Source: Streptomyces hygroscopicus
GTDB taxonomy: Bacteria > Actinomycetota > Actinomycetes > Streptomycetales > Streptomycetaceae
Direction: 5' to 3'
Assembly (NCBI RefSeq): GCF_026168105.1
Contig: NZ_LBMW01000018.1
Span: 62,001 to 126,000, forward strand
DNA: 64,000 nt
Shown here piece by piece: positions 1-64,000 of the stretch. The notes under the pieces are model-generated. The model did not search any database, was not told the DNA's origin, and saw only the letters and a program-made list of their open reading frames with translations. The translations under genes were made by a program, and so were the position numbers. Each line of letters begins with the position of its first letter. Position 1 is the stretch's first letter.

Positions 1-841
1 CGAGCACGTCGATGCTCTTCTCCGTGTAGCGGCTGTCGGAGGAGGCGATCACCTCGCCCGGATACCAGTTGTTGCGGACCTCGTGGTCGTCCCACTGGAT
101 GATCGAGGGCACCTGGGCGTTGAACCGCCGCAGGTTCTCGTCCAGCAGGTTGTAGCGGAAGTTGCCGCGGTACTCGGCCAGGGTCTCGGCGACCTTGGAC
201 TTCTCCTCGGTGGTGATGTTCCGCCAGGTGCCGCCGCCGGGCAGGGCCTGGGTCGCCGAGATCGGCCCGTCGGCGTAGATGTTGTCGCCGCTGCAGAGGA
301 AGAAGTCCGGGTCGAGCTTGGCCATCGCGTCGTAGATCCGGTATCCGCCGAGGTCCGGATTGATGCCCCAGCCCTGGCCCGCCAGGTCGCCCGACCACAG
401 GAAACGCACTCCGCGGCGCCGTCCGGTCGGTGTCGTGCGGAAGGTGCCCGTCATGGGCTCGCCGGTGCGCCGCTGGTCGTCCGGGTCGGCGAGGAGCACG
501 CGGTAGTGGATCTGCTGTCCGGCCGGCAGCCCGTGCAGCCGTGCGGTCCCCGTGAAGTCCGTGTCCGCGCCCAGCAGCGGGCCCTGCCATCTGCGGGCAT
601 TGCGGAACGAGTCCGTCGCGGCGGTCTCGACGATCATCCGGGCCGGGCGGTCGGAGCGCACCCAGACGAGACCGGAGTGCGCGGTCACGTCTCCGGCCTG
701 GACGCCCCATCCCGCCTTCGGCCGCCCCGACAGGGCGAACGCCGGTGCCGCGCCGAGCGTGGTGGGCAGGGACAGGGCCGCCGACGCGGCCAGGGTGCCG
801 CGCAGCACGCTGCGGCGGCCGGGAAAGGGACGGTGTGACAT
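1..841 (-). CDS. PhoD-like secreted alkaline phosphatase/phosphodiesterase (3' end outside window)
   Basis: This is the N-terminal ~280 residues of a PhoD-type metallophosphatase, which releases phosphate from phosphodiesters or monoesters outside the cell. The protein begins MSHRPFPGRRSVLRG. The twin arginines at residues 9-10, followed by an Ala/Leu-rich stretch, give a Tat signal peptide typical of the family. After a small N-terminal domain come SGDNIYADGP and WDDHEVRNNW, the metal-binding blocks of the PhoD domain. ATG at 841 is preceded by CTGGAGG. The reading frame runs off the left edge, so the C-terminal half is not visible. A PHO-box-like repeat upstream suggests PhoP control. A Pho-independent PhoD paralogue is possible. 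Confidence 0.9.
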   Translation of the reverse strand, partial: MSHRPFPGRRSVLRGTLAASAALSLPTTLGAAPAFALSGRPKAGWGVQAGDVTAHSGLVWVRSDRPARMIVETAATDSFRNARRWQGPLLGADTDFTGTARLHGLPAGQQIHYRVLLADPDDQRRTGEPMTGTFRTTPTGRRRGVRFLWSGDLAGQGWGINPDLGGYRIYDAMAKLDPDFFLCSGDNIYADGPISATQALPGGGTWRNITTEEKSKVAETLAEYRGNFRYNLLDENLRRFNAQVPSIIQWDDHEVRNNWYPGEVIASSDSRYTEKSIDVL

Positions 842-905
842 GGATGCGCCTCCAGGGACGGTTCCGGCCAGTGGGCACTGCCACACCTACTGGTGCGCCG
901 CAGCG

Positions 906-927
906 CATACGCAAACCCCGGGTGAAC
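906..927 (-). promoter_or_regulatory. PHO-box-like direct repeat upstream of phoD-like gene
   Basis: On the minus strand GTTCACC (927-921) is followed exactly 11 nt later by GTTTGCG (916-910). The Streptomyces PhoP operator is built from 11-nt direct repeat units that begin with GTTCACC. The first unit matches fully and the second is degenerate. The site lies 65-86 nt upstream of the ATG of a phosphatase, which is where an activator site would be expected. The match is by eye. Confidence 0.5.
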
Positions 928-1291
928 AGCGGACCGCGCCACCCGGGGACGTCCCCGGCCGTCACGCGCGCCTGGCCTCCGGCATCGCCCGTACGCCCGC
1001 CCGGTCCATGGTCCTTTTGCGTTCGACGACCTCTTCGGTGTACGCACTTGGCACGAGCAGTCAGCCGAGCCGCATCCCCGGCCGCGCGCCGGCAGTTCGG
1101 CGAGTGCGGTCCGTGGACGCGGCGGCCCGCGCGGATCCGGGTGGCCCAGTGTGCGGTGTGCAGTTCGGCCAGTACCGCATCGCGTCGGCCGTCGCGAGCG
1201 AGCTGGTAGGGGCCGGAGTGGCACTGGGCTCGGTTGCGTTGACCCTCCAGCGTCGGGCGCCGGGACTTCTGGCGGGGCGCGCTCGGGGCGC
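928..1291. other. Intergenic stretch, no gene recognised
   Basis: This stretch lies between the phosphatase regulatory region and the 3' end of the alpha/beta hydrolase gene. Reading frames across it are Arg/Pro/Ala-rich, have no convincing ribosome binding site and match no family I recognise. A minus-strand stretch around 1100-1200 reads LARDGRRDAVLAELH and could be a remnant, but it has no start or domain. Confidence 0.5.
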
Positions 1292-2122
1292 TCAGCGGCT
1301 GCCGTCCAGGATGACCCGCGCGACCAGCGCCGGATCGTCGTTCATCGGGACGTGGCCGCAGCCGGGCAGCCGCACCAGCCTGGCCTTGGGGATGATCTGC
1401 TTGGCGCGGACGCCCTGACGGCGCATCAGGATCATGTCCCGGGTGCCCCAGGCCACGGTGACGGGCAGCCCGGGCACGTCCTCGGTGAACTGGACCGACG
1501 TTCCGGCCCGGAGGGTGTCGGCGAACCCCTCGGCACGGGCCAGCGCGAGGGTCTCGGCGACGACGGCCTCGGGCGAACGGCGGGCGGGACGGGCGTAGAT
1601 GGTGCTCGTCAGCATCGCGCGCCCGGCCGCCGTGCGGGACAGCCGCTCCACCACCGGCAGCGGCATGGTCTGCGCGCCCTGCCGCATCGCGGTGAGGACC
1701 GTGAAAGCGTACCGTCGCTCGAACGGGGACCAGAACCCGGCGGGCGACAGCGCGGTGACGGACCGTACGAGCTTCCCGCGGCCCAGCTCCAGAGCCAGCA
1801 GACCGCCCAGTGAGTTGCCCGCCACATGCGGGCGGTCGATCTCCAGCGCCTCGCACAGCGAGCCGAGCGCGGGCACCACGGTCGACAGGTCGTAGGCGAG
1901 TCCGTCGGGCAGGGCCGGGGACGCGCCGAAGCCGGGGAGGTCGACCGCGATCACGTCCCGCTCTGCCGCCAGGATGTGCACGACCGGGTCCCAGGCCTGC
2001 CGGTGGTGGCCTATGCCGTGCAACAGCAGGAGCGGTTCGCCGGAGCCCACGCGCGCGTAGGAGACGGTCACGGTCCGCGGGCCGTGCGGAGAGGGAACGC
2101 TGAAGGAGACCGTGGCGGCCAT
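1292..2122 (-). CDS. alpha/beta-fold hydrolase
   Basis: A 276-residue alpha/beta hydrolase, probably a cytosolic esterase or C-C hydrolase of unknown substrate. The oxyanion-hole block LLLLHGIGHHRQAWD lies near residues 31-45. The nucleophile elbow GNSLGG has Ser about 104, and a late His sits in PGCGHVP. The start at 2122 was chosen because GACGAGGAG lies 8-10 nt upstream of this ATG; longer versions have a non-homologous Arg/Pro leader. It is divergent from the sigma factor gene across ~210 bp that contain two palindromes, so the two may share a regulator. The substrate cannot be told from sequence. Confidence 0.85.
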   Translation of the reverse strand: MAATVSFSVPSPHGPRTVTVSYARVGSGEPLLLLHGIGHHRQAWDPVVHILAAERDVIAVDLPGFGASPALPDGLAYDLSTVVPALGSLCEALEIDRPHVAGNSLGGLLALELGRGKLVRSVTALSPAGFWSPFERRYAFTVLTAMRQGAQTMPLPVVERLSRTAAGRAMLTSTIYARPARRSPEAVVAETLALARAEGFADTLRAGTSVQFTEDVPGLPVTVAWGTRDMILMRRQGVRAKQIIPKARLVRLPGCGHVPMNDDPALVARVILDGSR

Positions 2123-2162
2123 GGTGCTTGCTCCTCGTCTGGGACACGTTGACGGACGGTGT

Positions 2163-2200
2163 TGTAGACAGCTTGTCAGCAATTGCTACCCGCGGGTAGC
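2163..2200. promoter_or_regulatory. Two operator-like palindromes between hydrolase and sigma factor genes
   Basis: Positions 2163-2181 read TGTAGACA-gct-TGTCAGCA, a 19-bp imperfect inverted repeat with 6 of 8 arm positions matched. Positions 2185-2200 are a perfect 16-bp palindrome, GCTACCCGCGGGTAGC. They sit 41-78 nt upstream of the hydrolase ATG and ~135 nt upstream of the sigma factor start, in the divergent promoter region. The size and symmetry suit a TetR-like or similar dimeric repressor. No cognate regulator is encoded next door. Confidence 0.45.
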
Positions 2201-2333
2201 CCCCGGTCGTTGCGAACCACGCGCGCGTACGCACCGATCGGCACCGCGAGCCGTCGGCGGTCCGCGGCAATTGTGCTCCGCACGACAGCGGTTGCGCCTG
2301 GACACGGCAGAGCGTGTCGGATGGGATGGGGCC

Positions 2334-3461
2334 GTGACACGCGACACCGCGACCGAGGTTTTCGAAGCGCACCGCCCCGTCCTGATGGGCGTCGCCTACC
2401 GCATGCTCGGCCGGGTCGCCGACGCCGAGGACGTGGTCCAGGAGGCCTGGCTGCGCTGGTCCGGTGCCGACCGTGACGCCGTACGCGAGCCGCGCGGCTA
2501 CCTCGTGCGCATCACCACCCGGCTGGCCGTCGACCGGCTGCGCCGGGCGCAGACGCGCAAAGAGGCGTACGTGGGTCCGTGGCTGCCGGAGCCGTACGTC
2601 ACCGACTTCGGTGACACCGTGCCGGACGCGGCGGAGCGGGCCGTGCTTGCAGACTCCGTCTCGCTAGCCGTTCTTGTCGTCCTGGAGTCCCTGTCGCCGC
2701 TGGAGCGGGCGGTGTTCGTCCTCCGCGAGGCCTTCGGGTATCCGTTCGCGGAGATCGCCGCCACCCTGGACCGCAGCGAGGCCGCGGTGCGCCAGCTCGC
2801 CGGACGGGCCCGCAGGCACGTCGAGGAACGACGGCCGCGCTACGAGGTCGACCCGGCCCAGCGCCGTGATCTGACCGAGCGGTTTCTGGCCGCGTCGGCG
2901 GAGGGCGACCTCGAAGGCCTGATGGCACTGCTCGCACCGGACGTCCGGCTCGTCGGCGACAGCGGCGGGCGTGCCAAGGCGCCGTTGCGGATCCTCGAGA
3001 CCGCCGAAAAGGTCGGACGCTTCATCCTGGGTGTGGCGGGCAAGGGCATCCCGGACCCGTCGTTCCGCTTCCTGGAACTCAACGGCGGTCCGGCCCTGTT
3101 GATCCTCTCCGGCGGCAAGCCCGACAGCGTCCTCCAACTGGACGTCGCGGAAGGGCGCATTCAATACGTCTACATCGTGCGCAACCCGCAGAAGCTGGCG
3201 TCCTTGCCGGTCGGCTGGGCGGGCGGTGCCCGGGTGGAGGGTTGCCACCGGAACGAGAAGCCTGGGCGTCGATCGCCCAGTGGGTCAGAAGCGGCGGAGG
3301 GCCGAGGTGGTCTTGCCCGTGCGTTCACGCAGGAGCACTCGCAGGGTGTTGGCGTGCTCGTAGCCGACCTTCCGGGAGATGGTCTCCAGCGGCAGGTCGG
3401 TGGTGCGCAGCAGATGAGCGGCCCGTTCGACCCTCAGGTCCTGGATGAAGCGGATGGGTGA
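2334..3461 (+). CDS. ECF RNA polymerase sigma factor, SigJ/ECF41 type with SnoaL-like C-terminal domain, unusually extended
   Basis: An extracytoplasmic-function sigma factor that should direct RNA polymerase to a small promoter set. Starting from GTG 2334, region 2 lies at about residues 8-75 (DAEDVVQEAWLRW) and region 4 at about 110-165 (LSPLERAVFVLREAFGY, then SEAAVRQLAGRARR). A SnoaL-like domain of the ECF41/SigJ type follows to about residue 290 and controls activity in this family. Relatives normally end near the NPQKLASLP segment. This frame continues about 80 residues through a hairpin at 3262-3280 and 177 bp into the opposite-strand gene, giving 375 residues. The extension is low-complexity and looks like read-through after stop loss. 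No anti-sigma gene is adjacent, as is normal for this type. Confidence 0.85.
   Translation: MTRDTATEVFEAHRPVLMGVAYRMLGRVADAEDVVQEAWLRWSGADRDAVREPRGYLVRITTRLAVDRLRRAQTRKEAYVGPWLPEPYVTDFGDTVPDAAERAVLADSVSLAVLVVLESLSPLERAVFVLREAFGYPFAEIAATLDRSEAAVRQLAGRARRHVEERRPRYEVDPAQRRDLTERFLAASAEGDLEGLMALLAPDVRLVGDSGGRAKAPLRILETAEKVGRFILGVAGKGIPDPSFRFLELNGGPALLILSGGKPDSVLQLDVAEGRIQYVYIVRNPQKLASLPVGWAGGARVEGCHRNEKPGRRSPSGSEAAEGRGGLARAFTQEHSQGVGVLVADLPGDGLQRQVGGAQQMSGPFDPQVLDEADG
3262..3280. terminator. Bidirectional terminator-like hairpin inside the sigma factor frame
   Basis: CTGGGCG-TCGAT-CGCCCAG forms a perfect 7-bp stem with a 5-nt loop. It lies 4 nt beyond the stop codon of the GlxA-type gene on the minus strand, and just after the point where the sigma factor family normally ends on the plus strand. 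There is no long U-run, which is common in Streptomyces. Confidence 0.5.
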
Positions 3462-4241
3462 GGTTCCAAGGACGCGCTGCACCGTGCGTTGGAGCGTCCG
3501 TTCGCTGACGCCCAGGGACCTGGCGGCCTCCGGGACGCTGATCGGCTCGGCCAGACGTTCACGGGCCCAGCGTTCGAAGGCCGCGACGGTCGGATCCCTC
3601 TGCGCCAGGGCGCTCGGGATGGTGTAGGCGGACTGCGACGGACGTTCGTCCACGACCAAGTAGCGCGCGACCAGGTCGGCCAGAGCGGGACTGCTCGCCC
3701 GTACGATCGCCAGGGCGAGATCGACATGCCCGAACGCCGCGCCCGCGGTGGTGACTTCGCCCGAGGCGATGACCATCTTGCTCTGATCGAGCTGGACCGT
3801 GGGGTATCTGGCGCGGAACACCGGTGCCAGCCACCAGCTCGTGGTGGCGCGGAGACCGTGCAGAACCCCCGCCTCGGCCAGCAGGAACGTGCCGGTGCAT
3901 GCCGAGGCGACCGGGATGCCGTGCTCACGCGCTTGGGCGATCAGGTTGCGGACGGGGAGCGACTGGTCCCCGCCGACATGGTCGAGGAGTGCTGCGGGTC
4001 GGCGCTCGGCCAGGGCGGGGACGATCAGCAGATCCGCTGTCCCGACGTGTGCGACGGGCCGTGCGGTCACGATGTGCCCCGCTCCGGTTCGCACCTGAGG
4101 GCGGAATCCGACCGTCGTCACGTTCCAAGCCGGCGGTTCGGAGATCTCCTCGCCCATTGCGTTCGCGCCGTCGAGCACGTCGAGGATGGCCGCGAGCCCG
4201 GAGTCGAACACTCCGTCGTAGACGAGAATCGCTACTTGCAT
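3285..4241 (-). CDS. GlxA/FtrA-type AraC-family transcriptional regulator with DJ-1/PfpI domain
   Basis: A 318-residue one-component regulator. Residues ~1-180 form a DJ-1/PfpI (GATase1-like) sensor domain (MQVAILVYDG, then the nucleophile-elbow-like ASACTGTFLLAEAG). Residues ~215-315 hold the AraC/XylS double helix-turn-helix (ARSLGVSERTLQRTVQRVLG, RKVGYEHANTLRVLL). The start at 4241 is where the DJ-1 domain begins; upstream codons in frame are non-homologous. It is divergent from a small monooxygenase gene, its most likely target by the usual pattern. The ligand is unknown. Confidence 0.88.
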   Translation of the reverse strand: MQVAILVYDGVFDSGLAAILDVLDGANAMGEEISEPPAWNVTTVGFRPQVRTGAGHIVTARPVAHVGTADLLIVPALAERRPAALLDHVGGDQSLPVRNLIAQAREHGIPVASACTGTFLLAEAGVLHGLRATTSWWLAPVFRARYPTVQLDQSKMVIASGEVTTAGAAFGHVDLALAIVRASSPALADLVARYLVVDERPSQSAYTIPSALAQRDPTVAAFERWARERLAEPISVPEAARSLGVSERTLQRTVQRVLGTSPIRFIQDLRVERAAHLLRTTDLPLETISRKVGYEHANTLRVLLRERTGKTTSALRRF

Positions 4242-4353
4242 GACGGAAACACTATCAATGGAGTCGTTTCTGCCACTGATGTGATCACTCGGCGGCGACA
4301 TAGGTTCGCTGCATGCCGGAAGCCCGGCAGTTACAAGACGAGGAGTGACCACG

Positions 4354-4650
4354 ATGAAGATCGGTCTGTTGGCGCGCATCGAAGCCAAGGCGGAGTACGC
4401 CGACCAGGTGGAGGCGATGCTGCGCGATGCGGTGGAGCTGGCCGAGGAGGAGCAGCACACGGTCACCTGGTTCGCGTTCCGTCAGGATGCCACCACCTTC
4501 GGGGTCTTCGACACCTTCAACGACGAGCAGGGGCGGGAGAGTCACCTCCGAGGCCGGATCGCAGCGGCGCTCATGGGCGCGGCGGAAACCATGCTCGGCT
4601 CGGCCCCGGTCATCACCCCGGTGGACCTGCTGGCGTTCAAGGTCTCCTGA
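4354..4650 (+). CDS. putative quinol monooxygenase / antibiotic biosynthesis monooxygenase (ABM) family protein
   Basis: A 98-residue protein of the ABM ferredoxin-like fold: MKIGLLARIEAKAEYADQVE, then HTVTWFAFRQDATTFGVFDTF and a C-terminal VDLLAFKVS strand. Family members oxidise quinols or polyketide phenols as cofactor-free dimers; others are stress-response dimers without known activity. AGGAG at 4341-4345 is 8 nt from ATG 4354, which is preferred over GTG 4345, where the ribosome binding site would touch the start. It is divergent from the GlxA-type regulator, which probably controls it. Confidence 0.8.
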   Translation: MKIGLLARIEAKAEYADQVEAMLRDAVELAEEEQHTVTWFAFRQDATTFGVFDTFNDEQGRESHLRGRIAAALMGAAETMLGSAPVITPVDLLAFKVS

Positions 4651-4861
4651 CCGCTTCGGCGCACGGAGTCGGCACGTATGAGGGGCGCCGGCCCCCTCGC
4701 GGTGGGCCGGGTCGTATCTCGCGGCGGGTCGAGCCGGGGTATCGGCCCACCCGCCGTCCGTGAACGGACGCTTCGCCGCCGTCTCCTGCACGTCGCCCCC
4801 CACGAACACCGTGTGAACGCTCTGCGGCACCACGTCTGTGCGGTCAGTAAGGGGCCGAGGA

Positions 4862-4896
4862 TTGGTCTTGACCAAGGGTGGGGGTCGCCCTATGGT
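4862..4896 (+). promoter_or_regulatory. sigma-70 type promoter overlapped by a DasR-like (dre) palindrome
   Basis: TTGACC (4868-4873) and TATGGT (4891-4896) are separated by exactly 17 nt, a strong vegetative promoter for this genus, ~75 nt upstream of the GntR-type gene. The -35 box lies inside TTGGTCTTGACCAA (4862-4875), an inverted repeat TTGGTC-NN-GACCAA. It closely resembles the DasR/GntR-HutC operator core TGGTCTAGACCA. Binding there would block RNA polymerase. The repressor could be DasR itself or the product of the gene (autoregulation). Confidence 0.65.
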
Positions 4897-4973
4897 CGCA
4901 GAGAAGTGCAACAACCTTTAATAAACAAGGGCGCTGAAACGCCGCCGGGCCCACGGCGATTGCGGAGGACAGG

Positions 4974-5735
4974 GTGGGGACCACGCAGCTGGAATCGGTG
5001 CCTGAGCCTAAGTACTGGCACCTCAAGACCGTGCTCACGGAAGCTCTCGACTCCGAGTTCTCCGTGGGCGAGATCCTGCCCAACGAACGGGATCTCGCCG
5101 CCCGCTTCGGCGTCGCCCGTGCCACGCTCCGTCAGGCCCTCGAGCAGCTCGAACTGGAAGGCCGACTGCAGCGCCGCCGTGGTGTCGGCACCACCGTCGC
5201 CCCGCCGCGCGTGGGCGTGGCCGTGGGCTCCGAGCAGCACACCTGGCCGGGCGCGCCCGGCGATGCCTGGCAGCCCGTGGACTGTACGGCGGCGGTCCCG
5301 CCAGCCGCCGTGGCCGGCTTCCTGGACGCCGCACAGGACGAACAAGTGCACACCGTGCGCCGCTCCCGCGTGACGCACGGCCAGCCCGTCGCCGCCGAGC
5401 TTCTCTACATCCCCGAATCCTCGGCACCCGACCTCTCCGCGATCGACGCGCCCTCGGGCGCGGCACGCGCGCGTGCGGTGCTGCGCGAGCTGCAGCGCCT
5501 GGGGCTGGAGGGCCGGGAGCAGGCCGTCGAGCTGGGCTCGGCGAGCGCCGAGGACGCCAAGGAACTCGACCGGCTGCCCGGCGCGCCCGTCCTCGTCGTC
5601 ACCACCCGTTTCTTCGCCGAGGGACGCACCGCGGCCGTATCCGTAGCGACGTACCGCGCCGACACCTGCCGTCTTACCTTCGGCGACTCCGGCGGCGTCG
5701 AGATCCACCACGACCCGGAGCGCCGCGCCTCCTGA
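4974..5735 (+). CDS. GntR-family (HutC/UTRA) transcriptional regulator
   Basis: A 253-residue HutC-subfamily GntR regulator. The winged helix is at residues ~10-80 (PNERDLAARFGVARATLRQALEQL, then RRRGVGTTVAP). The UTRA ligand-binding domain spans ~85-245. HutC members usually sense sugars, amino-sugar phosphates or histidine intermediates. GTG 4974 follows AGGACAGG. Its promoter is overlapped by a dre-like palindrome, which points to amino-sugar-linked control or autoregulation. The sequence is not DasR itself. A ROK regulator is encoded convergently next door, so this is a pair of probable sugar-sensing regulators. The ~320-bp gap upstream (4651-4973) holds only this promoter. Confidence 0.88.
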   Translation: MGTTQLESVPEPKYWHLKTVLTEALDSEFSVGEILPNERDLAARFGVARATLRQALEQLELEGRLQRRRGVGTTVAPPRVGVAVGSEQHTWPGAPGDAWQPVDCTAAVPPAAVAGFLDAAQDEQVHTVRRSRVTHGQPVAAELLYIPESSAPDLSAIDAPSGAARARAVLRELQRLGLEGREQAVELGSASAEDAKELDRLPGAPVLVVTTRFFAEGRTAAVSVATYRADTCRLTFGDSGGVEIHHDPERRAS

Positions 5736-5818
5736 CCCCTCCGACGGCGGCGCCCAACGCCACGGTCACGCCATGGCCACGCCACGGGCCGCCTGCCACC
5801 GACGAGAGCCTCATCCGT

Positions 5819-5842
5819 CGCGCCCCGGCCAACCGGGGCGCG
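5819..5842. terminator. Bidirectional terminator hairpin between convergent gntR-type and ROK genes
   Basis: CGCGCCCCGG (5819-5828), loop CCAA, CCGGGGCGCG (5833-5842): a perfect 10-bp GC stem with a tetraloop. It is followed on the plus strand by a short T-rich stretch. It sits between two convergent stop codons (5735 and 5927). Confidence 0.75.
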
Positions 5843-5926
5843 CGACACCTTTGCTCCCGGCTGTACCCCGGTCGCGGGGGTGCTTCCTTCGCCCGCATGC
5901 GCTGATCCTTCGCCATGTGCCCGCGT

Positions 5927-7084
5927 TCAGCGCCGCGCCGTCACCGTGCCCTCCACCGCGAACAGTTGCTCTTCCACATGGTCCAGCGCCAGCCGCAGCG
6001 CCCCCGTCGCCACCGCGGCCTCGCCCAGCCGTGACAGGGTCACCCTCGGGGGGCGCAGACAGTAGCGGGCCAGCTCCTGGCGCAGCGGGTCCAGCACCCC
6101 GTCCAGGCCAGTCGCCCAGCCGCCGATGACGACGAGTTCCGGGTCGAGGGCCAGGACGAGGGCCGCCACGTCGTGCACGAGCCGCTGGATGAACCGGTCC
6201 ACGGCGGCGCGGGCGCGCTGGTCGCCCTGGCGGGCGAGCGCGAACACATCGGCGACCTGCTGCTCGTCCAGCGGCTGCAGCGGCTCGTCCGTGGTGGACA
6301 GCAGCGCCTCCGGGGCCGCCCCACGGCCCAGCAGATGCAGTGCGCCGATCTCCCCGGCCGCCCCGCCGTAGCCGCGGTGCAGCCGTCCGCCGATCAGTGC
6401 ACCGGCGCCGGGGCTCAGCCCGGCCAGTACGAAGACGACGTCGTCGGACTCGCCGGCGGCGCCCTTCCAGTGCTCGGCCACGGCCGCCGCATTGGCATCG
6501 TTCTCGACAAGCACCGGGCATTTGAAGGAGCGGCTGAGCCGTTCGCCCAGATTCAAACCGGTCCACTCGGGCAAGGCCGTACCCAGGCGCACGGTGCCGT
6601 CCGCCTCCACGATCCCGGGGCTGCCCACACCGACGGCGCGCAACGAGCCCCGGGCCACGCCCGCCCGGCGCAGCAATTCGGCGACCGTGCTCCGCAGCCG
6701 CTCCAGACGCTCGTCGGCCGACGCCGTCTCGGAGACGTCCTTGGACAGGGTGCCCAGTTCCCTGCCGTCGAGGTCCGCCAGAAGTGCGGTCACCCGGTGC
6801 GCGCCGACGTCCAGGCCGAGCAGATGGCCCGCTTCAGCCCGGAACCGGAACCTCCGTGCCGGCCGGCCCTGGCGCCGGGCAGCCCCCTCCTCGGCCGCCT
6901 GCTCCACCACGAGCCCGGCCTCGATCAGCCCCTCGACCACGCCCTCGACGGTCGGCCGGGACAACCCCGTCACCCGGGTGATCTCGGTGAGGGTCGCGCA
7001 GTCCGTGGCACGCAGCGCATGCAGCACCACCGCCGAGTTGATCCTTCGAAGCAGAGAGGGGTCCCCGCCGGTCAGCCGCCCCAA
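5927..7084 (-). CDS. ROK-family transcriptional regulator lacking the zinc motif
   Basis: A 385-residue ROK repressor. A winged helix at residues ~10-65 (EITRVTGLSRPTVEGVVEGL) is followed by the actin-like ROK domain: GLDVGAHRVTALLADLDG, VGVGSPGIVEADGTV, and ENDANAAAVAEHW carrying the usual Asp. The family zinc-binding CxCGxxGCxE block after GEIG is absent; here GEIGALHLLGRGAAPEALL has no Cys, so sugar binding or fold stabilisation must differ. I chose TTG 7084 because GGGAGG lies 7 nt upstream and the protein then starts just before the winged helix. Upstream frame is Arg/Pro-rich. It probably represses carbohydrate genes, but no sugar genes adjoin. Confidence 0.85.
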   Translation of the reverse strand: MGRLTGGDPSLLRRINSAVVLHALRATDCATLTEITRVTGLSRPTVEGVVEGLIEAGLVVEQAAEEGAARRQGRPARRFRFRAEAGHLLGLDVGAHRVTALLADLDGRELGTLSKDVSETASADERLERLRSTVAELLRRAGVARGSLRAVGVGSPGIVEADGTVRLGTALPEWTGLNLGERLSRSFKCPVLVENDANAAAVAEHWKGAAGESDDVVFVLAGLSPGAGALIGGRLHRGYGGAAGEIGALHLLGRGAAPEALLSTTDEPLQPLDEQQVADVFALARQGDQRARAAVDRFIQRLVHDVAALVLALDPELVVIGGWATGLDGVLDPLRQELARYCLRPPRVTLSRLGEAAVATGALRLALDHVEEQLFAVEGTVTARR

Positions 7085-7361
7085 CGTCCGTCCTCCCAGC
7101 TCGTGCGCGTGTTGGGCGGATCGTACTCGGCGCCGCGCACACCCGCGAGGGCCGGGCACCACCCGAGCTGCGCGCGGACGCGTGGCGCCTGAAGCGCCGG
7201 GATGCCCGAAGTGCCCGGATGCCCGAGGAGAGCGGAGACCGGAGCCATCAGCGGCTGGTGTCCCGGTCCGGAGATCCGGGCGCGGTAGCGGCAGATATGT
7301 TCGATGTTCGGGCGGGCCCCGGGCCGGTATCCCGCCGTTGTGTGAAGTCGGCCGCCTGCGG

Positions 7362-7655
7362 TCACTCTGCGTGGATATCCGGCCGGACCTCCACGATGAT
7401 GTCCGCGTCCGCCGCGTCGCCCTCCGCATCGCGCCAGAGGAAGACCCGCACGTGCTTCGCCCGCGGCTGGCCGCGCATCCTCCACTCGGTCATCAGATCG
7501 GCCACCACGAGGGCGACGGCGTACTGGGCGCCCTCGCTGGAATCGGCGGCGGTGATCGCACCCTGCCACCGTTCGGGGTCGCTGCCGTAGGGGCGCCATC
7601 CTTCCGAGCCGTGCGGCTCGAACACCCGGTAGACCCAGTCCGTCTCGGTGCCCAT
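7362..7655 (-). CDS. conserved hypothetical protein, 97 aa
   Basis: A small soluble acidic protein, MGTETDWVYRVFEPHGSE at the start and VRVFLWRDAEGDAADADIIVEV near the end. It has no signal peptide, membrane segment or Cys motif and I recognise no named domain. Its even beta-strand-like hydrophobic pattern and Trp content suggest a folded single domain rather than a spurious frame. ATG 7655 is used. It stands alone between the ROK gene and purB. Confidence 0.6.
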   Translation of the reverse strand: MGTETDWVYRVFEPHGSEGWRPYGSDPERWQGAITAADSSEGAQYAVALVVADLMTEWRMRGQPRAKHVRVFLWRDAEGDAADADIIVEVRPDIHAE

Positions 7656-8059
7656 GACACCGATCCTGTCACCTTTCGAGCGGCCCCTGCGCAGGCGGGC
7701 GACGAGGGCGTCGGTCGGAGATCACCTTCACCTTCGAGCCCGGGCAAGCTGTGCACGTTCGTCGCCAAGGGCATCGGTTGGGGCTGCGCCGGCCGCCACG
7801 GCGCCCACCGCGAACCCCGACAACCCTGCCCCCGGGGAGGCTGGACGGCGGCGTTCGGCCTGTGCGCAAGCAGCGCACGATCAGCAGCCTGGGCGACATG
7901 ATCCGGCGCTCGCGGCAGGCGGACAGCGACTCGGCCGCAACTACCGGCGCGGCCTCGGCGACGTGGCCCCCCGCGGCGGCAGCAACCGCGGGCCGTCACC
8001 GACCACGTCCGGCACCGGACGTTCGCGGGCGGCCTCCGGTTCCGCCGGGATGAACCCGC
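7656..8059. other. ~400-bp non-coding stretch, possible gene decay
   Basis: No intact gene is seen. Short peptide-like pieces in different plus-strand frames (for example ITFTFEPGQAVHV near 7724, ISSLGDMIRRSRQ near 7880) hint at an old frameshifted gene, but I could not assign a family. Codon bias is weak and no terminator hairpin stands out. Confidence 0.35.
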
Positions 8060-9502
8060 TCAGAGGATCGCCCCCGGGGTGTAGCCGGCGGCCTCCGGGT
8101 GCTGCTTCACGAGCTCCTCGATGCGGCCCACGACGGCGGCGACCTGCTCGGCCGCGGCGCCCGTGAAGGACAGCTTGTCCGCCATCAGCGCGTCCAGCTG
8201 GGCGCGGTCCAGCGGGATGCGCTCGTCGGCGGCCAGCTTGTCCAGCAGCTCGTTGCGCTCCGCACCCTGCTCACGCATGGCGAGGGCGCAGGCCACGGCG
8301 TTCTCCTTGATCGCCTCGTGCGCGACCTCGCGGCCGACGCCCGCGCGGACCGAGGCCATCAGCACCTTCGTGGTGGCGAGGAACGGCAGGTAGCGGTCCA
8401 GCTCACGTGCCACGACCGCCGGGAAGGCACCGAACTCGTCGAGCACCGTCAGGAACGTCTCCAGCAGACCGTCCAGCGCGAAGAACGCGTCCGGCAGGGC
8501 GACCCGGCGCACCACCGAGCAGGACACGTCGCCCTCGTTCCACTGGTCGCCCGCCAGCTCGCCGGTCATGGAGGCGTAGCCGCGCAGGACGACCATCAGA
8601 CCGTTGACGCGTTCGCAGGAGCGGGTGTTCATCTTGTGCGGCATCGCGGAGGAGCCGACCTGCCCGGGCTTGAAGCCCTCGGTCACCAGCTCGTGCCCGG
8701 CCATCAGCCGGATCGTCTTCGCCAGCGACGACGGCGCGGCAGCCAGCTGCACCAGTGCGGTGACGACCTCGTAGTCGAGCGAGCGGGGGTACACCTGGCC
8801 GACCGAGGTGAAGGCCTGCGCGAAACCCAGGTGCTCGGCGATCCGGCGCTCCAGATCGGCAAGCTTGCGCGCGTCGCCACCGAGCAGGTCGAGCATGTCC
8901 TGCGCGGTGCCGACGGGGCCCTTGATGCCGCGCAGCGGGTAGCGGCCGAGCAGTTCCTCCAGGCGGCCGAACGCGACCAGCAGTTCGTCAGCGGCGGTGG
9001 CGAAACGCTTGCCGAGGGTGGTGGCCTGGGCGGCGACGTTGTGGGAGCGGCCGGCCATGACCAGTTCGCCGTACTCGGCCGCGAGCTTGCCGAGGCGCGC
9101 CAGCACGGCCACCGTGCGGTCGCGCATCAGCGCCAGCGAGAGCCGGATCTGCAACTGCTCGACGTTCTCGGTGAGGTCGCGGGAGGTCATGCCCTTGTGC
9201 ACGTGCTCGTGCCCGGCGAGATCGTTGAACTCCTCGATCCGCGCCTTCACATCGTGCCGTGTGACCTTCTCGCGCTCGGCGATCGAGGCGTGGTCGACCT
9301 GGTCGAGGACGCGCTCGTAGTCGGCGATCGCCTCGTCCGGCACCTCGATCCCGAGATCCTTCTGGGCCCGCAGCACCGCGAGCCAGAGCTGTCGCTCCAG
9401 CCTCACCTTCTGCTCGGGCGACCAGAGCGTGGCAAGCTCGGCCGAGGCATAGCGTCCGGCCAGGACGTTCGGGATACGGGGCTTCGCGGGCGCAGCAGTC
9501 AC
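8060..9502 (-). CDS. purB: adenylosuccinate lyase
   Basis: PurB cleaves fumarate from SAICAR and from adenylosuccinate, two steps of purine synthesis. The 480-residue protein carries the fumarase/aspartase superfamily signature SSAMPHKMN (about residues 285-293) and the family blocks TSRDLTENV and GRSHNVAAQATTLGKR. GTG 9502 starts MTAAPAKPRIPNVLAGRYAS, matching the usual actinobacterial N-terminus. It is monocistronic; other pur genes are not in the window. Confidence 0.97.
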   Translation of the reverse strand: MTAAPAKPRIPNVLAGRYASAELATLWSPEQKVRLERQLWLAVLRAQKDLGIEVPDEAIADYERVLDQVDHASIAEREKVTRHDVKARIEEFNDLAGHEHVHKGMTSRDLTENVEQLQIRLSLALMRDRTVAVLARLGKLAAEYGELVMAGRSHNVAAQATTLGKRFATAADELLVAFGRLEELLGRYPLRGIKGPVGTAQDMLDLLGGDARKLADLERRIAEHLGFAQAFTSVGQVYPRSLDYEVVTALVQLAAAPSSLAKTIRLMAGHELVTEGFKPGQVGSSAMPHKMNTRSCERVNGLMVVLRGYASMTGELAGDQWNEGDVSCSVVRRVALPDAFFALDGLLETFLTVLDEFGAFPAVVARELDRYLPFLATTKVLMASVRAGVGREVAHEAIKENAVACALAMREQGAERNELLDKLAADERIPLDRAQLDALMADKLSFTGAAAEQVAAVVGRIEELVKQHPEAAGYTPGAIL

Positions 9503-9637
9503 GTGTACGGATTCTACTGGCGATTCGTGCAGGCCAGCGCCATGGGGCGGTTCGGCGGAACCTACGAGACCGCCGTCACGCAGAACGGCGAGCTCCCTGA
9601 CGCCAGTCGCCCGATCGGAGAGCGGCGGCCACGGTGG

Positions 9638-9997
9638 CTACGACCTGTGTCCCGCGCGCTTCGGCCGGTCCGCCACCTCCGCCAGGATGTCCCCGTGGCA
9701 GAGCTCGGGCGCGCACCAGCACGCGAGGGTCCTGCCCCGCAGTTCGGGCACCAGGGCCAGCAGATCGGGGCGGTCCCTGAGGTACTCGCGGTACTTGGCC
9801 ATCACCTGGGCCCGCGTCCCGTCGTGCTTCTTCTTCGGGGTGTCGATCTGGAACGGGTTGTACAGGGGGTGCTGGGGGAGATCCCAGCCGCCTCTGGTCA
9901 GGCGGCGGCCGATGTAGACGAGGTCCTCGGGGGCGTGCTCCAGCCGCGGGCCGAACTCGTGCAGGCGGCCCTTCAGATTGATCACCTCGGTGGTCAC
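9638..9997 (-). CDS. DUF4326 domain-containing protein
   Basis: A 119-residue protein matching DUF4326 as I know it: N-terminal VINLKGR, a central EYLRDRPDLLALVPELRGRTLACWCAPELCHGD segment with CWC and CHGD, typical of the whole family. The conserved Cys/His pair suggests metal or nucleotide binding, but no function is established. ATG 9997 follows GGAGGGAGTCCCGCG. It sits between purB and an SGNH hydrolase on the same strand. Confidence 0.85.
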   Translation of the reverse strand: MTTEVINLKGRLHEFGPRLEHAPEDLVYIGRRLTRGGWDLPQHPLYNPFQIDTPKKKHDGTRAQVMAKYREYLRDRPDLLALVPELRGRTLACWCAPELCHGDILAEVADRPKRAGHRS

Positions 9998-10024
9998 GCG
10001 GGACTCCCTCCGGAGCGTTCCGTA

Positions 10025-10810
10025 CTACTGGGCGACAGGGCCCTCGTAGGGCAGCAGTTCCGGCCGCTTGGCCGGTCGGCCGTCACCCGAGGAGCGGCCG
10101 GTCAGCCGCCGTCCTATCCACGGCAGCAGGTGCTGCCGGGTGAAGCGGACGTCCGCGCCCCGACGGGCGAGCCAGTTCGGCGGCGCGGCCGGAGGCAGTG
10201 GCGTGCGCCACTCCGTATCCTCCGCCGCGTATCCGAGCGTCTGCCAAACGGCTTCCGCCACCCGGTGGTGTCCCGCGGCCGTGAGGTGGAGGCGGTCGAC
10301 GTCCCAAAGGCGCGGGTCGGTGAGCGAGGGCGCTCCGTACAGGTCGACCACGACCGCGCCGTGCTGCTCGGCGAGCTCGTCGACGCAGGCGAACAGCTCC
10401 TCCATGCGGGCCCGGAACCGTTCCAGGACGGGGCCCTGCCGGCCGGGGCTGCGCATCAGGACGAGCTGCTCGCAGGACGGCGCCAGCCGCTCCACGGCCT
10501 GCGTCAGCAGATCCCGTACGCGGCCCATGTCGCACTTGGGTCGAAGCGTGTCGTTGAGACCGCCGACCAGGGTGATGACATCGGGCCGCATCGCGGCGGC
10601 GACGTCCACCTGCTCGTCGACGATCTGCCCGATCAGCTTGCCGCGCACGGCGAGGTTGGCATAGCGGAATCCGGGCGTCCGTGCGGCCATCCGGCCCGCC
10701 AGGACATCGGCCCAGCCGCGGTAGGAACCGTCGGGCAGCAGGTCCGACATGCCTTCGGTGAAGGAGTCGCCGACCGCGACCAGACTGCTGTATGTGGGAT
10801 TCGTCTGCAT
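10025..10810 (-). CDS. SGNH/GDSL-family hydrolase
   Basis: A 261-residue esterase-like protein. Block I is VAVGDSFTEGMSD (nucleophile Ser about residue 16), block II a conserved Gly in VRGK, block III GGLNDTL, and block V DRLHLTAAGHH with the Asp-His pair. All four SGNH catalytic blocks are present. There is no signal peptide, so it is cytosolic. The substrate is unknown. Start ATG 10810. Confidence 0.9.
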   Translation of the reverse strand: MQTNPTYSSLVAVGDSFTEGMSDLLPDGSYRGWADVLAGRMAARTPGFRYANLAVRGKLIGQIVDEQVDVAAAMRPDVITLVGGLNDTLRPKCDMGRVRDLLTQAVERLAPSCEQLVLMRSPGRQGPVLERFRARMEELFACVDELAEQHGAVVVDLYGAPSLTDPRLWDVDRLHLTAAGHHRVAEAVWQTLGYAAEDTEWRTPLPPAAPPNWLARRGADVRFTRQHLLPWIGRRLTGRSSGDGRPAKRPELLPYEGPVAQ

Positions 10811-11165
10811 GGCGCCGTTGATGGTATCCCGCCGACATACCCGCCGGTCGGTCGCCCCGCACCCGGCGCCCTCCGGCCGTCGGCGCCTCGTCCCGTACGG
10901 CCGGCCGCGGGTACCGCGGCGTTGAACGGGGGCTGGGGCTGCGGGCTCCGGCAGCCGTGAGATCCAGGGCGGGCCGACAGGAGCCGGGGGCTGCCGTGAG
11001 CCTGGTGAGGCGAGGGGAGCCCGGCGGTCCGGCGCGCGAACCCGCCACGGCGCTCAGGCCGGGCCGCCAAGGGCAGATCCCTGGGCGGCCGCCGGTCGGC
11101 TCGCCGGGAGCAACCACGGCCCGTCGGCATGTCGAAATTGCCGCCCCGGCCCCGCCGCCCCCTCA
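10811..11165. other. Intergenic stretch with one small hairpin
   Basis: No gene was recognised in these ~355 bp, which follow the CNNM/CBS operon (minus strand) and precede the SGNH gene. GCCGCGG-GTA-CCGCGGC at 10904-10920 is a perfect 7-bp stem with a 3-nt loop. It may terminate the CNNM operon transcript. The rest is GC-rich without features. Confidence 0.4.
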
Positions 11166-12179
11166 TCACACCGGCTGGCCGAAGAGCTGTCGCAGTACGT
11201 CCTCCATGGTCACCAGGCCCGCCAGCCGTCCGTCTTCGCCGAGGACCGCCGCCAGGTGCGTGCGGCTGGCGCGCATCGCGGTGAGCACGTCGTCCAGGGG
11301 TGCCTCCTCGCGCACCCGAGGGATGGGGCGCAGGTCCCGCAGCCGGAAGGGCCGGTCCCGCGGCGACGCGTCCAGCGCGTCCTTGACGTGCAGATAGCCG
11401 ACGATCCTGCGGCCCTCGTCCACGACCGGGAAGCGCGAGAACCCGGACTCGGCGGACAGTTGCTCCAACTCCTCCGGGGTGACGCCCAGGCGCGCGTAGA
11501 CGACGCGTTCCAGCGGAACCACCACATCGCGCACGGGCCTGCGGCCCAGCTCCAGCGCGTCGTGCAGCCGCTCCTGGGCGCGGTTGTCGATGAGTCCGGC
11601 GTCGGTGGAGTCCCTGACGAGCCGCGCCAGCTCGTCGTCCGAGAAGGTGGCCGAGACCTCGTCCCTCGTCTCCACGCGCAACAGTGTGAGCAGCGCGTTC
11701 GCGAAGGTGTTCACGGTGAAGATCACCGGTCGCAGCGTCCGGGACAGGCCGACCAGCGGCGGGCCGAGCAGCAGCGCCAGACGCACCGGCTCCGCGAGCG
11801 CAATGTTCTTCGGCACCATCTCGCCGAGCAGCATGTGCAGATACGTCGCGAGGGTCAGCGCGATCACGAAGGACACGGCACGGCCGACGCCCTCCGGGAT
11901 CCCCGCCGCGTGGAACACCGGCTCCAGCAGATGCTCGATCGCGGGTTCGGCGACCACGCCCAGCACCAGCGTGCACAGGGTGATGCCGAGTTGCGCGGCC
12001 GCCAGCAGCGCCGACACGTGCTCCAGTCCCCACAGCACGCTGCGCGCCCGGCGGTCGCCCGCCTCGGCGCGTGGCTCGATCTGGCTGCGGCGGACGGAGA
12101 TCAGCGCGAATTCGGCGCCCACGAAGAAGGCGTTCGCGACGAGCGTCAGCAGACCGATCAGCAACTGGACGACGGTCAC
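11166..12179 (-). CDS. CNNM/HlyC-CorC-type membrane protein with CBS pair
   Basis: A 337-residue hemolysin-C/CorC family protein. The N-terminal DUF21/CNNM domain has membrane helices (VVQLLIGLLTLVANAFFVGAEFALISV, then LAAAQLGITLCTLVLG and VSFVIALTLATYLHMLLGEMVPKN). A cytosolic CBS pair follows from about residue 205. Family members are linked to Mg2+/Co2+ efflux. The start is GTG 12179, whose GTGA overlaps the TGA of the upstream paralogue, so translation is coupled. The two probably act as a heteromer. It lacks the C-terminal CorC_HlyC domain that its partner has. Confidence 0.88.
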   Translation of the reverse strand: MTVVQLLIGLLTLVANAFFVGAEFALISVRRSQIEPRAEAGDRRARSVLWGLEHVSALLAAAQLGITLCTLVLGVVAEPAIEHLLEPVFHAAGIPEGVGRAVSFVIALTLATYLHMLLGEMVPKNIALAEPVRLALLLGPPLVGLSRTLRPVIFTVNTFANALLTLLRVETRDEVSATFSDDELARLVRDSTDAGLIDNRAQERLHDALELGRRPVRDVVVPLERVVYARLGVTPEELEQLSAESGFSRFPVVDEGRRIVGYLHVKDALDASPRDRPFRLRDLRPIPRVREEAPLDDVLTAMRASRTHLAAVLGEDGRLAGLVTMEDVLRQLFGQPV

Positions 12180-13501
12180 CGCTCCCCCTCCTGCCTGGCG
12201 GTCGGTGCGTGCATCAGCACGCGCGCGGCCCGGTGTCCCGACGCGTCCACCACGTCGAGGCGCCAGCCGTCGACGGCGACGCTGTCGCCCTTGACCGGTA
12301 TCCGGCCCAGTTTCGTGGCGACGAGCCCGGCCAGCGTCTCGTACGGGCCGTCGGGCACCCACAGGCCGATGCGCCTGAGCTGGTCGATGCGGGCCGAGCC
12401 GTCGGCCGAGTACAGCCTCCGGCCGGCGGTGTCCGTGCCGGCCGGTGCCAGGTCGGGCGTCTCGTGCGGGTCGTGCTCGTCGCGCACCTCGCCGACGACC
12501 TCCTCGACGATGTCCTCCAGGGTGGCGACACCGGCTGTGCCGCCGTACTCGTCGATGACGACGGCCATGGTGTTCTTGCCGGAGAGCCGGTCCAGCAGTC
12601 TGTCGACGGTGAGCGACGCGGGGACGAAGAGCGGTTCACGCATGATCCGGGTGACCGGGCACTGGGGCCGCTCCTCGGCGGTTACGGCCACGGCGTCCTT
12701 GATGTGTGCGACACCGACGACCGAATCGAGGTTGCCGCGGTACACCGGGAAGCGTGACAGACCTGTCGCGCGCGTCGCGTTCGCCACGTCCGCGCAGGTC
12801 GCCTGGACGTCGAGAGCGACGACCTGGATACGCGGGGTCATCACGTTCTCCGCGCTCAGGTCGGCGAGGTTGAGGGTCCGTACGAACAACTCGGCGGTGT
12901 CGGACTCCAGGGCGCCCTCCTTCGCGGAGTGCCGCGCGAGCGCCACCAGTTCCTGGGGCCCGCGCGCGGAGGCCAGTTCCTCGGCCGGTTCGAATCCGAG
13001 GCGGCGCACGATGTGGTTGGCCGTGTTGTTCAGGTGCGTGATGAACGGACGGAAGACGGTGCTGAACCAGCGCAGCGGGGTGGCCACCCGTCTGGCCACC
13101 GCGAGCGGCGAGGAGATGGCCCAGTTCTTGGGCACCAGCTCCCCAACCACCATCAGGAACAGGGTCGACAGCCCGGTGCCGATGACCAGTGCCACGGATG
13201 TGGACGCGGAAGGCGGTACGCCCAGCGACTGCAACGGGCCCGCGATCAGTTTGGCGATCGACGGTTCGGAGAGCATGCCGACCACCAGGTTGGTGACCGT
13301 GATCCCGAGCTGGGCCCCGGACAGCTGGAACGTCAGATTCCGTACGGCCTTGAGGGTGCCCGCCGCCCAGCGTTCGCCCCGCTCCACCGCGCGCTCCAGC
13401 TCGCTGCGCTCGACCGTGGTGAGTGAGAACTCCGCCGCGACGAAGACCCCGCACGCGAGCGAGAGCAGGACCGCCACGAGCAGGAGGAGCACTTCGGTCA
13501 T
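12176..13501 (-). CDS. CNNM/CorC-family membrane protein with CBS pair and C-terminal CorC_HlyC domain
   Basis: A 441-residue paralogue and operon partner of the downstream gene. CNNM domain: LLLLVAVLLSLACGVFVAAEFSLTT, AQLGITVTNLVVGMLSEPS, LVIGTGLSTLFLMVVGELVPKNWA. Then a CBS pair (MTPRIQVVALD, LSRFPVYRGNLDSVVGVAHIKDAV, and VVIDEYGGTAGVATLEDIVEEVVGEV). The C-terminal transporter-associated domain ends near residue 435. ATG 13501 follows GGAGGTGACCCG. The likely role is divalent cation homeostasis at the membrane. Confidence 0.9.
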   Translation of the reverse strand: MTEVLLLLVAVLLSLACGVFVAAEFSLTTVERSELERAVERGERWAAGTLKAVRNLTFQLSGAQLGITVTNLVVGMLSEPSIAKLIAGPLQSLGVPPSASTSVALVIGTGLSTLFLMVVGELVPKNWAISSPLAVARRVATPLRWFSTVFRPFITHLNNTANHIVRRLGFEPAEELASARGPQELVALARHSAKEGALESDTAELFVRTLNLADLSAENVMTPRIQVVALDVQATCADVANATRATGLSRFPVYRGNLDSVVGVAHIKDAVAVTAEERPQCPVTRIMREPLFVPASLTVDRLLDRLSGKNTMAVVIDEYGGTAGVATLEDIVEEVVGEVRDEHDPHETPDLAPAGTDTAGRRLYSADGSARIDQLRRIGLWVPDGPYETLAGLVATKLGRIPVKGDSVAVDGWRLDVVDASGHRAARVLMHAPTARQEGER

Positions 13502-13674
13502 CGGGTCACCTCCGTCCCATGATCGGCCAGGGACGCGACGACCGCGCGATGTCGGGTACTGGGGGCTCGTCCATCGGCGGACGCTCACACCTTTCCATGG
13601 TGGGACGAGTTGACCTCTCGAGGGGACGCCTTGACCCCTCAATGGTAAAGGATTGGCAAAGTGATGTGCGTGGT

Positions 13675-14100
13675 TCATTCGGCGAGACGCTTCACCCAGC
13701 GGCGCCACCGCTCCTCGGGTGCATACCCCGCCGCCCGCCACGCAAGGTGCGCGGTCTCGTTTCGCTGCAGCACCATCGCGTCCCCGCGGCGCCCCCCGAG
13801 TCGCACGAACCGCTCCTCCGCGGCGGCCAGCAGCGCCGAGCCGACGCCCTGCCGCCGCCGGTCCGGGCGCACCGCCAGCCGGTACAGATGACAGCGCCAG
13901 CCGTCGAAGCCCGCGATCACCGTGCCGACCAGTTCGTCGCCCCGATGCGCGAGGATCAGCGCCTCGGGGTCACGGGCGACGAGCCGCTCCACGCCGTCCC
14001 GGTCGTCGCTGATGCTCGTGCCCTCGGCGGCCGTCTTCCAGAAGGCCAGCACGGTGTCGAGATCCTCGGGTGCGGCCGGCCGAATCCGCAGATCAGTCAT
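13675..14100 (-). CDS. GNAT-family N-acetyltransferase
   Basis: A 141-residue GCN5-related acetyltransferase: IRPAAPEDLDTVLAFW at the N-terminus, LVGTVIAGFDGWRCHLYRLAV, and the acetyl-CoA loop RPDRRRQGVGSALLAAAEERF at residues ~78-98. Substrate unknown. ATG 14100. It lies alone between the CNNM operon and the LLM oxidoreductase gene. Confidence 0.9.
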   Translation of the reverse strand: MTDLRIRPAAPEDLDTVLAFWKTAAEGTSISDDRDGVERLVARDPEALILAHRGDELVGTVIAGFDGWRCHLYRLAVRPDRRRQGVGSALLAAAEERFVRLGGRRGDAMVLQRNETAHLAWRAAGYAPEERWRRWVKRLAE

Positions 14101-14156
14101 GTGATGATCACATCACCCAGGGCCGCGCCGGACAGGGAATTCCACAATCCGGACGG

Positions 14157-15047
14157 CTACTCGCCGCGCAGCGCCTCGATGACCGGTGCGAACGCCTCCA
14201 TGTGGGGCTCCAGAACGGCCAGATACGAGAACCCGTACCGCTCGCGCCGGTCGCGCACCTGCTCGGCGATCTGCTCCACGGTGCCGAGCAGCACGATGGG
14301 CAGCTCCAGTGCCTGATCGAGCGTCAGGTCCGTCACCCGCTCCAGCAGCGGCCGCACGGCCCCCGCCCGGTCCTGAGTGACCGCGACCATCTGGATGAGC
14401 AGGTTCAGCTCGGCGGGCTCCTTACGGCCCGCGGCCAGCCCCCGGTAGAGCGCCACACGCTCGTCCAGTTCCTCGGCCGTGAGCGGTGCCGACTGACCCG
14501 TGCCGCTGCCCGGCACCGAGCGCGCCCCCGCGAACGCCGCGATGTCGGCGTGTTCGGCGGTGAGCCCCAGCATCCGGTCGCCGTTGCCGCCGATGAGCAG
14601 CGGCACCCGCGGCTGCTGCACCGGCCGTGGCTGGAACTCCTCGGAGCCGAGCAGCCGCTCCAACTCCTCCACGGTGCACCGCAGATGGTCGACGCGCTCG
14701 CGCGGCGAACCGAACGGCAGGCCTGCCCTGTCGTGCTCGGCCTGGACGTATCCGGTGCCGAGACCGAGTTCGAGACGGCCGCTCGTCAGGGCGTCGGTCG
14801 TCGCCACCTCGCGGGCCAGCAGCGTCGGATTCCAGAAACCCGTGTTGAGTACGAACGTGCCCACCCGGGGCCGCTCGGTCGCCTCCGCCGCGGCGACCAG
14901 CGCCGGGAAGGGCGCGGGCCAGCCCAGGTGGTCGGGGACGAGGATCACGTCGTAGCCGAGTCCCTCGGCACGACGGCACTTTGCGCGCCACTGCTCGGCC
15001 GGGCCGGGGCTGAGCAGATTGACACCGAAGCGGAACGGACGCGGCAT
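14157..15047 (-). CDS. LLM-class F420-dependent oxidoreductase
   Basis: A 296-residue bacterial luciferase-like TIM-barrel protein of the F420-using type. It begins MPRPFRFGVNLLSPGPAEQW; DVILVPDHLGWPAP and ATTDALTSGRLELGLGTGYV are typical LLM blocks, and IGGNGDRMLGLTAEHADI follows in the second half. It should transfer hydride between F420H2 and an unknown substrate. ATG 15047 follows GTGGGGAG. It is just downstream of the ABC transporter operon on the same strand, with a 46-nt gap. Confidence 0.88.
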   Translation of the reverse strand: MPRPFRFGVNLLSPGPAEQWRAKCRRAEGLGYDVILVPDHLGWPAPFPALVAAAEATERPRVGTFVLNTGFWNPTLLAREVATTDALTSGRLELGLGTGYVQAEHDRAGLPFGSPRERVDHLRCTVEELERLLGSEEFQPRPVQQPRVPLLIGGNGDRMLGLTAEHADIAAFAGARSVPGSGTGQSAPLTAEELDERVALYRGLAAGRKEPAELNLLIQMVAVTQDRAGAVRPLLERVTDLTLDQALELPIVLLGTVEQIAEQVRDRRERYGFSYLAVLEPHMEAFAPVIEALRGE

Positions 15048-15093
15048 GAACTCTCCCCACCTTCGGGCGATTTGAGCATGTGAGGCGATTCCG

Positions 15094-17661
15094 TCACTCG
15101 TGTGCGATCGCCGCCAGCACATTCATGCGCGACGCACGCAACGCAGGCAGCAGCGCCGCCACCACGCCCACGACCGCCGCGCCCACCACCACGGCGATGA
15201 TCGTGCCCCACGGCACCGCCAGCGCCTTCAAGCCCCGCAGCGCGAGCACCTGCTGGGTGCAGACCCCCCACACGAGCCCCAGCGCCAGCCCGAGGACCGC
15301 TCCGAACACGGCGATCACCACCGACTCCAGCCGGATCATCCGGCGCAACTGCCGCCGGGCCAGTCCGATCGCGCGCAGCAGCCCGATCTCACGGGTGCGC
15401 TCCACCACCGACAGGGCGAGGGTGTTGACCACCCCGAGCACCGCGATGACGATCGCCAGGCCGAGCAGCGCGTACACCAGGTAGAGCAGCACCGAGATCT
15501 GGTTGTGCACCAGCTTCTTGTAGTCGGCCTGGTCGCGCACCTGGACCTGGGGGTACGGCGCCAGGGTCTTCCCCAGATGGGAGCGCAGCCGGTCCTTCGG
15601 CGTACCGGGCGCGGTGTTCACGTACAGCGCGGAGTCCTGTCCGTCCGGCGCGTACTTCTGGAGCGTCGCCATCCCGAAGAACAGTCCGCCCTGCATGCCG
15701 AAGTTCTCGGAGCCGCCCTGGTTGGTGAGCGCGCCGACCCTCAGATCGGTGTGGCGGCCGCCCGGGAACCGGAGCGGGATCGTGCTGCCGACGCGGACGC
15801 CGTGGTCCTTCGCGAACGTCAGGTCCATGGCCATGGCGCCGTCCGCGAGCGCGGCAGCCGTGTCGCCCCGGGCATAGGTGATGTGTGCGACGTCGTCCAG
15901 CCGCGGGTCGTAGCCGGCCGCGGTCGTCTCCACACGTGTGCCGTCCGGCAGCCGTGCCGCGACGGGCGTGAACCGCTGGCGCACGACGAGGCCGGCGCCG
16001 GCCGTGGCGCGGACCCGGTCGGTGATCTCCTGCGGGAAGGGCTGGAAGTTGCTGTTCTGCACCACGAAATCGGCGCCCAGCGTCTTGTCGATCTGCTGGT
16101 CGAACGACTTGGACATGGAGGTGCTGGCCACGGACATCCCGGCCACCAGGGCGAGCCCCACCATCAGCGCGGACGCGGTGGCTCCGGTGCGGCGCGGATT
16201 GCGCAGGGCGTTGCGCTGGCTCATGCGGCCGATGGAGCCGAACAGGGCGGGGAAGACAGCGCCCAGCACCCGGATCACCGGACGCACCAGCAGCGGGCCC
16301 GCGATGACGGTGGCCACGAGCGTGAGGACCACGCCGAGGCCGAGCAGCGAGGCGGCGGGCGCGGTCCTGGTGGCCCGGACGCACCCCGCCAGCGCCGCCA
16401 CCCCCAGTGCGCCGACGACGGCACCCGCCACCGCGCGGACCCTGAGCGGTCGGCCCACACCGGCGATCTCGGCGTCGGCGAGGGCCGCCATCGGAGAGAT
16501 CCCGGCCGCCCGCCGTGCCGGCAGGTACGCGGCCACGAACGTGACACCGACCCCGACCACATAGGCGGAGACCGGGGTCACCCAGCCGATCACCATCTCG
16601 GTGGACTTGATGTTCATGCCGAACGCGCTCATCAGCCGGATGAGCCCGGCCGCCAGCCCGATCCCCGTGGCGAGCCCGAGTGTCGAGCCGACCAGGCCGA
16701 GCAGCAGCGCCTCCGTCAGCACCGACCGGCGCACCTGCCGACGGTCGGCGCCCAGGGCGCGCAGCAGGCCCAGTTCGCGGGTGCGCTGGGCGATGAGCAT
16801 CGAGAACGTGTTGACGATGAGGAAGACGCCGACGAGTACGGCGATGCCGGCGAATCCCACCATCACGTACTTGATCACGTCGAGGAAGGTGCCGAGCTGG
16901 TCGATGTCGGACTTGGCCTGTTCGCCCGCGGTCTTGAAGTCGTAGGCGGAGGACCGCACCCGCGCGGCGACACGCTGTTTGAGCACGTTGTCACTCACAC
17001 CCGGTGCGGCGTCGACCGCGATGCTGGTGGCCGCGCCGGGCCTGCCCAGCAGCCTGGTCTGGGCGGTCGGGGTGTCCAGGAAGAGCAGGGCGGCGCCCGG
17101 ATTGGTGGTGGTGAAGGTGGCGATCCCGACGACCCGCACCCTGAAGGAGCCGGGACGCGCCAGCACCGTCAGCGTGTCGCCGGTCCTGACGTGCTTGTGC
17201 CGGGCGGTGTCCGCGTCCAGCAGCGCCTCGCCGGGACCCCGGGGTGCGTGCCCGGACGTCAGTTTCACCGGGCTGCGCTTGGTGACGTACCAGTTCTTGG
17301 CGATGGTGGGCGCGCCGGTCGTCGGCCCCACGGGAGCGTTCCTGCGGTCGACGACCGTGACGTTGTTGACGGCGACGTCCACATGGGTCGCCGCGACGCC
17401 GTCGACCCCGGTCACCAGCGAGGCCAGTGAGGCGGGGAGGGTCGGGGTCACGCCGGTCGGGACCCGGGAGGTGAGGTCCTGCTTGGGGCTCACGGTCACA
17501 TCGGCGGCCGTGGAGGCGAACAGCCGGTCGAAGGTCCGGGTGACCGTGTCCGAGAAGATCAGGCTTCCCGCGACGAATGCCACGGACAGGAGGACGGCGA
17601 GGGCCGAGAGTGCCAGCCGTCCCTTGTGCGCGAGGAAGCTGCGCAGCGTCGCCTTGAGCAC
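15094..17661 (-). CDS. ABC transporter permease, FtsX-like (two FtsX domains)
   Basis: An 855-residue permease. An N-terminal membrane helix (LALSALAVLLSVAFVAGSLIFSDTV) and a large extracytoplasmic region (~45-250) precede three helices of the first FtsX domain (~260-400). A second periplasmic block (~500-720) and a C-terminal FtsX domain (~730-850; LGLAIVIAVLGVVNTLALSVVERTREIGLLRAIG) follow. Repeated RTRELGLLRALGADRRQVRR and RTREIGLLRAIGLARRQLRR mark the two domains. Such permeases move lipophilic compounds or drive mechanical signalling. It starts 7 nt after the ATPase stop. Confidence 0.93.
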   Translation of the reverse strand: MLKATLRSFLAHKGRLALSALAVLLSVAFVAGSLIFSDTVTRTFDRLFASTAADVTVSPKQDLTSRVPTGVTPTLPASLASLVTGVDGVAATHVDVAVNNVTVVDRRNAPVGPTTGAPTIAKNWYVTKRSPVKLTSGHAPRGPGEALLDADTARHKHVRTGDTLTVLARPGSFRVRVVGIATFTTTNPGAALLFLDTPTAQTRLLGRPGAATSIAVDAAPGVSDNVLKQRVAARVRSSAYDFKTAGEQAKSDIDQLGTFLDVIKYVMVGFAGIAVLVGVFLIVNTFSMLIAQRTRELGLLRALGADRRQVRRSVLTEALLLGLVGSTLGLATGIGLAAGLIRLMSAFGMNIKSTEMVIGWVTPVSAYVVGVGVTFVAAYLPARRAAGISPMAALADAEIAGVGRPLRVRAVAGAVVGALGVAALAGCVRATRTAPAASLLGLGVVLTLVATVIAGPLLVRPVIRVLGAVFPALFGSIGRMSQRNALRNPRRTGATASALMVGLALVAGMSVASTSMSKSFDQQIDKTLGADFVVQNSNFQPFPQEITDRVRATAGAGLVVRQRFTPVAARLPDGTRVETTAAGYDPRLDDVAHITYARGDTAAALADGAMAMDLTFAKDHGVRVGSTIPLRFPGGRHTDLRVGALTNQGGSENFGMQGGLFFGMATLQKYAPDGQDSALYVNTAPGTPKDRLRSHLGKTLAPYPQVQVRDQADYKKLVHNQISVLLYLVYALLGLAIVIAVLGVVNTLALSVVERTREIGLLRAIGLARRQLRRMIRLESVVIAVFGAVLGLALGLVWGVCTQQVLALRGLKALAVPWGTIIAVVVGAAVVGVVAALLPALRASRMNVLAAIAHE

Positions 17662-17668
17662 GGTGGCC

Positions 17669-18475
17669 TCACTTCTCGCGGCCGGACGTGTCGTCGAAGG
17701 CAGCCCGCACCGTGTCGAACCGCTTCATGCGTTCCAGCACGGTGTCGGCGGTCGGCCGCGCCATCTCGTCCACGATCCGTCCGTCCGCCAGGAAGAGCAC
17801 CAGATCGGAGTGGGCCGCCGCGCCCGGATCGTGGGTGACCATCACGACGGTCTGCCCCAGGTCGTCGACCGCCTGGCGCAGGAAACCGAGGACCTCCAGC
17901 CCCGACCGGGAGTCGAGGTTGCCCGTGGGCTCGTCCGCGAAGATCAGCTCGGGGCGGGAGGCGAGTGCCCGGGCGCAGGCGACGCGCTGTTGCTGCCCGC
18001 CGGACAACTGGGCCGGCCGGTGGCCGAGCCGGTCCCGCAGGCCGAGTGTGTCGATCACCTGGTCCACCCACTCCCGGTCGGGCCTCTGGCCCGCGATGTC
18101 CATCGGGAGCGTGATGTTCTCGGCCGCGCTCAGTGTGGGGATCAGATTGAACGACTGGAACATGAAACCGATGCGGTCCCGGCGCAGCCGGGTCAGCTCA
18201 CGATCCTTCAGGCCAGTGATCTCGGTGTCGCCGAGCCACACCTGACCCGCCGAGACCGTGTCGAGTCCCGCCAGGCAGTGCATCAGCGTGGACTTCCCCG
18301 AGCCCGAGGGACCCATGACCGCGGTGAAGCGGCCGCGCGTGATGTCCACGTCGACCGCGTCGAGGGCGAGGACCGTCGTCTCGCCCGAGCCGTACGCCTT
18401 CGTCAGTCCCCGGGCGCGGGCGGCCGTCCCGTCCGGCTCCGCGCGGCCCCGGGCGTGCTCCGCAGCAGTGGACAA
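17669..18475 (-). CDS. ABC transporter ATP-binding protein (LolD/MacB type)
   Basis: The 268-residue ATPase partner of the FtsX-like permease downstream. Walker A GPSGSGKST, Q-loop FMFQSFNLIPTLSAAENI, signature LSGGQQQR, Walker B ELIFADEPTGNLDS and the H-loop VMVTHDP are all intact. The start is placed at TTG 18475, with GAGGAGG 5-6 nt upstream; the frame stays open to an ATG at 18652 but that stretch is a low-complexity purine-rich tract without homology. Substrate unknown. Confidence 0.9.
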   Translation of the reverse strand: MSTAAEHARGRAEPDGTAARARGLTKAYGSGETTVLALDAVDVDITRGRFTAVMGPSGSGKSTLMHCLAGLDTVSAGQVWLGDTEITGLKDRELTRLRRDRIGFMFQSFNLIPTLSAAENITLPMDIAGQRPDREWVDQVIDTLGLRDRLGHRPAQLSGGQQQRVACARALASRPELIFADEPTGNLDSRSGLEVLGFLRQAVDDLGQTVVMVTHDPGAAAHSDLVLFLADGRIVDEMARPTADTVLERMKRFDTVRAAFDDTSGREK

Positions 18476-18533
18476 GACCGCCTCCTCGGTCGTGGACGCC
18501 GTGACGTCGTGGACGTTCCGCCGTCCTCGTCTG

Positions 18534-18623
18534 GGTCTTCCAGGTCTTCCCTTTTCCCGTCTTCCCGCGCTTTCCGGTCTTGCCCTGCCGTCGTTCCCCG
18601 TCCCATTCCCTTTTCCCTGTTCC
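18534..18623. repeat. Polypyrimidine/polypurine tract with GTCTTCC repeats
   Basis: On the plus strand this ~90-bp stretch is mostly C and T with few G and A, and lower GC than its surroundings. GTCTTCC recurs at 18535, 18544 and 18559, with GTCTT at 18577. It lies 60-150 nt upstream of the ABC ATPase start on the minus strand, where the transcript would be a long A/G leader. Confidence 0.6.
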
Positions 18624-18754
18624 GGCCGAGCGTAGTGTGATGCGGAGCACACCCGGTATCCCTCGGGAGTCCAGGCGCGTCTCCGCCACAGGTCGTGCCC
18701 CGGATGCCGGTGTAAGGGGCACTCTCCACCCCGTGGTGGAGCCAGGCTGCCCCC

Positions 18755-18790
18755 TTGCCGACGCTAGCGCCACGGCGCTAGCGTCGGGGT
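18755..18790 (+). promoter_or_regulatory. Leaderless promoter embedded in a 30-bp palindromic operator
   Basis: Arms CCGACGCTAGCGCC (18758-18771) and GGCGCTAGCGTCGG (18774-18787) flank a 2-nt centre; 28 of 30 positions are symmetrical. Each arm also holds the 8-bp palindrome CGCTAGCG. TTGCCG (18755-18760) and TAGCGT (18779-18784), 18 nt apart, fit -35 and -10 boxes. The ATG at 18791 is 7 nt past the -10 box, so transcription would start at the start codon. The operator covers the whole core promoter and leaves no room for a ribosome binding site. Confidence 0.7.
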
Positions 18791-19054
18791 ATGGCGAAGA
18801 CCCAGCTGAACGTGAGGGTGGACGAGGACACCGCCCGAGCCGCCCGCGAACGAGCCCTGGAGCGCGGCATGAGCGTCAACCGCTACATCGAAGAGCTGGT
18901 CAAGCAGGACGCGGGGGAGGCGGGTCACACGTTCGTGGAGGCAGCCGCCGACTTCATGAAGCAGTACGAGTCCGTCTTCGCCGAGGAGTTCGGTGCCACC
19001 CGCGAGGGCCGGGGCGAGGGCTCGGGAGAGCACCGGAGCGAAGGTCGTCGCTGA
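18791..19054 (+). CDS. ribbon-helix-helix (Arc-type) antitoxin-like protein
   Basis: An 87-residue protein. Residues 1-40 (TQLNVRVDEDTARAARERAL, then MSVNRYIEELVKQ) form a ribbon-helix-helix DNA-binding domain, followed by a helical segment (VEAAADFMKQYESVFAEEFG) and a charged Gly/Glu/Arg tail. RHH dimers bind palindromic operators like the one overlapping its own promoter, so autoregulation is very likely. The transcript should be leaderless. The next gene (Fic-like) starts 3 nt after its stop, so the two are a toxin-antitoxin-style pair. Confidence 0.85.
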   Translation: MAKTQLNVRVDEDTARAARERALERGMSVNRYIEELVKQDAGEAGHTFVEAAADFMKQYESVFAEEFGATREGRGEGSGEHRSEGRR

Positions 19055-19057
19055 GCG

Positions 19058-19432
19058 TTGAGCAACCTAAGGATCGACCTCGCCTGGCTGCTGATGGTCG
19101 CCGAACAGAAGACACCCGGAGATCCCCAGGTCACCGACTGGGGAGCGCTCGTCGCCGCGGTCAGCCGGCACGACGCGGAGATATTCGGCGTCCCCGTCTA
19201 CGACACCCCGCACGCCCGCGCCGCGGCCCTCCTCCAGCTTCTGCTGCACGTTCCCGCGCTGGAGCGCTCCAACGCGCTGTTCGCGTCCGCGGTCGCCTAC
19301 GCCTATCTGGTCGCCAGCGGTGTCAAGGTCGTCACCTCCCCGGAGCAGGTGCGCGACCTGGCCCGGCTGGTCAAGGGCGGCGAGGCCTCCGTGAGTGACA
19401 TCGCGCGGGAGCTGCGGCAGTGGAGTCTGTGA
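19058..19432 (+). CDS. Fic/Doc-family-like protein with degenerate active-site motif
   Basis: A 124-residue Doc-type protein, the second gene of the RHH pair, starting at TTG 19058. Residues ~1-90 follow the Doc fold pattern (WLLMVAEQ, then VAAVSRHDAEIFGVPVYDTPHARAAALLQLLLH). The Fic motif HxFxxGNKR should follow, but here it reads HVPALERSNALFA (residues 64-76): a His is kept, the acidic residue appears as Glu69, and GNKR is lost. Known Doc kinases or AMPylators need those residues, so this copy is likely inactive as a Fic enzyme or has changed function. Its stop abuts the opposite gene's stop. Confidence 0.75.
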   Translation: MSNLRIDLAWLLMVAEQKTPGDPQVTDWGALVAAVSRHDAEIFGVPVYDTPHARAAALLQLLLHVPALERSNALFASAVAYAYLVASGVKVVTSPEQVRDLARLVKGGEASVSDIARELRQWSL

Positions 19433-20119
19433 CTACTCCCCGCCGCCGGGCCGCCGGGCGGTGCCCAGCACGCAGTACGACGTCGGCAGACGCGGCCCCT
19501 TCTCCGGCATCAACAGCCGCCGGTAGGGGCCCAGTTCGAATCCGGCCGTGCGCAGGGCCGCCACCGGGTCCCGGGACAGGTGACAGCCCCCGTTGAGCGG
19601 CGGCCACACCGTGCGGTCCAGGGCGCGCTGGGCGTACCGCATCGCGGGCCCGCCGCCCGCGCCGTGCTCGTAGAACCGCAGCGTACCGCCGGGCCGCAGT
19701 ACCCGTCGCAGCTCACCGAGCGTGCGCGTGAGGTCCCGCACGCTGCAGAGCACCAGGGAGACGACCGCCGCGTCGAAGGCCTCGCTCTTGACCGGCAGCG
19801 CCTCCGCCGCGCCCGGCACCACGTCCACCGGGACGTCGGCGCGCAGGGCTGCCTCGACCGCCAAATGCCGCAGCAGCCGCTCGGGTTCGATCGCGACGAC
19901 CTCCGAGACCGTGCGCGGGTAGTGGGCGAAGTTCAGACCGTTGCCCGCGCCGATCTCGATCACCCGGCCGGACAGCCCGGCCAGGAGCCGGTCCCGGACG
20001 GCAGCCATGCCGATGCGTGTCTCGGCGGCGACGGAGATCCGGGCGTAGTAGCGGGCGAAGAGCGGATGGTGCACGGAGTCCCGCGACACCGTGTGGGGTC
20101 GGACGGACCGCAGCGGCAT
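19433..20119 (-). CDS. class I SAM-dependent methyltransferase
   Basis: A 228-residue methyltransferase. SAM-binding motif I is VIEIGAGNGLNFAHYP (residues ~65-80), then VVAIEPERLLR (motif II) and EAFDAAVVSLVLCSV (motif IV), with LRVLRPGGTLRFYEH after. It resembles UbiE/Methyltransf_11 proteins of unknown substrate. ATG 20119 follows GGGAGGTGCTC. Its stop codon is directly next to the convergent Fic-like gene's stop, with no spacer. Confidence 0.88.
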   Translation of the reverse strand: MPLRSVRPHTVSRDSVHHPLFARYYARISVAAETRIGMAAVRDRLLAGLSGRVIEIGAGNGLNFAHYPRTVSEVVAIEPERLLRHLAVEAALRADVPVDVVPGAAEALPVKSEAFDAAVVSLVLCSVRDLTRTLGELRRVLRPGGTLRFYEHGAGGGPAMRYAQRALDRTVWPPLNGGCHLSRDPVAALRTAGFELGPYRRLLMPEKGPRLPTSYCVLGTARRPGGGE

Positions 20120-20246
20120 GAGCACCTCCCGGATAGGACCGGCCTTACCCGGATTGTCCCCCGCACGCGCCCGGCGCACCCCTGCGTGTGGCCGCGGACG
20201 CTTCCGTGTCCCACGGAGTGGACGCCCGGGCCAACTCCGCCGCGCC

Positions 20247-20963
20247 CTACGGCGCGTGCGCCGAGGCGAACGCCGTCGCCGACCAGGTCCCGCCCAGCGG
20301 GGGCGCCAGCCAGCCGGGTGCTCCGGCGCGGAAGTCCGCGGGCGCGTGCGCTCCCGCTCCCGCGGGCAGCGCGCCGAGCAAGGGCGACCCGGTCACCGCA
20401 GGCAGGTCGGCGAGGTTGCACCGGGACGCGAGATCGGCCGACTCGGGCCAGCTGCCGATGACCACACCCGCCAGGTCCAGCCCCAGACGACGCAGTTCGC
20501 GCGCCGTCAGTTCGGTCGTGTTGAGCGTGCCGAGGCCCGCCGACGTGACCACCAGCACCGGCGACGCCAGCAGCCGCGCGACGTCCGCCAGGGTGCCGTC
20601 CTCGTCGTCGAACCGTACGAGCAGCCCGCCGGCCCCCTCGACGAGGACGAGGTCGTGCCCGACGGCCAGCTTCGCGGCGGCCTCCGCCACCTCGTACGGC
20701 CGCACGGGAGGCATCCCGGCGCGCCTGGCCGCCGTGGCGGGCGCCAACGGCTCGGGATAGCGCGCGAGTTCACACGTCGTCACGGTCCCCGCGAGCCGAG
20801 CCACCTCGTCGGCGTCCCCGCGCTCGTCGGTCCGGACACCCGTCTGCGCGGGCTTGAGCACGGCCACGGACCGGCCCGCCGCGACGGCCACCGCCGCGAC
20901 GGCGGCGGTCGTGACCGTCTTGCCGATCTCCGTGCCGGTCCCCGTGATCACCAGTGTCGACAT
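20247..20963 (-). CDS. bioD: dethiobiotin synthetase
   Basis: BioD closes the ureido ring of dethiobiotin from 7,8-diaminopelargonate, CO2 and ATP. The 238-residue protein starts MSTLVITGTGTEIGKT with the P-loop, has KPAQTGV (substrate-binding Lys) and LVLVEGAGGLLVRFDD. Its ATG at 20963 begins 1 nt after the bioA stop, so it is the last gene of a bioB-bioA-bioD operon. Confidence 0.95.
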   Translation of the reverse strand: MSTLVITGTGTEIGKTVTTAAVAAVAVAAGRSVAVLKPAQTGVRTDERGDADEVARLAGTVTTCELARYPEPLAPATAARRAGMPPVRPYEVAEAAAKLAVGHDLVLVEGAGGLLVRFDDEDGTLADVARLLASPVLVVTSAGLGTLNTTELTARELRRLGLDLAGVVIGSWPESADLASRCNLADLPAVTGSPLLGALPAGAGAHAPADFRAGAPGWLAPPLGGTWSATAFASAHAP

Positions 20964-20964
20964 G

Positions 20965-22245
20965 TCACCCTTCCCGTGCCGCCGCGCACACCGCGCGCGC
21001 GATGCGTGCCACGTCCGCGTCGCCGGTCACAAACGGCGGCATCGTGTAGACGAGGTCGCGGAAGGGCCGCAGCCACACGCCCTCGCGCACCGCGGCCCGC
21101 GTCGCGGCCGCCATGTCGACCTCGTGGTCGAGCTGGACGACACCGATGGCGCCGAGGACCCGTACCTCGCGCACCCCCGGAACGTCCGCCGCCTCCGCGA
21201 GCCCGTCCCGCAGACCCGTCTCGATCCGCTTGACCTCCGACTGCCAGTCCTGGCCGAGCAGCAGCTCGACCGAGGCGCAGGCCACGGCGGCCGCCAGCGG
21301 ATTGCCCATGAAGGTCGGGCCGTGCGCGAGCACCGGCACCTGACCCCGGGAGATCCCCTCCGCCACGCGCGGGGTGCACAGCGTGGCCGCCAGGGTCATG
21401 TAGCCGCCGGTCAGCGCCTTGCCCACACACATCACGTCCGGCGTCACGGTCGCGTGGCCCGCGGCGAACAGCGCGCCCGTGCGCCCGAACCCCGTGGCGA
21501 TCTCGTCGAACACGAGCAGCACGTCGTGCGCATCGCACGCCTCGCGCAGCACACCCAGATATGCGGGGGAGTGGAACCGCATCCCGCCCGCCCCCTGCAC
21601 CACCGGCTCCACGATCACCGCGGCCAGTTCGTCCGCGTGCCGCGCGATCGCCGAGCGCAGATGGTCCGCGTACGACTCCTCGTACGCACCGGGAGGCGCG
21701 TCCGCGAACACCTGGCGCGGGAGCACCCCGGACCAGAGTTCGTGCATCCCGCCCTCGGGGTCGCACACGGACATCGGGTTCCAGGTGTCTCCGTGGTAGC
21801 CGCCACGCCAGGTCAGCAGGCGCTGTTTGGCGGGTCGCCCGAGCGAACGCCAGTACTGCAGGCACATCTTGACCGCGACCTCGACCGAGACCGAGCCCGA
21901 GTCCGCGAGGAAGACGTGCTCCAGGTCCTCAGGCGCGATGTCGACCAGGAGCTTCGCGAGCCGCACGGCGGGCTCATGGGTGAGCCCGCCGAACATCACA
22001 TGACTCATCCGCGCCAGCTGCTCGCGCGCGGCCTCGTTGAGCACCGGGTGGTTGTAGCCGTGGATCGCCGACCACCAGGACGACATGCCGTCGACCAGCT
22101 CGCCCGAGCCGTCGGCCAGGTGCAGGCGCACCCCGCTCGCCGACTCCACGACGAGCGGCTCCTGCCGTCCGGGCATGGGACCGTAGGGATGCCAGACGTG
22201 CTGCCGGTCCAGCGCCAGCAGCTCGTCCACGGACAGATCAGGCAT
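20965..22245 (-). CDS. bioA: adenosylmethionine-8-amino-7-oxononanoate aminotransferase
   Basis: BioA makes 7,8-diaminopelargonate from KAPA with SAM as amino donor. The 426-residue PLP enzyme shows HVWHPYGPM at the N-terminus (substrate binding), [29 protein letters not shown] and the PLP lysine block [13 protein letters not shown] 22245 lies inside the end of bioB; the two genes overlap by 8 nt, so translation is coupled. Confidence 0.96.
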
Positions 22246-23431
22246 TGGGCGCGATGTCCGTTCCGGCTCCCCGGCGGCGTACGGCGACGAGATCCGTACG
22301 GGGCTCGTCCGTCCGCGGGGCGGAGGCGGCACCGGAACCGCACACACCGCCGCCCTCGTGCGATCCGCACCCCGTGCCGTCGTCGGACCCGCACGCCGCA
22401 CCCGCGTGCGACCCGCATCCGCCGGCCGCGCGGTGTTCCGGCAGCGTCACCTGGTCCGTCCCCTCCACCTCGAACCCGGCATCCGCGATCATCTCCAGGT
22501 CCGCCTTGCCCGCCTGGCCCTCACTGGTCAGGTAGTCGCCCAGGAAGATGGAGTTGGCCAGGTGCAGGGCAAGCGGCTGCATCGTGCGCAGATGCACCTC
22601 GCGGCCGCCCGCGATGCGCACCTCCACGTCCGGGCACACGAACCGCACCATCGCCAGGATCCGCAGACACCGCTGCGGGGTGAGGCTCCACTCCTTGGCG
22701 AGCGGTGTGCCCTCGAACGGGATCAGGAAGTTGACCGGGACCGAGTCCGGGTCCAGCTCCCGCAGCGAGAAGACGACGTCGACCAGGTCCTCGTCGCTCT
22801 CGCCCATGCCCGCGATCAGGCCCGAGCAGGCCGACAGACCGGCGGCGTGCGCCTTCTGCACGGTGTCCACGCGGTCGGCGTAGGTGTGCGTGGTGGTGAT
22901 GTCCCCGTAGGTGGCCTCGGACGTGTTCAGGTTGTGGTTGTACGCGTCGGCGCCCGCGGCGCGCAGCCGCTCGGCCTGGCCGTCGGAGAGCAGACCGAGG
23001 CAGGCGCACACCTCGACGCCCTCGTTCTGTTCCTTGATCGTCTTGATGGTGTCGGAGACCCGGTCCACGTCCCGGTCGGTGGGGCCGCGCCCGCTGGCCA
23101 CCAGGCAGACACGCTTGGCCCCGCCCGCGACTCCGGCCGCGGCGGCCTGCGAGGCGTCGTCCGGCTTGAGCCAGGTGTACTTCAGGATCCCGGCCTTCGA
23201 GCCGAGCCGCTGGGAGCAGTAGGAACAGTCCTCGGGGCACAGGCCGGACTTCAGGTTGACGAGATAGTTGAGTTTCACCCGTCGGCCGAACCAGTGGCGG
23301 CGCACCTTTCCGGCCGCGGCCACCACATCGAGCACGTCGTCGTCGGAAGTGGCGAGGACGGCCAGAGCTTCCTCGCGGGTCGGCGTCTCGCGCCGCAGCC
23401 CCTTGTCCACCAGCGTGTTCAGCAGGTCCAT
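22238..23431 (-). CDS. bioB: biotin synthase with Cys-rich C-terminal tail
   Basis: BioB inserts sulfur into dethiobiotin by radical SAM chemistry. ATG 23431 starts [14 protein letters not shown]; the [4Fe-4S] motif CPEDCSYC gives Cys65, Cys69 and Cys72. The barrel and the Arg/Cys residues of the [2Fe-2S] site ([28 protein letters not shown]) are all present. The core ends near residue 330. A 68-residue tail then follows with CGSH, CGSD, CGSH and CGSG at 8-9 residue spacing (Cys about 339, 347, 355, 364), not part of the usual BioB. The tail could bind metal or support cluster repair. First gene of bioBAD. Confidence 0.95.
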
Positions 23432-23499
23432 GAGAGCCGATCCTGTCCTAAGGGACCGCCCCGGGCCAAGGAGACTTTGCACAAGAGACGCCGTTCGAC

Positions 23500-23517
23500 G
23501 TGTGGGTATTGCCACAC
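23500..23517. promoter_or_regulatory. Palindromic operator candidate in the bioB/bioF divergent region
   Basis: GTGTGG-GTATTG-CCACAC is an inverted repeat with perfect 6-bp arms and a 6-nt centre. It lies between divergent bioB (start 23431) and bioF (start 23579), the expected place for a biotin-pathway repressor such as BirA or a TetR-like BioQ. The sequence does not match operators I know for those proteins. Confidence 0.45.
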
Positions 23518-23578
23518 CCTGGGCGGCTGGTCGTGCCGCTAGTGTCTGTCCACTGCCTACAAAAGCCCCGGAGGACCC

Positions 23579-24706
23579 ATGGCGTTCGGCTGGATCGACG
23601 AGCAGGCGCGGACGCGCCACCGGGCCGGACTCGTCCGCACCCTTCGCCCCCGCGCCGCGGACTCCCCGCTCCTCGACCTTGCGAGCAACGACTATCTGGG
23701 CCTGGCCCGCCACCCCGAGGTCGTCGAGGGCGCCGCCCGGGCCGCCCGTCGGTGGGGCGGCGGTTCGACCGGCTCACGGCTCGTCACCGGCACCACGGAG
23801 CTGCACGGCGAACTGGAGCGCGAGCTGGCGGATTTCTGCGGCTTCGAGGCGGCCCTGGTGTTCTCCTCCGGTTACGCCGCCAACCTCGCGGCGGTGACCG
23901 CGCTCGCGCCGCACGGTTCCCTGGTCGTCTCCGACGCCGGCAACCACGCCTCGCTCATCGACGGCTGCCGCCTCGCGCGCGGCACCACCCAGGTCGTCGC
24001 GCACGCCGACCCGGAGGCGGTCCGCAAAGCGCTGGACACCCACCCGGGACCTGCCGTCACCGTCTCCGACACGGTCTTCTCGGTGGACGGCGACGCGGCC
24101 CCTCTGGGCCAACTGGCGGACGTCTGCCGGGAGTTCGGAGCGGGGCTGATCATCGACGACGCGCACGGCCTCGGCGTCCTCGGGGACGGCGGCCGGGGCG
24201 CCCCGGCCGCCGCGGGGCTCGCGGGCGCCGCGGACGTGGTGGTGACGGTGACACTGTCGAAGTCGCTGGGCAGCCAGGGCGGCGCGGTACTCGGCCCGGC
24301 CCCGGTGATCGACCACCTGGTCAACGCGGCCAGGACGTTCATCTTCGACACCGGTCTCGCCCCGGCCGCGGCAGGCGCGGCACTCGCGGCGCTGCGTCTG
24401 CTGCGCCGCGAGCCGGAACGCGCCGCACGGGCCCGCGCGGTGGCGAGGGCCCTGCACACCCGCCTCACGGCCGAGGGCCATGAGGCGGTGCGGCCGGACG
24501 CCGCCGTGGTGTCGGTGCGGGCGCCCTCTCCCGAGCAGGCCGTCCGGTGGGCGGCCGACTGCCGGGCGGCGGGAGTGGCCGTCGGCTGCTTCCGCCCGCC
24601 GTCGGTGCCCGACGGCATCTCACGGCTGCGTCTGACCGCCCGGGGGGACCTGACCGACGGGCAGGTGGAACACGCCGTACGGGTGATCGGCGAGACGCGA
24701 CCGTGA
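23579..24706 (+). CDS. bioF: 8-amino-7-oxononanoate synthase
   Basis: BioF condenses pimeloyl-ACP with alanine to give KAPA, the first committed step of biotin synthesis. The 375-residue PLP enzyme has [37 protein letters not shown] and the PLP lysine block [17 protein letters not shown] 23579 follows CCGGAGGACCC. It is transcribed away from bioBAD; together they complete the late pathway. Confidence 0.95.
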
Positions 24707-24747
24707 GTCGGCGAAACGGCCGTGCATCGCGCGTTGGAGGGAGTGAC

Positions 24748-24779
24748 TCGGAAATCGGGTCGGAATTTGGCTCGAAATT
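24748..24779. repeat. Three short AT-rich direct repeats, 12-nt period
   Basis: TCGGAAAT (24748), TCGGAATT (24760) and TCGAAATT (24772) recur every 12 nt between the convergent ends of bioF and the DUF397 gene. They stand out against the GC-rich background. No gene or hairpin explains them. Confidence 0.5.
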
Positions 24780-24811
24780 GACTCAAAGGGAACCGATTCG
24801 CACGGGAGTGA

Positions 24812-25036
24812 TCAGTCCAGTGCGGCCAGGAAATCCTCCCAGGCGTCGGGGGTGAACAGCAGCGCGGGGCCTGTCACGTTCTTGGAGTCGCGCACGGCCA
24901 CCAGACCCTTGCGGGGGCCGGGGCCCGGACGGGCGGTCTCGACGCAGTTGTTGCATCCGGTGCTGCGGCTGCTGCGCAGCCACAGCACACCGTGCAGGGA
25001 CGTACTGTCGGGGATGTGCCGAGGCAGTGCTGACAC
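24812..25036 (-). CDS. DUF397 domain-containing protein
   Basis: A 74-residue DUF397 protein: WLRSSRSTGCNNCVE (Cys pair), VAVRDSKN, and the C-terminal FTPDAWEDFLAAL block, all typical. In Streptomyces these small proteins are encoded next to Scr1-type XRE regulators and antagonise or tune them, as in WhiJ/AbaA-like modules. It starts 12 nt after the XRE gene stop, so the two are one operon. Confidence 0.93.
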   Translation of the reverse strand: MSALPRHIPDSTSLHGVLWLRSSRSTGCNNCVETARPGPGPRKGLVAVRDSKNVTGPALLFTPDAWEDFLAALD

Positions 25037-25048
25037 GGGGGTGCCTCC

Positions 25049-25909
25049 TTACGCGTCGCCGGCCAACGCGGCGATGCAATCCAACGAGTCCTCAGGCGAA
25101 AGGGCGTGGATCTGCAGGGAGTCGAAGGCCTCGCAGTAGGCCTGAAGGTCTTCTTTCCGTTCGAGATAGAGGCTACTCGTCAAATGGTCGAGAACAACCA
25201 CATCCAGATCAGATCTGCTCGGAAATGAGAAGATAACGAAAGGCCCGGTGATGCCGATGTGCGCCCCCGCGGCGAACGGCAGGACCTGGAGCCGCACATG
25301 GGGCAGCCTGGCCGCGTCCAGGATCCGCTTCAGCTGGCGTGCCATGACCTCCGGCCCGCCGACCTCCCGCCGCAGCACCGCCTCGTCCAGGACGGCGCTC
25401 AGGGTCAGCGGCGGTTGTGCACGCAGTACGTCCTGACGGGCCAGCCGGACCTCAACCAGGGCGTTCAGCTTCTCGTCCTCCAGGGTGCCGACCGCGGCCC
25501 GGGTCACGGCCCGAGCGTACTCCGGCGTCTGCAGCAGTCCCGGCACCACGGAGGTCTCCAGGGTGCGCATCGCGCTCGCCTGCGACTCCAGGCTGATGAA
25601 GTCACGGTAGGTCGGCGGCAGCACCCCACGGTAGGCATGCCACCAGTTCTGCCGGCCGCCGCCGTCCTCGGAGCCCGCCAACGCCAGGAGGAGTTCCCGC
25701 AGTTCGGGATCCCCCGCGCCGTACGCGTCCAACAGCAGTCGTACGTCGGCCGGTTTGACCCCGCTGGCACCCGTCTCGATCCGGCTCACCTTCGACTGGT
25801 GCCAGCCGACGCGGGCGGCCGCCTCGCCGCTCGTGAGACGCGCGCGGGAGCGCAGGGCGCGTAATTCGGCGCCCAGTTTGCGACGGCGCACCGCTGGTCC
25901 GTACTGCAT
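25049..25909 (-). CDS. XRE-family (Scr1/WhiJ-like) transcriptional regulator with DUF5753
   Basis: A 286-residue regulator. The helix-turn-helix is at residues ~12-70 (LRSRARLTSGEAAARVGWHQSKVSRIETG). The DUF5753 C-terminal domain spans ~95-275 (GLLQTPEYARAV, QVLPFAAGAHIGITGPFVIFSF). ATG 25909 is preferred over the upstream ATG because AAGGAG sits 7 nt before it. It is followed by DUF397 and is divergent from an HATPase gene; this three-gene set matches WhiJ-like developmental modules of Streptomyces. Confidence 0.9.
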   Translation of the reverse strand: MQYGPAVRRRKLGAELRALRSRARLTSGEAAARVGWHQSKVSRIETGASGVKPADVRLLLDAYGAGDPELRELLLALAGSEDGGGRQNWWHAYRGVLPPTYRDFISLESQASAMRTLETSVVPGLLQTPEYARAVTRAAVGTLEDEKLNALVEVRLARQDVLRAQPPLTLSAVLDEAVLRREVGGPEVMARQLKRILDAARLPHVRLQVLPFAAGAHIGITGPFVIFSFPSRSDLDVVVLDHLTSSLYLERKEDLQAYCEAFDSLQIHALSPEDSLDCIAALAGDA

Positions 25910-26017
25910 GGCCGACTCCTTCCGCACGGCGCGCGGTTTTCACGGCGACGGTAGAGGATGGCCCCGAGGCACGCCCAAATACGGTCGGTCGTCGGAGAGT
26001 TCACCGCTTCGAGCGAC

Positions 26018-26033
26018 AGATATATGCATATCT
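26018..26033. promoter_or_regulatory. AT-rich palindrome between XRE regulator and HATPase gene
   Basis: AGATAT-ATGC-ATATCT has perfect 6-bp arms and a 4-nt centre, an AT island in GC-rich DNA. It lies 109 nt upstream of the XRE start and 127 nt upstream of the HATPase start. The likely binder is the XRE protein, controlling both genes. Confidence 0.55.
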
Positions 26034-26159
26034 CGGGGGAACGCACCCGGCGGGGCCCGGGTGATGGCAGTCTGGCGCGAAGCACCAAGTCCGGGACCGT
26101 TACTCGAACCAACCGCTCCGTGTCGGACTCCGGTCCCGTGGGAAAGGGACGACCTCGCC

Positions 26160-26618
26160 ATGGCAGACCATCAGGAAGCATCCGTCACTCTGCCGAGCGA
26201 CCCCGCCTCGGTCTCGGCCGCGAGGCAATACGTCTCGGGCGTCCTCGTCGAATGGGGCCTGCCGAGCGACGCCGAAGTCGCGGACACCGTCCGCCTGATC
26301 GTGTCCGAACTCGCCACCAACGCCGTGCAGCACACCTTCGGGCAGTCACCCACGTTCACGGTCGATCTGGCCCTCGACCGGGACGAGTTGCTGCGCATCG
26401 GTGTCACCGACAGCCACCCTCGTTTTCCCAAACGGCTACCGGCGGCAGTGCAACAGGACAACGGCCGGGGAATGGTGATCATCCGATGGCTGGCAGCGGA
26501 GGGCGGCGGCACGGTGAGTGTGCGGCCCACCCGGGAGGGCGGAAAGACGGTCGCGATCGAACTGCCGTGGACCGCGCCGGTGCAGCCGGTCACGACAGCG
26601 GGACAGCAAGAGCCTTGA
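26160..26618 (+). CDS. ATP-binding protein, anti-sigma-factor-like HATPase
   Basis: A 152-residue GHKL ATPase of the RsbW/SpoIIAB-like class: N-box VSELATNAVQHTFG (about residues 48-61), G1 block DSHPRFP, and G2 DNGRGMVIIRWLA. It has no phospho-acceptor domain. In WhiJ-like modules this partner is thought to act with the XRE/DUF397 proteins. ATG 26160 follows GGGAAAGGGACGACC. The target is unknown; a sigma or anti-sigma antagonist is one option. Confidence 0.88.
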   Translation: MADHQEASVTLPSDPASVSAARQYVSGVLVEWGLPSDAEVADTVRLIVSELATNAVQHTFGQSPTFTVDLALDRDELLRIGVTDSHPRFPKRLPAAVQQDNGRGMVIIRWLAAEGGGTVSVRPTREGGKTVAIELPWTAPVQPVTTAGQQEP

Positions 26619-26839
26619 AGCGTGGTTCCATGGTCTCGGCGAGGGCGAGCCGGCCCGTCTGCGCCGCCCCGCCGGGCGGCCACAAGGGCTGGGCGCCGCA
26701 TTCGACCGTGGACGCGCCCCTCCCGGTCCCCTGAAGCAGTGCTCGGCACATACCCGCGATGTCAGGCCTATTTGCTGATGATTCGGCGAGGGTGCCGCGC
26801 GGACCCGCCCCGCACGGGCCGCGCAGGCGGTCACGGCGG

Positions 26840-27370
26840 TCACCGGGGGCGATCCGGCGGCTCCGGGCCCGGAGCCCCTCGTCGATCCGCCCTGACGACC
26901 GCCCGCCGGGCCGCCCAGGGCAGTACGCGCCACAGGCCTACGCACACCAGGAGCGTCCCCGCGCCCGCGGCGACGCCCGTTGCGCGGCCGAGCGACACGT
27001 CCACCACCAGCAGCACCGACCCGGTGAACGCGAGGGCCAGCACCGCCAGCCCGACGGTGGCGAGTCGGGAGGAGATCCGCACGATGGCCGGTTTGACGTT
27101 CTTCTGGAAGAGCGCGCGGTGCAGCGCGGCGGGAGCCGTGAAAAGAGCCGCGGCCAGCATGGCGAGCAGGAGCGTTGTGACGTACGTGGCGCGCTGGACC
27201 GTGTCGAGGGACGGGAAGCGCTGGGTGAAGGCAAGGGTCAGCAGGAACGCGAAGAGGATCTGCACTCCGGTCTGGGTGACCCGCAGCTCCTGCAGCAGCT
27301 CGGCGAAGTTGCGGTCGGCGCGCTCCAAGGGCGTCTCGTGTCGTGTCGGGCGGGGAGGTCGGTCGGCCAT
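26840..27370 (-). CDS. DUF6328 family membrane protein
   Basis: A 176-residue protein with a cytosolic start (ERADRNFAELLQELRVTQTGVQILFAFLL) and four membrane helices at ~40-60, ~68-92, ~108-130 and ~135-158. The LQELRVTQTGVQ lead-in is characteristic of what is called DUF6328. Function unknown. ATG 27370. It is followed by nothing obvious in operon; the next minus-strand gene upstream is unrelated. Confidence 0.8.
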   Translation of the reverse strand: MADRPPRPTRHETPLERADRNFAELLQELRVTQTGVQILFAFLLTLAFTQRFPSLDTVQRATYVTTLLLAMLAAALFTAPAALHRALFQKNVKPAIVRISSRLATVGLAVLALAFTGSVLLVVDVSLGRATGVAAGAGTLLVCVGLWRVLPWAARRAVVRADRRGAPGPEPPDRPR

Positions 27371-27449
27371 GGTGAACGAGTAACCGTTCCGGCGCTCCCC
27401 ACGCGTCCACGGGGTGACGGCGCACCGACGCCGTCACCCCGTCGGCCGG

Positions 27450-27923
27450 TCAGCTGACCCGGCCGTACCACACGCTCCTGGTCCAGATCGTCTCGAGCCT
27501 GACCACGGACCCGGTCTTCGGGGAGTGCCAGATCTTTCCCTTCCCGGCGTAGATGCCGACGTGGTAGATGTTCCGGCCCGAGTGGAAGAACACCAGGTCT
27601 CCCGCCCTGCGCTGCGAGGCGGAGATGTGGTGCGTCTCGTTGTACTGCGCCGCGGCCGTACGGGGCAGCGTCTTGCCGGCCTTCTTGTAGGCGTAGAGGG
27701 TGAGCCCTGAGCAGTCGAAACGGCGGGGTCCGGTGGCGCCCCACTGGTAGGGGGAACCCTGCTTGGACGCGGCGATCTGAAGCGCCCTGGTGGCGGGCGA
27801 GGCGGCCGCCGCGTCGCCCGCGGCGCCTGGAACCGCGATACTGCCGCCGACGGCGGCGATGGTGAGAGCCGAGGCGGTACCGGCCCTGGTCAGCAGCGAC
27901 GGGACACGATTGAGCGCAGTCAT
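27450..27923 (-). CDS. secreted NlpC/P60 cell-wall hydrolase under c-di-AMP riboswitch
   Basis: A 157-residue exported peptidoglycan endopeptidase. Residues 1-41 form a signal peptide (LLTRAGTASALTIAAVGGSIAVPGAAG, cleavage near Ala40). The NlpC/P60 domain follows directly: catalytic Cys71 in RFDCSGLT, His121 in YHVGIY, and His133. It should cut gamma-D-Glu-Dpm type bonds in stem peptides. There is no LysM or SH3 domain. ATG 27923 follows GAAGGG. A ydaO-type leader lies just upstream, linking it to c-di-AMP and osmotic or dormancy signalling. Confidence 0.92.
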   Translation of the reverse strand: MTALNRVPSLLTRAGTASALTIAAVGGSIAVPGAAGDAAAASPATRALQIAASKQGSPYQWGATGPRRFDCSGLTLYAYKKAGKTLPRTAAAQYNETHHISASQRRAGDLVFFHSGRNIYHVGIYAGKGKIWHSPKTGSVVRLETIWTRSVWYGRVS

Positions 27924-27941
27924 GCGCAACCCTTCGTCAGC

Positions 27942-28105
27942 CGCCTGTGAAGGATGACCTGTCGGATTCGGGCTGGCGAAGTTGCCCGGCCGCTCACGCG
28001 GCTTCACCCCAAGGACCGTCCGGATCTCTCCGGGGGTCCGCCTTGCTGGGTCCTCCACTCCTGCCGATCCACTCCTGTCGACCGGTCATCCGGGCGGCGG
28101 CAGGA
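27942..28105 (-). ncRNA. ydaO/yuaA c-di-AMP riboswitch
   Basis: On the minus strand the leader holds the ydaO-type conserved pieces in order: GGGGTGAAGCCG, a CGGCCGGGCAACTTCGCC hairpin, then AGCCCGAATCCGACAGG, TCATCC and CACAGGCGG, which can pair with GCCGCC at the 5' end. This matches leaders of rpfA and NlpC/P60 genes in Streptomyces as I remember them. The aptamer ends ~19 nt before the ATG, so there is no space for a separate terminator; control of translation or of elongation within the aptamer is likely. The 5' boundary is approximate. Confidence 0.85.
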
Positions 28106-28526
28106 CTCGGCGTCCGCCCGGACCGCCCCGCCGCGGTGGCGGGGGCTTGTCGTCAGGAAGGGATCTTCACCCACCGGCGGTGGAAAATCACAATGGAATC
28201 GGAGGTTTGTGGTGTTACTCACCAACCACTCGTTCGGGTGGACAGCCCCTTGTTCGAGGGATGTTGAGAGGGTGAACGAGGCTCGGACCTGCGGCGAAGC
28301 GCTCCATCGTGCCCTTGGACTAGGTGCGTTGGGCAACTCTCCCGGGCTCTCGAATGGATGCGTGTCTACTCCGGCCGGGGGTACACCGTTCGGCCCGTTT
28401 GTGTCGGGGCGCCCGACGCACGCGCCCCGTGCATGCCGTGTGCGGCGCGGTTCGCGTCAACTGTCAGGTTCGGGCGGTACTGTCACTTTCCGTCAGCCGC
28501 TTTCGGTCGGTGCCCTGGTGATGCGC
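28106..28526. other. Long intergenic stretch upstream of riboswitch, no gene recognised
   Basis: This holds the promoter region of the riboswitch-hydrolase transcript (minus strand) and the 3' flank of the small gene after clpP. Short frames (for example a 64-codon plus-strand frame at 28358) lack ribosome binding sites and homology. AT-rich pieces near 28180-28240 may be the promoter, but I could not fix -35/-10 boxes. Confidence 0.4.
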
Positions 28527-28832
28527 TCACCCCGCTCCCGGCGGCACCGTGACCCGGGCCGCGCGGCGTTCGCCGTCGAGGAGGCGGAGGGCGCGGGCGA
28601 GGGTGGGGCCGTGCAGCTCGTTCTCGCCACGTTGGTGCATCAGGGTCAGCGCCTCGCGCAGGGCCACCGCCTTGGTCACCAGGGCCTGGGCGGCGCGCAG
28701 TCCGCGGTAGGTGTCCCCGGAGTGCGCGGGGTTGATGCGGCCGAGCAGGTCGACCACGTCGAGGTAACGGTCGATCAACTCCGCCTCGGCGCGGGTCAGC
28801 GCGGGCAACGGCGGCAGTTCGGGAGGCAGCAT
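28527..28832 (-). CDS. small protein translationally coupled to clpP, unknown function
   Basis: A 101-residue, Leu/Ala/Arg-rich, predicted all-helical protein (LTRAEAELIDRYLDVVDLLGRI, LVTKAVALREALTLMHQRGENE). No signal peptide or known domain. ATG 28832 comes 7 nt after the clpP stop; the ribosome binding site GAGGTGA contains that stop codon, so translation is coupled to ClpP. This placing suggests an adaptor or regulator of this ClpP, which is inference only. Confidence 0.65.
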   Translation of the reverse strand: MLPPELPPLPALTRAEAELIDRYLDVVDLLGRINPAHSGDTYRGLRAAQALVTKAVALREALTLMHQRGENELHGPTLARALRLLDGERRAARVTVPPGAG

Positions 28833-28839
28833 CGGCGGC

Positions 28840-29481
28840 TCACCTCGCGCCAGGCGCGGTGCTTGACGCCTTGCGGCTGGAGATGACGCGGTCGACCAGG
28901 CCGTACTCCACGGCCGCCGGCGCGTCGAGGATCATGTCCCGTTCGATGTCGGCGGCGACCCGTTCCGGGCTCTGCCCGGTGTGCCGTACGAGCATCTCCT
29001 CGAGCCGCTTGCGCGTGCGCATCAACTCCTCGGCCTGGATGACCAGATCGCTGGCCTGTCCCTGCACCGGCTCCGGCAGGGAGGGCTGGTGGATCAGCAC
29101 GCGCGCGCCGGGCAGCGCGAGCCTCTTGCCCGGTGTTCCCCCGGCGAGCAGAACGGCGGCGGCGGACGCCGCCTGCCCGAGGCAGATCGTCTCCACATCG
29201 CAGTTGACGTACTGCATCGTGTCGTAGACCGCGGCCATCGCGCTGAACGAGCCGCCGGGGGAGTTGATGTACAGCGAGATGTCCCGGTCCGGATCCAGGT
29301 ACTCGAGGTGCATGAACTGCGCCATGACGTCGTTGGCCGACGTGTCGTCGACGGGCGTGCCCAGGAACACGATCCGCTCGTCCAGCAGCTTCGCGTACGG
29401 GTCAAGGGTCCGGTGGCCGTAGCTGGTGCGCTCGGTGAACTCGGGCAGGACATAACGGGCCGTCGGTGGGTTCATCGGCAT
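28840..29481 (-). CDS. ATP-dependent Clp protease proteolytic subunit (accessory paralogue)
   Basis: A 213-residue ClpP. Catalytic triad Ser106 (GQAASAAA), His131 (LIHQP) and Asp182 (ERDMILDA) are intact, as is [14 protein letters not shown]. It forms tetradecamers that degrade unfolded proteins with ClpX/ClpC. Streptomyces have several clpP genes; this copy lacks a second clpP or clpX neighbour, so it is an accessory one, possibly forming mixed rings. ATG 29481 follows GAGGAG. A palindrome upstream suggests dedicated regulation. Confidence 0.92.
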
Positions 29482-29500
29482 GCTTCTCCTCGGAAGTAGC

Positions 29501-29521
29501 TCCTGTAAAAAATGTACAGGA
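29501..29521. promoter_or_regulatory. Inverted repeat upstream of clpP
   Basis: TCCTGT-AAAAAATGT-ACAGGA, perfect 6-bp arms with a 9-nt AT-rich centre, 20 nt upstream of the clpP ATG. GTAC follows again at 29523. It does not resemble ClgR boxes (GTTCGC-N5-GCG type). It may be an operator or part of the promoter. Confidence 0.5.
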
Positions 29522-29681
29522 TGTACGCTCTATGAGGTGAGGAGCATGCTGAGAGCGAAACGGTGGGCACCCCTCCGTTTCGACCGGTAGGGGCCGGGTC
29601 GACCGGAGGGGAAGCGGTCCCCTGGCAGAACAGGATCTTTCGCGCATTCGGGCCCTCGGGCCCCGGTCTAAGCTGGAGCAC

Positions 29682-29957
29682 ATGGCCTACGAGATTCCGG
29701 TGACGCAAGCCAGGGCTGAGCTCGCCGATCTGATCAACCGCGTGGTGTACGGCGGCGAGCGCGTCGTCGTGACGCGGCACGGCAAGCCTCTCGTCGCCCT
29801 GGTCTCCGCCGCCGACCTCGAGCGGCTCGCCGAACTGGACGCCACGGAGGAGCAGGTGATCAGCTCGGTCTCCGGCGTCCGGGAGGTTGCCTCGGCCCCG
29901 CGCGAGCGCCACCGTTTCGGGATCGCGGCCGAGCACCGGGGGACCGGCACGTCCTGA
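29682..29957 (+). CDS. Phd/YefM-family antitoxin, apparently orphan
   Basis: A 91-residue protein: IPVTQARAELADLINRVVYGGERVVVTRHGKPLVALVS is the Phd/YefM DNA-binding fold, followed by a C-terminal part (~55-91) that would wrap a toxin. No RelE/YoeB, Doc or PIN gene follows; 446 bp without a gene separate it from ureA. It may neutralise a toxin elsewhere or act as a regulator. ATG 29682 with GGAG 6 nt upstream. Confidence 0.85.
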   Translation: MAYEIPVTQARAELADLINRVVYGGERVVVTRHGKPLVALVSAADLERLAELDATEEQVISSVSGVREVASAPRERHRFGIAAEHRGTGTS

Positions 29958-30286
29958 GGCCGATCGGGGCCGCACCCGTCGGGGCGGCGGCGTCGGCGGG
30001 GCGAGCACGGCACGGACACCGCGGGGCCGGGTCGGGGTGACGAGCGCCCACGCCGGTGGCCCGTTCCGCTGGAGCGGCCCGGCGACGAGCGTGCTCGCGG
30101 CGCGGGTGGCCGAGCCCCGGAGCCCGGCGCGGTGACGGCCACGGCGCCGTATACGGTCGGGTCCTTGCTCGCGTCCTGGGTGGCGCCTCGGCAACCCGAA
30201 GGCGGGGCCGGAATGCATCTGCGCGCCGCCGGAGCCGCCCGGCGTGCGGGACCCGCGGTCGGGAGCCCGCCGGGATCACAGCTCGG
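29958..30286. other. Intergenic stretch between phd and urease promoter, no gene recognised
   Basis: This ~330-bp stretch is GC-rich. Frames are Arg/Gly/Pro-rich with no domain. No toxin gene remnant of the Phd partner was found. Confidence 0.5.
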
Positions 30287-30318
30287 TTAACTTGTTCGAA
30301 ACTCGGTCCAACTAGCCT
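30287..30318 (+). promoter_or_regulatory. GlnR-like box and promoter candidate upstream of ureA
   Basis: TTAAC (30287-30291), 6 nt, GAAAC (30298-30302) matches the GlnR half-site pair gTnAC-N6-GaAAC except the first base. CTTGTT (30291-30296) and TAGCCT (30313-30318), 16 nt apart, could be the promoter, so GlnR would cover the -35 region. GlnR repression of ureA is known in S. coelicolor. The start of ureA is 86 nt downstream. Confidence 0.55.
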
Positions 30319-30403
30319 GCCCATCCACGCCACCAGGCACTATGCCCCGTGGCTGAGGCAACCGGACCCCGCACGGTCCGGAGCGAGGACTGTGAGGTGG
30401 GAC

Positions 30404-30706
30404 GTGCAACTGACCCCGCACGAGCAAGAGAGGCTGCTGATCCACGTGGCGGCCGACGTGGCCGAGAAGCGCCGGGCCCGCGGCCTCAAGCTCAACCACC
30501 CCGAAGCCGTAGCGCTCATCACGTCGCACATCCTCGAAGGCGCGCGGGACGGGCGCCCGGTCGCCGAGCTGATGGCGTCCGGGCGCAAGCTGCTCACCCG
30601 GGACGACGTGATGGAGGGCATCCCCGAGATGATCCACGACGTCCAGGTCGAGGCGACCTTCCCGGACGGCACCAAGCTCGTCACCGTCCACGATCCGATC
30701 GTCTGA
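30404..30706 (+). CDS. ureA: urease subunit gamma
   Basis: The 100-residue gamma subunit of urease (urea to ammonia and CO2). [31 protein letters not shown] and [28 protein letters not shown] are the whole-length family hallmarks. GTG 30404 gives the canonical N-terminus; upstream frame is non-homologous. First gene of ureABCFGD, with ureB 15 nt after. Confidence 0.97.
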
Positions 30707-30721
30707 CGGGGAGCGGCCGCC

Positions 30722-31033
30722 ATGATTCCCGGAGAGATCCTGTTCGCGGACGACCCGGTCGTCTACAACGAGGGCCGTGAGGTCACCCGGCTGACCGTAC
30801 TCAACGCCGCCGACCGGCCCGTCCAGGTCGGCTCCCACTACCACTTCGCCGAGGCGAACCCCGGCCTCGACTTCGACCGCGTGGCCGCGCGCGGCAAGCG
30901 GCTGAACATCGCCGCCGGCACCGCCGTGCGCTTCGAGCCCGGGATCCCCGTCGCCGTCGAACTCGTCCCGCTGGCAGGCACCCGCGTCGTGCCCGGTCTG
31001 CGCGGGGAGACCGGAGGTGCCCTCGATGCCTGA
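30722..31033 (+). CDS. ureB: urease subunit beta
   Basis: The 103-residue beta subunit. [37 protein letters not shown] and [18 protein letters not shown] are conserved. It overlaps ureC by 8 nt. It packs with UreA and UreC in the (alpha-beta-gamma)3 enzyme. Confidence 0.97.
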
Positions 31034-32747
31034 GATCTCGCGCGCCGCGTACGCCGACCTGTTCGGCCCCACCACCGGTGACCGCATCCGGCTCGCCGAC
31101 ACCGACCTGATCGTCGAGATCGAGGAGGACCGCTCCGGGGGCCCGGGGCTCGCCGGTGACGAGGCCGTTTTCGGCGGCGGCAAGGTCATCCGGGAATCCA
31201 TGGGCCAGTCGCGTGCCACGCGCGCGGACGGCACCCCCGACACCGTCATCACCGGTGTCGTCATCATCGACCACTGGGGCATCGTCAAGGCCGACGTCGG
31301 CATCCGCGACGGCCGGATCAGCGCCATCGGCAAGGCCGGCAACCCGGACACTATGGACGGCGTCCACCCGGACCTGGTGATCGGCCCGGAGACGGAGATC
31401 ATCGCGGGCAACGGCCGGATCGTCACCGCCGGTGCCATCGACGCGCACGTCCACTTCATCTGTCCGCAGATCGCCGACGAGGCGCTCGCCGCGGGCATCA
31501 CCACGCTGGTCGGCGGCGGCACCGGACCGGCCGAGGGTTCGAAGGCGACCACCGTCACACCCGGCCCCTGGCATCTGGCGCGGATGCTCGAGGCGATGGA
31601 GAAGTACCCGGTCAACGTCGGTCTGCTCGGCAAGGGCAACACCGTCTCGCACGAGGCGATGCTCTCGCAGATCCGCGGCGGAGCCCTCGGCCTCAAGCTG
31701 CACGAGGACTGGGGCTCCACGCCGGCCGTCATCGACGCCGCCCTGACCGTCGCGGACCGCACCGGTATCCAGATCGCCATCCACACGGACACGCTCAACG
31801 AGGCCGGGTTCGTGGGCGACACGCTCGCCGCGATCGACGGCCGCGGTATCCACGCGTACCACACCGAGGGCGCGGGCGGCGGGCACGCGCCGGACATCAT
31901 GACCGTGGTCTCCGAGCCGTATGTGCTGCCCAGCTCGACCAACCCGACCCGGCCGTTCACCGTCAACACCGCCGAGGAACACCTCGACATGCTGATGGTG
32001 TGCCATCACCTGAACCCGGCGGTGCCGGAGGACCTGGCGTTCGCCGAGTCACGGATCCGGCCCTCCACCATCGGCGCCGAGGACATCCTGCACGACCTCG
32101 GTGCCATCTCGATCATCTCCTCCGACTCCCAGGCCATGGGCCGGGTCGGCGAGGTCATCATGCGGACCTGGCAGACGGCGCATGTGATGAAGCGGCGACG
32201 CGGGGCGCTGCCGGGTGACGGCCGCGCGGACAACCACCGCGTACGTCGCTATGTCGCCAAGTACACGATCAACCCGGCGCTCGCGCAGGGCCTCGCCCAT
32301 GAGATCGGCTCCGTCGAGACCGGCAAGCTCGCCGACCTCGTGCTGTGGGAGCCCGCGTTCTTCGGGGTCAAGCCTCACCTCGTCGTCAAGGGCGGCCAGA
32401 TCGCGTACGCGCAGATGGGCGACGCCAACGCGTCGATCCCCACGCCGCAGCCGATCCTGCCCCGGCCGATGTACGGGGCGATCGGGCGGGCGCCGGCGTC
32501 GAACTCCGTCAACTTCGTCGCGCCTGCGGCGATCGAGGACGGGCTGCCCGAACGGCTCCCGCTCGGGAAGAAGTTCGTGGCCATCGAGTCGACACGCGGC
32601 GTCACCAAGGCGGACATGTGCGAGAACGACGCCCGTCCGCTTGTGCGGGTCGATCCCGACAGCTTCGCCGTGCACATCGACGGAGAGCTGGTCGAGGCGG
32701 CTCCGGCCGTCGAACTTCCCATGGCCCAGCGCTACTTCCTCTTCTGA
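31026..32747 (+). CDS. ureC: urease subunit alpha (catalytic)
   Basis: The 573-residue nickel-containing subunit. [11 protein letters not shown] gives the first Ni ligands, LKLHEDWG the carbamylated Lys, and MVCHHLNP the mobile-flap His; [13 protein letters not shown] holds the Asp ligand. ATG 31026 with GGAGGT 9 nt upstream; an earlier in-frame GTG at 31017 is too close to that site. Length equals the family norm. Maturation needs UreFGD encoded directly after. Confidence 0.97.
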
Positions 32748-33421
32748 TGTCCCGCGCCGCGCTTCTCGTACTGGCCGACGGCCGCTTCCCCGCCGGAGGG
32801 CACGCGCACTCCGGCGGGGCCGAGGCGGCCGTGCGGGCCGGGCGCATCACCGGGGCCGCGAGCCTGGAGGAGTTCTGCCGGGGGCGGCTGCACACCGCGG
32901 GTCTCGTCTCCGCCTCGCTGGCCGCGGCGGCCGCGCTCGGCGCCGACCCGGCGGCCCTTGACACCGCCGCGGATGCCCGTACACCCTCGCCCGCGCTGCG
33001 CGTCGCCGCGCGCAGGCTGGGGCGGCAGCTGATGCGGGCCGCCCGGGCGACCTGGCCCTCCGGCGAACTGGACGCGTTGGCGGGGGAGTTCCCCAAGGGG
33101 GCGCATCAGCCGGTCGTGCTCGGGCTGGCCGCCCGGGCGGCCGGGCTGGGGGCCGATGACGCGGCGCACTGTGTGGCCTACGAGAGTGTAAGTGGTCCCG
33201 CCACCGCGACGGTGCGGTTGCTGAGTCTGGACCCCTTCGACGCCACGGCTGTGCTCGCCCGGCTGGCGCCGGAGCTGGACCGGGTCGCCGACCAGGCCGT
33301 CCTGGCCGCACGGCGGACGCTCGACGACGGGGTCGACGCCTTGCCTGCGGCTTCCGCGCCGCTGCTGGAGATCAGTGCGGAGGCGCATGCCGCATGGGCG
33401 GTACGTCTGTTCGCGTCCTAG
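32747..33421 (+). CDS. ureF: urease accessory protein UreF
   Basis: A 224-residue all-helical nickel-insertion chaperone: LLVLADGRFPAGGHAHSGGAEAAV at the N-terminus and LAARAAGLGADDAAHCVAYESVSGPATATVRLL in the second half are UreF hallmarks. The ATG overlaps the ureC stop (TGATG). UreF couples UreG GTP hydrolysis to metallocentre assembly. Confidence 0.93.
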   Translation: MSRAALLVLADGRFPAGGHAHSGGAEAAVRAGRITGAASLEEFCRGRLHTAGLVSASLAAAAALGADPAALDTAADARTPSPALRVAARRLGRQLMRAARATWPSGELDALAGEFPKGAHQPVVLGLAARAAGLGADDAAHCVAYESVSGPATATVRLLSLDPFDATAVLARLAPELDRVADQAVLAARRTLDDGVDALPAASAPLLEISAEAHAAWAVRLFAS

Positions 33422-33511
33422 GAGGTTTCCAGCGTCCCTGCCGCTGTTCCCGTCCCCGCCCCCGTCTCCTTACCCGGGGGCGTGTCCCCAGAAATGCCTG
33501 GAGCCGTGATG

Positions 33512-34185
<674 letters not shown>

Positions 34186-34189
<4 letters not shown>

Positions 34190-34941
34190 CCACGGGAGTA
34201 CGGGCCACGGCGCGGATCGTGGCGCGGGACGACGGCAGGGGCGGCACCTCCCTGCCCGTACTGGCGGGCGAGGGTCCGCTCGCCCTGCGCCGTACGCGAG
34301 GGAGCGGCGACGAGGCCCGCGTCATGATCGTCGGCGCGATGAGCGGGCCGCTAGGCGGAGACCACTTCACGGTCCAGGCGGAGGTGGCGAAGGGCGCTCT
34401 GCTCCACGTGGGATCGGCAGCCGCCACCATCGCCCTGCCCGGTCAGGCCAAGGGCGAGGCTCGCTACGACGTCCGCCTCCACGTGGCCGCCGGGGGCGAA
34501 CTGCGCTGGCTGCCCGAGCAGTTGATCTCGGCCCAGGGAAGTGAGCTTTACGTCTCCTCACGTATCGACCTCGCGCACGGTGCCCGCCTGATCCACCGTG
34601 AGGAACAGGTCCTCGGGCGTGCCGGTGAGCAACCCGGAAGGCTCACCAGCCGTCTCACCGTACGGGTGGGCGAACGGCCGTTGCTCGACCAGGAGTTGGC
34701 CTGCGGACCGGGCGCCCCCGGTGGATGGGACGGGCCCGCGGTGCTGGCGGGGCACCGGGCTATGGGGCAACTCGTCGTCGTACGGCCCGAGTTCGAACGC
34801 GATCCGGTGCAGCCGCAGCAGATGGGGGAGTACGCCGCCCTCACCCCGCTCGCGGGCCCCGCGGTGCTCGTCACCGCCCTTGCGCCGGACGCGCTGCAGC
34901 TGCGCCGGGTGCTGGACCAGGCGCTGCAGGCGCTGACCTGA
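34186..34941 (+). CDS. ureD: urease accessory protein UreD/UreH
   Basis: A 251-residue UreD, the scaffold on which UreF and UreG assemble at the apo-enzyme. [49 protein letters not shown] and [12 protein letters not shown] are recognisable UreD blocks. GTG 34186 overlaps the ureG stop in GTGA. It is divergent from the family at the ends, as usual for UreD. Last gene of the operon. Confidence 0.9.
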
Positions 34942-35085
34942 AACGGTCTGTCCGTTCAACGAATATCCACATACCGGTTATCGGATTGGCAACGAATGCC
35001 AGGCCCCCCTGTTCTCAGGGACCTCACAGCCGCAAGGATCCCCGTACCGATCGACCAATCGCAACCATGTACGGGGAGGCCCCAC

Positions 35086-36684
35086 TTGAGGGGATTGAGA
35101 CCGACAAGACGAGTGACTGCGCTCGGCTCCGCGGGGGCATTCGTCACGGCCACGCTGATAGCCGGCGCCATGGCGGCACCGTCGGCCACCGCCGACTCGC
35201 GCCACGGTCAGGACCGCGAGGCCCGCGGCGCCGCGATCGCGGCCGCACGCGCCGCCAAGGCCGGGATCGACTGGCAGGACTGCCCGGCCGACTGGGGGCT
35301 CGAGAAGCCCATCCAGTGCGGCTGGGTCACCGTTCCGCTCGACTACGCCCACCCGAACGGCAAGCAGATCAAGCTCGCCGTGGACCACATCGGGAACACG
35401 GGCACCAAGGAGGACCGCCAGGGCGCTCTCGTCTACAACCCCGGCGGCCCCGGCGGCTCCGGCCTGCGCTTCCCGCGCCGGGTCACCACCAAGAACGCCA
35501 TCTGGGCCAATGTGGCGAAGGCGTACGACTTCGTCGGCTTCGACCCGCGCGGCGTCGGCCACTCCGCGGCCATCTCCTGCGCGGACCCGCAGCAGTACGT
35601 GAAGGTGCCGAAGGCGGACCCGGTCCCCGACTCCGAGGCCGACAAGCTCGCCCAGCGCAAGCTCGCCCGTGAGTACGCTCAGGGCTGCGCCGAGCGCACC
35701 GGGCGCGCGATGCTCGAGCAGATGACCACGCCCAACACCGCGCGCGACCTGGACGTGATCCGTGCCGCGCTGGGCGAGAAGAAGCTCAACTACCTGGGCG
35801 TCTCGTACGGCACCTACCTCGGCGCCGTCTACGGCACGCTCTTCCCGGGCCACCTCCGCCGCATGATCGTCGACAGCGTGGTCAACCCCTCGCGCCGGAA
35901 GATCTGGTACCAGGCGAACCTCGACCAGGACGTCGCCTTCGAGGGCCGCTGGAAGGACTGGGAGGACTGGGTCGCGGCGAACGACGCCTCCTTCCACCTG
36001 GGCACGACCCGCGATGCGGTCCAGGCGAAGTGGCTCGAGTTGCGCGCGACGGCGAAGAAGAACCCCATCGGTGGCGTCGTCGGCCCGGCCGAACTGATCT
36101 CCTTCTTCCAGAACGCCCCGTACTACGACTCCTCGTGGGTGTCGACCGCCACGGTGTTCGGCAAGTACTACGCGGGGGACACCAAGGCGCTCGTCGACGC
36201 CGCCGCACCCGACACGTCGAACACGGCGGGCAACATCACCGCCGAGAACGGCAACGCCGTCTACACGGCCGTCGAGTGCACCGACGCCAAGTGGCCCACG
36301 AACTGGCAGAAGTGGGACCGGGACAACACCCGGCTCAACACGAACTACCCGTTCATGACGTGGGCGAACGCATGGATGAACCTGCCGTGCGCCACCTGGC
36401 CGGTCCGGCAGCAGACCCCCGTGAACGTGGGGACGGGCAAGGGCCTGCCGACCGTGCTGATCGTGCAGTCCACGCGGGACGCCGCGACGCCGTTCGACGG
36501 GGCGGTCGAACTGCACAAGCGCTTCAAGGGTTCCCGTCTGATCATCGAGAAGGACGCGGGCTCCCACGGCGTGACCGGTCTGGTCAACCCGTGCATCAAC
36601 AGCCGGGTGGACACGTATCTGCTCACCGGCAGGACGGACGACGCCGACGTGACGTGCGGGCCGCACGCCACGCCGAAGCCGTAG
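35086..36684 (+). CDS. secreted tripeptidyl aminopeptidase (alpha/beta hydrolase)
   Basis: A 532-residue exported serine peptidase of the Streptomyces Tap/SlpD-like family, removing tripeptides from N-termini. Signal peptide ~1-35 (RRVTALGSAGAFVTATLIAGAMAAPSATA). The catalytic Ser is in LGVSYGTYLGAV, preceded by YNPGGPGGSG (oxyanion). The C-terminal TAP-like domain has QSTRDAATPFD and the His in GSHGVT. TTG 35086 follows GGGGAGG and is placed right before the charged signal start; an upstream in-frame ATG at 34996 is less likely. It follows the urease operon by ~145 bp. Confidence 0.88.
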   Translation: MRGLRPTRRVTALGSAGAFVTATLIAGAMAAPSATADSRHGQDREARGAAIAAARAAKAGIDWQDCPADWGLEKPIQCGWVTVPLDYAHPNGKQIKLAVDHIGNTGTKEDRQGALVYNPGGPGGSGLRFPRRVTTKNAIWANVAKAYDFVGFDPRGVGHSAAISCADPQQYVKVPKADPVPDSEADKLAQRKLAREYAQGCAERTGRAMLEQMTTPNTARDLDVIRAALGEKKLNYLGVSYGTYLGAVYGTLFPGHLRRMIVDSVVNPSRRKIWYQANLDQDVAFEGRWKDWEDWVAANDASFHLGTTRDAVQAKWLELRATAKKNPIGGVVGPAELISFFQNAPYYDSSWVSTATVFGKYYAGDTKALVDAAAPDTSNTAGNITAENGNAVYTAVECTDAKWPTNWQKWDRDNTRLNTNYPFMTWANAWMNLPCATWPVRQQTPVNVGTGKGLPTVLIVQSTRDAATPFDGAVELHKRFKGSRLIIEKDAGSHGVTGLVNPCINSRVDTYLLTGRTDDADVTCGPHATPKP

Positions 36685-36712
36685 TCGTACGCACGCGTCA
36701 TCCACACGCGTG

Positions 36713-36741
36713 GGGGGGCGGCCGGATCCCGGCCGCCCCCC
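36713..36741. terminator. Strong terminator hairpin, 13-bp stem
   Basis: GGGGGGCGGCCGG (36713-36725), loop ATC, CCGGCCGCCCCCC (36729-36741): perfect 13-bp stem. It lies between the tripeptidyl aminopeptidase stop (36684) and the convergent PlsC stop (36776), so it can end both transcripts. Confidence 0.85.
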
Positions 36742-36775
36742 TCGTCGTGCGTCGTCCTTCGGCTCCCGTCCGCCG

Positions 36776-37501
36776 TCAGCTCAGCGGTACACGAGGGAAC
36801 CTGTGGACCCTGTCCGCACTCTTCGCCGTCTCCTCGGCCTTGGCGACCGCCGCGTACTGGTCGACGTACTCCTGCTCGGAGAGGGACAGGATGGCGTACA
36901 TGATCTCGTCGGTGACGGCGCGCAGGATGGCCTTCTCGTTCTCCATACCGGCGTAGCGGGAGAAGTCGAGGGGCTTGCCGAAGCGGATCACCACGGGATG
37001 GATGCTCGGGACGACCTGGCCCGGGGGCTGGGCCTCGAAGGTGCCGATCATCGCGCAGGGGATGACGGGGACCTTGGCCCGCAGGGCCATCACCGCGACA
37101 CCGACCTTGCCCTTGTAGAGGCGGCCGTCATGGGAACGGGTGCCCTCCGGATAGATGCCCAGCAACTCGCCCTTGCGCAGCACCCCGAGACCCTCCCGGA
37201 TCGCGGCCTGTCCGGCTTCCTTCCCGGAGCGGTCCACAGGGATCTGCCCGGCGCTGCGGAAGAAGGCAGCGGTGAGACGCCCCTTGATGCCGGGCCCGGT
37301 GAAGTACTCGGCCTTGGCGAGGAAGGTGATGCGCCGTTTGAGGATCGCGGGCATCAGAAAGTGGTCGGAGAAGGAGAGATGGTTGCCGGCGATGATGGCG
37401 GGCCCATCCGTCGGCACATTCTCGAGGCCCTCTATTCGCGGCCGGAAGACCAGTCTCAGCAGCGGTCCGAGAAGGACGTATTTGAGCACGTAGTAGAACA
37501 A
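36776..37501 (-). CDS. 1-acyl-sn-glycerol-3-phosphate acyltransferase (PlsC-like)
   Basis: A 241-residue membrane-associated acyltransferase of phospholipid synthesis. Motif I NHLSFSDHF (His41-Asp46), motif II FLAKAEYFTGPG, motif III YPEGTRSHDGRLYKG, and motif IV VIPCAM. The N-terminal hydrophobic stretch FYYVLKYVLLGPLLRLVF anchors it. ATG 37501 with GAGGCTC just upstream. It acylates lysophosphatidate or a related lysolipid; several paralogues exist in the genus. Confidence 0.93.
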   Translation of the reverse strand: MFYYVLKYVLLGPLLRLVFRPRIEGLENVPTDGPAIIAGNHLSFSDHFLMPAILKRRITFLAKAEYFTGPGIKGRLTAAFFRSAGQIPVDRSGKEAGQAAIREGLGVLRKGELLGIYPEGTRSHDGRLYKGKVGVAVMALRAKVPVIPCAMIGTFEAQPPGQVVPSIHPVVIRFGKPLDFSRYAGMENEKAILRAVTDEIMYAILSLSEQEYVDQYAAVAKAEETAKSADRVHRFPRVPLS

Positions 37502-37677
37502 GAGCCTCGCTCCTCACTCCGCGGATCAGCCCAACCGCCGCGTTCCAGCAGCTCAACCGGCGTGCAGTGGGGTGTCAGTGTAGGGTCCGGCGCCCTCGCC
37601 CGGAACCGCGCCCGGCCCGAGTCGACGTGATACCGACGGTCCTGACGGGGCATCGGGACACCGCTGTTCCGTAAGCG

Positions 37678-37710
37678 CCTCGTGCGGTCCACGGCGGGGA
37701 CCGCACGAGG
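37678..37710. terminator. Terminator hairpin after the 62-aa gene
   Basis: CCTCGTGCGGTCC (37678-37690), 7-nt loop, GGACCGCACGAGG (37698-37710): perfect 13-bp stem. It follows the stop of the minus-strand 62-aa gene (37741) by 30 nt and precedes the plsC promoter region. Confidence 0.8.
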
Positions 37711-37740
37711 CGGGGAGGGTGACACCGTGCAGAGCGGTGT

Positions 37741-37929
37741 TCACAGATAGTCCTCGTCCTCCTGCTCCGGGTAGCCGGACTGGTCCTCCGCCCTGCGGTC
37801 GCGCTGCTGCCGCTCCAGCATGTGCTGGCGCTCCTGGCGTGCCTGTTCCTGGGCGCCGAGGGTTTCCTCGGTCATGTCCTCGACATAGTGCGAGTCGTCC
37901 CCGTAGGGGCCCTGTTTCCGGTCGGTCAT
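37741..37929 (-). CDS. small hydrophilic hypothetical protein, 62 aa
   Basis: A Glu/Gln/Asp/Arg-rich, likely disordered or helical 62-residue protein (MTDRKQGPYGDDSHYVEDMTEE; RQERQHMLERQQRDRRAEDQ). No Cys, no membrane segment. Its own hairpin terminator follows at once, and a ribosome binding site GAGGAG precedes ATG 37929, so it looks like a real independent gene. Function unknown. The upstream 21-bp duplication doubles its ribosome binding site region. Confidence 0.65.
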   Translation of the reverse strand: MTDRKQGPYGDDSHYVEDMTEETLGAQEQARQERQHMLERQQRDRRAEDQSGYPEQEDEDYL

Positions 37930-37931
37930 GT

Positions 37932-37972
37932 CGGCTCACTCCTCGATGAGGCCGGCTCACTCCTCGATGAGG
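37932..37972. repeat. 21-bp-period tandem duplication at the 5' end of the 62-aa gene
   Basis: CGGCTCACTCCTCGATGAGG occurs at 37932-37951 and again, identical, at 37953-37972, one base apart. On the minus strand each copy carries GAGGAG with the same flanks, and the copy nearer the gene is its ribosome binding site. Confidence 0.85.
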
Positions 37973-38061
37973 GGTAAGAGGGCGCGGCACCGCCCCTGAT
38001 CAGCGTGGCACGGCTGCCAGGGCCGTGCATATCGGTCACTGTGCGGGTGTGAGACGGCGCC

Positions 38062-38430
38062 CTACGTCTCCTCCTCCATGCGGATCGATTCCTTGAGTTC
38101 CTGCAGGGCGCGGCTGTCCGTGTCCTTGTTCATTTCCACCAGGGCGCCGGCGATCGCGTCGAGCTTGCGCTGAATGGCGTGTTCCGCCCGCATCTCCGAG
38201 TTCTTCAGCAGCGCGAGGAGGAGGAGCGTGACCGCGCTCATGGACTCCCCCGCGAGCAGGAGCCACTCGACGGACAGTCCCGCGGCATGGGCGGCGATGA
38301 AGAAGCCGACGAAGACCAGGCAGATCAGGAAGAAGAGCGGGGAGCTCGTCAGATTGGAGGCCTTCTCCGCCAGTTCCGCGAACCTGCCCCGCCGGGGGCC
38401 GCCGCGCTCGACGGGACTCTTGAAGATCAT
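38062..38430 (-). CDS. low-affinity iron permease family-like membrane protein
   Basis: A 122-residue protein with a basic N-terminus, RFAELAEKASNLTSSP, two membrane helices (PLFFLICLVFVGFFIAAHA at ~31-49; SMSAVTLLLLALLKNSEM at ~62-80) and a cytosolic helix (AIQRKLDAIAGALVEM). It resembles the fungal Fet4-like low-affinity iron permease family domain found in bacteria. Iron transport is not proven for bacterial members. ATG 38430. Confidence 0.75.
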   Translation of the reverse strand: MIFKSPVERGGPRRGRFAELAEKASNLTSSPLFFLICLVFVGFFIAAHAAGLSVEWLLLAGESMSAVTLLLLALLKNSEMRAEHAIQRKLDAIAGALVEMNKDTDSRALQELKESIRMEEET

Positions 38431-38593
38431 GCACGAAGGCTTCCCCCTCCGGTCAGAGCATGACGGCCATGCACCCGGGCGGGGTAACCGACCGCCGTCC
38501 GGTGGTGACGGGGCGTGGCGCCGTCGCGGGAGCGTTGAACGGCTCGCGCGTCCGCGGGTACTCGCTTGTCCCGGTCACCGAGAGGAGCCCGAC

Positions 38594-39622
38594 GTGAGCA
38601 CCGCAGCGAAACGAATGATCGTGGTGACGGGAGCCACCGGCAATGTGGGAACCAGCCTGGTGCGACTGCTCGCCCAGGACCCGGACGTGACCGGGGTCAG
38701 GGGCCTGGCACGCCGTGTCCCCGACCTCGGCCCGGACCGCGTGAAGTGGTCACGGGTCGACCTCGCCTCGGAGCAGGCCGACCTGGTGAAGGAGTTCGAG
38801 GGCGCGGACGCGGTCGTGCACCTGGCCTGGGCGTTCCGGCCGACGCACGTCCCGGTCGCGACGTGGGGGACCAACGTGCTCGGCAGCATCCGGGTCTTCG
38901 ACGCCGTCGCCGCCGCGGAGGTGCCCACTCTGGTGCATGCCTCCTCCGTCGGCGCGTACTCCCCGGGACCCGGGGACCACACCGTCGACGAGTCCTGGCC
39001 GACGCACGGCTGGCCGGACGCCGCCTACACACGGGAGAAGGCCTACCTCGAGCGGACCCTCGACGCCTTCGAGTACCGGCACCCCGCGATCCGGGTCGTC
39101 CGGATGCGGCCCGCGTTCCTGTTCAAGCGGGAGTCGGCGAGTGAGCAGCGGCGCATCTTCGGCGGACGGTTCCTGCCCGGACCGCTGGCCCGGCCGGAAC
39201 TGCTCCCCTTCCTGCCGGACGTCAAAGGACTGCGGGTCCAGGCCCTGCACACCGACGACGCGGCCCGCGCCTGTCAGCTGGCGGTCCACGGTGCGGCCCG
39301 CGGCGCGTTCAACCTGGCCGCCGATCCGCCCCTTGACGCCGCCATGCTCGGTGAACTGCTGGGGACCCGCCCCGTACGGCTTCCCCGCACGGCCGCGCGG
39401 TCGGCGATCGCCGCCGCGTGGGGGCTGCGGCTGCTCCCCGCGTCACCGCACCTCTTCGATGCCGTGCTGCGCCTGCCGCTCATGGACTGCACGCGCGCAC
39501 ACACCGAGCTGGGCTGGACCCCGCGCCGGACGGCGACCGAGGTCCTTGAGGAGTTCCTGCGCGGGCTGCAGGAGGGCGCCGGTGCGGGAACGGCACCGCT
39601 GCAAGGGCGCAAGGTCGGCTGA
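38594..39622 (+). CDS. NAD-dependent epimerase/dehydratase (extended SDR)
   Basis: A 342-residue extended short-chain dehydrogenase. Nucleotide-binding VTGATGNVGTSLVRLL at residues ~10-25, ADAVVHLAWAF, HASSVGAYSPG and Tyr-x3-Lys as YTREKAYLE (active site). GTG 38594 with GAGGAG upstream. Substrate unknown; nucleoside-diphosphate sugars or steroid-like ketones are typical. It is followed 15 nt later by the LOG-like gene, so both are probably one operon. Confidence 0.87.
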   Translation: MSTAAKRMIVVTGATGNVGTSLVRLLAQDPDVTGVRGLARRVPDLGPDRVKWSRVDLASEQADLVKEFEGADAVVHLAWAFRPTHVPVATWGTNVLGSIRVFDAVAAAEVPTLVHASSVGAYSPGPGDHTVDESWPTHGWPDAAYTREKAYLERTLDAFEYRHPAIRVVRMRPAFLFKRESASEQRRIFGGRFLPGPLARPELLPFLPDVKGLRVQALHTDDAARACQLAVHGAARGAFNLAADPPLDAAMLGELLGTRPVRLPRTAARSAIAAAWGLRLLPASPHLFDAVLRLPLMDCTRAHTELGWTPRRTATEVLEEFLRGLQEGAGAGTAPLQGRKVG

Positions 39623-39637
39623 GAGGGCTCCTGAGGC

Positions 39638-40114
39638 ATGGCGGTTCAGGTTGCTGTGTGCGGGCCGAGCCGGTGCGGCGAGCGGGAGCTGACGCTCGCG
39701 TACGAGGTGGGCCGGCTGATCGCGCAGCGCGGGGCCGTGGTGGTCTGCGGCGGGCACGGCGGGGTGATGGGCGCCGTCGCGGCGGGCGCCCGGTCGTGCG
39801 CGGGCCTCGTCGTCGGGGTGCTGCCGGGGGCCGACCGCTCCGGTGCCGGGCAGGATCTGAGTGTCGCGGTCGCCACCGGGCTCGGGCAGGCGCGCAACAA
39901 CGTGATCGTCAACAGCGCGGACGCCGTCGTCGTGGTCGGCGGATCCTGGGGCACCCTCTCGGAGCTGGCCCTCGCCATGCGCCGGGGCGGTGTGCCCGTG
40001 GTCCGGCTCGGCGACGGCTGGCGGATCGTCGACGCGGACGGGCGCGAACCGCCCGGTGTGCTGTCCGCGCGGACGCCCGCCGAGGCGCTGGACCTCACGG
40101 GGCTGTGGGACTGA
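39638..40114 (+). CDS. LOG/TIGR00725-family Rossmann-fold protein
   Basis: A 158-residue nucleotide-binding protein of the SLOG superfamily: VAVCGPSRCGE, VVCGGHGGVMGAVAAGA (Gly-rich loop) and GGSWGTLSELALA near residues 98-110, which stands for the PGGxGTxxE motif of cytokinin-activating LOG proteins. It lacks the LOG catalytic Arg block, so it belongs to the uncharacterised TIGR00725 branch. Ligand unknown. Confidence 0.85.
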   Translation: MAVQVAVCGPSRCGERELTLAYEVGRLIAQRGAVVVCGGHGGVMGAVAAGARSCAGLVVGVLPGADRSGAGQDLSVAVATGLGQARNNVIVNSADAVVVVGGSWGTLSELALAMRRGGVPVVRLGDGWRIVDADGREPPGVLSARTPAEALDLTGLWD

Positions 40115-40169
40115 CGGAAGTGCGGCGAGGGTCGCCGCCGGGGCGGACCCGGGGGTTCGGCGCAAGGAG

Positions 40170-40202
40170 TGCCCGGGGGCCGTCACGCGCGACCCCCGGG
40201 CA
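40170..40202. terminator. Bidirectional terminator hairpin
   Basis: TGCCCGGGGG (40170-40179), 13-nt loop, CCCCCGGGCA (40193-40202): perfect 10-bp stem between the convergent LOG-like gene (ends 40114) and rocD (ends 40214). Confidence 0.7.
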
Positions 40203-40213
40203 GTCGCGCCGTC

Positions 40214-41434
40214 CTACGCCGCGAGCACCTTCTCCAGTGCGTCCAGTGCCGACCGCAGTTCCTCGTCCGTGATCGTCAGCGGCGGGGCCAGCCGGATCGT
40301 CGAACCGTGGGTGTCCTTGACCAGGATCCCCTCCCGCATGAGACGTTCGCTGATCTCGCGGCCGGTGCCGATCGCGGGGTCGATGTCGACACCCGCCCAC
40401 AGCCCGCGCGAGCGGAAGCCCAAGACGCCCCTTCCGACGAGCGCGGCGAGTCCGTCCCGCAGCAGTACGCCCGCCTCGGCCGCCCTGCGCTGGAACTCAC
40501 CCGTCTCCAGGAGGCCGACGACCGCCGACCCGACCGCCGCCGCCAGCGGGTTGCCGCCGAACGTCGAGCCGTGCTCGCCCGGCCGCAGGACCCCGAGGAC
40601 GTCACGGCGGCCGACCACCGCGGACACCGGCACGATGCCCCCGCCCAGCGCCTTGCCGAGCAGCAGCACGTCCGGCAGGAGCCCTTCGTGCTCCACGGCC
40701 AGCGTGCTGCCCGTACGGCCGAGGCCCGACTGGATCTCGTCGGCGATGAACAGACACCCGGCACGGCGGGTGAGCTCGCGCACGGCGGTGAGATAGCCGT
40801 CGTCGGGGATGATCACGCCCGCCTCGCCCTGGATGGGCTCGATCAGCACGGCCGCCGTCGTCTCGTCGACGGCCGCCTCCAGCGCGGCCGGGTCGTTGTA
40901 GGGCACCACACGGAAGCCCGGGGTGAAGGGGCCGAAGCCCGACCTCGCGGTCTCGTCCGTGGAGAAGCTGACGATCGTCGTCGTACGGCCGTGGAAGTTG
41001 CCGTCCGCCACCACGATCGTCGCCCGGCCCGCCGGAACGCCCTTGACCTCGTACGCCCATTTGCGGGCCACCTTGACGGCGCTCTCCACCGCCTCCGCGC
41101 CCGTGTTCATCGGCAGCACCATGTCCAGACCCGTCAGCGCGGCCAGCGACTCGGCGAACTCGGCCAGCCGGTCGTTGTGGAAGGCCCGGGAGGTGAGGGT
41201 CAGCAGATCCAGCTGACGGTGCGCCGCCTCGATCAGCACCGGGTTGCGGTGCCCGAAGTTGAGGGCCGAGTAGCCGGCGAGCATGTCGAGGTAGCGGCGC
41301 CCCTCGACGTCCTCCACCCAGGTGCCCTCGGCGCGGGCGACGACCACCGGCAGCGGGTGGTAGTTGTGCGCCAGGACCGGCTCCTCGGCACGGATCAGCT
41401 CGGCGGACGAACGCGTACGGACGGGTGCGGTCAT
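40214..41434 (-). CDS. rocD: ornithine aminotransferase
   Basis: A 406-residue PLP enzyme that turns ornithine plus 2-oxoglutarate into glutamate semialdehyde and glutamate. DMLAGYSALNFGHRNP, FHGRTTTIVSFS, LIEPIQGEAGVIIP, CLFIADEIQSGLGRTG and the PLP-Lys block LLGKALGGGIVPVSAV match RocD. ATG 41434 overlaps the ddaH stop by 4 nt (ATGA), so ddaH-rocD are coupled; Lrp is next upstream. The order suggests use of arginine-derived ornithine. Confidence 0.93.
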   Translation of the reverse strand: MTAPVRTRSSAELIRAEEPVLAHNYHPLPVVVARAEGTWVEDVEGRRYLDMLAGYSALNFGHRNPVLIEAAHRQLDLLTLTSRAFHNDRLAEFAESLAALTGLDMVLPMNTGAEAVESAVKVARKWAYEVKGVPAGRATIVVADGNFHGRTTTIVSFSTDETARSGFGPFTPGFRVVPYNDPAALEAAVDETTAAVLIEPIQGEAGVIIPDDGYLTAVRELTRRAGCLFIADEIQSGLGRTGSTLAVEHEGLLPDVLLLGKALGGGIVPVSAVVGRRDVLGVLRPGEHGSTFGGNPLAAAVGSAVVGLLETGEFQRRAAEAGVLLRDGLAALVGRGVLGFRSRGLWAGVDIDPAIGTGREISERLMREGILVKDTHGSTIRLAPPLTITDEELRSALDALEKVLAA

Positions 41435-42243
41435 GAACGGATCTCCTGGGTGCAGCACTTGATGCCTCCGCCGGCCTTGTGGAACTCGGACAGGTCGACG
41501 GGGACGGGGTTGTAGCCGTGGTCGGCGAGCCGGGCGGCGAGCGCCTCGGCCTTCGGCGCGATGAAGACATGGCGTCCGTCGGAGACGGAGTTCAGTCCGA
41601 AGGCCATGGCGTCGTCCCGGGTGGCGAGGACCGCGTCCGGGTACAGCCGGGCCAGCACCTCCCGGCTGCCGGGCGAGAACGCCTCCGGGTAGTAGACGAT
41701 GTTGTCGTCGTCGAGGACGAACAGTGCCGTGTCCAGGTGGTAGAAGTACGGGTCCACCAGGGTCAGGCTGATCACCGGGTGACCGAAGAACTCCTGGACC
41801 TCGCGGTGGGCCTCGCGGGTCGTACGGAATCCGGTGCCGGCCAGCACGTACCGCCCCGTCCAGACCAGGTCGCCCTCGCCCTCGCACACGAACTCGGGGC
41901 GGTGGACGTCGTAACCGGCCGCCTTGAACCATGTCTCGTAGTGGACGGACTCGGGGCGCCGCTCGGGCGCGTGGAAGAGGGAACCGAAGACGCGGCCGTC
42001 GACGACGACCGCCGAGTTGGCGGCGAACACCATGTCCGGGAGGCCGGGGACCGGCTCCACGGCGTCGACGGTGTGGCCATGGGTGCGGTAGGCGTGGATC
42101 AGCGCCTGCCACTGCTCCCGCGCCAGATCCACGTCGACCTTCGCGTCGGGGTGCATCCAGGGGTTGATCGCGTACTGCACGGCGAAATGTCTGGGTTCAC
42201 AGACCAGGAAGCGCCGGCGGCGCGGCACACGGCTGTCGAGCAC
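41431..42243 (-). CDS. ddaH: dimethylargininase/arginine-deiminase-superfamily hydrolase
   Basis: A 270-residue guanidine-modifying enzyme. Members hydrolyse Nω-methylated arginines to citrulline or deiminate arginine derivatives. Catalytic residues: His in DPYFYHLDTALFVLDDD and Cys in the C-terminal KCCTQEIR; GLPDMVFAANSAVVVDGRV, VWTGRYVLAGTGFRT and LNSVSDGRHVFIAP are family blocks. The start is GTG 42243, preceded by GGAGGAACCCCTCT. It forms the first coupled gene of ddaH-rocD. A true ornithine-forming activity is not excluded. Confidence 0.83.
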   Translation of the reverse strand: MLDSRVPRRRRFLVCEPRHFAVQYAINPWMHPDAKVDVDLAREQWQALIHAYRTHGHTVDAVEPVPGLPDMVFAANSAVVVDGRVFGSLFHAPERRPESVHYETWFKAAGYDVHRPEFVCEGEGDLVWTGRYVLAGTGFRTTREAHREVQEFFGHPVISLTLVDPYFYHLDTALFVLDDDNIVYYPEAFSPGSREVLARLYPDAVLATRDDAMAFGLNSVSDGRHVFIAPKAEALAARLADHGYNPVPVDLSEFHKAGGGIKCCTQEIRS

Positions 42244-42319
42244 AGAGGGGTTCCTCCGCTCCAGGAATGTCGACTGAGGGTTGACACCAAGGTAGGAACT
42301 GCCGCAGACGGGCGACAAG

Positions 42320-42355
42320 GAACAATGATTGCGCGTTTACGCAGGAATGCTGCGT
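42320..42355. promoter_or_regulatory. AT-rich operator candidate upstream of ddaH-rocD
   Basis: In the 123-bp gap between lrp and ddaH, ACAATGATTGCG...CGCAGGAATG contains TGCG-CGTTTA-CGCA, a short inverted repeat in an AT-rich patch. Lrp/AsnC sites are loosely palindromic and AT-rich, so this is the best candidate for Lrp binding here. Confidence 0.35.
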
Positions 42356-42366
42356 CTTGGGCCGCC

Positions 42367-42870
42367 TCAGCGCACGTCTGCTGCGCGGTCCGGTGCGGCG
42401 TGGCTGGCGCCCGCCTCCGGACTGTCCGGGAGCAGATGCGACAGCACCATCACGCTGATCGTCTTCCGGATGAACGGCTCCGTACGGATGCGCTCCAGCA
42501 CCTCCTCGAAGTGCTCGACGTCCCGCGCCCGCACATGGAGCAGCGCGTCCGCGCCGCCGGTCACCGTCATCGCCGCGGTGATCTCCGGATGGTTGCGCAC
42601 GACCTCGGCCAGACGCCGTGGAGGGGCCGCGCCCTCGCAGTACACCTCGACGTACGCCTCCGTCCGCCAGCCCAGTGCCGAAGGCTGCACCGTGGCCGTG
42701 AACCCGGTGATCACGCCCGTCTCGCGCAACCGGTCCACCCGGCGCTTGACCGCCGTCGACGACAGGCCGACGGCAGCGCCGATCTCGGCGAAACTGGTCC
42801 TGGCGTTCGCCATCAGAGCAGTGATGATCTTCCGGTCGAGCTCGTCGAACGGCGCTGGCCTGCTGTTCAT
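42367..42870 (-). CDS. Lrp/AsnC-family transcriptional regulator
   Basis: A 167-residue regulator. The helix-turn-helix is at ~8-65 (LDRKIITALMANARTSFAEIGAAVGLSSTAVKRRVDRL) and the RAM effector domain follows (EVYCEGAAPPRRLAEVVRNHPEITAAMTVTGGADALLHV). The start at 42870 (MNSRPAPFDELDR) is preferred to 42909. It lies directly upstream of ddaH-rocD on the same strand and probably senses an amino acid to control them. Confidence 0.9.
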   Translation of the reverse strand: MNSRPAPFDELDRKIITALMANARTSFAEIGAAVGLSSTAVKRRVDRLRETGVITGFTATVQPSALGWRTEAYVEVYCEGAAPPRRLAEVVRNHPEITAAMTVTGGADALLHVRARDVEHFEEVLERIRTEPFIRKTISVMVLSHLLPDSPEAGASHAAPDRAADVR

Positions 42871-42947
42871 GCGGGCACTGTATCCAGCGGGAACGTCCAT
42901 GTTCGGCACATGTCCACGCGTACGGAATGCTCCTACACTCCACGTTC

Positions 42948-43703
42948 ATGCTGCGTGCCCTCGCCGTCGACGACGAACGCCCCTCGCTCGAGGAAATCCT
43001 CTATCTCCTGCGCGCCGACCCCCGCATCGGCAGCGTGGAGGGCGCGAGCGACGCGACCGAGCCGCTGCGCCGCATCAACCGCGCCCTGGAGTCCGGGCCC
43101 GACGGCCCCGACGCGATCGACGTCGTCGTCCTCGACATCCACATGCCCGGGCTCGACGGCCTCGAGACGGCCCGGTTGCTGTCCGGCCTGGCCAGGCCGC
43201 CACTCGTCGTGTTCGTCACCGCCCACGAGGGCTTCGCCGTGCAGGCCTTCGACCTCAAGGCCGTCGACTACGTCCTCAAACCCGTGCGCCGTGAACGCCT
43301 TGCGGAGGCGGTGCGCCGTGCCGCCCAGCTGCGGGAGACCGCGCCGCCGATCCCGGTGCACGAGCCCGACCCCGACCACATATCCGTCGAACTCGGCGGC
43401 GTGACACGGTTCGTGCCCGTCGAGGACATCACCCATGTGGAGGCGCAGGGCGACTACGCCCGACTGCACACCCCACCGGCCAGCCATCTGGTACGGATCC
43501 CGCTGTCCACCCTGGAGGAGCGCTGGCGCTCGCGCGGCTTCGTGCGCATCCACCGCCGCCACCTCGTCGCCCTGCGCCACATCGACGAACTCCGCCTGGA
43601 CGCGGGCACGGTGAGCGTCCTCGTCGGCTGCGCCGAACTCCAGGTCAGCCGACGGCACGCCCGCGAACTGCGGGACCTGCTGATGCGCCGGACGACGGGT
43701 TAG
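42948..43703 (+). CDS. LytTR-family response regulator
   Basis: A 251-residue LytR/AlgR regulator. The receiver domain (1-120) has the phospho-acceptor Asp63 in VVVLDIHMPGLDG, plus acidic DDE at 8-10 and Lys in VLKPVRRE. The LytTR DNA-binding domain spans ~140-250 (HVEAQGDYARLHTP, LEERWRSRGFVRIHRRHLVAL). The cognate kinase is the last gene of this operon. A TACACT -10-like box lies 9 nt before ATG 42948. Confidence 0.92.
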   Translation: MLRALAVDDERPSLEEILYLLRADPRIGSVEGASDATEPLRRINRALESGPDGPDAIDVVVLDIHMPGLDGLETARLLSGLARPPLVVFVTAHEGFAVQAFDLKAVDYVLKPVRRERLAEAVRRAAQLRETAPPIPVHEPDPDHISVELGGVTRFVPVEDITHVEAQGDYARLHTPPASHLVRIPLSTLEERWRSRGFVRIHRRHLVALRHIDELRLDAGTVSVLVGCAELQVSRRHARELRDLLMRRTTG

Positions 43704-43713
43704 GGGGAACGGC

Positions 43714-44070
43714 ATGCCCCAGGACCCCGCCGAACGCCGGGTCGTCGTCAGCGGGCCGCCCAGGCGCGCCCGCCGGGCCTCCGGCTACTACCGGCCGCGG
43801 ACCGAGATCGACGAACAGACGACCCTCGGCCACACCTATGTCCGATCGCTGATGCGCAGTCAGCTCCGGGCGGCGCTGGCCGTGTTCACCGTGCTGGTGC
43901 TCCTGGTGGCACCGCTGCCCCTGGTCTTCGCCGCCACCCGGAACACCGGCGCGGAGTGGGCCGTGCTCGGGTTCTGCCTCTACCCGCCGCTGGTCCTGCT
44001 CGCCCGCTGGTACGTGCGCCGCGCCGAGCGCAACGAGAAGGACTTCATCCGGCTCGTCGAGGACCGCTGA
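43714..44070 (+). CDS. small membrane protein, DUF485-like partner of SSS symporter
   Basis: A 118-residue protein with a basic cytosolic N-terminus and two membrane helices (LRAALAVFTVLVLLVAPLPLVFA; WAVLGFCLYPPLVLLARWYV), ending RRAERNEKDFIRLVED. This architecture and its place directly before a sodium:solute symporter match the DUF485 subunits that accompany acetate permeases. It is 11 nt after the regulator and 9 nt before the symporter. Confidence 0.75.
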   Translation: MPQDPAERRVVVSGPPRRARRASGYYRPRTEIDEQTTLGHTYVRSLMRSQLRAALAVFTVLVLLVAPLPLVFAATRNTGAEWAVLGFCLYPPLVLLARWYVRRAERNEKDFIRLVEDR

Positions 44071-44079
44071 GGGCGCGCC

Positions 44080-45792
44080 GTGAACCAGGACTACGCCGTC
44101 CCCGCGGTCGCCCTCGTCGTCCTGGCGACCGTCCTCGTCGGCGCCTTCGGGCTGCGTGTCTCCCGCACCACCTCCGACTTCTACGTCGCCTCCCGTACCG
44201 TCGGCCCCCGCCTCAACGCCGCCGCGATCAGCGGCGAATACCTCTCCGCCGCCTCCTTCCTGGGCATCGCGGGCCTCGTCCTCGTCCAGGGCCCCGACAT
44301 GCTCTGGTACCCGGTCGGCTACACCGCCGGCTATCTCGTCCTGCTGCTGTTCGTCGCCGCGCCGCTGCGCCGCTCCGGTGCCTACACGCTGCCCGACTTC
44401 GCCGAGGCGCGGCTCGCCTCGCAGCAGGTGCGCCGGCTGGCCGGGGCCTTCGTGGTGGGGGTCGGCTGGCTGTATCTGCTGCCCCAACTCCAGGGTGCGG
44501 GACTCACGTTGGCGGTGCTGACCGGAGCGCCCGAGCCGCTCGGCGGGATCATCGTCGCCGCCGTCGTGGTCGCCACCGTGGCCGCGGGAGGCATGCGAAG
44601 CATCACCTTCGTCCAGGCCTTCCAGTACTGGCTCAAACTCACCGCCCTCCTCGTCCCCGCGCTCTTTCTGGTGCTGGCCTGGCAGGGCGACGGGGCGCCG
44701 CGCGACGCCTTCGCGGAACCTGCCGCCTTCCGTGCGCACCGCGTCGTACGGATCGGTGACGACCTCGACCTGAGACTGTCCCGCCCGCTCGACGTTACGG
44801 CGACGGGCACGGTCGACGGCCTGAGGTACGCGGGACAGCGCGTCCCCCTCGCCGCCGGCGTCCACCGCATCGCACGCGGCACCCTGCTGAGCTTCACCCG
44901 GCGCGACCCCGTCCCGGTGGCCGACCGCGGCAGCGACGGCGATATGTCGACCTCACTCGCGTCCGGCCACGGGAAGCGCCCGCTCTACGCGACGTACGGA
45001 CTGATCCTCGCCACGTTCCTCGGCACCATGGGCCTGCCGCACGTCGTCGTCCGCTTCTACACCAGCCCGCACGGTGTCGCGGCCCGTCGCACCACCGTCG
45101 CCGTGCTCGGCCTGATCGGCGCCTTCTACCTCCTGCCGCCGGTCTACGGGGCGCTGGGCCGGCTCTACGCCCCCGAACTCACCCTCACCGGGAACGCCGA
45201 CGCCGCTGTTCTGCTGCTGCCCGGCCGGATGATCGGCGGGCTCGGTGCGGACCTGCTGGGCGCGCTGGTCGCGGGCGGGGCGTTCGCCGCGTTCCTGTCC
45301 ACCGCGTCGGGTCTCACCCTGGCGGTGGCCGGGGTGCTCGCACAGGACGTGCTGCCCTCGCGGGGCGTGCGGCACTTCCGGCTCGGCACGCTGCTGGCGA
45401 TGGCGGTCCCGCTGGCGGCGAGCGTGCTGGTCGGCGGCCTCCCGGTGGCGGACGCGGTGGGTCTCGCGTTCGCCGTGTCCGCGTCGTCCTTCTGCCCGCT
45501 GCTCGTGCTGGGCATCTGGTGGCGTCGGCTGACCCCGCCGGGAGCGGCCATGGGCATGCTGGTCGGGGGCGGATCGGCGTTCGCGGCAGTGGCGGCGACC
45601 ACGGCGGGCCGCGCCGGTACCGGCACCCTGCATGCGCTGCTCGCCTGGCCCGCGCTCTGGTCGGTACCCCTCGGATTCCTGACCATGGTGCTGGTGTCCC
45701 TGGCCACCCCGGGGCGGGTACCGACCGGGACGGCGGCGATTCTGGCCCGGTTCCATCTGCCCGAGGAACTGCGGGCGGAGGCGAAGGCATGA
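44080..45792 (+). CDS. cation/acetate-type sodium:solute symporter
   Basis: A 570-residue SSS-family transporter with ~13 membrane helices. SRTVGPRLNAAAISGEYLSAASFLG and YLVLLLFVAAPLRRSGAYTLPDFAEARL are ActP/MctC-type blocks. An extracytoplasmic insert at ~210-290 (RIGDDLDLRLSRPLDVT, GVHRIARGTLLSF) is larger than in E. coli ActP. It should import acetate or a short monocarboxylate. GTG 44080; its stop overlaps the kinase ATG by 4 nt. Confidence 0.88.
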   Translation: MNQDYAVPAVALVVLATVLVGAFGLRVSRTTSDFYVASRTVGPRLNAAAISGEYLSAASFLGIAGLVLVQGPDMLWYPVGYTAGYLVLLLFVAAPLRRSGAYTLPDFAEARLASQQVRRLAGAFVVGVGWLYLLPQLQGAGLTLAVLTGAPEPLGGIIVAAVVVATVAAGGMRSITFVQAFQYWLKLTALLVPALFLVLAWQGDGAPRDAFAEPAAFRAHRVVRIGDDLDLRLSRPLDVTATGTVDGLRYAGQRVPLAAGVHRIARGTLLSFTRRDPVPVADRGSDGDMSTSLASGHGKRPLYATYGLILATFLGTMGLPHVVVRFYTSPHGVAARRTTVAVLGLIGAFYLLPPVYGALGRLYAPELTLTGNADAAVLLLPGRMIGGLGADLLGALVAGGAFAAFLSTASGLTLAVAGVLAQDVLPSRGVRHFRLGTLLAMAVPLAASVLVGGLPVADAVGLAFAVSASSFCPLLVLGIWWRRLTPPGAAMGMLVGGGSAFAAVAATTAGRAGTGTLHALLAWPALWSVPLGFLTMVLVSLATPGRVPTGTAAILARFHLPEELRAEAKA

Positions 45793-46994
45793 GCGGTTTC
45801 GTCGCGGGCCTGTGCGTGGCCGTACTCCCGCTGCTCGCCGCCGGGTTCTGGCTCGGCCGACGCAACGGGCACCCCGAGAGCCTCGGCGGGCTCGGCACCC
45901 CCGTCGAGCACGCCACGTTCCAGACCCTGCACACCGCCTCCCTGGCGGCGCCGCCCCTGCGGGCCGGGCTCACCGAGGAGACGGCCCGCAGGGCCGCCCG
46001 CCGGCTGCGTACTCTGCTCGGCACCGACGCACTGTGCCTCACCGACCGTGAGACCGTGCTGGCCTGGGACGGCGCGGGCGAGCACCACCGCGACGAGGTG
46101 CTGGAGCGGCTCGCCGACCCGTTGGGGACCGGGCGCGGTGAGGCGTTCCGCCTGCGGTGCGAGGAGCCCGACTGCCCGCTGCGCTGGGCCGTCGTCGCCC
46201 CCCTCACCGTGGACGACCGAGTGCACGGCACGCTGGTGGCGTGCGCGCCCCGCGAGTCCGCGGTGCTCGTCCGGGCCGCGGGCGAGGTCGCCCGCTGGGT
46301 CTCCGTGCAGCTGGAGCTGGCGGATCTGGACCGGTCCCGTACGCGGCTCATCGAGGCCGAGATCAGGGCCCTGCGCGCCCAGATCTCCCCGCACTTCATC
46401 TTCAACTCGCTCGCCGTGATCGCCTCGTTCGTGCGCACGGACCCCGAGCGCGCCCGCGAACTGCTGCTGGAATTCGCCGACTTCACCCGCTACTCGTTCC
46501 GGAGGCACGGCGACTTCACCACGCTCGCCGACGAACTCCACGCCATCGACCACTACTTGGCACTCGTGCGGGCCCGATTCGGCGACCGGCTCTCCGTCAC
46601 GCTGCAGATCGCACCCGAGGTGCTCCCGGTCGCCCTGCCCTTCCTCTGCCTCCAGCCGCTCGTCGAGAACGCAGTCAAACACGGCCTCGAGGGCACCACC
46701 GACAAACGCCACATCAACATCACCGCGCAGGACGCGGGCGCCGAGGCGCGGGTCGTCATCGAGGACGACGGGGCCGGAATGGACCCGGAGTTGCTGCGTC
46801 GCATCCTCGCCGGAGAGATCAGCCCGTCGGGCGGCATCGGTCTGTCCAACGTGGACGACCGGCTGCGCCAGGTCTACGGCGACGACCACGGCCTCGTGAT
46901 CGAGACCGCGGCGGGGGCGGGCATGAAGATCACCGTCCGGCTGCCCAAGTACCAGCCGGGGGTGCATTCCGCGGGTCGCCCACCCCGGCAGTGA
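45789..46994 (+). CDS. LytS-like sensor histidine kinase
   Basis: A 401-residue kinase with a single N-terminal membrane helix (FVAGLCVAVLPLLAAGFWLG), a GAF-like region at ~45-175, the His_kinase domain with His202 in QISPHFIFNSL, and HATPase N-box ENAVKHGLEG with G-box DDGAGMDPELL and GIGLSNVDDRL. It lacks the multi-helix 5TM-LytS sensor, so input probably comes from the coupled symporter or a cytosolic ligand. ATG overlaps the symporter stop. Confidence 0.9.
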   Translation: MSGFVAGLCVAVLPLLAAGFWLGRRNGHPESLGGLGTPVEHATFQTLHTASLAAPPLRAGLTEETARRAARRLRTLLGTDALCLTDRETVLAWDGAGEHHRDEVLERLADPLGTGRGEAFRLRCEEPDCPLRWAVVAPLTVDDRVHGTLVACAPRESAVLVRAAGEVARWVSVQLELADLDRSRTRLIEAEIRALRAQISPHFIFNSLAVIASFVRTDPERARELLLEFADFTRYSFRRHGDFTTLADELHAIDHYLALVRARFGDRLSVTLQIAPEVLPVALPFLCLQPLVENAVKHGLEGTTDKRHINITAQDAGAEARVVIEDDGAGMDPELLRRILAGEISPSGGIGLSNVDDRLRQVYGDDHGLVIETAAGAGMKITVRLPKYQPGVHSAGRPPRQ

Positions 46995-46997
46995 GCG

Positions 46998-47156
46998 TCA
47001 GGTGCTGCCGCAGGCGACCATCCCGAGCGTGATCAGACCGAGCACGACCCAGCCGAACCACAGCCAGCCGTTGCTGCCGAGCGCCACCGTGTAGGCCGTC
47101 ACCACGACGAGCGCGCCGACGGTGAGCGCCCCCATCGTCTTCGTGGTACCGGGCAT
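46998..47156 (-). CDS. small membrane protein, 52 aa
   Basis: A 52-residue two-helix protein (MGALTVGALVVVTAYTVALG; LWFGWVVLGLITLGMVACG). GAGGAGGG precedes ATG 47156. It starts 13 nt after the Ser/Thr kinase stop and may be part of that operon. It ends 3 nt from the convergent histidine kinase stop. Function unknown. Confidence 0.7.
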   Translation of the reverse strand: MPGTTKTMGALTVGALVVVTAYTVALGSNGWLWFGWVVLGLITLGMVACGST

Positions 47157-47169
47157 CGCAACACCCTCC

Positions 47170-49131
47170 TCATGGTTCGTCCTTTCCCATGGTGCCCCCG
47201 TTCTGCTTGCGAACGGTGCAGACGACGAGATGAGTTCCGGACGTCCATGCGCCCTTCCCCGTCCAGGAAGCGGCCTCGTAGCGGGCGGGGTCGTAGCCGT
47301 AGTCCTTCGGCGGCACATCCCGCGCACACGCGGCGTCCGACAGGTCCTTGGCCCTGGTGAGGGTGGTGTCCGGGCCGAGCCGGGTGAAGCCGAGCACCTG
47401 CTGGTCGTGCGTTCCCCGGCAGGAGACCAGGCGCGCGACCCGCAACGACGGCGCGTCCAGACAGTCCCGTTTCTGCATGTTGGCCGTGTCGACGAACGTC
47501 ATGCCCGGCGCACGGTGGTCCCCGAGCGGCCCATACACCGGACCGTGCGCCCCCAGCACCAGACAGGCGGTGCGTCGGTCGGCCGTCTCGAATCCCGCCG
47601 GGCTCGGGACCACGGCGTAGCTGCGGACGTCCGCCAGATTCGCGCGGATCCCCTGCGTGCGCTGCTCGCACTCCGCGGGCCCACGTGTGCGCGCCTCGTC
47701 GGCGGACGCGCTCGCGACAACGGCCATGACCTGCCCGTCCGGGGTCCTGTCCGCGCAGCTCGGATCCACCGTCAACCGCGGAGCGCCGCCCTGGAACGGG
47801 CCCCCGGGCCAGTCGGCGACCACGCAGTCGCCCTCCTTGAGCGGGCGGGCCAGGGCAACCGCGTCGCCGTACGGTTTCGCCGTGCTGCCGGCCGTCCGGT
47901 TCGTCATGGCGTACCAGACGCCGCACAGGGCGAGGAGCAGACCGAGTGCGCAGGCGGTCAGGGCACGCAGCAGGTGCGACCGCCTGGGATGGCGCTCCCC
48001 GCGGCCGAACGGATGGCCGGAACCGCCCGCGTCCGGGCCGCTGAGGAGATGCTCCCCGTACGACGCCGACGGCGTGACCGGAGGCACGGGCCGTACCCGG
48101 ACGCCGGGCTCGGACCCCGCGGGCGGTGCCGTCCCCGGACCGCCGTACCCGGGGGCGGCACCGAAGCCGCCCACCGGCCGGCGGGGCGAGGTCTCGGTCC
48201 TCGTGTCGGACAGCTCCCAGGGTGGCTGCGACCCCAGGTCGACCCGGGTCCGAGGATGCGGCTGCGGGGCGACGACCGCGGCCAGCGCCGCCGCGGTGTC
48301 CGCCGCCGTGATCCTGAGGGCCGGGTCCTTGACCAGCATGGCGGCCAGCAGCGGCGCCAGAGCCCCGGCCCGCGCCGCAGGCCGGGGCTCCTCCAGTACC
48401 ACTGCGGTGATCTCGGCGAGCGGTGTGTCCCGCTCGAAGGGCCCGCATCCCTCCACCGCGAAGTACAGCGTGCAGCCCAGCGAGAACAGATCGGCGGCCG
48501 CGGTGGGCGGCCCGCCGGTGGCGCGCTCCGGCGCCAGATAGCCCGATGTGCCGATGAGTGCGGACGTCTTCGTGTACCGGGTCTCGCCCGCGTCCGGCTG
48601 CACCGAGATGCCGTAGTCGGTGAGCAGGACGCGGGCGTGCGGGGTTCCGGTGCGGTCCGGCGCCAGCAGGATGTTCGCCGGCTTCACGTCCCGGTGCATG
48701 ACGCCCCGCTCGTGCCCGGCGGTGAGCGCGTCGAGCACGGCGAGCCCGATACGGGCGGCCTCGGCGGGCGCGAGGGGGCCGTGCCCGTGGACCCGGTCGC
48801 GCAGGTCGAGCGCGCCCGCAACGTACTCCATCACGATCCAGGGCAGGCCCTCGTGCTCCAGCACGTCGTGCACGGTCACCACGTGCGGGTGGCCGCGCAG
48901 CCCGGCCGCGTGCCGGGCCTCGGCGCGGGCCCGGGCGACCCGGGCCGCGCGTTCCTCCGTCGCCTCGGCCGGGTCGCGGAACACGATCTCCTTGAGGGCG
49001 ACCTCACAGGCCAGCCGCTGGTCGTGGGCGAGCCAGACGTGACCCATGGCGCCGGCGCCGAGCCGGTTCAGCAGGAGGTAGCGGCCGGCGATGACCCGGC
49101 CCACTCCTGACTGTGGCGATCCTGAGGGCAT
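47170..49131 (-). CDS. membrane Ser/Thr protein kinase (PknB-like) with extracellular domain
   Basis: A 653-residue Hanks-type kinase. Gly loop GAGAMGHVWLA (25-35), Lys47, catalytic HRDVKPAN (Asp148), and DYG in place of DFG at 172-174; GTSGYLAPE activation loop follows. A linker rich in Pro/Gly (~300-385) leads to one membrane helix (~387-409) and a Cys-containing extracellular domain (410-653). It has no PASTA repeats; these are on the lipoprotein encoded 4 nt upstream. Likely a cell-envelope sensor kinase. Confidence 0.9.
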   Translation of the reverse strand: MPSGSPQSGVGRVIAGRYLLLNRLGAGAMGHVWLAHDQRLACEVALKEIVFRDPAEATEERAARVARARAEARHAAGLRGHPHVVTVHDVLEHEGLPWIVMEYVAGALDLRDRVHGHGPLAPAEAARIGLAVLDALTAGHERGVMHRDVKPANILLAPDRTGTPHARVLLTDYGISVQPDAGETRYTKTSALIGTSGYLAPERATGGPPTAAADLFSLGCTLYFAVEGCGPFERDTPLAEITAVVLEEPRPAARAGALAPLLAAMLVKDPALRITAADTAAALAAVVAPQPHPRTRVDLGSQPPWELSDTRTETSPRRPVGGFGAAPGYGGPGTAPPAGSEPGVRVRPVPPVTPSASYGEHLLSGPDAGGSGHPFGRGERHPRRSHLLRALTACALGLLLALCGVWYAMTNRTAGSTAKPYGDAVALARPLKEGDCVVADWPGGPFQGGAPRLTVDPSCADRTPDGQVMAVVASASADEARTRGPAECEQRTQGIRANLADVRSYAVVPSPAGFETADRRTACLVLGAHGPVYGPLGDHRAPGMTFVDTANMQKRDCLDAPSLRVARLVSCRGTHDQQVLGFTRLGPDTTLTRAKDLSDAACARDVPPKDYGYDPARYEAASWTGKGAWTSGTHLVVCTVRKQNGGTMGKDEP

Positions 49132-49135
49132 CCGC

Positions 49136-50680
49136 TCACTCCCCGGTCCAGGTCGTGCCGGCCGTGGGCGAGCCCGTGACGGGGTCGCGTGTGACCGGTG
49201 GCTTGCCGGTGACCGGTGCGCTGGTCGCCGGGTTGCTGGTGCGTGGATTGCTCGTGGGGGGTTTGCTCGTGGGGGGCTTGCCGGAGGCGCCTCCGGCGCT
49301 CGCCGTGGGCGGGGACGAGTGGGTCGTCGACGGAGTGGTCGAGTGACTCTCCGGCGGCGGGGTGGTCGAGTGACTCGCCGTGGGCGGGGACGAGTGGGTC
49401 GTCGACGGAGTGGTCGAGTGACTCTCCGGCGGCGGGGTGGTCGAGTGACTCGCCGGGGGTGGGGACGAATGGGTTACCGGGGGCGAGGACGTGCCGCTCG
49501 TCGGCGGCGAGGAGGAGTGCCCCGTGGCGGGCGGCGAGGAGGTCGTCCCGCTGTGTGTCGGCGTGGAGGGAGAGGTACGGCTCCCGCTGGGCGTCGTCCC
49601 GCCCGACGACGGGGGAGTGAATGTGATGCCGCCCGCTCCCGCCGTCGTCCCGGCACCGCCGCCGGTCTGCCCCGTGCCGGTACCGCTCGGTCCGCCCCCG
49701 CCCGGACGGTCGGCCCCGCCCGTCTCCACCGACAACGTCACGTACTGCCCGAACGCCAGCTCGGTACCGGGCGCCGGATCCGAGCCGGTGACCAGGGCCT
49801 CGTCGGGCGGCTCCCCCTTACCGGCGTAGGCGACCGCCAGTCCCTGCGCCGTCAGCTGCCGGCCTGCCTCGGCGAACGTCCTGCCCGTCACATCGGGCAC
49901 CTGGTGCCGCACCCGGGTGTCGAAGGGGGCGTCGTGTCCGCCGGTCGTGCCGACGGGCCGGGCGATCCCGCGGTTCGGGTCGTCGACGTCGACGAGTGCG
50001 AGCCGGGCCAGCTGCTGCGGCGCCGGCCGGACCGCCACCACGGAGGAGCGGTCGTACCCGGCCCATTTCCTGTTGCCGTCCTGGAACGTGACGGAGATCC
50101 GTGTGGTGTCGCCCCGGAAAGGAAGCAATGGATTTCCGCACGAGCACTTCACGGTGGGCTGCCCCTGCGCGTCCACCAATACTGCGATTCCTGCTTCGAG
50201 CAGGGAGTCGAATGGGGTGGCCCGGCCCTTCTTGTAGTCGTGGTTCTGAACGAGGGTGTCGTGGCGCAGTCGCACGGGTGTGAGCCGGTCGAGATAGTCC
50301 GGAATCTCCGCCTGGGAAATGCCGAGGACCTGTGCCCAGACCTTCGCCTTCTGATCGTTGCGCGGGTCGGTGAGGAATTCCTTCAGCCGCCTGACGTCAC
50401 AGATCGTCGGCTTCCGCGAACCGCCGTAGAGCCCGGGGGTGTTGCCCGCCTGCAGGCCACCGGGTGCCTGCCGCACCCGGATCGCGGCGTCCTGGCCCAG
50501 TCCGCTGCGCTCGTCGAAGAAGGGGGCCAGTGACCGAACTCCGGCGGCCACGGCCTTCACTGCGAACAAATGTGCGTCTCCGCTGCATCCGCTCAGGAGC
50601 AGCGTCCCGGCCAGGAGTAATCCGATCCTCCGGATTGTCGACTTCCGGGTCTTTTGCAGGAATCCGCGCAGTGTCATCAC
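49136..50680 (-). CDS. PASTA-domain lipoprotein with Ser/Thr/Pro-rich repeat tail
   Basis: A 514-residue exported lipoprotein: basic start, hydrophobic core and lipobox LLSGC with Cys32. Residues ~35-255 form a DUF6777-like domain (PFFDERSGLGQDAAIRV, CDVRRLKEFLTDPRNDQKAKVWAQVLG). One PASTA domain spans ~258-320 (VPDVTGRTFAEAGRQL, DPAPGTELAFGQYVTLSV). The tail (~320-514) is Pro/Ser/Thr/Gly-rich, with two exact 25-residue repeats from a 75-bp DNA duplication. First gene of a lipoprotein-kinase-small protein operon; the kinase starts 4 nt after its stop. Confidence 0.85.
   Translation of the reverse strand: MMTLRGFLQKTRKSTIRRIGLLLAGTLLLSGCSGDAHLFAVKAVAAGVRSLAPFFDERSGLGQDAAIRVRQAPGGLQAGNTPGLYGGSRKPTICDVRRLKEFLTDPRNDQKAKVWAQVLGISQAEIPDYLDRLTPVRLRHDTLVQNHDYKKGRATPFDSLLEAGIAVLVDAQGQPTVKCSCGNPLLPFRGDTTRISVTFQDGNRKWAGYDRSSVVAVRPAPQQLARLALVDVDDPNRGIARPVGTTGGHDAPFDTRVRHQVPDVTGRTFAEAGRQLTAQGLAVAYAGKGEPPDEALVTGSDPAPGTELAFGQYVTLSVETGGADRPGGGGPSGTGTGQTGGGAGTTAGAGGITFTPPSSGGTTPSGSRTSPSTPTHSGTTSSPPATGHSSSPPTSGTSSPPVTHSSPPPASHSTTPPPESHSTTPSTTHSSPPTASHSTTPPPESHSTTPSTTHSSPPTASAGGASGKPPTSKPPTSNPRTSNPATSAPVTGKPPVTRDPVTGSPTAGTTWTGE
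49299..49448. repeat. Two identical 75-bp tandem repeats (plus partial third)
   Basis: Units at 49299-49373 and 49374-49448 are identical base for base; a third diverged unit begins at 49449. The period is 25 codons, so the lipoprotein frame is kept. Exact identity points to a recent duplication. Confidence 0.9.
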
Positions 50681-50804
50681 CGCTCCCCCCAGCGGTCCCC
50701 CTTCGTCCTGCCGGGCAGAGGCAGGACGTCACGCACCAGGTTACCGAACGCGGAAGCAATTCAGGCGGTCTGAAATGAAAGGGAATTCAGCGGTGTGGCA
50801 GAAC

Positions 50805-51755
50805 TCAGCGGCTGCGTGCGTTGAGTGAGGCCAGATAGGCGTTGTATGCCTCGAGTTCCTTGTCGCCGTCGCGGTCCGCGGCCCGGTCCTTGCGCTTGGC
50901 CTGCCGCTGCTCGGACCCGTACCACTGGAACAGCAGCGCCAGGAGCACCAGCACGGACGGGACCTCGCTGAACGCCCAGGCGATGCCGCCCGCCGAGGTC
51001 TGGTCCGAGAGGGCGTCGATGCCGAGCGAGGCGGGCGGGTGGCGGTAGGTGTCGATCATCGGTGTGGAGGCCATCATCAGCGCGATGCCGAAGAACGCGT
51101 GGAACGGCATGCCCGCGAACAGTTCGAGCATCCGGATCAGATGGCCGGGGCGGTGCGGGCCCGGGTCGACACCCATGATCGGCCAGAAGAACACCAGGCC
51201 GACGGCGAGGAAGTGCACCATCATCGTGATGTGCCCGGCCTTGGACTGCATCAGGAAGTCGAAGAGGGGGCTGAAGTACAGCCCGTACAGGCTCGCGATG
51301 AACAGCGGGATCGTGAACGCGGGGTGGGTGACGATCCGCATGTAGCGGCTGTGCAGCAGCATCAGCAGCAGTTCGCGCGGCCCCTTGCGGCCGCGGCCCG
51401 CGGGCGGCAGCGCGCGCAGCGCCAGGGTGATCGGCGCGCCGAGCAGGATCAGGATCGGCGAGAGCATGCTGATCACCATGTGCTGCACCATGTGCACGCT
51501 GAACATGACCATGCCGTAGTCGTTCAGCTTGGTGCACATGACCAGCATCACGGTCAGGACGCCGGCCACGTACGCCACGATCCGGCCGACCGGCCACTTG
51601 TCGCCGCGTCGCATGAGCCGGACCACGCCCCATCCGTAGAGCGCGAGTCCGGCGAGGCAGGCGACGAGGAAGAACGGGTCGGCGGACCATTCGAGCCCCC
51701 GCCCCAAGGTGAACGGCGGAAGCTCCATGATCATGCCGTGCCCGCTGTGATCCAT
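50805..51755 (-). CDS. CtaG-like cytochrome c oxidase assembly protein
   Basis: A 316-residue membrane protein of the CtaG_CoxG (caa3 assembly) family, with about 7-8 helices (FFLVACLAGLALYGWGVV, VAYVAGVLTVMLVMCT, FTIPLFIASLYGLYF, ...). His-rich loops VHMVQHMVISML and GHITMMVHFLAVG could bind copper. It supports heme-copper oxidase assembly. ATG 51755. A C-terminal charged tail follows the last helix. Confidence 0.88.
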   Translation of the reverse strand: MDHSGHGMIMELPPFTLGRGLEWSADPFFLVACLAGLALYGWGVVRLMRRGDKWPVGRIVAYVAGVLTVMLVMCTKLNDYGMVMFSVHMVQHMVISMLSPILILLGAPITLALRALPPAGRGRKGPRELLLMLLHSRYMRIVTHPAFTIPLFIASLYGLYFSPLFDFLMQSKAGHITMMVHFLAVGLVFFWPIMGVDPGPHRPGHLIRMLELFAGMPFHAFFGIALMMASTPMIDTYRHPPASLGIDALSDQTSAGGIAWAFSEVPSVLVLLALLFQWYGSEQRQAKRKDRAADRDGDKELEAYNAYLASLNARSR

Positions 51756-51826
51756 CCGCCGGCTCCTGTTTCGTGGGGGTTGTGCGCTGTCTGTCCACAG
51801 CTGTCTGTCCGCACCCCAGAGTAGAA

Positions 51827-51858
51827 CCGCCCCCGGCCGCGACTACGACCGGGGGCGG
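51827..51858. terminator. Terminator hairpin between pfkA and the CtaG-like gene
   Basis: CCGCCCCCGG (51827-51836), 12-nt loop, CCGGGGGCGG (51849-51858): perfect 10-bp stem, 32 nt after the pfkA stop (minus strand). Confidence 0.75.
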
Positions 51859-51889
51859 ACACTTCGGCTCCCTGCGAATCAGTCCCGCC

Positions 51890-52915
51890 CTACAGGACGC
51901 ACTCCGCCTCGGCGTACCGCTCCTGGGGCACCGTCTTCAGCTTCTCCACCGCCTCCGCCAGCGACACCATCACGATGTCGGTGCCGCGCAGCGCGGTCAT
52001 CCGGCCGAACTCCCCGCGGTGCACGGCCTCCACCGCGTGCCAGCCGAAGCGGGTGGCGAGCACACGGTCGTACGCCGTCGGCGTGCCGCCGCGCTGGACG
52101 TGCCCGAGGATCACCGGACGGGCTTCCTTGCCGAGGCGCTGCTCCAGCTCCAGGGAGAGCTGACGGGCGATGCCCGCGAAGCGCTCATGGCCGTAGACGT
52201 CCTTGCCGCCCTCGTCGAAGTCCATGGAGCCCGGCTTCGGCTTGGCGCCCTCGGCGGCGACGACGATCGCGAACCGCTTGCCGGCGTCGAACCGCTCGCC
52301 CACCCGGGCGGTCAACTCCTCGATGTCGAAGGGCCGTTCGGGCACGACGATCGCGTGGGCGCCGGCGGCCATACCGGAGTGCAGTGCGATCCAGCCAGTG
52401 TGGCGGCCCATGACCTCCACGATCAGCACGCGCTGGTGGGACTCGGCGGTCGTCTTCAGCCGGTCCAGCGCCTCGGTGGCCACTCCCACGGCCGTGTCGA
52501 AGCCGAAGGTGACGTCCGTGACAGCGATGTCGTTGTCGATGGTCTTGGGTACGCCGACGATCGGCAGACCGTTGTCGGACAGCAGCCGCGCCGCCTTGAG
52601 CGTGCCCTCGCCGCCGATCGGGATGATCGCGTCGAGTCCCAGTTCCTCGACATGGCCCCTGGCCCGCTCCACGCCGTCCCGCAGATGCTCAGGACGGACC
52701 CGGGAGGAGCCGAGGATGGTGCCGCCGCGAGCCAGGATGCCGCTCACCGCGTCGAGGTCGAGCTTGAGGTAGTCGCACTCCAGAAGCCCTTTCCAGCCGT
52801 CCCGGAAGCCGATGACCTCGTCGCCGTGGTCGACGACGGCGCGGTGCACGACGGACCGGATGACGGCGTTCAGGCCGGGGCAGTCGCCGCCGGACGTGAG
52901 GACACCAATGCGCAT
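51890..52915 (-). CDS. pfkA: ATP-dependent 6-phosphofructokinase
   Basis: A 341-residue PFK, fructose-6-phosphate to fructose-1,6-bisphosphate. TSGGDCPGLNAVIR (ATP binding), IGGEGTLKAA, PKTIDNDI (catalytic TIDND) and MGRHTGWIA are present. Gly at the position equal to E. coli 104 indicates ATP use, while Lys in PKTIDND equals the residue of PPi-type enzymes; this G/K mix is typical of actinobacterial PFKs. ATG 52915. Monocistronic with a downstream terminator. Confidence 0.95.
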   Translation of the reverse strand: MRIGVLTSGGDCPGLNAVIRSVVHRAVVDHGDEVIGFRDGWKGLLECDYLKLDLDAVSGILARGGTILGSSRVRPEHLRDGVERARGHVEELGLDAIIPIGGEGTLKAARLLSDNGLPIVGVPKTIDNDIAVTDVTFGFDTAVGVATEALDRLKTTAESHQRVLIVEVMGRHTGWIALHSGMAAGAHAIVVPERPFDIEELTARVGERFDAGKRFAIVVAAEGAKPKPGSMDFDEGGKDVYGHERFAGIARQLSLELEQRLGKEARPVILGHVQRGGTPTAYDRVLATRFGWHAVEAVHRGEFGRMTALRGTDIVMVSLAEAVEKLKTVPQERYAEAECVL

Positions 52916-53150
52916 AGCCCGAAATACCTTCTCAACGTGGGCCGGGTCCGGACCACGCTGTCCGGCTCGATCCCCGCCACCCTACCGGCGACAGGGGGCG
53001 GGGCAGCACCGTGCGTCCGACTGCTGGACGCGGCCGCTCACCTGTGCGGACGGGGCGTCAGACGGGCCGGCTGCGTCCGGCGTGCGATCAGGTGTACCGG
53101 CCGTCGGACGCGCTCCGCGGAACCGTTTCGCGACCGCCCCCGAAGGAGCC

Positions 53151-53879
53151 CTACGCGGGCTGCTGGGCCGCCGCGATTCGCTCGTTGCGCAACGCCTCGT
53201 ACCAGCGGTCGTCGAGCGGCGGGAGCGCGTTCACATCGAGCGCCAGCTTCAGCAGCAGATCGGCGATCAGCGGGTTGCGTGCGAGGACGGGACCGTGCAT
53301 GTACGTACCGAAGACCGTCCCGTTGTATGCGCCCTCCGTGCCGTCGCCCGTGCCGTTGCCCTTGCCGAGCCGCACCTGCGCGAAGGGGCGGGCGGTCGGG
53401 CCGAGGTGGGTGACGCCCTGGTGGTTCTCGAAGCCGGTGAGCTGGGGCAGGCCCAGGCGCGGGTCGATGTCCGCGAGGACGTCGCCGACGCACCGCTCGG
53501 CCTCGCCGCGCACCGAGACCACGTCGAGCAGGCCGAGGCCCGGCTCGCGCTGCCCGAGGTCGTTGATGAACTCGTGGCCCAGGATCTGGTAGCCCGCACA
53601 GACCGAGAAGACGATCGCGCCGTTCTCCACGGCCCGGTACAGACCTCCGTCACGGCGCAGCCGCTCGGCGGCGAGTCGCTGCGGACGGTCCTCGCCGCCG
53701 CCGATCAGATAGATGTCGCCGGAGGTCGGGATCGGCTGGTCGCTGCGCACGTCGAGACGGGCGACGTCGAGGCCGCGCTGGCGGGCCCGGCGCTCCACGA
53801 CGAGCGCGTTGCCCTGGTCGCCGTAGGTGCTCAGCAGGTCCGGGTAGATCCACACCAGACGCAGGCTGTTGTCAGTCAT
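53151..53879 (-). CDS. gatD: lipid II isoglutaminyl synthase glutamine amidotransferase subunit
   Basis: A 242-residue class I glutaminase that supplies ammonia to MurT for amidation of D-Glu in lipid II. The nucleophile Cys is in FSVCAGYQILG, GENxD-like GGGEDRPQ block, and His in FGTYMHGPVLARNP. It starts 19 nt after murT. The pair is essential for normal peptidoglycan in Gram-positives with amidated stems. Confidence 0.93.
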   Translation of the reverse strand: MTDNSLRLVWIYPDLLSTYGDQGNALVVERRARQRGLDVARLDVRSDQPIPTSGDIYLIGGGEDRPQRLAAERLRRDGGLYRAVENGAIVFSVCAGYQILGHEFINDLGQREPGLGLLDVVSVRGEAERCVGDVLADIDPRLGLPQLTGFENHQGVTHLGPTARPFAQVRLGKGNGTGDGTEGAYNGTVFGTYMHGPVLARNPLIADLLLKLALDVNALPPLDDRWYEALRNERIAAAQQPA

Positions 53880-53898
53880 CGATGATCGTCCTTCGTGG

Positions 53899-55137
53899 TC
53901 AGTTGCCGACGCGGCGGCGCAGGTCCTGGAACGCGGTGTAGTTCGCGATGACCTCGATGCGGCCCGGCGGCGCCAGCGATGCGGCCTGGTCGAGGTCCTC
54001 GCAGACCTGGAAGGACTGGTTCGCGACCTCCAGGCGCACGGCGAGGTCCAGCTTGCGGTCGCCGATGACGAAGAGCGGGTGGCCGGTCAGCCGCGTGTAG
54101 TCGACGTCCCACAGCCAGGAGGTGTCGGTGCCGTCCGCGCCGCGAGCGTTCACCGAAAGGATCACCGGGGTCGGCGGCGGGTCGATCAGCGAGAACGTCT
54201 CCAGCCAGCCCGCCGGGTTCTTCGCCAGCAGCAGACGCAGGTCGCGGCCCTGGAACTGGACGACGTCATAGCGGCCGGCGACCGCCTGCACCTGGTACAT
54301 GCGCTCCAGGGCGACCTGCGGGGGCACTCCGAAGACGGCGGCGACGGCGGCCGAGGAGGTGGCGTTCGCCTTGTTGGCACGGCCCGGCAGCTGAAGGTGG
54401 ATCGGCCAGGCGGAGCCGTGCGGGTCGAGGACGTGATCGCCGGAGAGCGCCCAGCTCGGGGTCGGCCGGCGGAAGCCGCACTCGCCGCAGTACCAGTCGT
54501 CGCCGGGGCGCTGCATCACACCGCCGCAGGACGGGCAGGACCAGGCGTCGTCCTTCCACATCTGGCCTGCCGCGACCCAGATCACGTTGGGCGAGGAGGA
54601 GGCGGCCCACACGACCAGCGGGTCGTCGCAGTTGGCGACGATGACGGCCTTCGAACCCGACAGTCCCTCGCGCCAGTTCTCGGCGAGCATACGGGTCTCG
54701 GCGGCCCGGTCGAGCTGGTCGCGGGAGAGGTTGAGCAGTGCGATGCACTTCGGGCCGGTGTCCCGGGCGACCCCCGCGAGGTACTTCTCGTCGACCTCGA
54801 TGACACCGAACCTGGCGTCCGAGCCGCCGGCCAGCGCGGAGGTGATGCCGGCGGGCATGTTGGCGCCGAGCGCGTTGGAGACGACCGGGCCCGCGGCGCG
54901 CAGCGCCTCGGCGACCAGCCGGGTGGTCGTGGTCTTGCCGTTGGTCGCCGAGACCAGGACGACGTCCAGGTGCTGGGCGAGCCGGCCGAGAAGGTCGGGG
55001 TCGAGCCTGAGCGCGACGCGGCCGCCGATCACCGAACCGCTTCCGCGTCCGGCGGCCCGCGAAGCCGCAGCGACCGCCTTGCCCGCGGTCACGGCCAGCT
55101 TGGCCCGCGGCGTCAGCGGGTCCGAGTTGCCTGTCAT
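53899..55137 (-). CDS. murT: lipid II isoglutaminyl synthase Mur-ligase subunit
   Basis: A 412-residue Mur ligase-like protein. The P-loop ATNGKTTTTRLV (about residues 64-75) binds ATP, and a zinc ribbon (CPSCGG ... YCGECGF, ~215-240) and C-terminal DUF1727 domain identify MurT rather than a UDP-MurNAc ligase. It activates the D-Glu carboxylate and, with GatD, forms D-isoglutamine. First gene of murT-gatD. Confidence 0.94.
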   Translation of the reverse strand: MTGNSDPLTPRAKLAVTAGKAVAAASRAAGRGSGSVIGGRVALRLDPDLLGRLAQHLDVVLVSATNGKTTTTRLVAEALRAAGPVVSNALGANMPAGITSALAGGSDARFGVIEVDEKYLAGVARDTGPKCIALLNLSRDQLDRAAETRMLAENWREGLSGSKAVIVANCDDPLVVWAASSSPNVIWVAAGQMWKDDAWSCPSCGGVMQRPGDDWYCGECGFRRPTPSWALSGDHVLDPHGSAWPIHLQLPGRANKANATSSAAVAAVFGVPPQVALERMYQVQAVAGRYDVVQFQGRDLRLLLAKNPAGWLETFSLIDPPPTPVILSVNARGADGTDTSWLWDVDYTRLTGHPLFVIGDRKLDLAVRLEVANQSFQVCEDLDQAASLAPPGRIEVIANYTAFQDLRRRVGN

Positions 55138-55279
55138 CAGTTCTCGATCCTCCTTGCGTACGGCGCCGCGCCCTGTCCCGGCAACGTGCGGACCTCAGCC
55201 TATCGAGATCCCTTCATGCGCCCGAATCGCGGCACCACCCCGGAGCCCGTGCGGCCTTGAGGACCGTACCCTTGCCGCC

Positions 55280-55819
55280 ATGCGACACGGCTCCATCCCG
55301 GGCGCCCGAGGGCGTGTCCGGCCCATCACCCTGCTCGGTGACCGCGTGCTGCGCACCCCGTGCGCCGAGGTCACCGACTTCGGTCCCGAACTGGCCCGGC
55401 TCGTCGAGGACATGTTCGCCACGATGTACGCCGCGCAGGGCGTGGGGCTGGCCGCGAACCAGATCGGACAGCCGCTGCGGGTGTTCGTGTACGACTGCCC
55501 GGACGACGACGAGGTGCGCCACCTGGGACATGTGGTGAACCCTCGGCTCGTGGAGGCCGACGGGGTGGTGCTCCGCGGACCGGAGGGGTGTCTGTCGCTC
55601 CCGGGCCTCGAAGCGGGCACGGAGCGGTACGACCACGCCGTCGTCGAGGGCTTCACGGCGGACGGCGAGCCGGTCACGGTGCACGGCACCGGGTGGTTCG
55701 CCCGGTGCCTGCAGCACGAGTGCGACCACCTGGACGGGCGCCTGTACGTGGACCGGCTCAGCGGCCGGCGGCACCGCCGGGTGATGCGACAGGCCTCCAG
55801 GGCGTCCTGGAGCCGATAG
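55280..55819 (+). CDS. def: peptide deformylase
   Basis: A 179-residue deformylase, removing the formyl group from nascent proteins. Motifs GVGLAANQIG, GPEGCLSLPG (metal Cys) and QHECDHLDG (metal His pair) are all intact. No ribosome binding site precedes ATG 55280; TACCCT (55266-55271) lies 8 nt before it, so the mRNA may be leaderless. One of several def paralogues usual in the genus. Confidence 0.94.
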   Translation: MRHGSIPGARGRVRPITLLGDRVLRTPCAEVTDFGPELARLVEDMFATMYAAQGVGLAANQIGQPLRVFVYDCPDDDEVRHLGHVVNPRLVEADGVVLRGPEGCLSLPGLEAGTERYDHAVVEGFTADGEPVTVHGTGWFARCLQHECDHLDGRLYVDRLSGRRHRRVMRQASRASWSR

Positions 55820-55913
55820 GCGTCTTGAGCCGGTCGCGGTTGGTCGGTGCCCGGTCGCGCGCACACGGCGGAGGCGCTCCGTGCCATCACCCCGCGCACC
55901 CGAAAGGGGCGCC

Positions 55914-56558
55914 TCAGAACCCGGGACCTCCCATGCGGTCCCCCGCCGCAGCCAGCCGGCCCCACAGAAGATCCGCCAGGCTCCTCACCAACTCCGCCCG
56001 CGAGCAGGGCCGTTCGCCCAGCCACCAGTCACCCGCGGCGTGCATCATGCCGACGATGCCGTGGCCCCACACCCGGGCCAGCTCGTGGGTGCCCGGTCCG
56101 AGGTCCAGCCGCTCCTCGATGACCTGGGCCAACTCCTCGCCCATCCGGCGCAGCAGCGGAATTGAGTGCCGCCCGGTGTCGAAGCCCTGATCGTTCTGGG
56201 TGCCGCCCTCCGCCGGATGCATCAGGAAGCGGTACACCTGCGGTCGTGCCTCGATCGCCGCCAGGTAGGTGTCCAGCGTGGACTCCACCCGCTCCCGCCG
56301 GTCGGCCGGGGCGTCCAGCGCCGCCCGCAGCGAGTCGAGGAGCGCGTCCGTGTGCCGCTTGGCGAGTGCGGCGTACAGCCCGCCCTTGTCGCCGAAGTGG
56401 CGGTAGAGGATCGGCTTGGTGATGCCGGCTTCGGCGGCGATGGCATTCATCGAGGCTCCGGGGCCGTCGCGCAGCACCACCCTGTCGGCGGCCTCCAGCA
56501 GCTCTCGCCGTCGGCGGTCGGCGGACCGCTGCTGATCGGTCCGCTGCGTGGTGTCCAT
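55914..56558 (-). CDS. TetR-family transcriptional regulator
   Basis: A 214-residue TetR repressor: helix-turn-helix ~15-60 (ELLEAADRVVLRDGPGASMNAIAAEAGITKPILYRHFGDK) and a C-terminal ligand domain. ATG 56558. It is divergent from the acyl-CoA dehydrogenase, and two palindromes lie before that gene, so it is probably a fatty-acid-type repressor of the dehydrogenase. The ligand could be an acyl-CoA. Confidence 0.9.
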   Translation of the reverse strand: MDTTQRTDQQRSADRRRRELLEAADRVVLRDGPGASMNAIAAEAGITKPILYRHFGDKGGLYAALAKRHTDALLDSLRAALDAPADRRERVESTLDTYLAAIEARPQVYRFLMHPAEGGTQNDQGFDTGRHSIPLLRRMGEELAQVIEERLDLGPGTHELARVWGHGIVGMMHAAGDWWLGERPCSRAELVRSLADLLWGRLAAAGDRMGGPGF

Positions 56559-56674
56559 GATCTCTCCCCACCCGTGCTCTATCGGTGACGCCTGCGCAAA
56601 CTAACACTCAAAGGCGGGTCGGTATCGAACGAGCTGCCGACTCGCCTTGTAGGGGGCTCGTCGTGACCCGGGAG

Positions 56675-56722
56675 TTGACTTTCCCTACTGGTGAGTAACA
56701 GACTTCGGTTACCGCAAGTAAC
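56675..56722 (+). promoter_or_regulatory. Operator palindromes and -35 box upstream of acyl-CoA dehydrogenase
   Basis: TTGACT (56675-56680) can be a -35 box. TACT-GGTG-AGTA (56686-56697) and GTTAC-CGCAA-GTAAC (56708-56722) are two perfect inverted repeats inside and after the presumed core promoter. They fit a TetR-type repressor; the divergent tetR gene is the obvious candidate. Confidence 0.55.
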
Positions 56723-56747
56723 AAGTTAGCGCAGTGCTGGAGGGGAC

Positions 56748-57974
56748 ATGGCCGAGTTCACCATGGAGCTCAACGACGAACAGAAGGAGGTCCGGGACTG
56801 GCTGCACGGCTTCGCCGCCGACGTGATCCGCCCCGCGGCCGCCGAATGGGACGAGCGTGAGGAGACTCCCTGGCCGGTCATCCAGGAGGCCGCGAAGGTC
56901 GGCATCTACTCCCTCGACTTCTACGCCCAGCAGCACTTCGACCCCACCGGCCTCGGCATCCCCACGGCGGTGGAGGAGCTGTTCTGGGGGGACGCGGGCA
57001 TCGCGCTGTCGATCGTCGGCACCGGCCTTGCCGCCGTGGGCGTCCTGGCCAACGGTACCGAGGAACAGATCGGCACCTGGATACCCCAGATGTACGGCGA
57101 CACCAACGACGTCAAGGTGGCCGCCTTCTGCTCCTCCGAGCCCGACGCCGGCTCCGACGTCTCCGCCATGCGGACGCGTGCCGTCTACGACGAGGCCAAG
57201 GACGAGTGGGTGATCAACGGCACCAAGACCTGGGCGACCAACGGCGGCATCGCCAACGTCCACGTCGTGGTCGCCGTCGTGGACCCCGAGCTCGGCTCCA
57301 AGGGCCACGCGTCCTTCATCGTCCCCCCGAACACGCCGGGCCTGTCCCAGGGGCAGAAGTTCAAGAAGCACGGCATCCGCGCCTCGCACACCGCCGAGGT
57401 GATCCTCGACAACGTCCGCGTCCCCGGCTCCTGCCTGCTCGGGGGCAAGGAGAAGCTGGACGAGCGGCTGGCCCGCGCCCACGAGAAGGCGAAGGCGGGC
57501 GGCGAGCGCGTGAAGAACGCGGCCATGGCCACCTTCGAGGCGTCCCGTCCGGCCGTGGGCGCGATGGCCGTGGGTACGGCCCGGGCCGCGTACGAGGTGG
57601 CGCTGGACTACGCGAAGACACGTGAACAGTTCGGACGGCCGATCATCGACAACCAGGGGGTCGCCTTCCAGCTCGCGGACATGCGGACGCAGATCGACGC
57701 GGCGCGGCTGCTGGTGTGGCGGGCCTCGTGGATGGCGGTCAACGGCAAGCCGTTCACGGCGGCGGAGGGCTCCATGTCGAAGCTGTTCGCGAGCGAGACC
57801 GCGAAGAAGGTGACCGCTCAGGCGATCCAGATCCTCGGTGGAAACGGATACACCCGGGAGTACCCGGTCGAGCGTATGCACCGGGACGCCGCCATCTACA
57901 CGATCTTCGAAGGAACGAGCGAGATCCAGCGGCTGGTGATCGCACGTACGCTGGCGGGCGTGCCGATCCGCTAG
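56748..57974 (+). CDS. acyl-CoA dehydrogenase
   Basis: A 408-residue FAD enzyme of fatty-acid or branched acyl-CoA beta-oxidation. [32 protein letters not shown], the substrate/FAD block [21 protein letters not shown] and [21 protein letters not shown] are the family hallmarks; the catalytic Glu lies in [15 protein letters not shown] 56748 with GGAGGGGAC upstream. Control by the divergent TetR protein is likely. The chain-length preference is unknown. Confidence 0.94.
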
Positions 57975-57996
57975 GTGGGCGGACGACGCCTGGCGC

Positions 57997-58554
57997 TCAG
58001 CGGTGTTTCAAAGGCGTGAGTTGTTCGATGTCATAGCGCCTGCGCAACGCCTCGATCGCCGCGTGATCCGGTGGCCCCCCGTGGCCCAGGATCTCCAGCA
58101 GCTCCTCGAAGTAGCGTTCGTGGTCGGGGGGCGGGGACGCCTGGAAGAACACCTTCGCGGGAGCCTCCGTCGGATTGGCGAACGCGTGCGGGCAGCCGGG
58201 CGGTACGACGATGACCGTGCCCGGCGTCGCCCGCGTGACCCGGCTGCCCGTTCTCGACTCCCACTTCTGCCAGTTGTCGGGGGTCCGTACGCGCGGCTCG
58301 AAGGCGAGCACGTCCAACTCGCCCTCGAGCACGTAGAACAGTTCCTCGCTGCGCGTGTGCACATGCGCGCCGACGTCGAAGCCCGGCGGCACGATCACCT
58401 CGAACGTGGATGCCGTGCGCGAGTGCGAGCCGGTCACCTTGAACGTCACGTGCTGGGCGGGCGTCCGCACGACACGTCCGTGGCCCGGCGGCACCAGCAG
58501 TCCTTCGGTGGCCGCCGTGCCTCCGCTCGCGGCCACGCCTTCGGTCGTCGTCAT
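57997..58554 (-). CDS. cupin-domain protein of the flaviolin pathway
   Basis: A 185-residue cupin. Motif 1 GAHVHTRSEELFYVLEGEL (two His, Glu) and motif 2 PPGCPHAFANPT carry metal ligands. It is the third gene of rppA-CYP158-cupin. Homologues oxidise tetrahydroxynaphthalene-derived products to the quinone flaviolin. The start lies 7 nt after the P450 stop. Confidence 0.85.
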   Translation of the reverse strand: MTTTEGVAASGGTAATEGLLVPPGHGRVVRTPAQHVTFKVTGSHSRTASTFEVIVPPGFDVGAHVHTRSEELFYVLEGELDVLAFEPRVRTPDNWQKWESRTGSRVTRATPGTVIVVPPGCPHAFANPTEAPAKVFFQASPPPDHERYFEELLEILGHGGPPDHAAIEALRRRYDIEQLTPLKHR

Positions 58555-58561
58555 CGGCCGC

Positions 58562-59809
58562 TCACCACGTCACCGGCAGCGCCTCGGGCCCGCGGATCAA
58601 CGCGCCCTTGCCGAAGGGCACCTGGTCGGGCGGAACCGCCAGCCGCAGTCCCGGCACCCCGTCGAGGAGCGCGTCCACCAGCAGTTCGGACTCGAGCCTG
58701 GCGAGCATGCCGCCCGGGCAGTCGTGCGGGCCGAAGCCGAACACCTCATCGGGATTCGGGGCGGGGGCGAAGCCGATCGTCCCGGGGTCGGCGAGGACAT
58801 CGGGGTCGCGGTTCGCCGCCAGGTACGACACGTACACGGCGTCACCGGCCCGGATGCGTACACCCCGGATCTCCGTGTCCTCCGTCGCGATCCGGGAGAG
58901 CCCGACGGCATTGCGGTGCGGGATGCATCGCAGCAGCTCGTCGATGACCCGGGGCCGGATCTCCGGCTCCGCCCGCAGTCGTTCGGCCAGGTCCGGGCGG
59001 GACATCAGAAGGTGGAACAGCTGCCCGCCGTTGCCGGTGGCCGCCTCGCCGCCGATCTGGAGGTGCACGGCGAGACCCACCGCCTCGTCCAGGGTCGCCT
59101 CGCCCCGGCCGACGGCGGCGCCGAGCAGCGAGGTGACGTCCTCGCCGGTGCTGCCCGCGCGGCCGCCGATGAGGTCGGCGAAGTACCCGCTCATCCCGTT
59201 CCTGGCCTGCTCGCCGACCTTCGCGCCGTGCGAGGAGGACAGGAGGAGCTGGGTCCAGGTGTGCATGTTCTGCCGGTCGGCGGCCGGGACCCCCATCAGC
59301 TCGCAGATCACCGCGACGGGGAAGGGGCCGAGGACCGCCGCGGCCAGGTCGGCGGGCGGCCCGTCCTGGAGCAGCTCGTCGACGAGTTCGTCCAGCATCC
59401 GCCGCGATCTCTCGCGCACCCGTTCGATACCGCGCGTCGAGAAGGCGGCGGCGACCGAACGGCGCAGCCGGGTGTCGTGGGGCGGGTCGAGGAAGCCGAC
59501 CGGGCCCCGCTGCGGGATGAAGTGCGAGGCGAGCCGGGCCACCGGCTGCCCCATGACCGCCCCACGGCTGAAGCGGGGGTCGTTCGCGATCATGCGCACA
59601 TCGTCGTAGCGCGTCACGAGCCAGGCCCGGCCCTCGCCGTCGGGCAGCTCGATCCGGGTGACCGGACCGTCGTGCATCAGCTCGGTCAGGACCGGGCCGA
59701 AGTCCGTACCGGTCGGCTCGAGCGCGGGCCACCGGCGGACCGGCGGCGAGGCGCCGGCGGAAATCTCCTCTTCCGTCCGCGCCGTCCCGCCGTCCGTGTC
59801 GGTCGTCAT
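58562..59809 (-). CDS. cytochrome P450, CYP158 type
   Basis: A 415-residue P450. Heme ligand motif FGFGPHDCPGG (Cys about 350), ExxR as ELLRCIPHRN region preceding, and oxygen-binding I-helix LAVHLQIGGEAATGNGGQLF where the usual acidic-Thr pair is altered (EAATG). CYP158A enzymes couple flaviolin molecules into biflaviolins. The gene starts 1 nt after rppA stop. Confidence 0.9.
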   Translation of the reverse strand: MTTDTDGGTARTEEEISAGASPPVRRWPALEPTGTDFGPVLTELMHDGPVTRIELPDGEGRAWLVTRYDDVRMIANDPRFSRGAVMGQPVARLASHFIPQRGPVGFLDPPHDTRLRRSVAAAFSTRGIERVRERSRRMLDELVDELLQDGPPADLAAAVLGPFPVAVICELMGVPAADRQNMHTWTQLLLSSSHGAKVGEQARNGMSGYFADLIGGRAGSTGEDVTSLLGAAVGRGEATLDEAVGLAVHLQIGGEAATGNGGQLFHLLMSRPDLAERLRAEPEIRPRVIDELLRCIPHRNAVGLSRIATEDTEIRGVRIRAGDAVYVSYLAANRDPDVLADPGTIGFAPAPNPDEVFGFGPHDCPGGMLARLESELLVDALLDGVPGLRLAVPPDQVPFGKGALIRGPEALPVTW

Positions 59810-59810
59810 C

Positions 59811-60875
59811 TCACTTCTTTCCGTTCTCGGAGATCTGCCAGCGGCCCAGGGCCATCTCCGCCGTGATGCCCGGCCCGAACCCGGCGAGCAGCCCCCGGGC
59901 CGTGTGCTCGGCGCCGCCCGCGTCGAAGAGCCGGCGCAGCGCGTCCAGGACGACGGCGCTCGCGATGTTGCCGTACTCGGTGAGCGTGGCCCGGCTGAAC
60001 CGGAAGGCCTCGGGCCGCACCTGGAGGAACTTGCTCAGGTCGTCCAGGATCCGCGGGCCGCCCGCGTGGATGATGTAGAAGTCCAGTTCGGAGGCGTCCC
60101 AGCCGTGCTGTCGCGCCAGCTCCTTGAGCGCCGGGGCGAGCGGTTCCATGGTGGTCGGTACCCGCTTGTCCAGCAGGAAGTGGAAACCGGTGGCCCTGAC
60201 GTCGTACGCGATCCACTCCTCGGTCTTGGGGATCAGGTACGAGCCGTTGCGTTCCAGCTTGATACCGGTGCCGCCCTTGCCGCGCACGACCGCGGCCGCG
60301 ACGCCGTCGCCGAACAGGCCGTTGGACAGCAGCGAGCCCACGCCCAGGTCGGTGGGCTGGTAGCACAGCGAGCAGAACTCGCAGGCCACGATGAGCGCGT
60401 TGGCGTCCGGGTACGCCGTGCAGAAGTCGTGTGCCCGGTTGATGGCCGCGCCGCCCGCGGCACAGCCCAACTGGGCTATGGGTATCTGCCGGGTGTCGGT
60501 GTCGAAGTCCATCGTGTTGATCAGCCACGCGGTCAGCGACGGCATCATGAACCCGGTGCACGAGACATAGATGATCACGTCGATGTCGGTGGTGAGCAGC
60601 TCCGCGTCGTCCAGTGCCCGCTGCACGACCGCAGGGACGCGGGCCTTCGCCTCGACCTCGTACAGGTTGTTGCGCTCCTCGAAGCCGGGGTGCTTCAGGG
60701 TCTCCTCAATGGGCTGCACGATGTGCCGGGTCCGGACTCCGGTGTTCGCGATCAGTCGCAGCGCGAGCGGGAGTTGAGGGTGGTCCGAGTGGCGTGAGCG
60801 CGCCAGTTCGAGCGTGTCCTCCATCGTGATCACGTGCTCCGGGACGGAGACCGCGGGTCTGCACAGAGTGGCCAT
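59811..60875 (-). CDS. rppA: 1,3,6,8-tetrahydroxynaphthalene synthase (type III PKS)
   Basis: The 354-residue RppA condenses five malonyl-CoA to THN, precursor of flaviolin pigments. Counting from ATG 60875, Cys138 (AQLGCAAGG), His270 (IIHAGG) and Asn303 (EYGNIAS) fall at exactly the catalytic positions known for RppA, with Cys106 (VSCTGFM) also conserved. First gene of rppA-P450-cupin. Upstream, GGTGG-T-CCACC at 60944-60954 may be an operator. Confidence 0.96.
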   Translation of the reverse strand: MATLCRPAVSVPEHVITMEDTLELARSRHSDHPQLPLALRLIANTGVRTRHIVQPIEETLKHPGFEERNNLYEVEAKARVPAVVQRALDDAELLTTDIDVIIYVSCTGFMMPSLTAWLINTMDFDTDTRQIPIAQLGCAAGGAAINRAHDFCTAYPDANALIVACEFCSLCYQPTDLGVGSLLSNGLFGDGVAAAVVRGKGGTGIKLERNGSYLIPKTEEWIAYDVRATGFHFLLDKRVPTTMEPLAPALKELARQHGWDASELDFYIIHAGGPRILDDLSKFLQVRPEAFRFSRATLTEYGNIASAVVLDALRRLFDAGGAEHTARGLLAGFGPGITAEMALGRWQISENGKK

Positions 60876-61082
60876 GGAGCGCGCCTTCTTTCGCCTTGAC
60901 GGAGACTCCTCGCCCCCGGCGGGAAGGGGGTTCACCCGTGGAAGGTGGTCCACCCACGATCACCCGGTGGGACGGGGATATCTCGTCGGATTACTCCACT
61001 TCAGCGATGGACGCAGAGTGAGAGGATGTGTGCACCAGGTGACGGATCCGACCTGAATCCGGCTCGAATCGGAGGAGCGCCC

Positions 61083-61754
61083 ATGACCCGGACGGCCAGG
61101 GAAGTGCTGGACACGACCACCGGGAAGCTGGCCCCGGACCCGCACGCCAACCGCCTGCTCCCGCTGATCGCCCGAGGCGCGGCGCGCACCGCCACGCTCG
61201 CGGCCCTCGCCCAGGAACAGCGCCATGTGATCGCCGCGGACCGCCGGGCGTTCCTTCATCTGGCCGAGCGGTCGCGGGACCGGCCCGCGGGCGCGGCCTT
61301 CTTCGGCATCCTCGCGGAGGGTGAAGCCGTGGCCCAGGATCGGTTGGATGCGTACGCCGCCGCCTGCGGAGTGGACGAGGCGGAGACCGCCGCGTACGAG
61401 CCGCTGGCCGACTGCCAGGCCTATCCCGCGTACGTGGCCTGGCTCGCCCTGAACGGGGAGCCGACCGACGTCGTCCTGGCCCTGGGCCCCAACTTCGCTG
61501 CCTGGGGCGGCTACTGCGCGACGATCGGGCAGGCCCTGCGCCGCCACTACGGCTTCGACGACACGGCCTGCGGTTTCTTCGACCTGTTCGCCGAACCGTC
61601 CCCGGAGCTGGACCAGCGGGCTCGGGCGGCGGTCCAGGAGGGTCTGGACACCGGTCGCCTGGACGAGACCCGCGCACACCGCTACGGCCGGCTGCTGCAG
61701 AGCTACGAGGCCATGTTCTGGCACGCCCTGTGGGAACTGGACGGCAAGGGCTGA
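61083..61754 (+). CDS. TenA/PqqC-like helical protein
   Basis: A 223-residue all-helical protein (TLAALAQEQRHVIAADRRAFLHLAERSRDR; LGPNFAAWGGYCATIGQALRRHYGFDD; RLLQSYEAMFWHALWEL). The pattern and length match the heme-oxygenase-like TenA/THI-4 superfamily, sometimes named transcriptional regulator. Its thiaminase Cys/Glu positions were not clear, so the role is uncertain. ATG 61083 with GGAGGAGC upstream. It is divergent from rppA across ~205 bp, so both may respond to common signals. Confidence 0.8.
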   Translation: MTRTAREVLDTTTGKLAPDPHANRLLPLIARGAARTATLAALAQEQRHVIAADRRAFLHLAERSRDRPAGAAFFGILAEGEAVAQDRLDAYAAACGVDEAETAAYEPLADCQAYPAYVAWLALNGEPTDVVLALGPNFAAWGGYCATIGQALRRHYGFDDTACGFFDLFAEPSPELDQRARAAVQEGLDTGRLDETRAHRYGRLLQSYEAMFWHALWELDGKG

Positions 61755-61805
61755 GCTGCCGCGCCCCGGTGAACGGACTCGGCGCGACCTGCTCGAGAGC
61801 GCGAC

Positions 61806-62042
61806 CTACTCGAGAGAACCACTGCTGTGCGCAATGCACGCCACATCGATCCGGTCGGCCAGCTTCGCGAGTTCGATGGTCAGCGCGGCCACAGTGTCCT
61901 CGTCCAGCCCCTCCTCACCCGCTTCGACCAGCCGCAGCCACCGGCCGCCCACCGTCCGCAGCAGCTTGCTGACATCGGCGGCCGCCACCTGCAACGTGCC
62001 GCGGTCGTCGACGATCAGAGGCAGGGTCACTTCGCGGTTCAC
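61806..62042 (-). CDS. DUF6213 family protein
   Basis: A 78-residue protein (MNREVTLPLIVDDRGTLQVAAADVSKLLRTVGGRWLRLVEAG) matching what is known as DUF6213 of Streptomyces. Function unknown. It starts 25 nt after the semialdehyde dehydrogenase stop, on the same strand, and is probably cotranscribed. Confidence 0.75.
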   Translation of the reverse strand: MNREVTLPLIVDDRGTLQVAAADVSKLLRTVGGRWLRLVEAGEEGLDEDTVAALTIELAKLADRIDVACIAHSSGSLE

Positions 62043-62067
62043 AGGGGGGATCGTAGCTCCGGAACGC

Positions 62068-63453
62068 TCACGCCCCGTGCCATACCGTGGTGATGTTGCA
62101 GAACTCGCGGATTCCGTGCTCCGACAACTCCCGGCCGTAACCCGAGCGCTTGACCCCGCCGAACGGGAACGCCGGATGGGACGCCGTCATGCCGTTGACG
62201 TAAACGCCGCCGGCCTCCAGATCGCGTACGAAGCGATCGAGCTCGACTCCGTTGTGCGTCCAGACGTTGGAACTCAGCCCGAACGGCGTGTCGTTCGCGA
62301 TCGCCACCGCCTCGTCGAGGTCCGCGGCCCGGTAGAGGGTGGCCACAGGGCCGAACGCCTCCTCCTGGTGGATGCGCATCCCCGGGGTGATGTCCGCGAG
62401 GACCGTCGGCGGGTAGTACCAGCCGGGCCGGTCGGGGCGCTCGCCTCCGCGCAGCACCCTCGCACCCTTCCCGACCGCGTCGGCGACGAGTTCCTCCAGG
62501 TCGGCGCGGCCCCGCTCGCTGGAGAGCGGCCCGACCTCGGTCTCCTCCTCCATCGGGTCGCCCACCTTCAGCGCCGCCATACCGGCCGTGAACCGCTCGG
62601 CGAACGCGTCGAACACGTCCGTGTGCGCAATGAACCGCTTGGCGGCGATGCAGGACTGCCCGTTGTTCTGGACCCGTGCCGTCACTGCGACCTCGGCGGC
62701 ACGGTCGAGGTCCGCGGACGGCATCACGATGTACGGGTCGCTGCCGCCCAGCTCCAGAACCGTCTTCTTGACCTCGTCACCGGCGACCGAGGCGACAGCC
62801 CGGCCGGCCGGTTCACTGCCGGTGAGCGTGGCGGCCTTGATCCGCGGGTCCCGCAGCACCTTCTCGACCTCCCCCGAGCCGATGAGCAGGGTCTGGAAGC
62901 AGCCCTCGGCGAAACCCGCGCGGCGGAACAGATCCTCCAGGTAGAGGGCGGTTCCCGGGACGTTCGAGGCGTGCTTGAGCAGCCCCACGTTGCCCGCCAT
63001 CAGCGCGGGCGCGGCGAACCGGACCACCTGCCACAGCGGGAAGTTCCACGGCATGACGGCGAGCACCGGGCCGAGCGGCCGGTAGCGCACGATCGCCCAG
63101 GAGGCCCCCGAGTCCTTCACGTCGTCATCGGCGGGCTCCTCGTCGGCCAGCAGCCGCTCGGCGTGGTCGGCGTACCAGCGCATCGCCTTGGCGCACTTCG
63201 CGGCCTCCGCGCGGGCCTGCTTGATCGGCTTGCCCATCTCGGTGGTCATCACACGGGCGATGTGCTGCTGGTCCTGGTCGAGCAGCTCGGCCGCCCGGTG
63301 CATGCGCAGTGCCCGTTCGGCGAACGTGGTCGTGCGATGGGCGCGGAACGCGGTGTCGGCGGCGGCGAGCCTGCGCTCGATCTCCTCCGCGCCCAGGGCG
63401 TCGTACGTCTTGAGCGTCTCGCCGGTCGCCGGGTTCACAGTGGCGATGGGCAT
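62068..63453 (-). CDS. NADP-dependent succinate-semialdehyde dehydrogenase
   Basis: A 461-residue aldehyde dehydrogenase. VMPWNFPLWQVVRFAAPALMAGN (NAD(P)-binding start), LELGGSDPYIVMPSADLD (general-base Glu) and NNGQSCIAAKRF (nucleophile Cys) are intact. The short SSADH-type N-terminus (MPIATVNPATGETL) favours the GabD2-like subgroup. ATG 63453 is used; codons back to 63513 are non-homologous. It feeds GABA or polyamine carbon to succinate. Confidence 0.9.
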   Translation of the reverse strand: MPIATVNPATGETLKTYDALGAEEIERRLAAADTAFRAHRTTTFAERALRMHRAAELLDQDQQHIARVMTTEMGKPIKQARAEAAKCAKAMRWYADHAERLLADEEPADDDVKDSGASWAIVRYRPLGPVLAVMPWNFPLWQVVRFAAPALMAGNVGLLKHASNVPGTALYLEDLFRRAGFAEGCFQTLLIGSGEVEKVLRDPRIKAATLTGSEPAGRAVASVAGDEVKKTVLELGGSDPYIVMPSADLDRAAEVAVTARVQNNGQSCIAAKRFIAHTDVFDAFAERFTAGMAALKVGDPMEEETEVGPLSSERGRADLEELVADAVGKGARVLRGGERPDRPGWYYPPTVLADITPGMRIHQEEAFGPVATLYRAADLDEAVAIANDTPFGLSSNVWTHNGVELDRFVRDLEAGGVYVNGMTASHPAFPFGGVKRSGYGRELSEHGIREFCNITTVWHGA

Positions 63454-63562
63454 GGCTGACCTCCTGGGGACAGGCTCTGTTTCGACCTTCCCGCGCGGCG
63501 GTGGCCACCGCAAACGGGCGCGGCCACGTTTCGGTTCGGCCTCCGGGGCCTCCCTTCGGCTC

Positions 63563-64000
63563 TCAGCCCGAGTGCTCCGCGAGCCGGTCGAGAAACGCCG
63601 CCTGCGCCGGAACGATCAGGTCCCGGGCCCGGCCGAGGCCGAACCACTCCACGCGGTCCAGCTCGGGGAACTCCTGGAACCGCCCCGACCTGGGAGGCCA
63701 CTCCATGGTGAAGGTGCCCGGTTCGATCGCCGCCGGGTCCAGGTCTGCCTCGAGAGCCCAGGCCGTGACGATCTTTCCGTTGCTCTGCCGCACCTCGCCG
63801 AGCGGGATGGCCTCCCCGTCGGGCGGCGGCAGCCCCAGCTCCTCCTGGAACTCACGGCGGGCGGCCTCCCAGGCGGGCTCGTCGGGCTCGTACTCGCCCT
63901 TGGGCACGGTCCAGGCGCCGGCGTCCCGGCGGGCGAAGAACGGGCCGCCCATGTGGCCGAGCAGGACCTGCGGACCGCGTTCGGCGCGCCGGAACAACAG
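63563..64000 (-). CDS. NUDIX hydrolase (5' end outside window)
   Basis: A NUDIX protein of which ~145 C-terminal residues are visible. The NUDIX box GEYEPDEPAWEAARREFQEELGL (about 45 residues from the visible start) has the GX5EX7REUXEEXGU residues. The sequence at the edge reads LLFRRAERGPQVLLGH, which is the second strand of the family fold, so the true start lies past 64000. Substrate is unknown; a nucleoside diphosphate derivative is likely. Confidence 0.88.
   Translation of the reverse strand: MLFRRAERGPQVLLGHMGGPFFARRDAGAWTVPKGEYEPDEPAWEAARREFQEELGLPPPDGEAIPLGEVRQSNGKIVTAWALEADLDPAAIEPGTFTMEWPPRSGRFQEFPELDRVEWFGLGRARDLIVPAQAAFLDRLAEHSG

What the first reader, a model, noticed from the sequence alone, without database searches (positions are those of the whole stretch)
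18755..19432. Leaderless RHH/Fic-like pair controlled by a palindrome that swallows its whole promoter
Seen: 14-bp perfect arms around 2 nt (18758-18787), each arm holding CGCTAGCG; TTGCCG-18-TAGCGT lies inside; ATG is 7 nt past the -10 box, without ribosome binding site. The first gene is a ribbon-helix-helix protein, the second (3 nt later) is Fic/Doc-like. Inference: the RHH dimer-of-dimers binds the nested palindromes and fully shuts a leaderless transcript. A conserved, silent-by-default two-gene switch of this form would be new to me.
Basis: partly seen in the sequence, partly recalled or inferred. Interest (0 to 1): 0.72.

Follow-up and report, generated by a model that had tools for sequence, protein, structure and literature searches.

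The report
Streptomyces antitoxin with dead Doc partner
The finding is a toxin-antitoxin-like gene pair conserved across many Streptomyces, probably self-regulated through two identical DNA boxes laid over its promoter; that layout is familiar for such pairs, but the 'toxin' lacks the residues its relatives use for catalysis.

Summary
But the 14-bp perfect arms occur only in this genome (1 of 103 promoters). What is conserved is GCTAGC-N8-GCTAGC: box 2 in 103 of 103, box 1 exact in 99 of 103, start codon 13-15 nt after the start of box 2. Box pair and gene pair go together in 181 Streptomyces genomes (120/3/3/55), and the boxes change with the RHH DNA-reading strand, which aligns with Arc repressor's Q-N-R triad. 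Autoregulation by the RHH protein is thus well supported, not shown. Leaderlessness fits but was not measured, and is not new in kind: 32 of 37 M. tuberculosis toxin-antitoxin pairs with a primary start are leaderless; RefSeq already names an orthologous pair antitoxin/fic-family toxin. The unexpected part is gene 2: a confident Doc fold (Z 16.5 to P1 Doc) without Doc's catalytic His66 in all 101 orthologue-type loci and 40 paralogue loci examined, yet under purifying selection. I read it as an autoregulated RHH/pseudo-Doc module.

The parts
18755..18760 (+). -35-like TTGCCG
   Evidence: Sequence. Over 100 promoters aligned on box 2, T at -36 is 78%, T at -35 92%, G at -34 75%; lost in several divergent orthologues.
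18763..18768 (+). operator box 1, GCTAGC (-28)
   Evidence: Exact in 99 of 103 promoters; the other four differ by one base.
18777..18782 (+). operator box 2, GCTAGC (-14), overlapping the -10
   Evidence: 103 of 103 promoters.
18779..18784 (+). -10 element TAGCGT (TANNNT)
   Evidence: TAGCGT 54, TAGCTT 48, TAGCAT 1 of 103. Not found by the E. coli-type promoter scan.
18758..18787 (.). 14-bp perfect inverted repeat around the two boxes
   Evidence: full-length arms only in this genome (1 of 103).
18791..19054 (+). RHH antitoxin-like repressor (P0001, 87 aa), predicted leaderless
   Evidence: Family profile hits Arc (E 4.9e-5) and, weakly, MazE7 and Rv0298 antitoxins (E 0.004-0.006); Pfam HicB 21.2 bits, cut-off 21; median dN/dS 0.11 over 80 loci.
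19058..19432 (+). pseudo-Doc: Doc-fold protein without the Fic catalytic motif (P0002, 124 aa, TTG start)
   Evidence: AF2 pLDDT 90.7; Doc 3dd7_A Z 16.5, rmsd 2.1 over 118; Pro66 in place of Doc His66; median dN/dS 0.17 over 80 loci.

Best explanation
A chromosomal type-II toxin-antitoxin-like operon. A dimer of the RHH protein sits on each GCTAGC box (inferred: Q5, N7 and R9 read TAG, as Gln9, Asn11 and Arg13 do in Arc). Box 2 overlaps the -10 and ends 8 nt before the start codon; box 1 lies in the -35/-10 spacer; occupancy would exclude RNA polymerase. When free RHH falls, RNA starts at or next to the start codon and RHH plus Doc-like protein are made together (inferred). The fixed 14-bp spacing in the 103 promoters compared suggests a rigid assembly. 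I propose that the Doc-like partner, held by the conserved C-terminal part of the RHH protein, bridges or tunes the two dimers (co-repression, as RelE does with RelB, and as recalled for Doc with Phd), not that it acts as a classical Fic kinase or AMPylator, because the catalytic His and, in this protein, the motif's D, K and R are gone. Shown: sequences, conservation, co-variation, fold prediction, motif loss. Inferred: binding, repression, leaderless start, complex, lack of toxicity.
For: Boxes nearly invariant in position and sequence, 103 promoters. Gene pair and exact box pair co-occur: 120/3/3/55 of 181 genomes; the three gene-without-exact-box genomes keep a 1-mismatch pair at the locus, and one of the three box-without-gene genomes (G102) has the RHH gene at a contig end. 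Strand-box co-variation over 76 loci: QxNxR 26 of 30 have GCTAGC, all others 0 of 46. QxNxR aligns with Arc's Q-N-R, which contact its TAGA box (PMC12645479, passages). Doc fold. His66 absent in 101 of 101 orthologue-type and 40 of 40 paralogue loci. Purifying selection on both genes.
Against: No binding, transcription-start or toxicity data. The E. coli-type promoter scan finds nothing here. 14 bp is not a whole helical turn, so direct Arc-type dimer contact is doubtful. The read-through model (pTM 0.71) cannot prove an interface, gave no coordinates, and the RHH N-terminus with the start of the strand (residues 1-7) is under pLDDT 50. Strand classes were drawn after seeing the sequences, and many loci are close relatives: without the 20 orthologues and L139, GCTAGC stands before 5 of 9 QxNxR genes against 0 of 46. 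The four QINVR loci carry TAGC/GCTA but not GCTAGC. A TANNNT at -18..-5 is missing in 10 of the 76. The orthologue/paralogue set excludes by construction three Streptomyces loci that keep a DGNKR motif (L228-L230). A degenerate Fic protein, C. fetus Fic2, is still toxic (it keeps and needs its His).
Confidence: 0.68

Rival explanations
1. An active toxin with changed chemistry: the Doc fold keeps a pocket but uses other residues (as AvrB, a Fic-like effector with glycosyl transfer), so the pair is an ordinary toxin-antitoxin system.
For: Strong purifying selection; nearly invariant residues at the old motif (P66, L68, E69, N72 in 44 rows); AvrB entries align at Z 8.1-8.6, a level the tool calls possibly only a common arrangement, with UDP and rhamnosylated peptide in their titles; relatives on 98 of 72,556 plasmid records suit an addiction role; RefSeq calls it a toxin component.
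Against: In the motif region only L68 and N72 stay fixed across the 44 rows, N72 also across the loci; two paralogue genes (L150, L151) have no RHH gene in the fetched stretch by profile or by eye, odd for a potent toxin.
Confidence: 0.25
2. A pseudo-enzyme that damps active Doc/Fic toxins of the same cell or of mobile elements, a decoy or antidote role.
For: DGNKR-type Docs with RHH-like partners exist in some Streptomyces (L228-L230); several paralogues per genome.
Against: Those partners have different RHH proteins and boxes; the own genome shows no PF02661 match above the cut-off, only two weak ones (E 0.003 and 0.005), so no clear client.
Confidence: 0.08
3. The boxes are the site of another regulator, and the RHH protein acts elsewhere.
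For: No direct binding data.
Against: The exact pair occurs once in the own genome and once or twice in the genomes that have it, goes with the gene pair and co-varies with the RHH strand.
Confidence: 0.04

Closest known systems
Phd-Doc of phage P1
   Same: Doc fold (3dd7_A Z 16.5, rmsd 2.1 over 118 residues, 22% identity); two-gene operon, antitoxin first, autoregulated (both recalled for P1).
   Different: Antitoxin is RHH, not Phd; catalytic His66 and Asp70, Lys73, Arg74 replaced by Pro, Arg, Ala, Leu in P0002 (alignment); promoter predicted leaderless.
Canonical actinobacterial RHH-Doc pairs (HxLxDGNKR)
   Same: RHH-like gene first, Doc second; paired boxes near the -10 and the start codon (GGTATC/GATACC before 15 of 16 MTLRLT-type genes).
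   Different: They keep the DGNKR-like motif (14 of the 20 fetched also the His); different reading strand and boxes.
Leaderless TA operons of M. tuberculosis
   Same: Leaderless first gene of a TA pair (32 of 37 pairs with a primary start; PMC3898074, passages).
   Different: Here the start is predicted, not mapped.
Arc repressor of phage P22
   Same: RHH with a Q-N-R reading triad (aligned); binds a TAG-containing box as a dimer of dimers (PMC12645479, passages).
   Different: Two boxes 14 bp apart; a Doc-like partner gene, which Arc lacks (recalled).
RelBE
   Same: RHH antitoxin with the toxin as co-repressor (PMC2812701, start of abstract in search listing).
   Different: RelE is an mRNA-cleaving toxin, not a Doc fold.

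Membership tests
Fic/Doc | Doc/Fic fold | tested here: met
   Foldseek 3dd7_A E 2.4e-5, TM 0.80; Z 16.5; family profile hits only Doc entries below E 1e-3 in the PDB.
Fic/Doc | Catalytic motif HxFx[DE]GNxxR | tested here: not met
   His66 in 0 of 101 orthologue-type and 0 of 40 paralogue loci; 14 of 20 canonical-like relatives have it (groups split by the motif itself).
Fic/Doc | Pfam Fic (PF02661) above cut-off | tested here: not met
   PF02661 not among the matches of any of 44 members at E<=1; own genome 0 above cut-off.
RHH (MetJ/Arc) repressor | RHH domain in the N-terminus | tested here: met
   Profile hits Arc E 4.9e-5, MazE7 0.004, Rv0298 0.0055; HicB 21.2 bits vs cut-off 21.
Type II toxin-antitoxin system | Antitoxin gene first, closely followed by a toxin-family gene | tested here: met
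   3-nt gap in the window; in 79 orthologous loci the gap to the query-aligned start was 3-7 nt in 61, range -4 to 253.
Type II toxin-antitoxin system | Autoregulation by the antitoxin | tested here: inconclusive
   Conserved boxes and co-variation; no binding assay.
Type II toxin-antitoxin system | Toxin stops growth; antitoxin rescues | not testable with these tools
   Catalytic motif loss argues against classical Fic chemistry.
Leaderless transcript | 5' end within a few nt of the start codon | tested here: inconclusive
   -10 at -12..-7 in 100 of 103 (one base off in 3) and no Shine-Dalgarno tetramer at -18..-4 in 103 of 103; no mapped 5' end.

The most novel reading that the evidence does not exclude
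A large Streptomyces family of toxin-antitoxin operons in which the toxin has become a catalytically dead, strongly conserved scaffold. The pair is then a self-contained autoregulatory switch: the pseudo-Doc works only as bridge or co-repressor on a rigid 14-bp two-box promoter, and RHH strand and box have diversified together across paralogues, giving insulated parallel switches in one genome.
Probability: 0.35. Interest if true: 0.62.

Novelty: new variant of a known kind. Interest (0 to 1): 0.45.

Why it matters
A close orthologue is present in 123 of the 181 Streptomyces genomes compared, in the 80 closest loci usually beside the same ABC-transporter and methyltransferase genes, and is annotated as a Fic toxin component although the Fic motif is missing. 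If the partner is inactive, the annotation of many such 'toxins' is misleading, and a testable question arises: what keeps a dead toxin under selection. The strand-box pairs form a natural data set for an RHH recognition code.

Tried and rejected
Palindrome as a terminator or attenuator: the terminator scan of 18400-19700 does not list it (the same scan lists no promoter there either). Palindrome as a site of a global regulator: single exact site in the genome; around the 1-mismatch site at C74:60451 I saw, by eye, no RHH-like start at the right distance. Phage origin: no match in 50,697 phage records. Defence system: no PADLOC match for the two proteins. Earlier literature: searches for leaderless+ribbon-helix-helix+Streptomyces, fic+doc+Streptomyces+coelicolor, death on curing+Streptomyces, SCO1248-SCO1250 (locus numbers guessed from memory) and 'fic family toxin-antitoxin'+Streptomyces showed no paper on this pair in their listings (the last two returned none). 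The papers listed there were not opened, except PMC2701414 (passages on Doc, Fic and RHH). Only open-licence papers are held and supplements could not be read, so published S. coelicolor start-site tables were not checked. A second, weak RHH hit in the own genome (C76, E 0.012) was only glanced at. An alignment for the read-through chain misplaced N-termini of Doc-only rows and was replaced with trimmed rows. The read-through model gave no coordinates, so no interface could be inspected; Foldseek on it gave Doc at E 1.4e-3. Rows dropped: L234 (start finder missed it; read by eye, box 1 ACTAGC, box 2 GCTAGC); L040 was missed by the regex, read, and is. Not: L150, L151, L196, L213 (same locus as L083), L222, L231. 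The 40 paralogue loci count L083 twice (as L213), so 39 are distinct. In the 2x2 the 120 site positions were not each checked; G068's exact site is elsewhere and its own locus has one mismatch; the sites of G076 and G190 are not before an RHH gene; G096, whose gene is split by a stop, was counted as without the gene.

Full report
Observation. The window lies in an 8.65-Mb genome (G000) whose close relatives are Streptomyces. At 18758-18787 there is a perfect 14-nt inverted repeat with a 2-nt centre. Inside lie two copies of GCTAGC, at 18763-18768 and 18777-18782, 14 bp apart. TTGCCG (18755-18760) and TAGCGT (18779-18784) are 18 nt apart and the ATG is at 18791; the TTG of the -35 lies outside the palindrome. 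The RHH ORF ends at 19054 and the next ORF runs 19058-19432 from TTG.

Chance. Three dyads in the window have perfect arms of 14 or more with a loop up to 20 nt; 20 shuffles had none. CTAG is rare (9 in the window against 207 CATG). GCTAGC-N8-GCTAGC occurs in the whole genome once exactly and once more with one mismatch; the reversed control pattern gave 2 exact hits and 69 with one mismatch allowed. An E. coli-type promoter scan found nothing in 18400-19700.

Conservation. A scan of genome contigs with the second protein gave 423 relatives among 533 candidate stretches; the best 80, all titled Streptomyces, were kept. To these I added 20 divergent orthologues (71-81% identity), one 58% relative of another genus, two further loci and the window: 104 rows, 103 counted. 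Box 2 is GCTAGC in 103 of 103; box 1 in 99 of 103, the others one base off. The box pair starts at -28/-14 in 100 and one base off in 3. The -10 is TAGCGT in 54, TAGCTT in 48 and TAGCAT in 1. The -35 is weaker (T at -35 92%, G at -34 75%) and is lost in several divergent orthologues. No GGAG, GAGG, AGGA or AAGG lies at -18..-4 in any of the 103; a GAGG-like run at -5..-2 is common (75-86% per base). Start codons: 85 ATG, 18 GTG.

Presence and absence. In 181 Streptomyces genomes (transcribed into), a close orthologue of gene 2 (E about 1e-50 or lower) and an exact box pair go together: 120 with both, 3 gene only, 3 box only, 55 neither (Fisher p 7e-39; relatedness not corrected). The three gene-only genomes (G041, G059, G145) have a one-mismatch pair at the locus. 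Of the box-only genomes, G102 carries the RHH gene and its boxes at a contig end, while the sites of G076 and G190 are not before an RHH gene. G068 was counted as 'both' through a site elsewhere; its own locus has ACTAGC for box 1. I did not check the position of each of the 120 sites.

Co-variation. Paralogous and canonical RHH-Doc pairs allow a test. Over 76 loci with a recognised RHH start, genes with a QxNxR strand have GCTAGC within 40 nt upstream in 26 of 30, and all others in 0 of 46. Without the 20 orthologues and L139 it is 5 of 9 against 0 of 46; the four misses (QINVR) carry TAGC/GCTA boxes. MTLRLT-type genes have GGTATC or GATACC in 15 of 16 (others 2 of 60); LNVRF-type have GGTACC in 8 of 9 (others 1 of 67); VTIRL-type have GTACAG or CTGTAC in 4 of 5 (others 0 of 71). 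The five REIRIEIS-type loci have GCTA, with one obvious box only. Eleven loci fit no class, and a TANNNT at -18..-5 is present in 66 of 76. The classes were defined after seeing the sequences. L219 is instructive: its strand is QLGAR rather than QLNVR, and its promoter has GGTAACAGCTGTTACC. The profile of the RHH family hits Arc repressor best (E 4.9e-5) and aligns Q, N and R of the strand with Arc's; in Arc, Gln9, Asn11 and Arg13 contact the TAGA box and two dimers bind one operator (PMC12645479, passages only).

Gene 2. No Pfam or NCBIfam model reached its cut-off for the protein; TIGR01550 (DOC_P1) appears weakly for 7 of 44 members (best E 0.004). A profile of 44 members finds only Doc entries in the PDB below E 1e-3 (1.9e-6 to 3e-4). 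The AF2 model (pLDDT 90.7, pTM 0.87) matches P1 Doc (Foldseek E 2.4e-5; Z 16.5, rmsd 2.1 over 118 residues), far above the best row that is not Doc (Z 8.8). In the alignment Doc His66 falls on Pro66, Asp70 on Arg70, Lys73 on Ala73, Arg74 on Leu74; Asn72 is kept. In one search none of 101 orthologue-type loci (80 + 20 + 1) and none of 40 paralogue loci (39 distinct) has His66, and all 141 rows have Asn72; Pro66 stands in 100 of 101 and 26 of 40, Arg66 in 12 of 40; Asp70 and Arg74 occur in 2 of 40 paralogues each and in no orthologue-type locus. By contrast, of 20 relatives with a DGNKR-like motif (17 from other families of the class, 3 from Streptomyces, L228-L230; the group was chosen by that motif) 14 have the His and 20 the Arg. 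So Streptomyces also holds Doc relatives of the canonical type. Both genes are under purifying selection against the window copy (median dN/dS 0.17 for gene 2 and 0.11 for the RHH gene, 80 loci each, own NG86 script). Two paralogues, L150 and L151, show no RHH gene in the stretch fetched, by profile or by eye. The RHH profile also misses 18 of the 20 canonical-like loci, L216 and L222; there, RHH-like ORFs can be read by eye before L216 and all canonical-like ones but L196, which has only a tail-like piece.

Context. In the 74 of 80 loci held at full length, the ABC ATPase is next door in 65, the methyltransferase in 69, BioD in 51. So the pair is mostly an inherited chromosomal locus; one copy with the same neighbours lies on a 578-kb linear plasmid. 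Relatives lie on 98 of 72,556 plasmid records and on none of 50,697 phage records. RefSeq annotation names that plasmid pair 'antitoxin' and 'fic family toxin-antitoxin system, toxin component'; other relatives are 'hypothetical protein'.

Mechanism. Box 2 overlaps the -10 and box 1 lies in the spacer, so RHH dimers on the boxes should block polymerase. With the -10 at -12..-7 the start of RNA is expected at or next to the start codon. In S. coelicolor 21% of primary starts are leaderless and the -10 is TANNNT (PMC4895711, passages); in M. tuberculosis 32 of 37 TA pairs with a primary start are leaderless (PMC3898074, passages). The 14-bp spacing is constant in the promoters compared but is not a whole turn, so a third party may hold the dimers; the Doc-like protein is the natural candidate, as RelE is a co-repressor with RelB (PMC2812701, start of abstract in search listing). 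A chain reading through the TGA was modelled (pLDDT 79.6, pTM 0.71). Its RHH helix 42-67 averages 81 and 91 over residues 41-50 and 51-60, but 71 over 61-70; residues 1-7, the start of the strand, and 69-89 are under 50. It is compatible with the helix binding the Doc-like part but does not prove it. Degeneration does not always mean harmlessness: C. fetus Fic2 is toxic with a degenerate motif, though it keeps and needs its His (PMC5651007, passages), and AvrB entries, Z 8.1-8.6, are titled as bound to UDP and a rhamnosylated peptide.

Verdict. The partner's loss of the Fic catalytic set across a large, selected family is the feature worth following.

Noticed in passing
window 18712-18720, upstream of the boxes: A GTAAGGG[AG]C motif stands at variable distance (-194 to -59) upstream of the RHH start in 44 of 80 orthologous loci; perhaps part of the divergent ABC-transporter promoter.
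   Followed up: partly
L151 (upstream of 804) and L150: Pseudo-Doc genes with no RHH gene found in the fetched stretch; L151 follows DNA that reads, by eye, like Rhs/YD repeats and ends in a short tail-like remnant.
   Followed up: partly
L161 (NZ_CP139046.1 12815-19180): The whole neighbourhood (ABC transporter, RHH/Doc-like pair, methyltransferase, bioD, bioA) is on a 578-kb linear plasmid.
   Followed up: no
L153, L154, L156, L157: A related pair in another family of the order, with a QQLNAR strand, has the two boxes only 9 bp apart (L153 with GATAGC for box 1), so spacing differs between families that share the box.
   Followed up: partly
L231 (G096): The orthologous second gene is split by an in-frame TAG in one of the genomes searched.
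   Followed up: no
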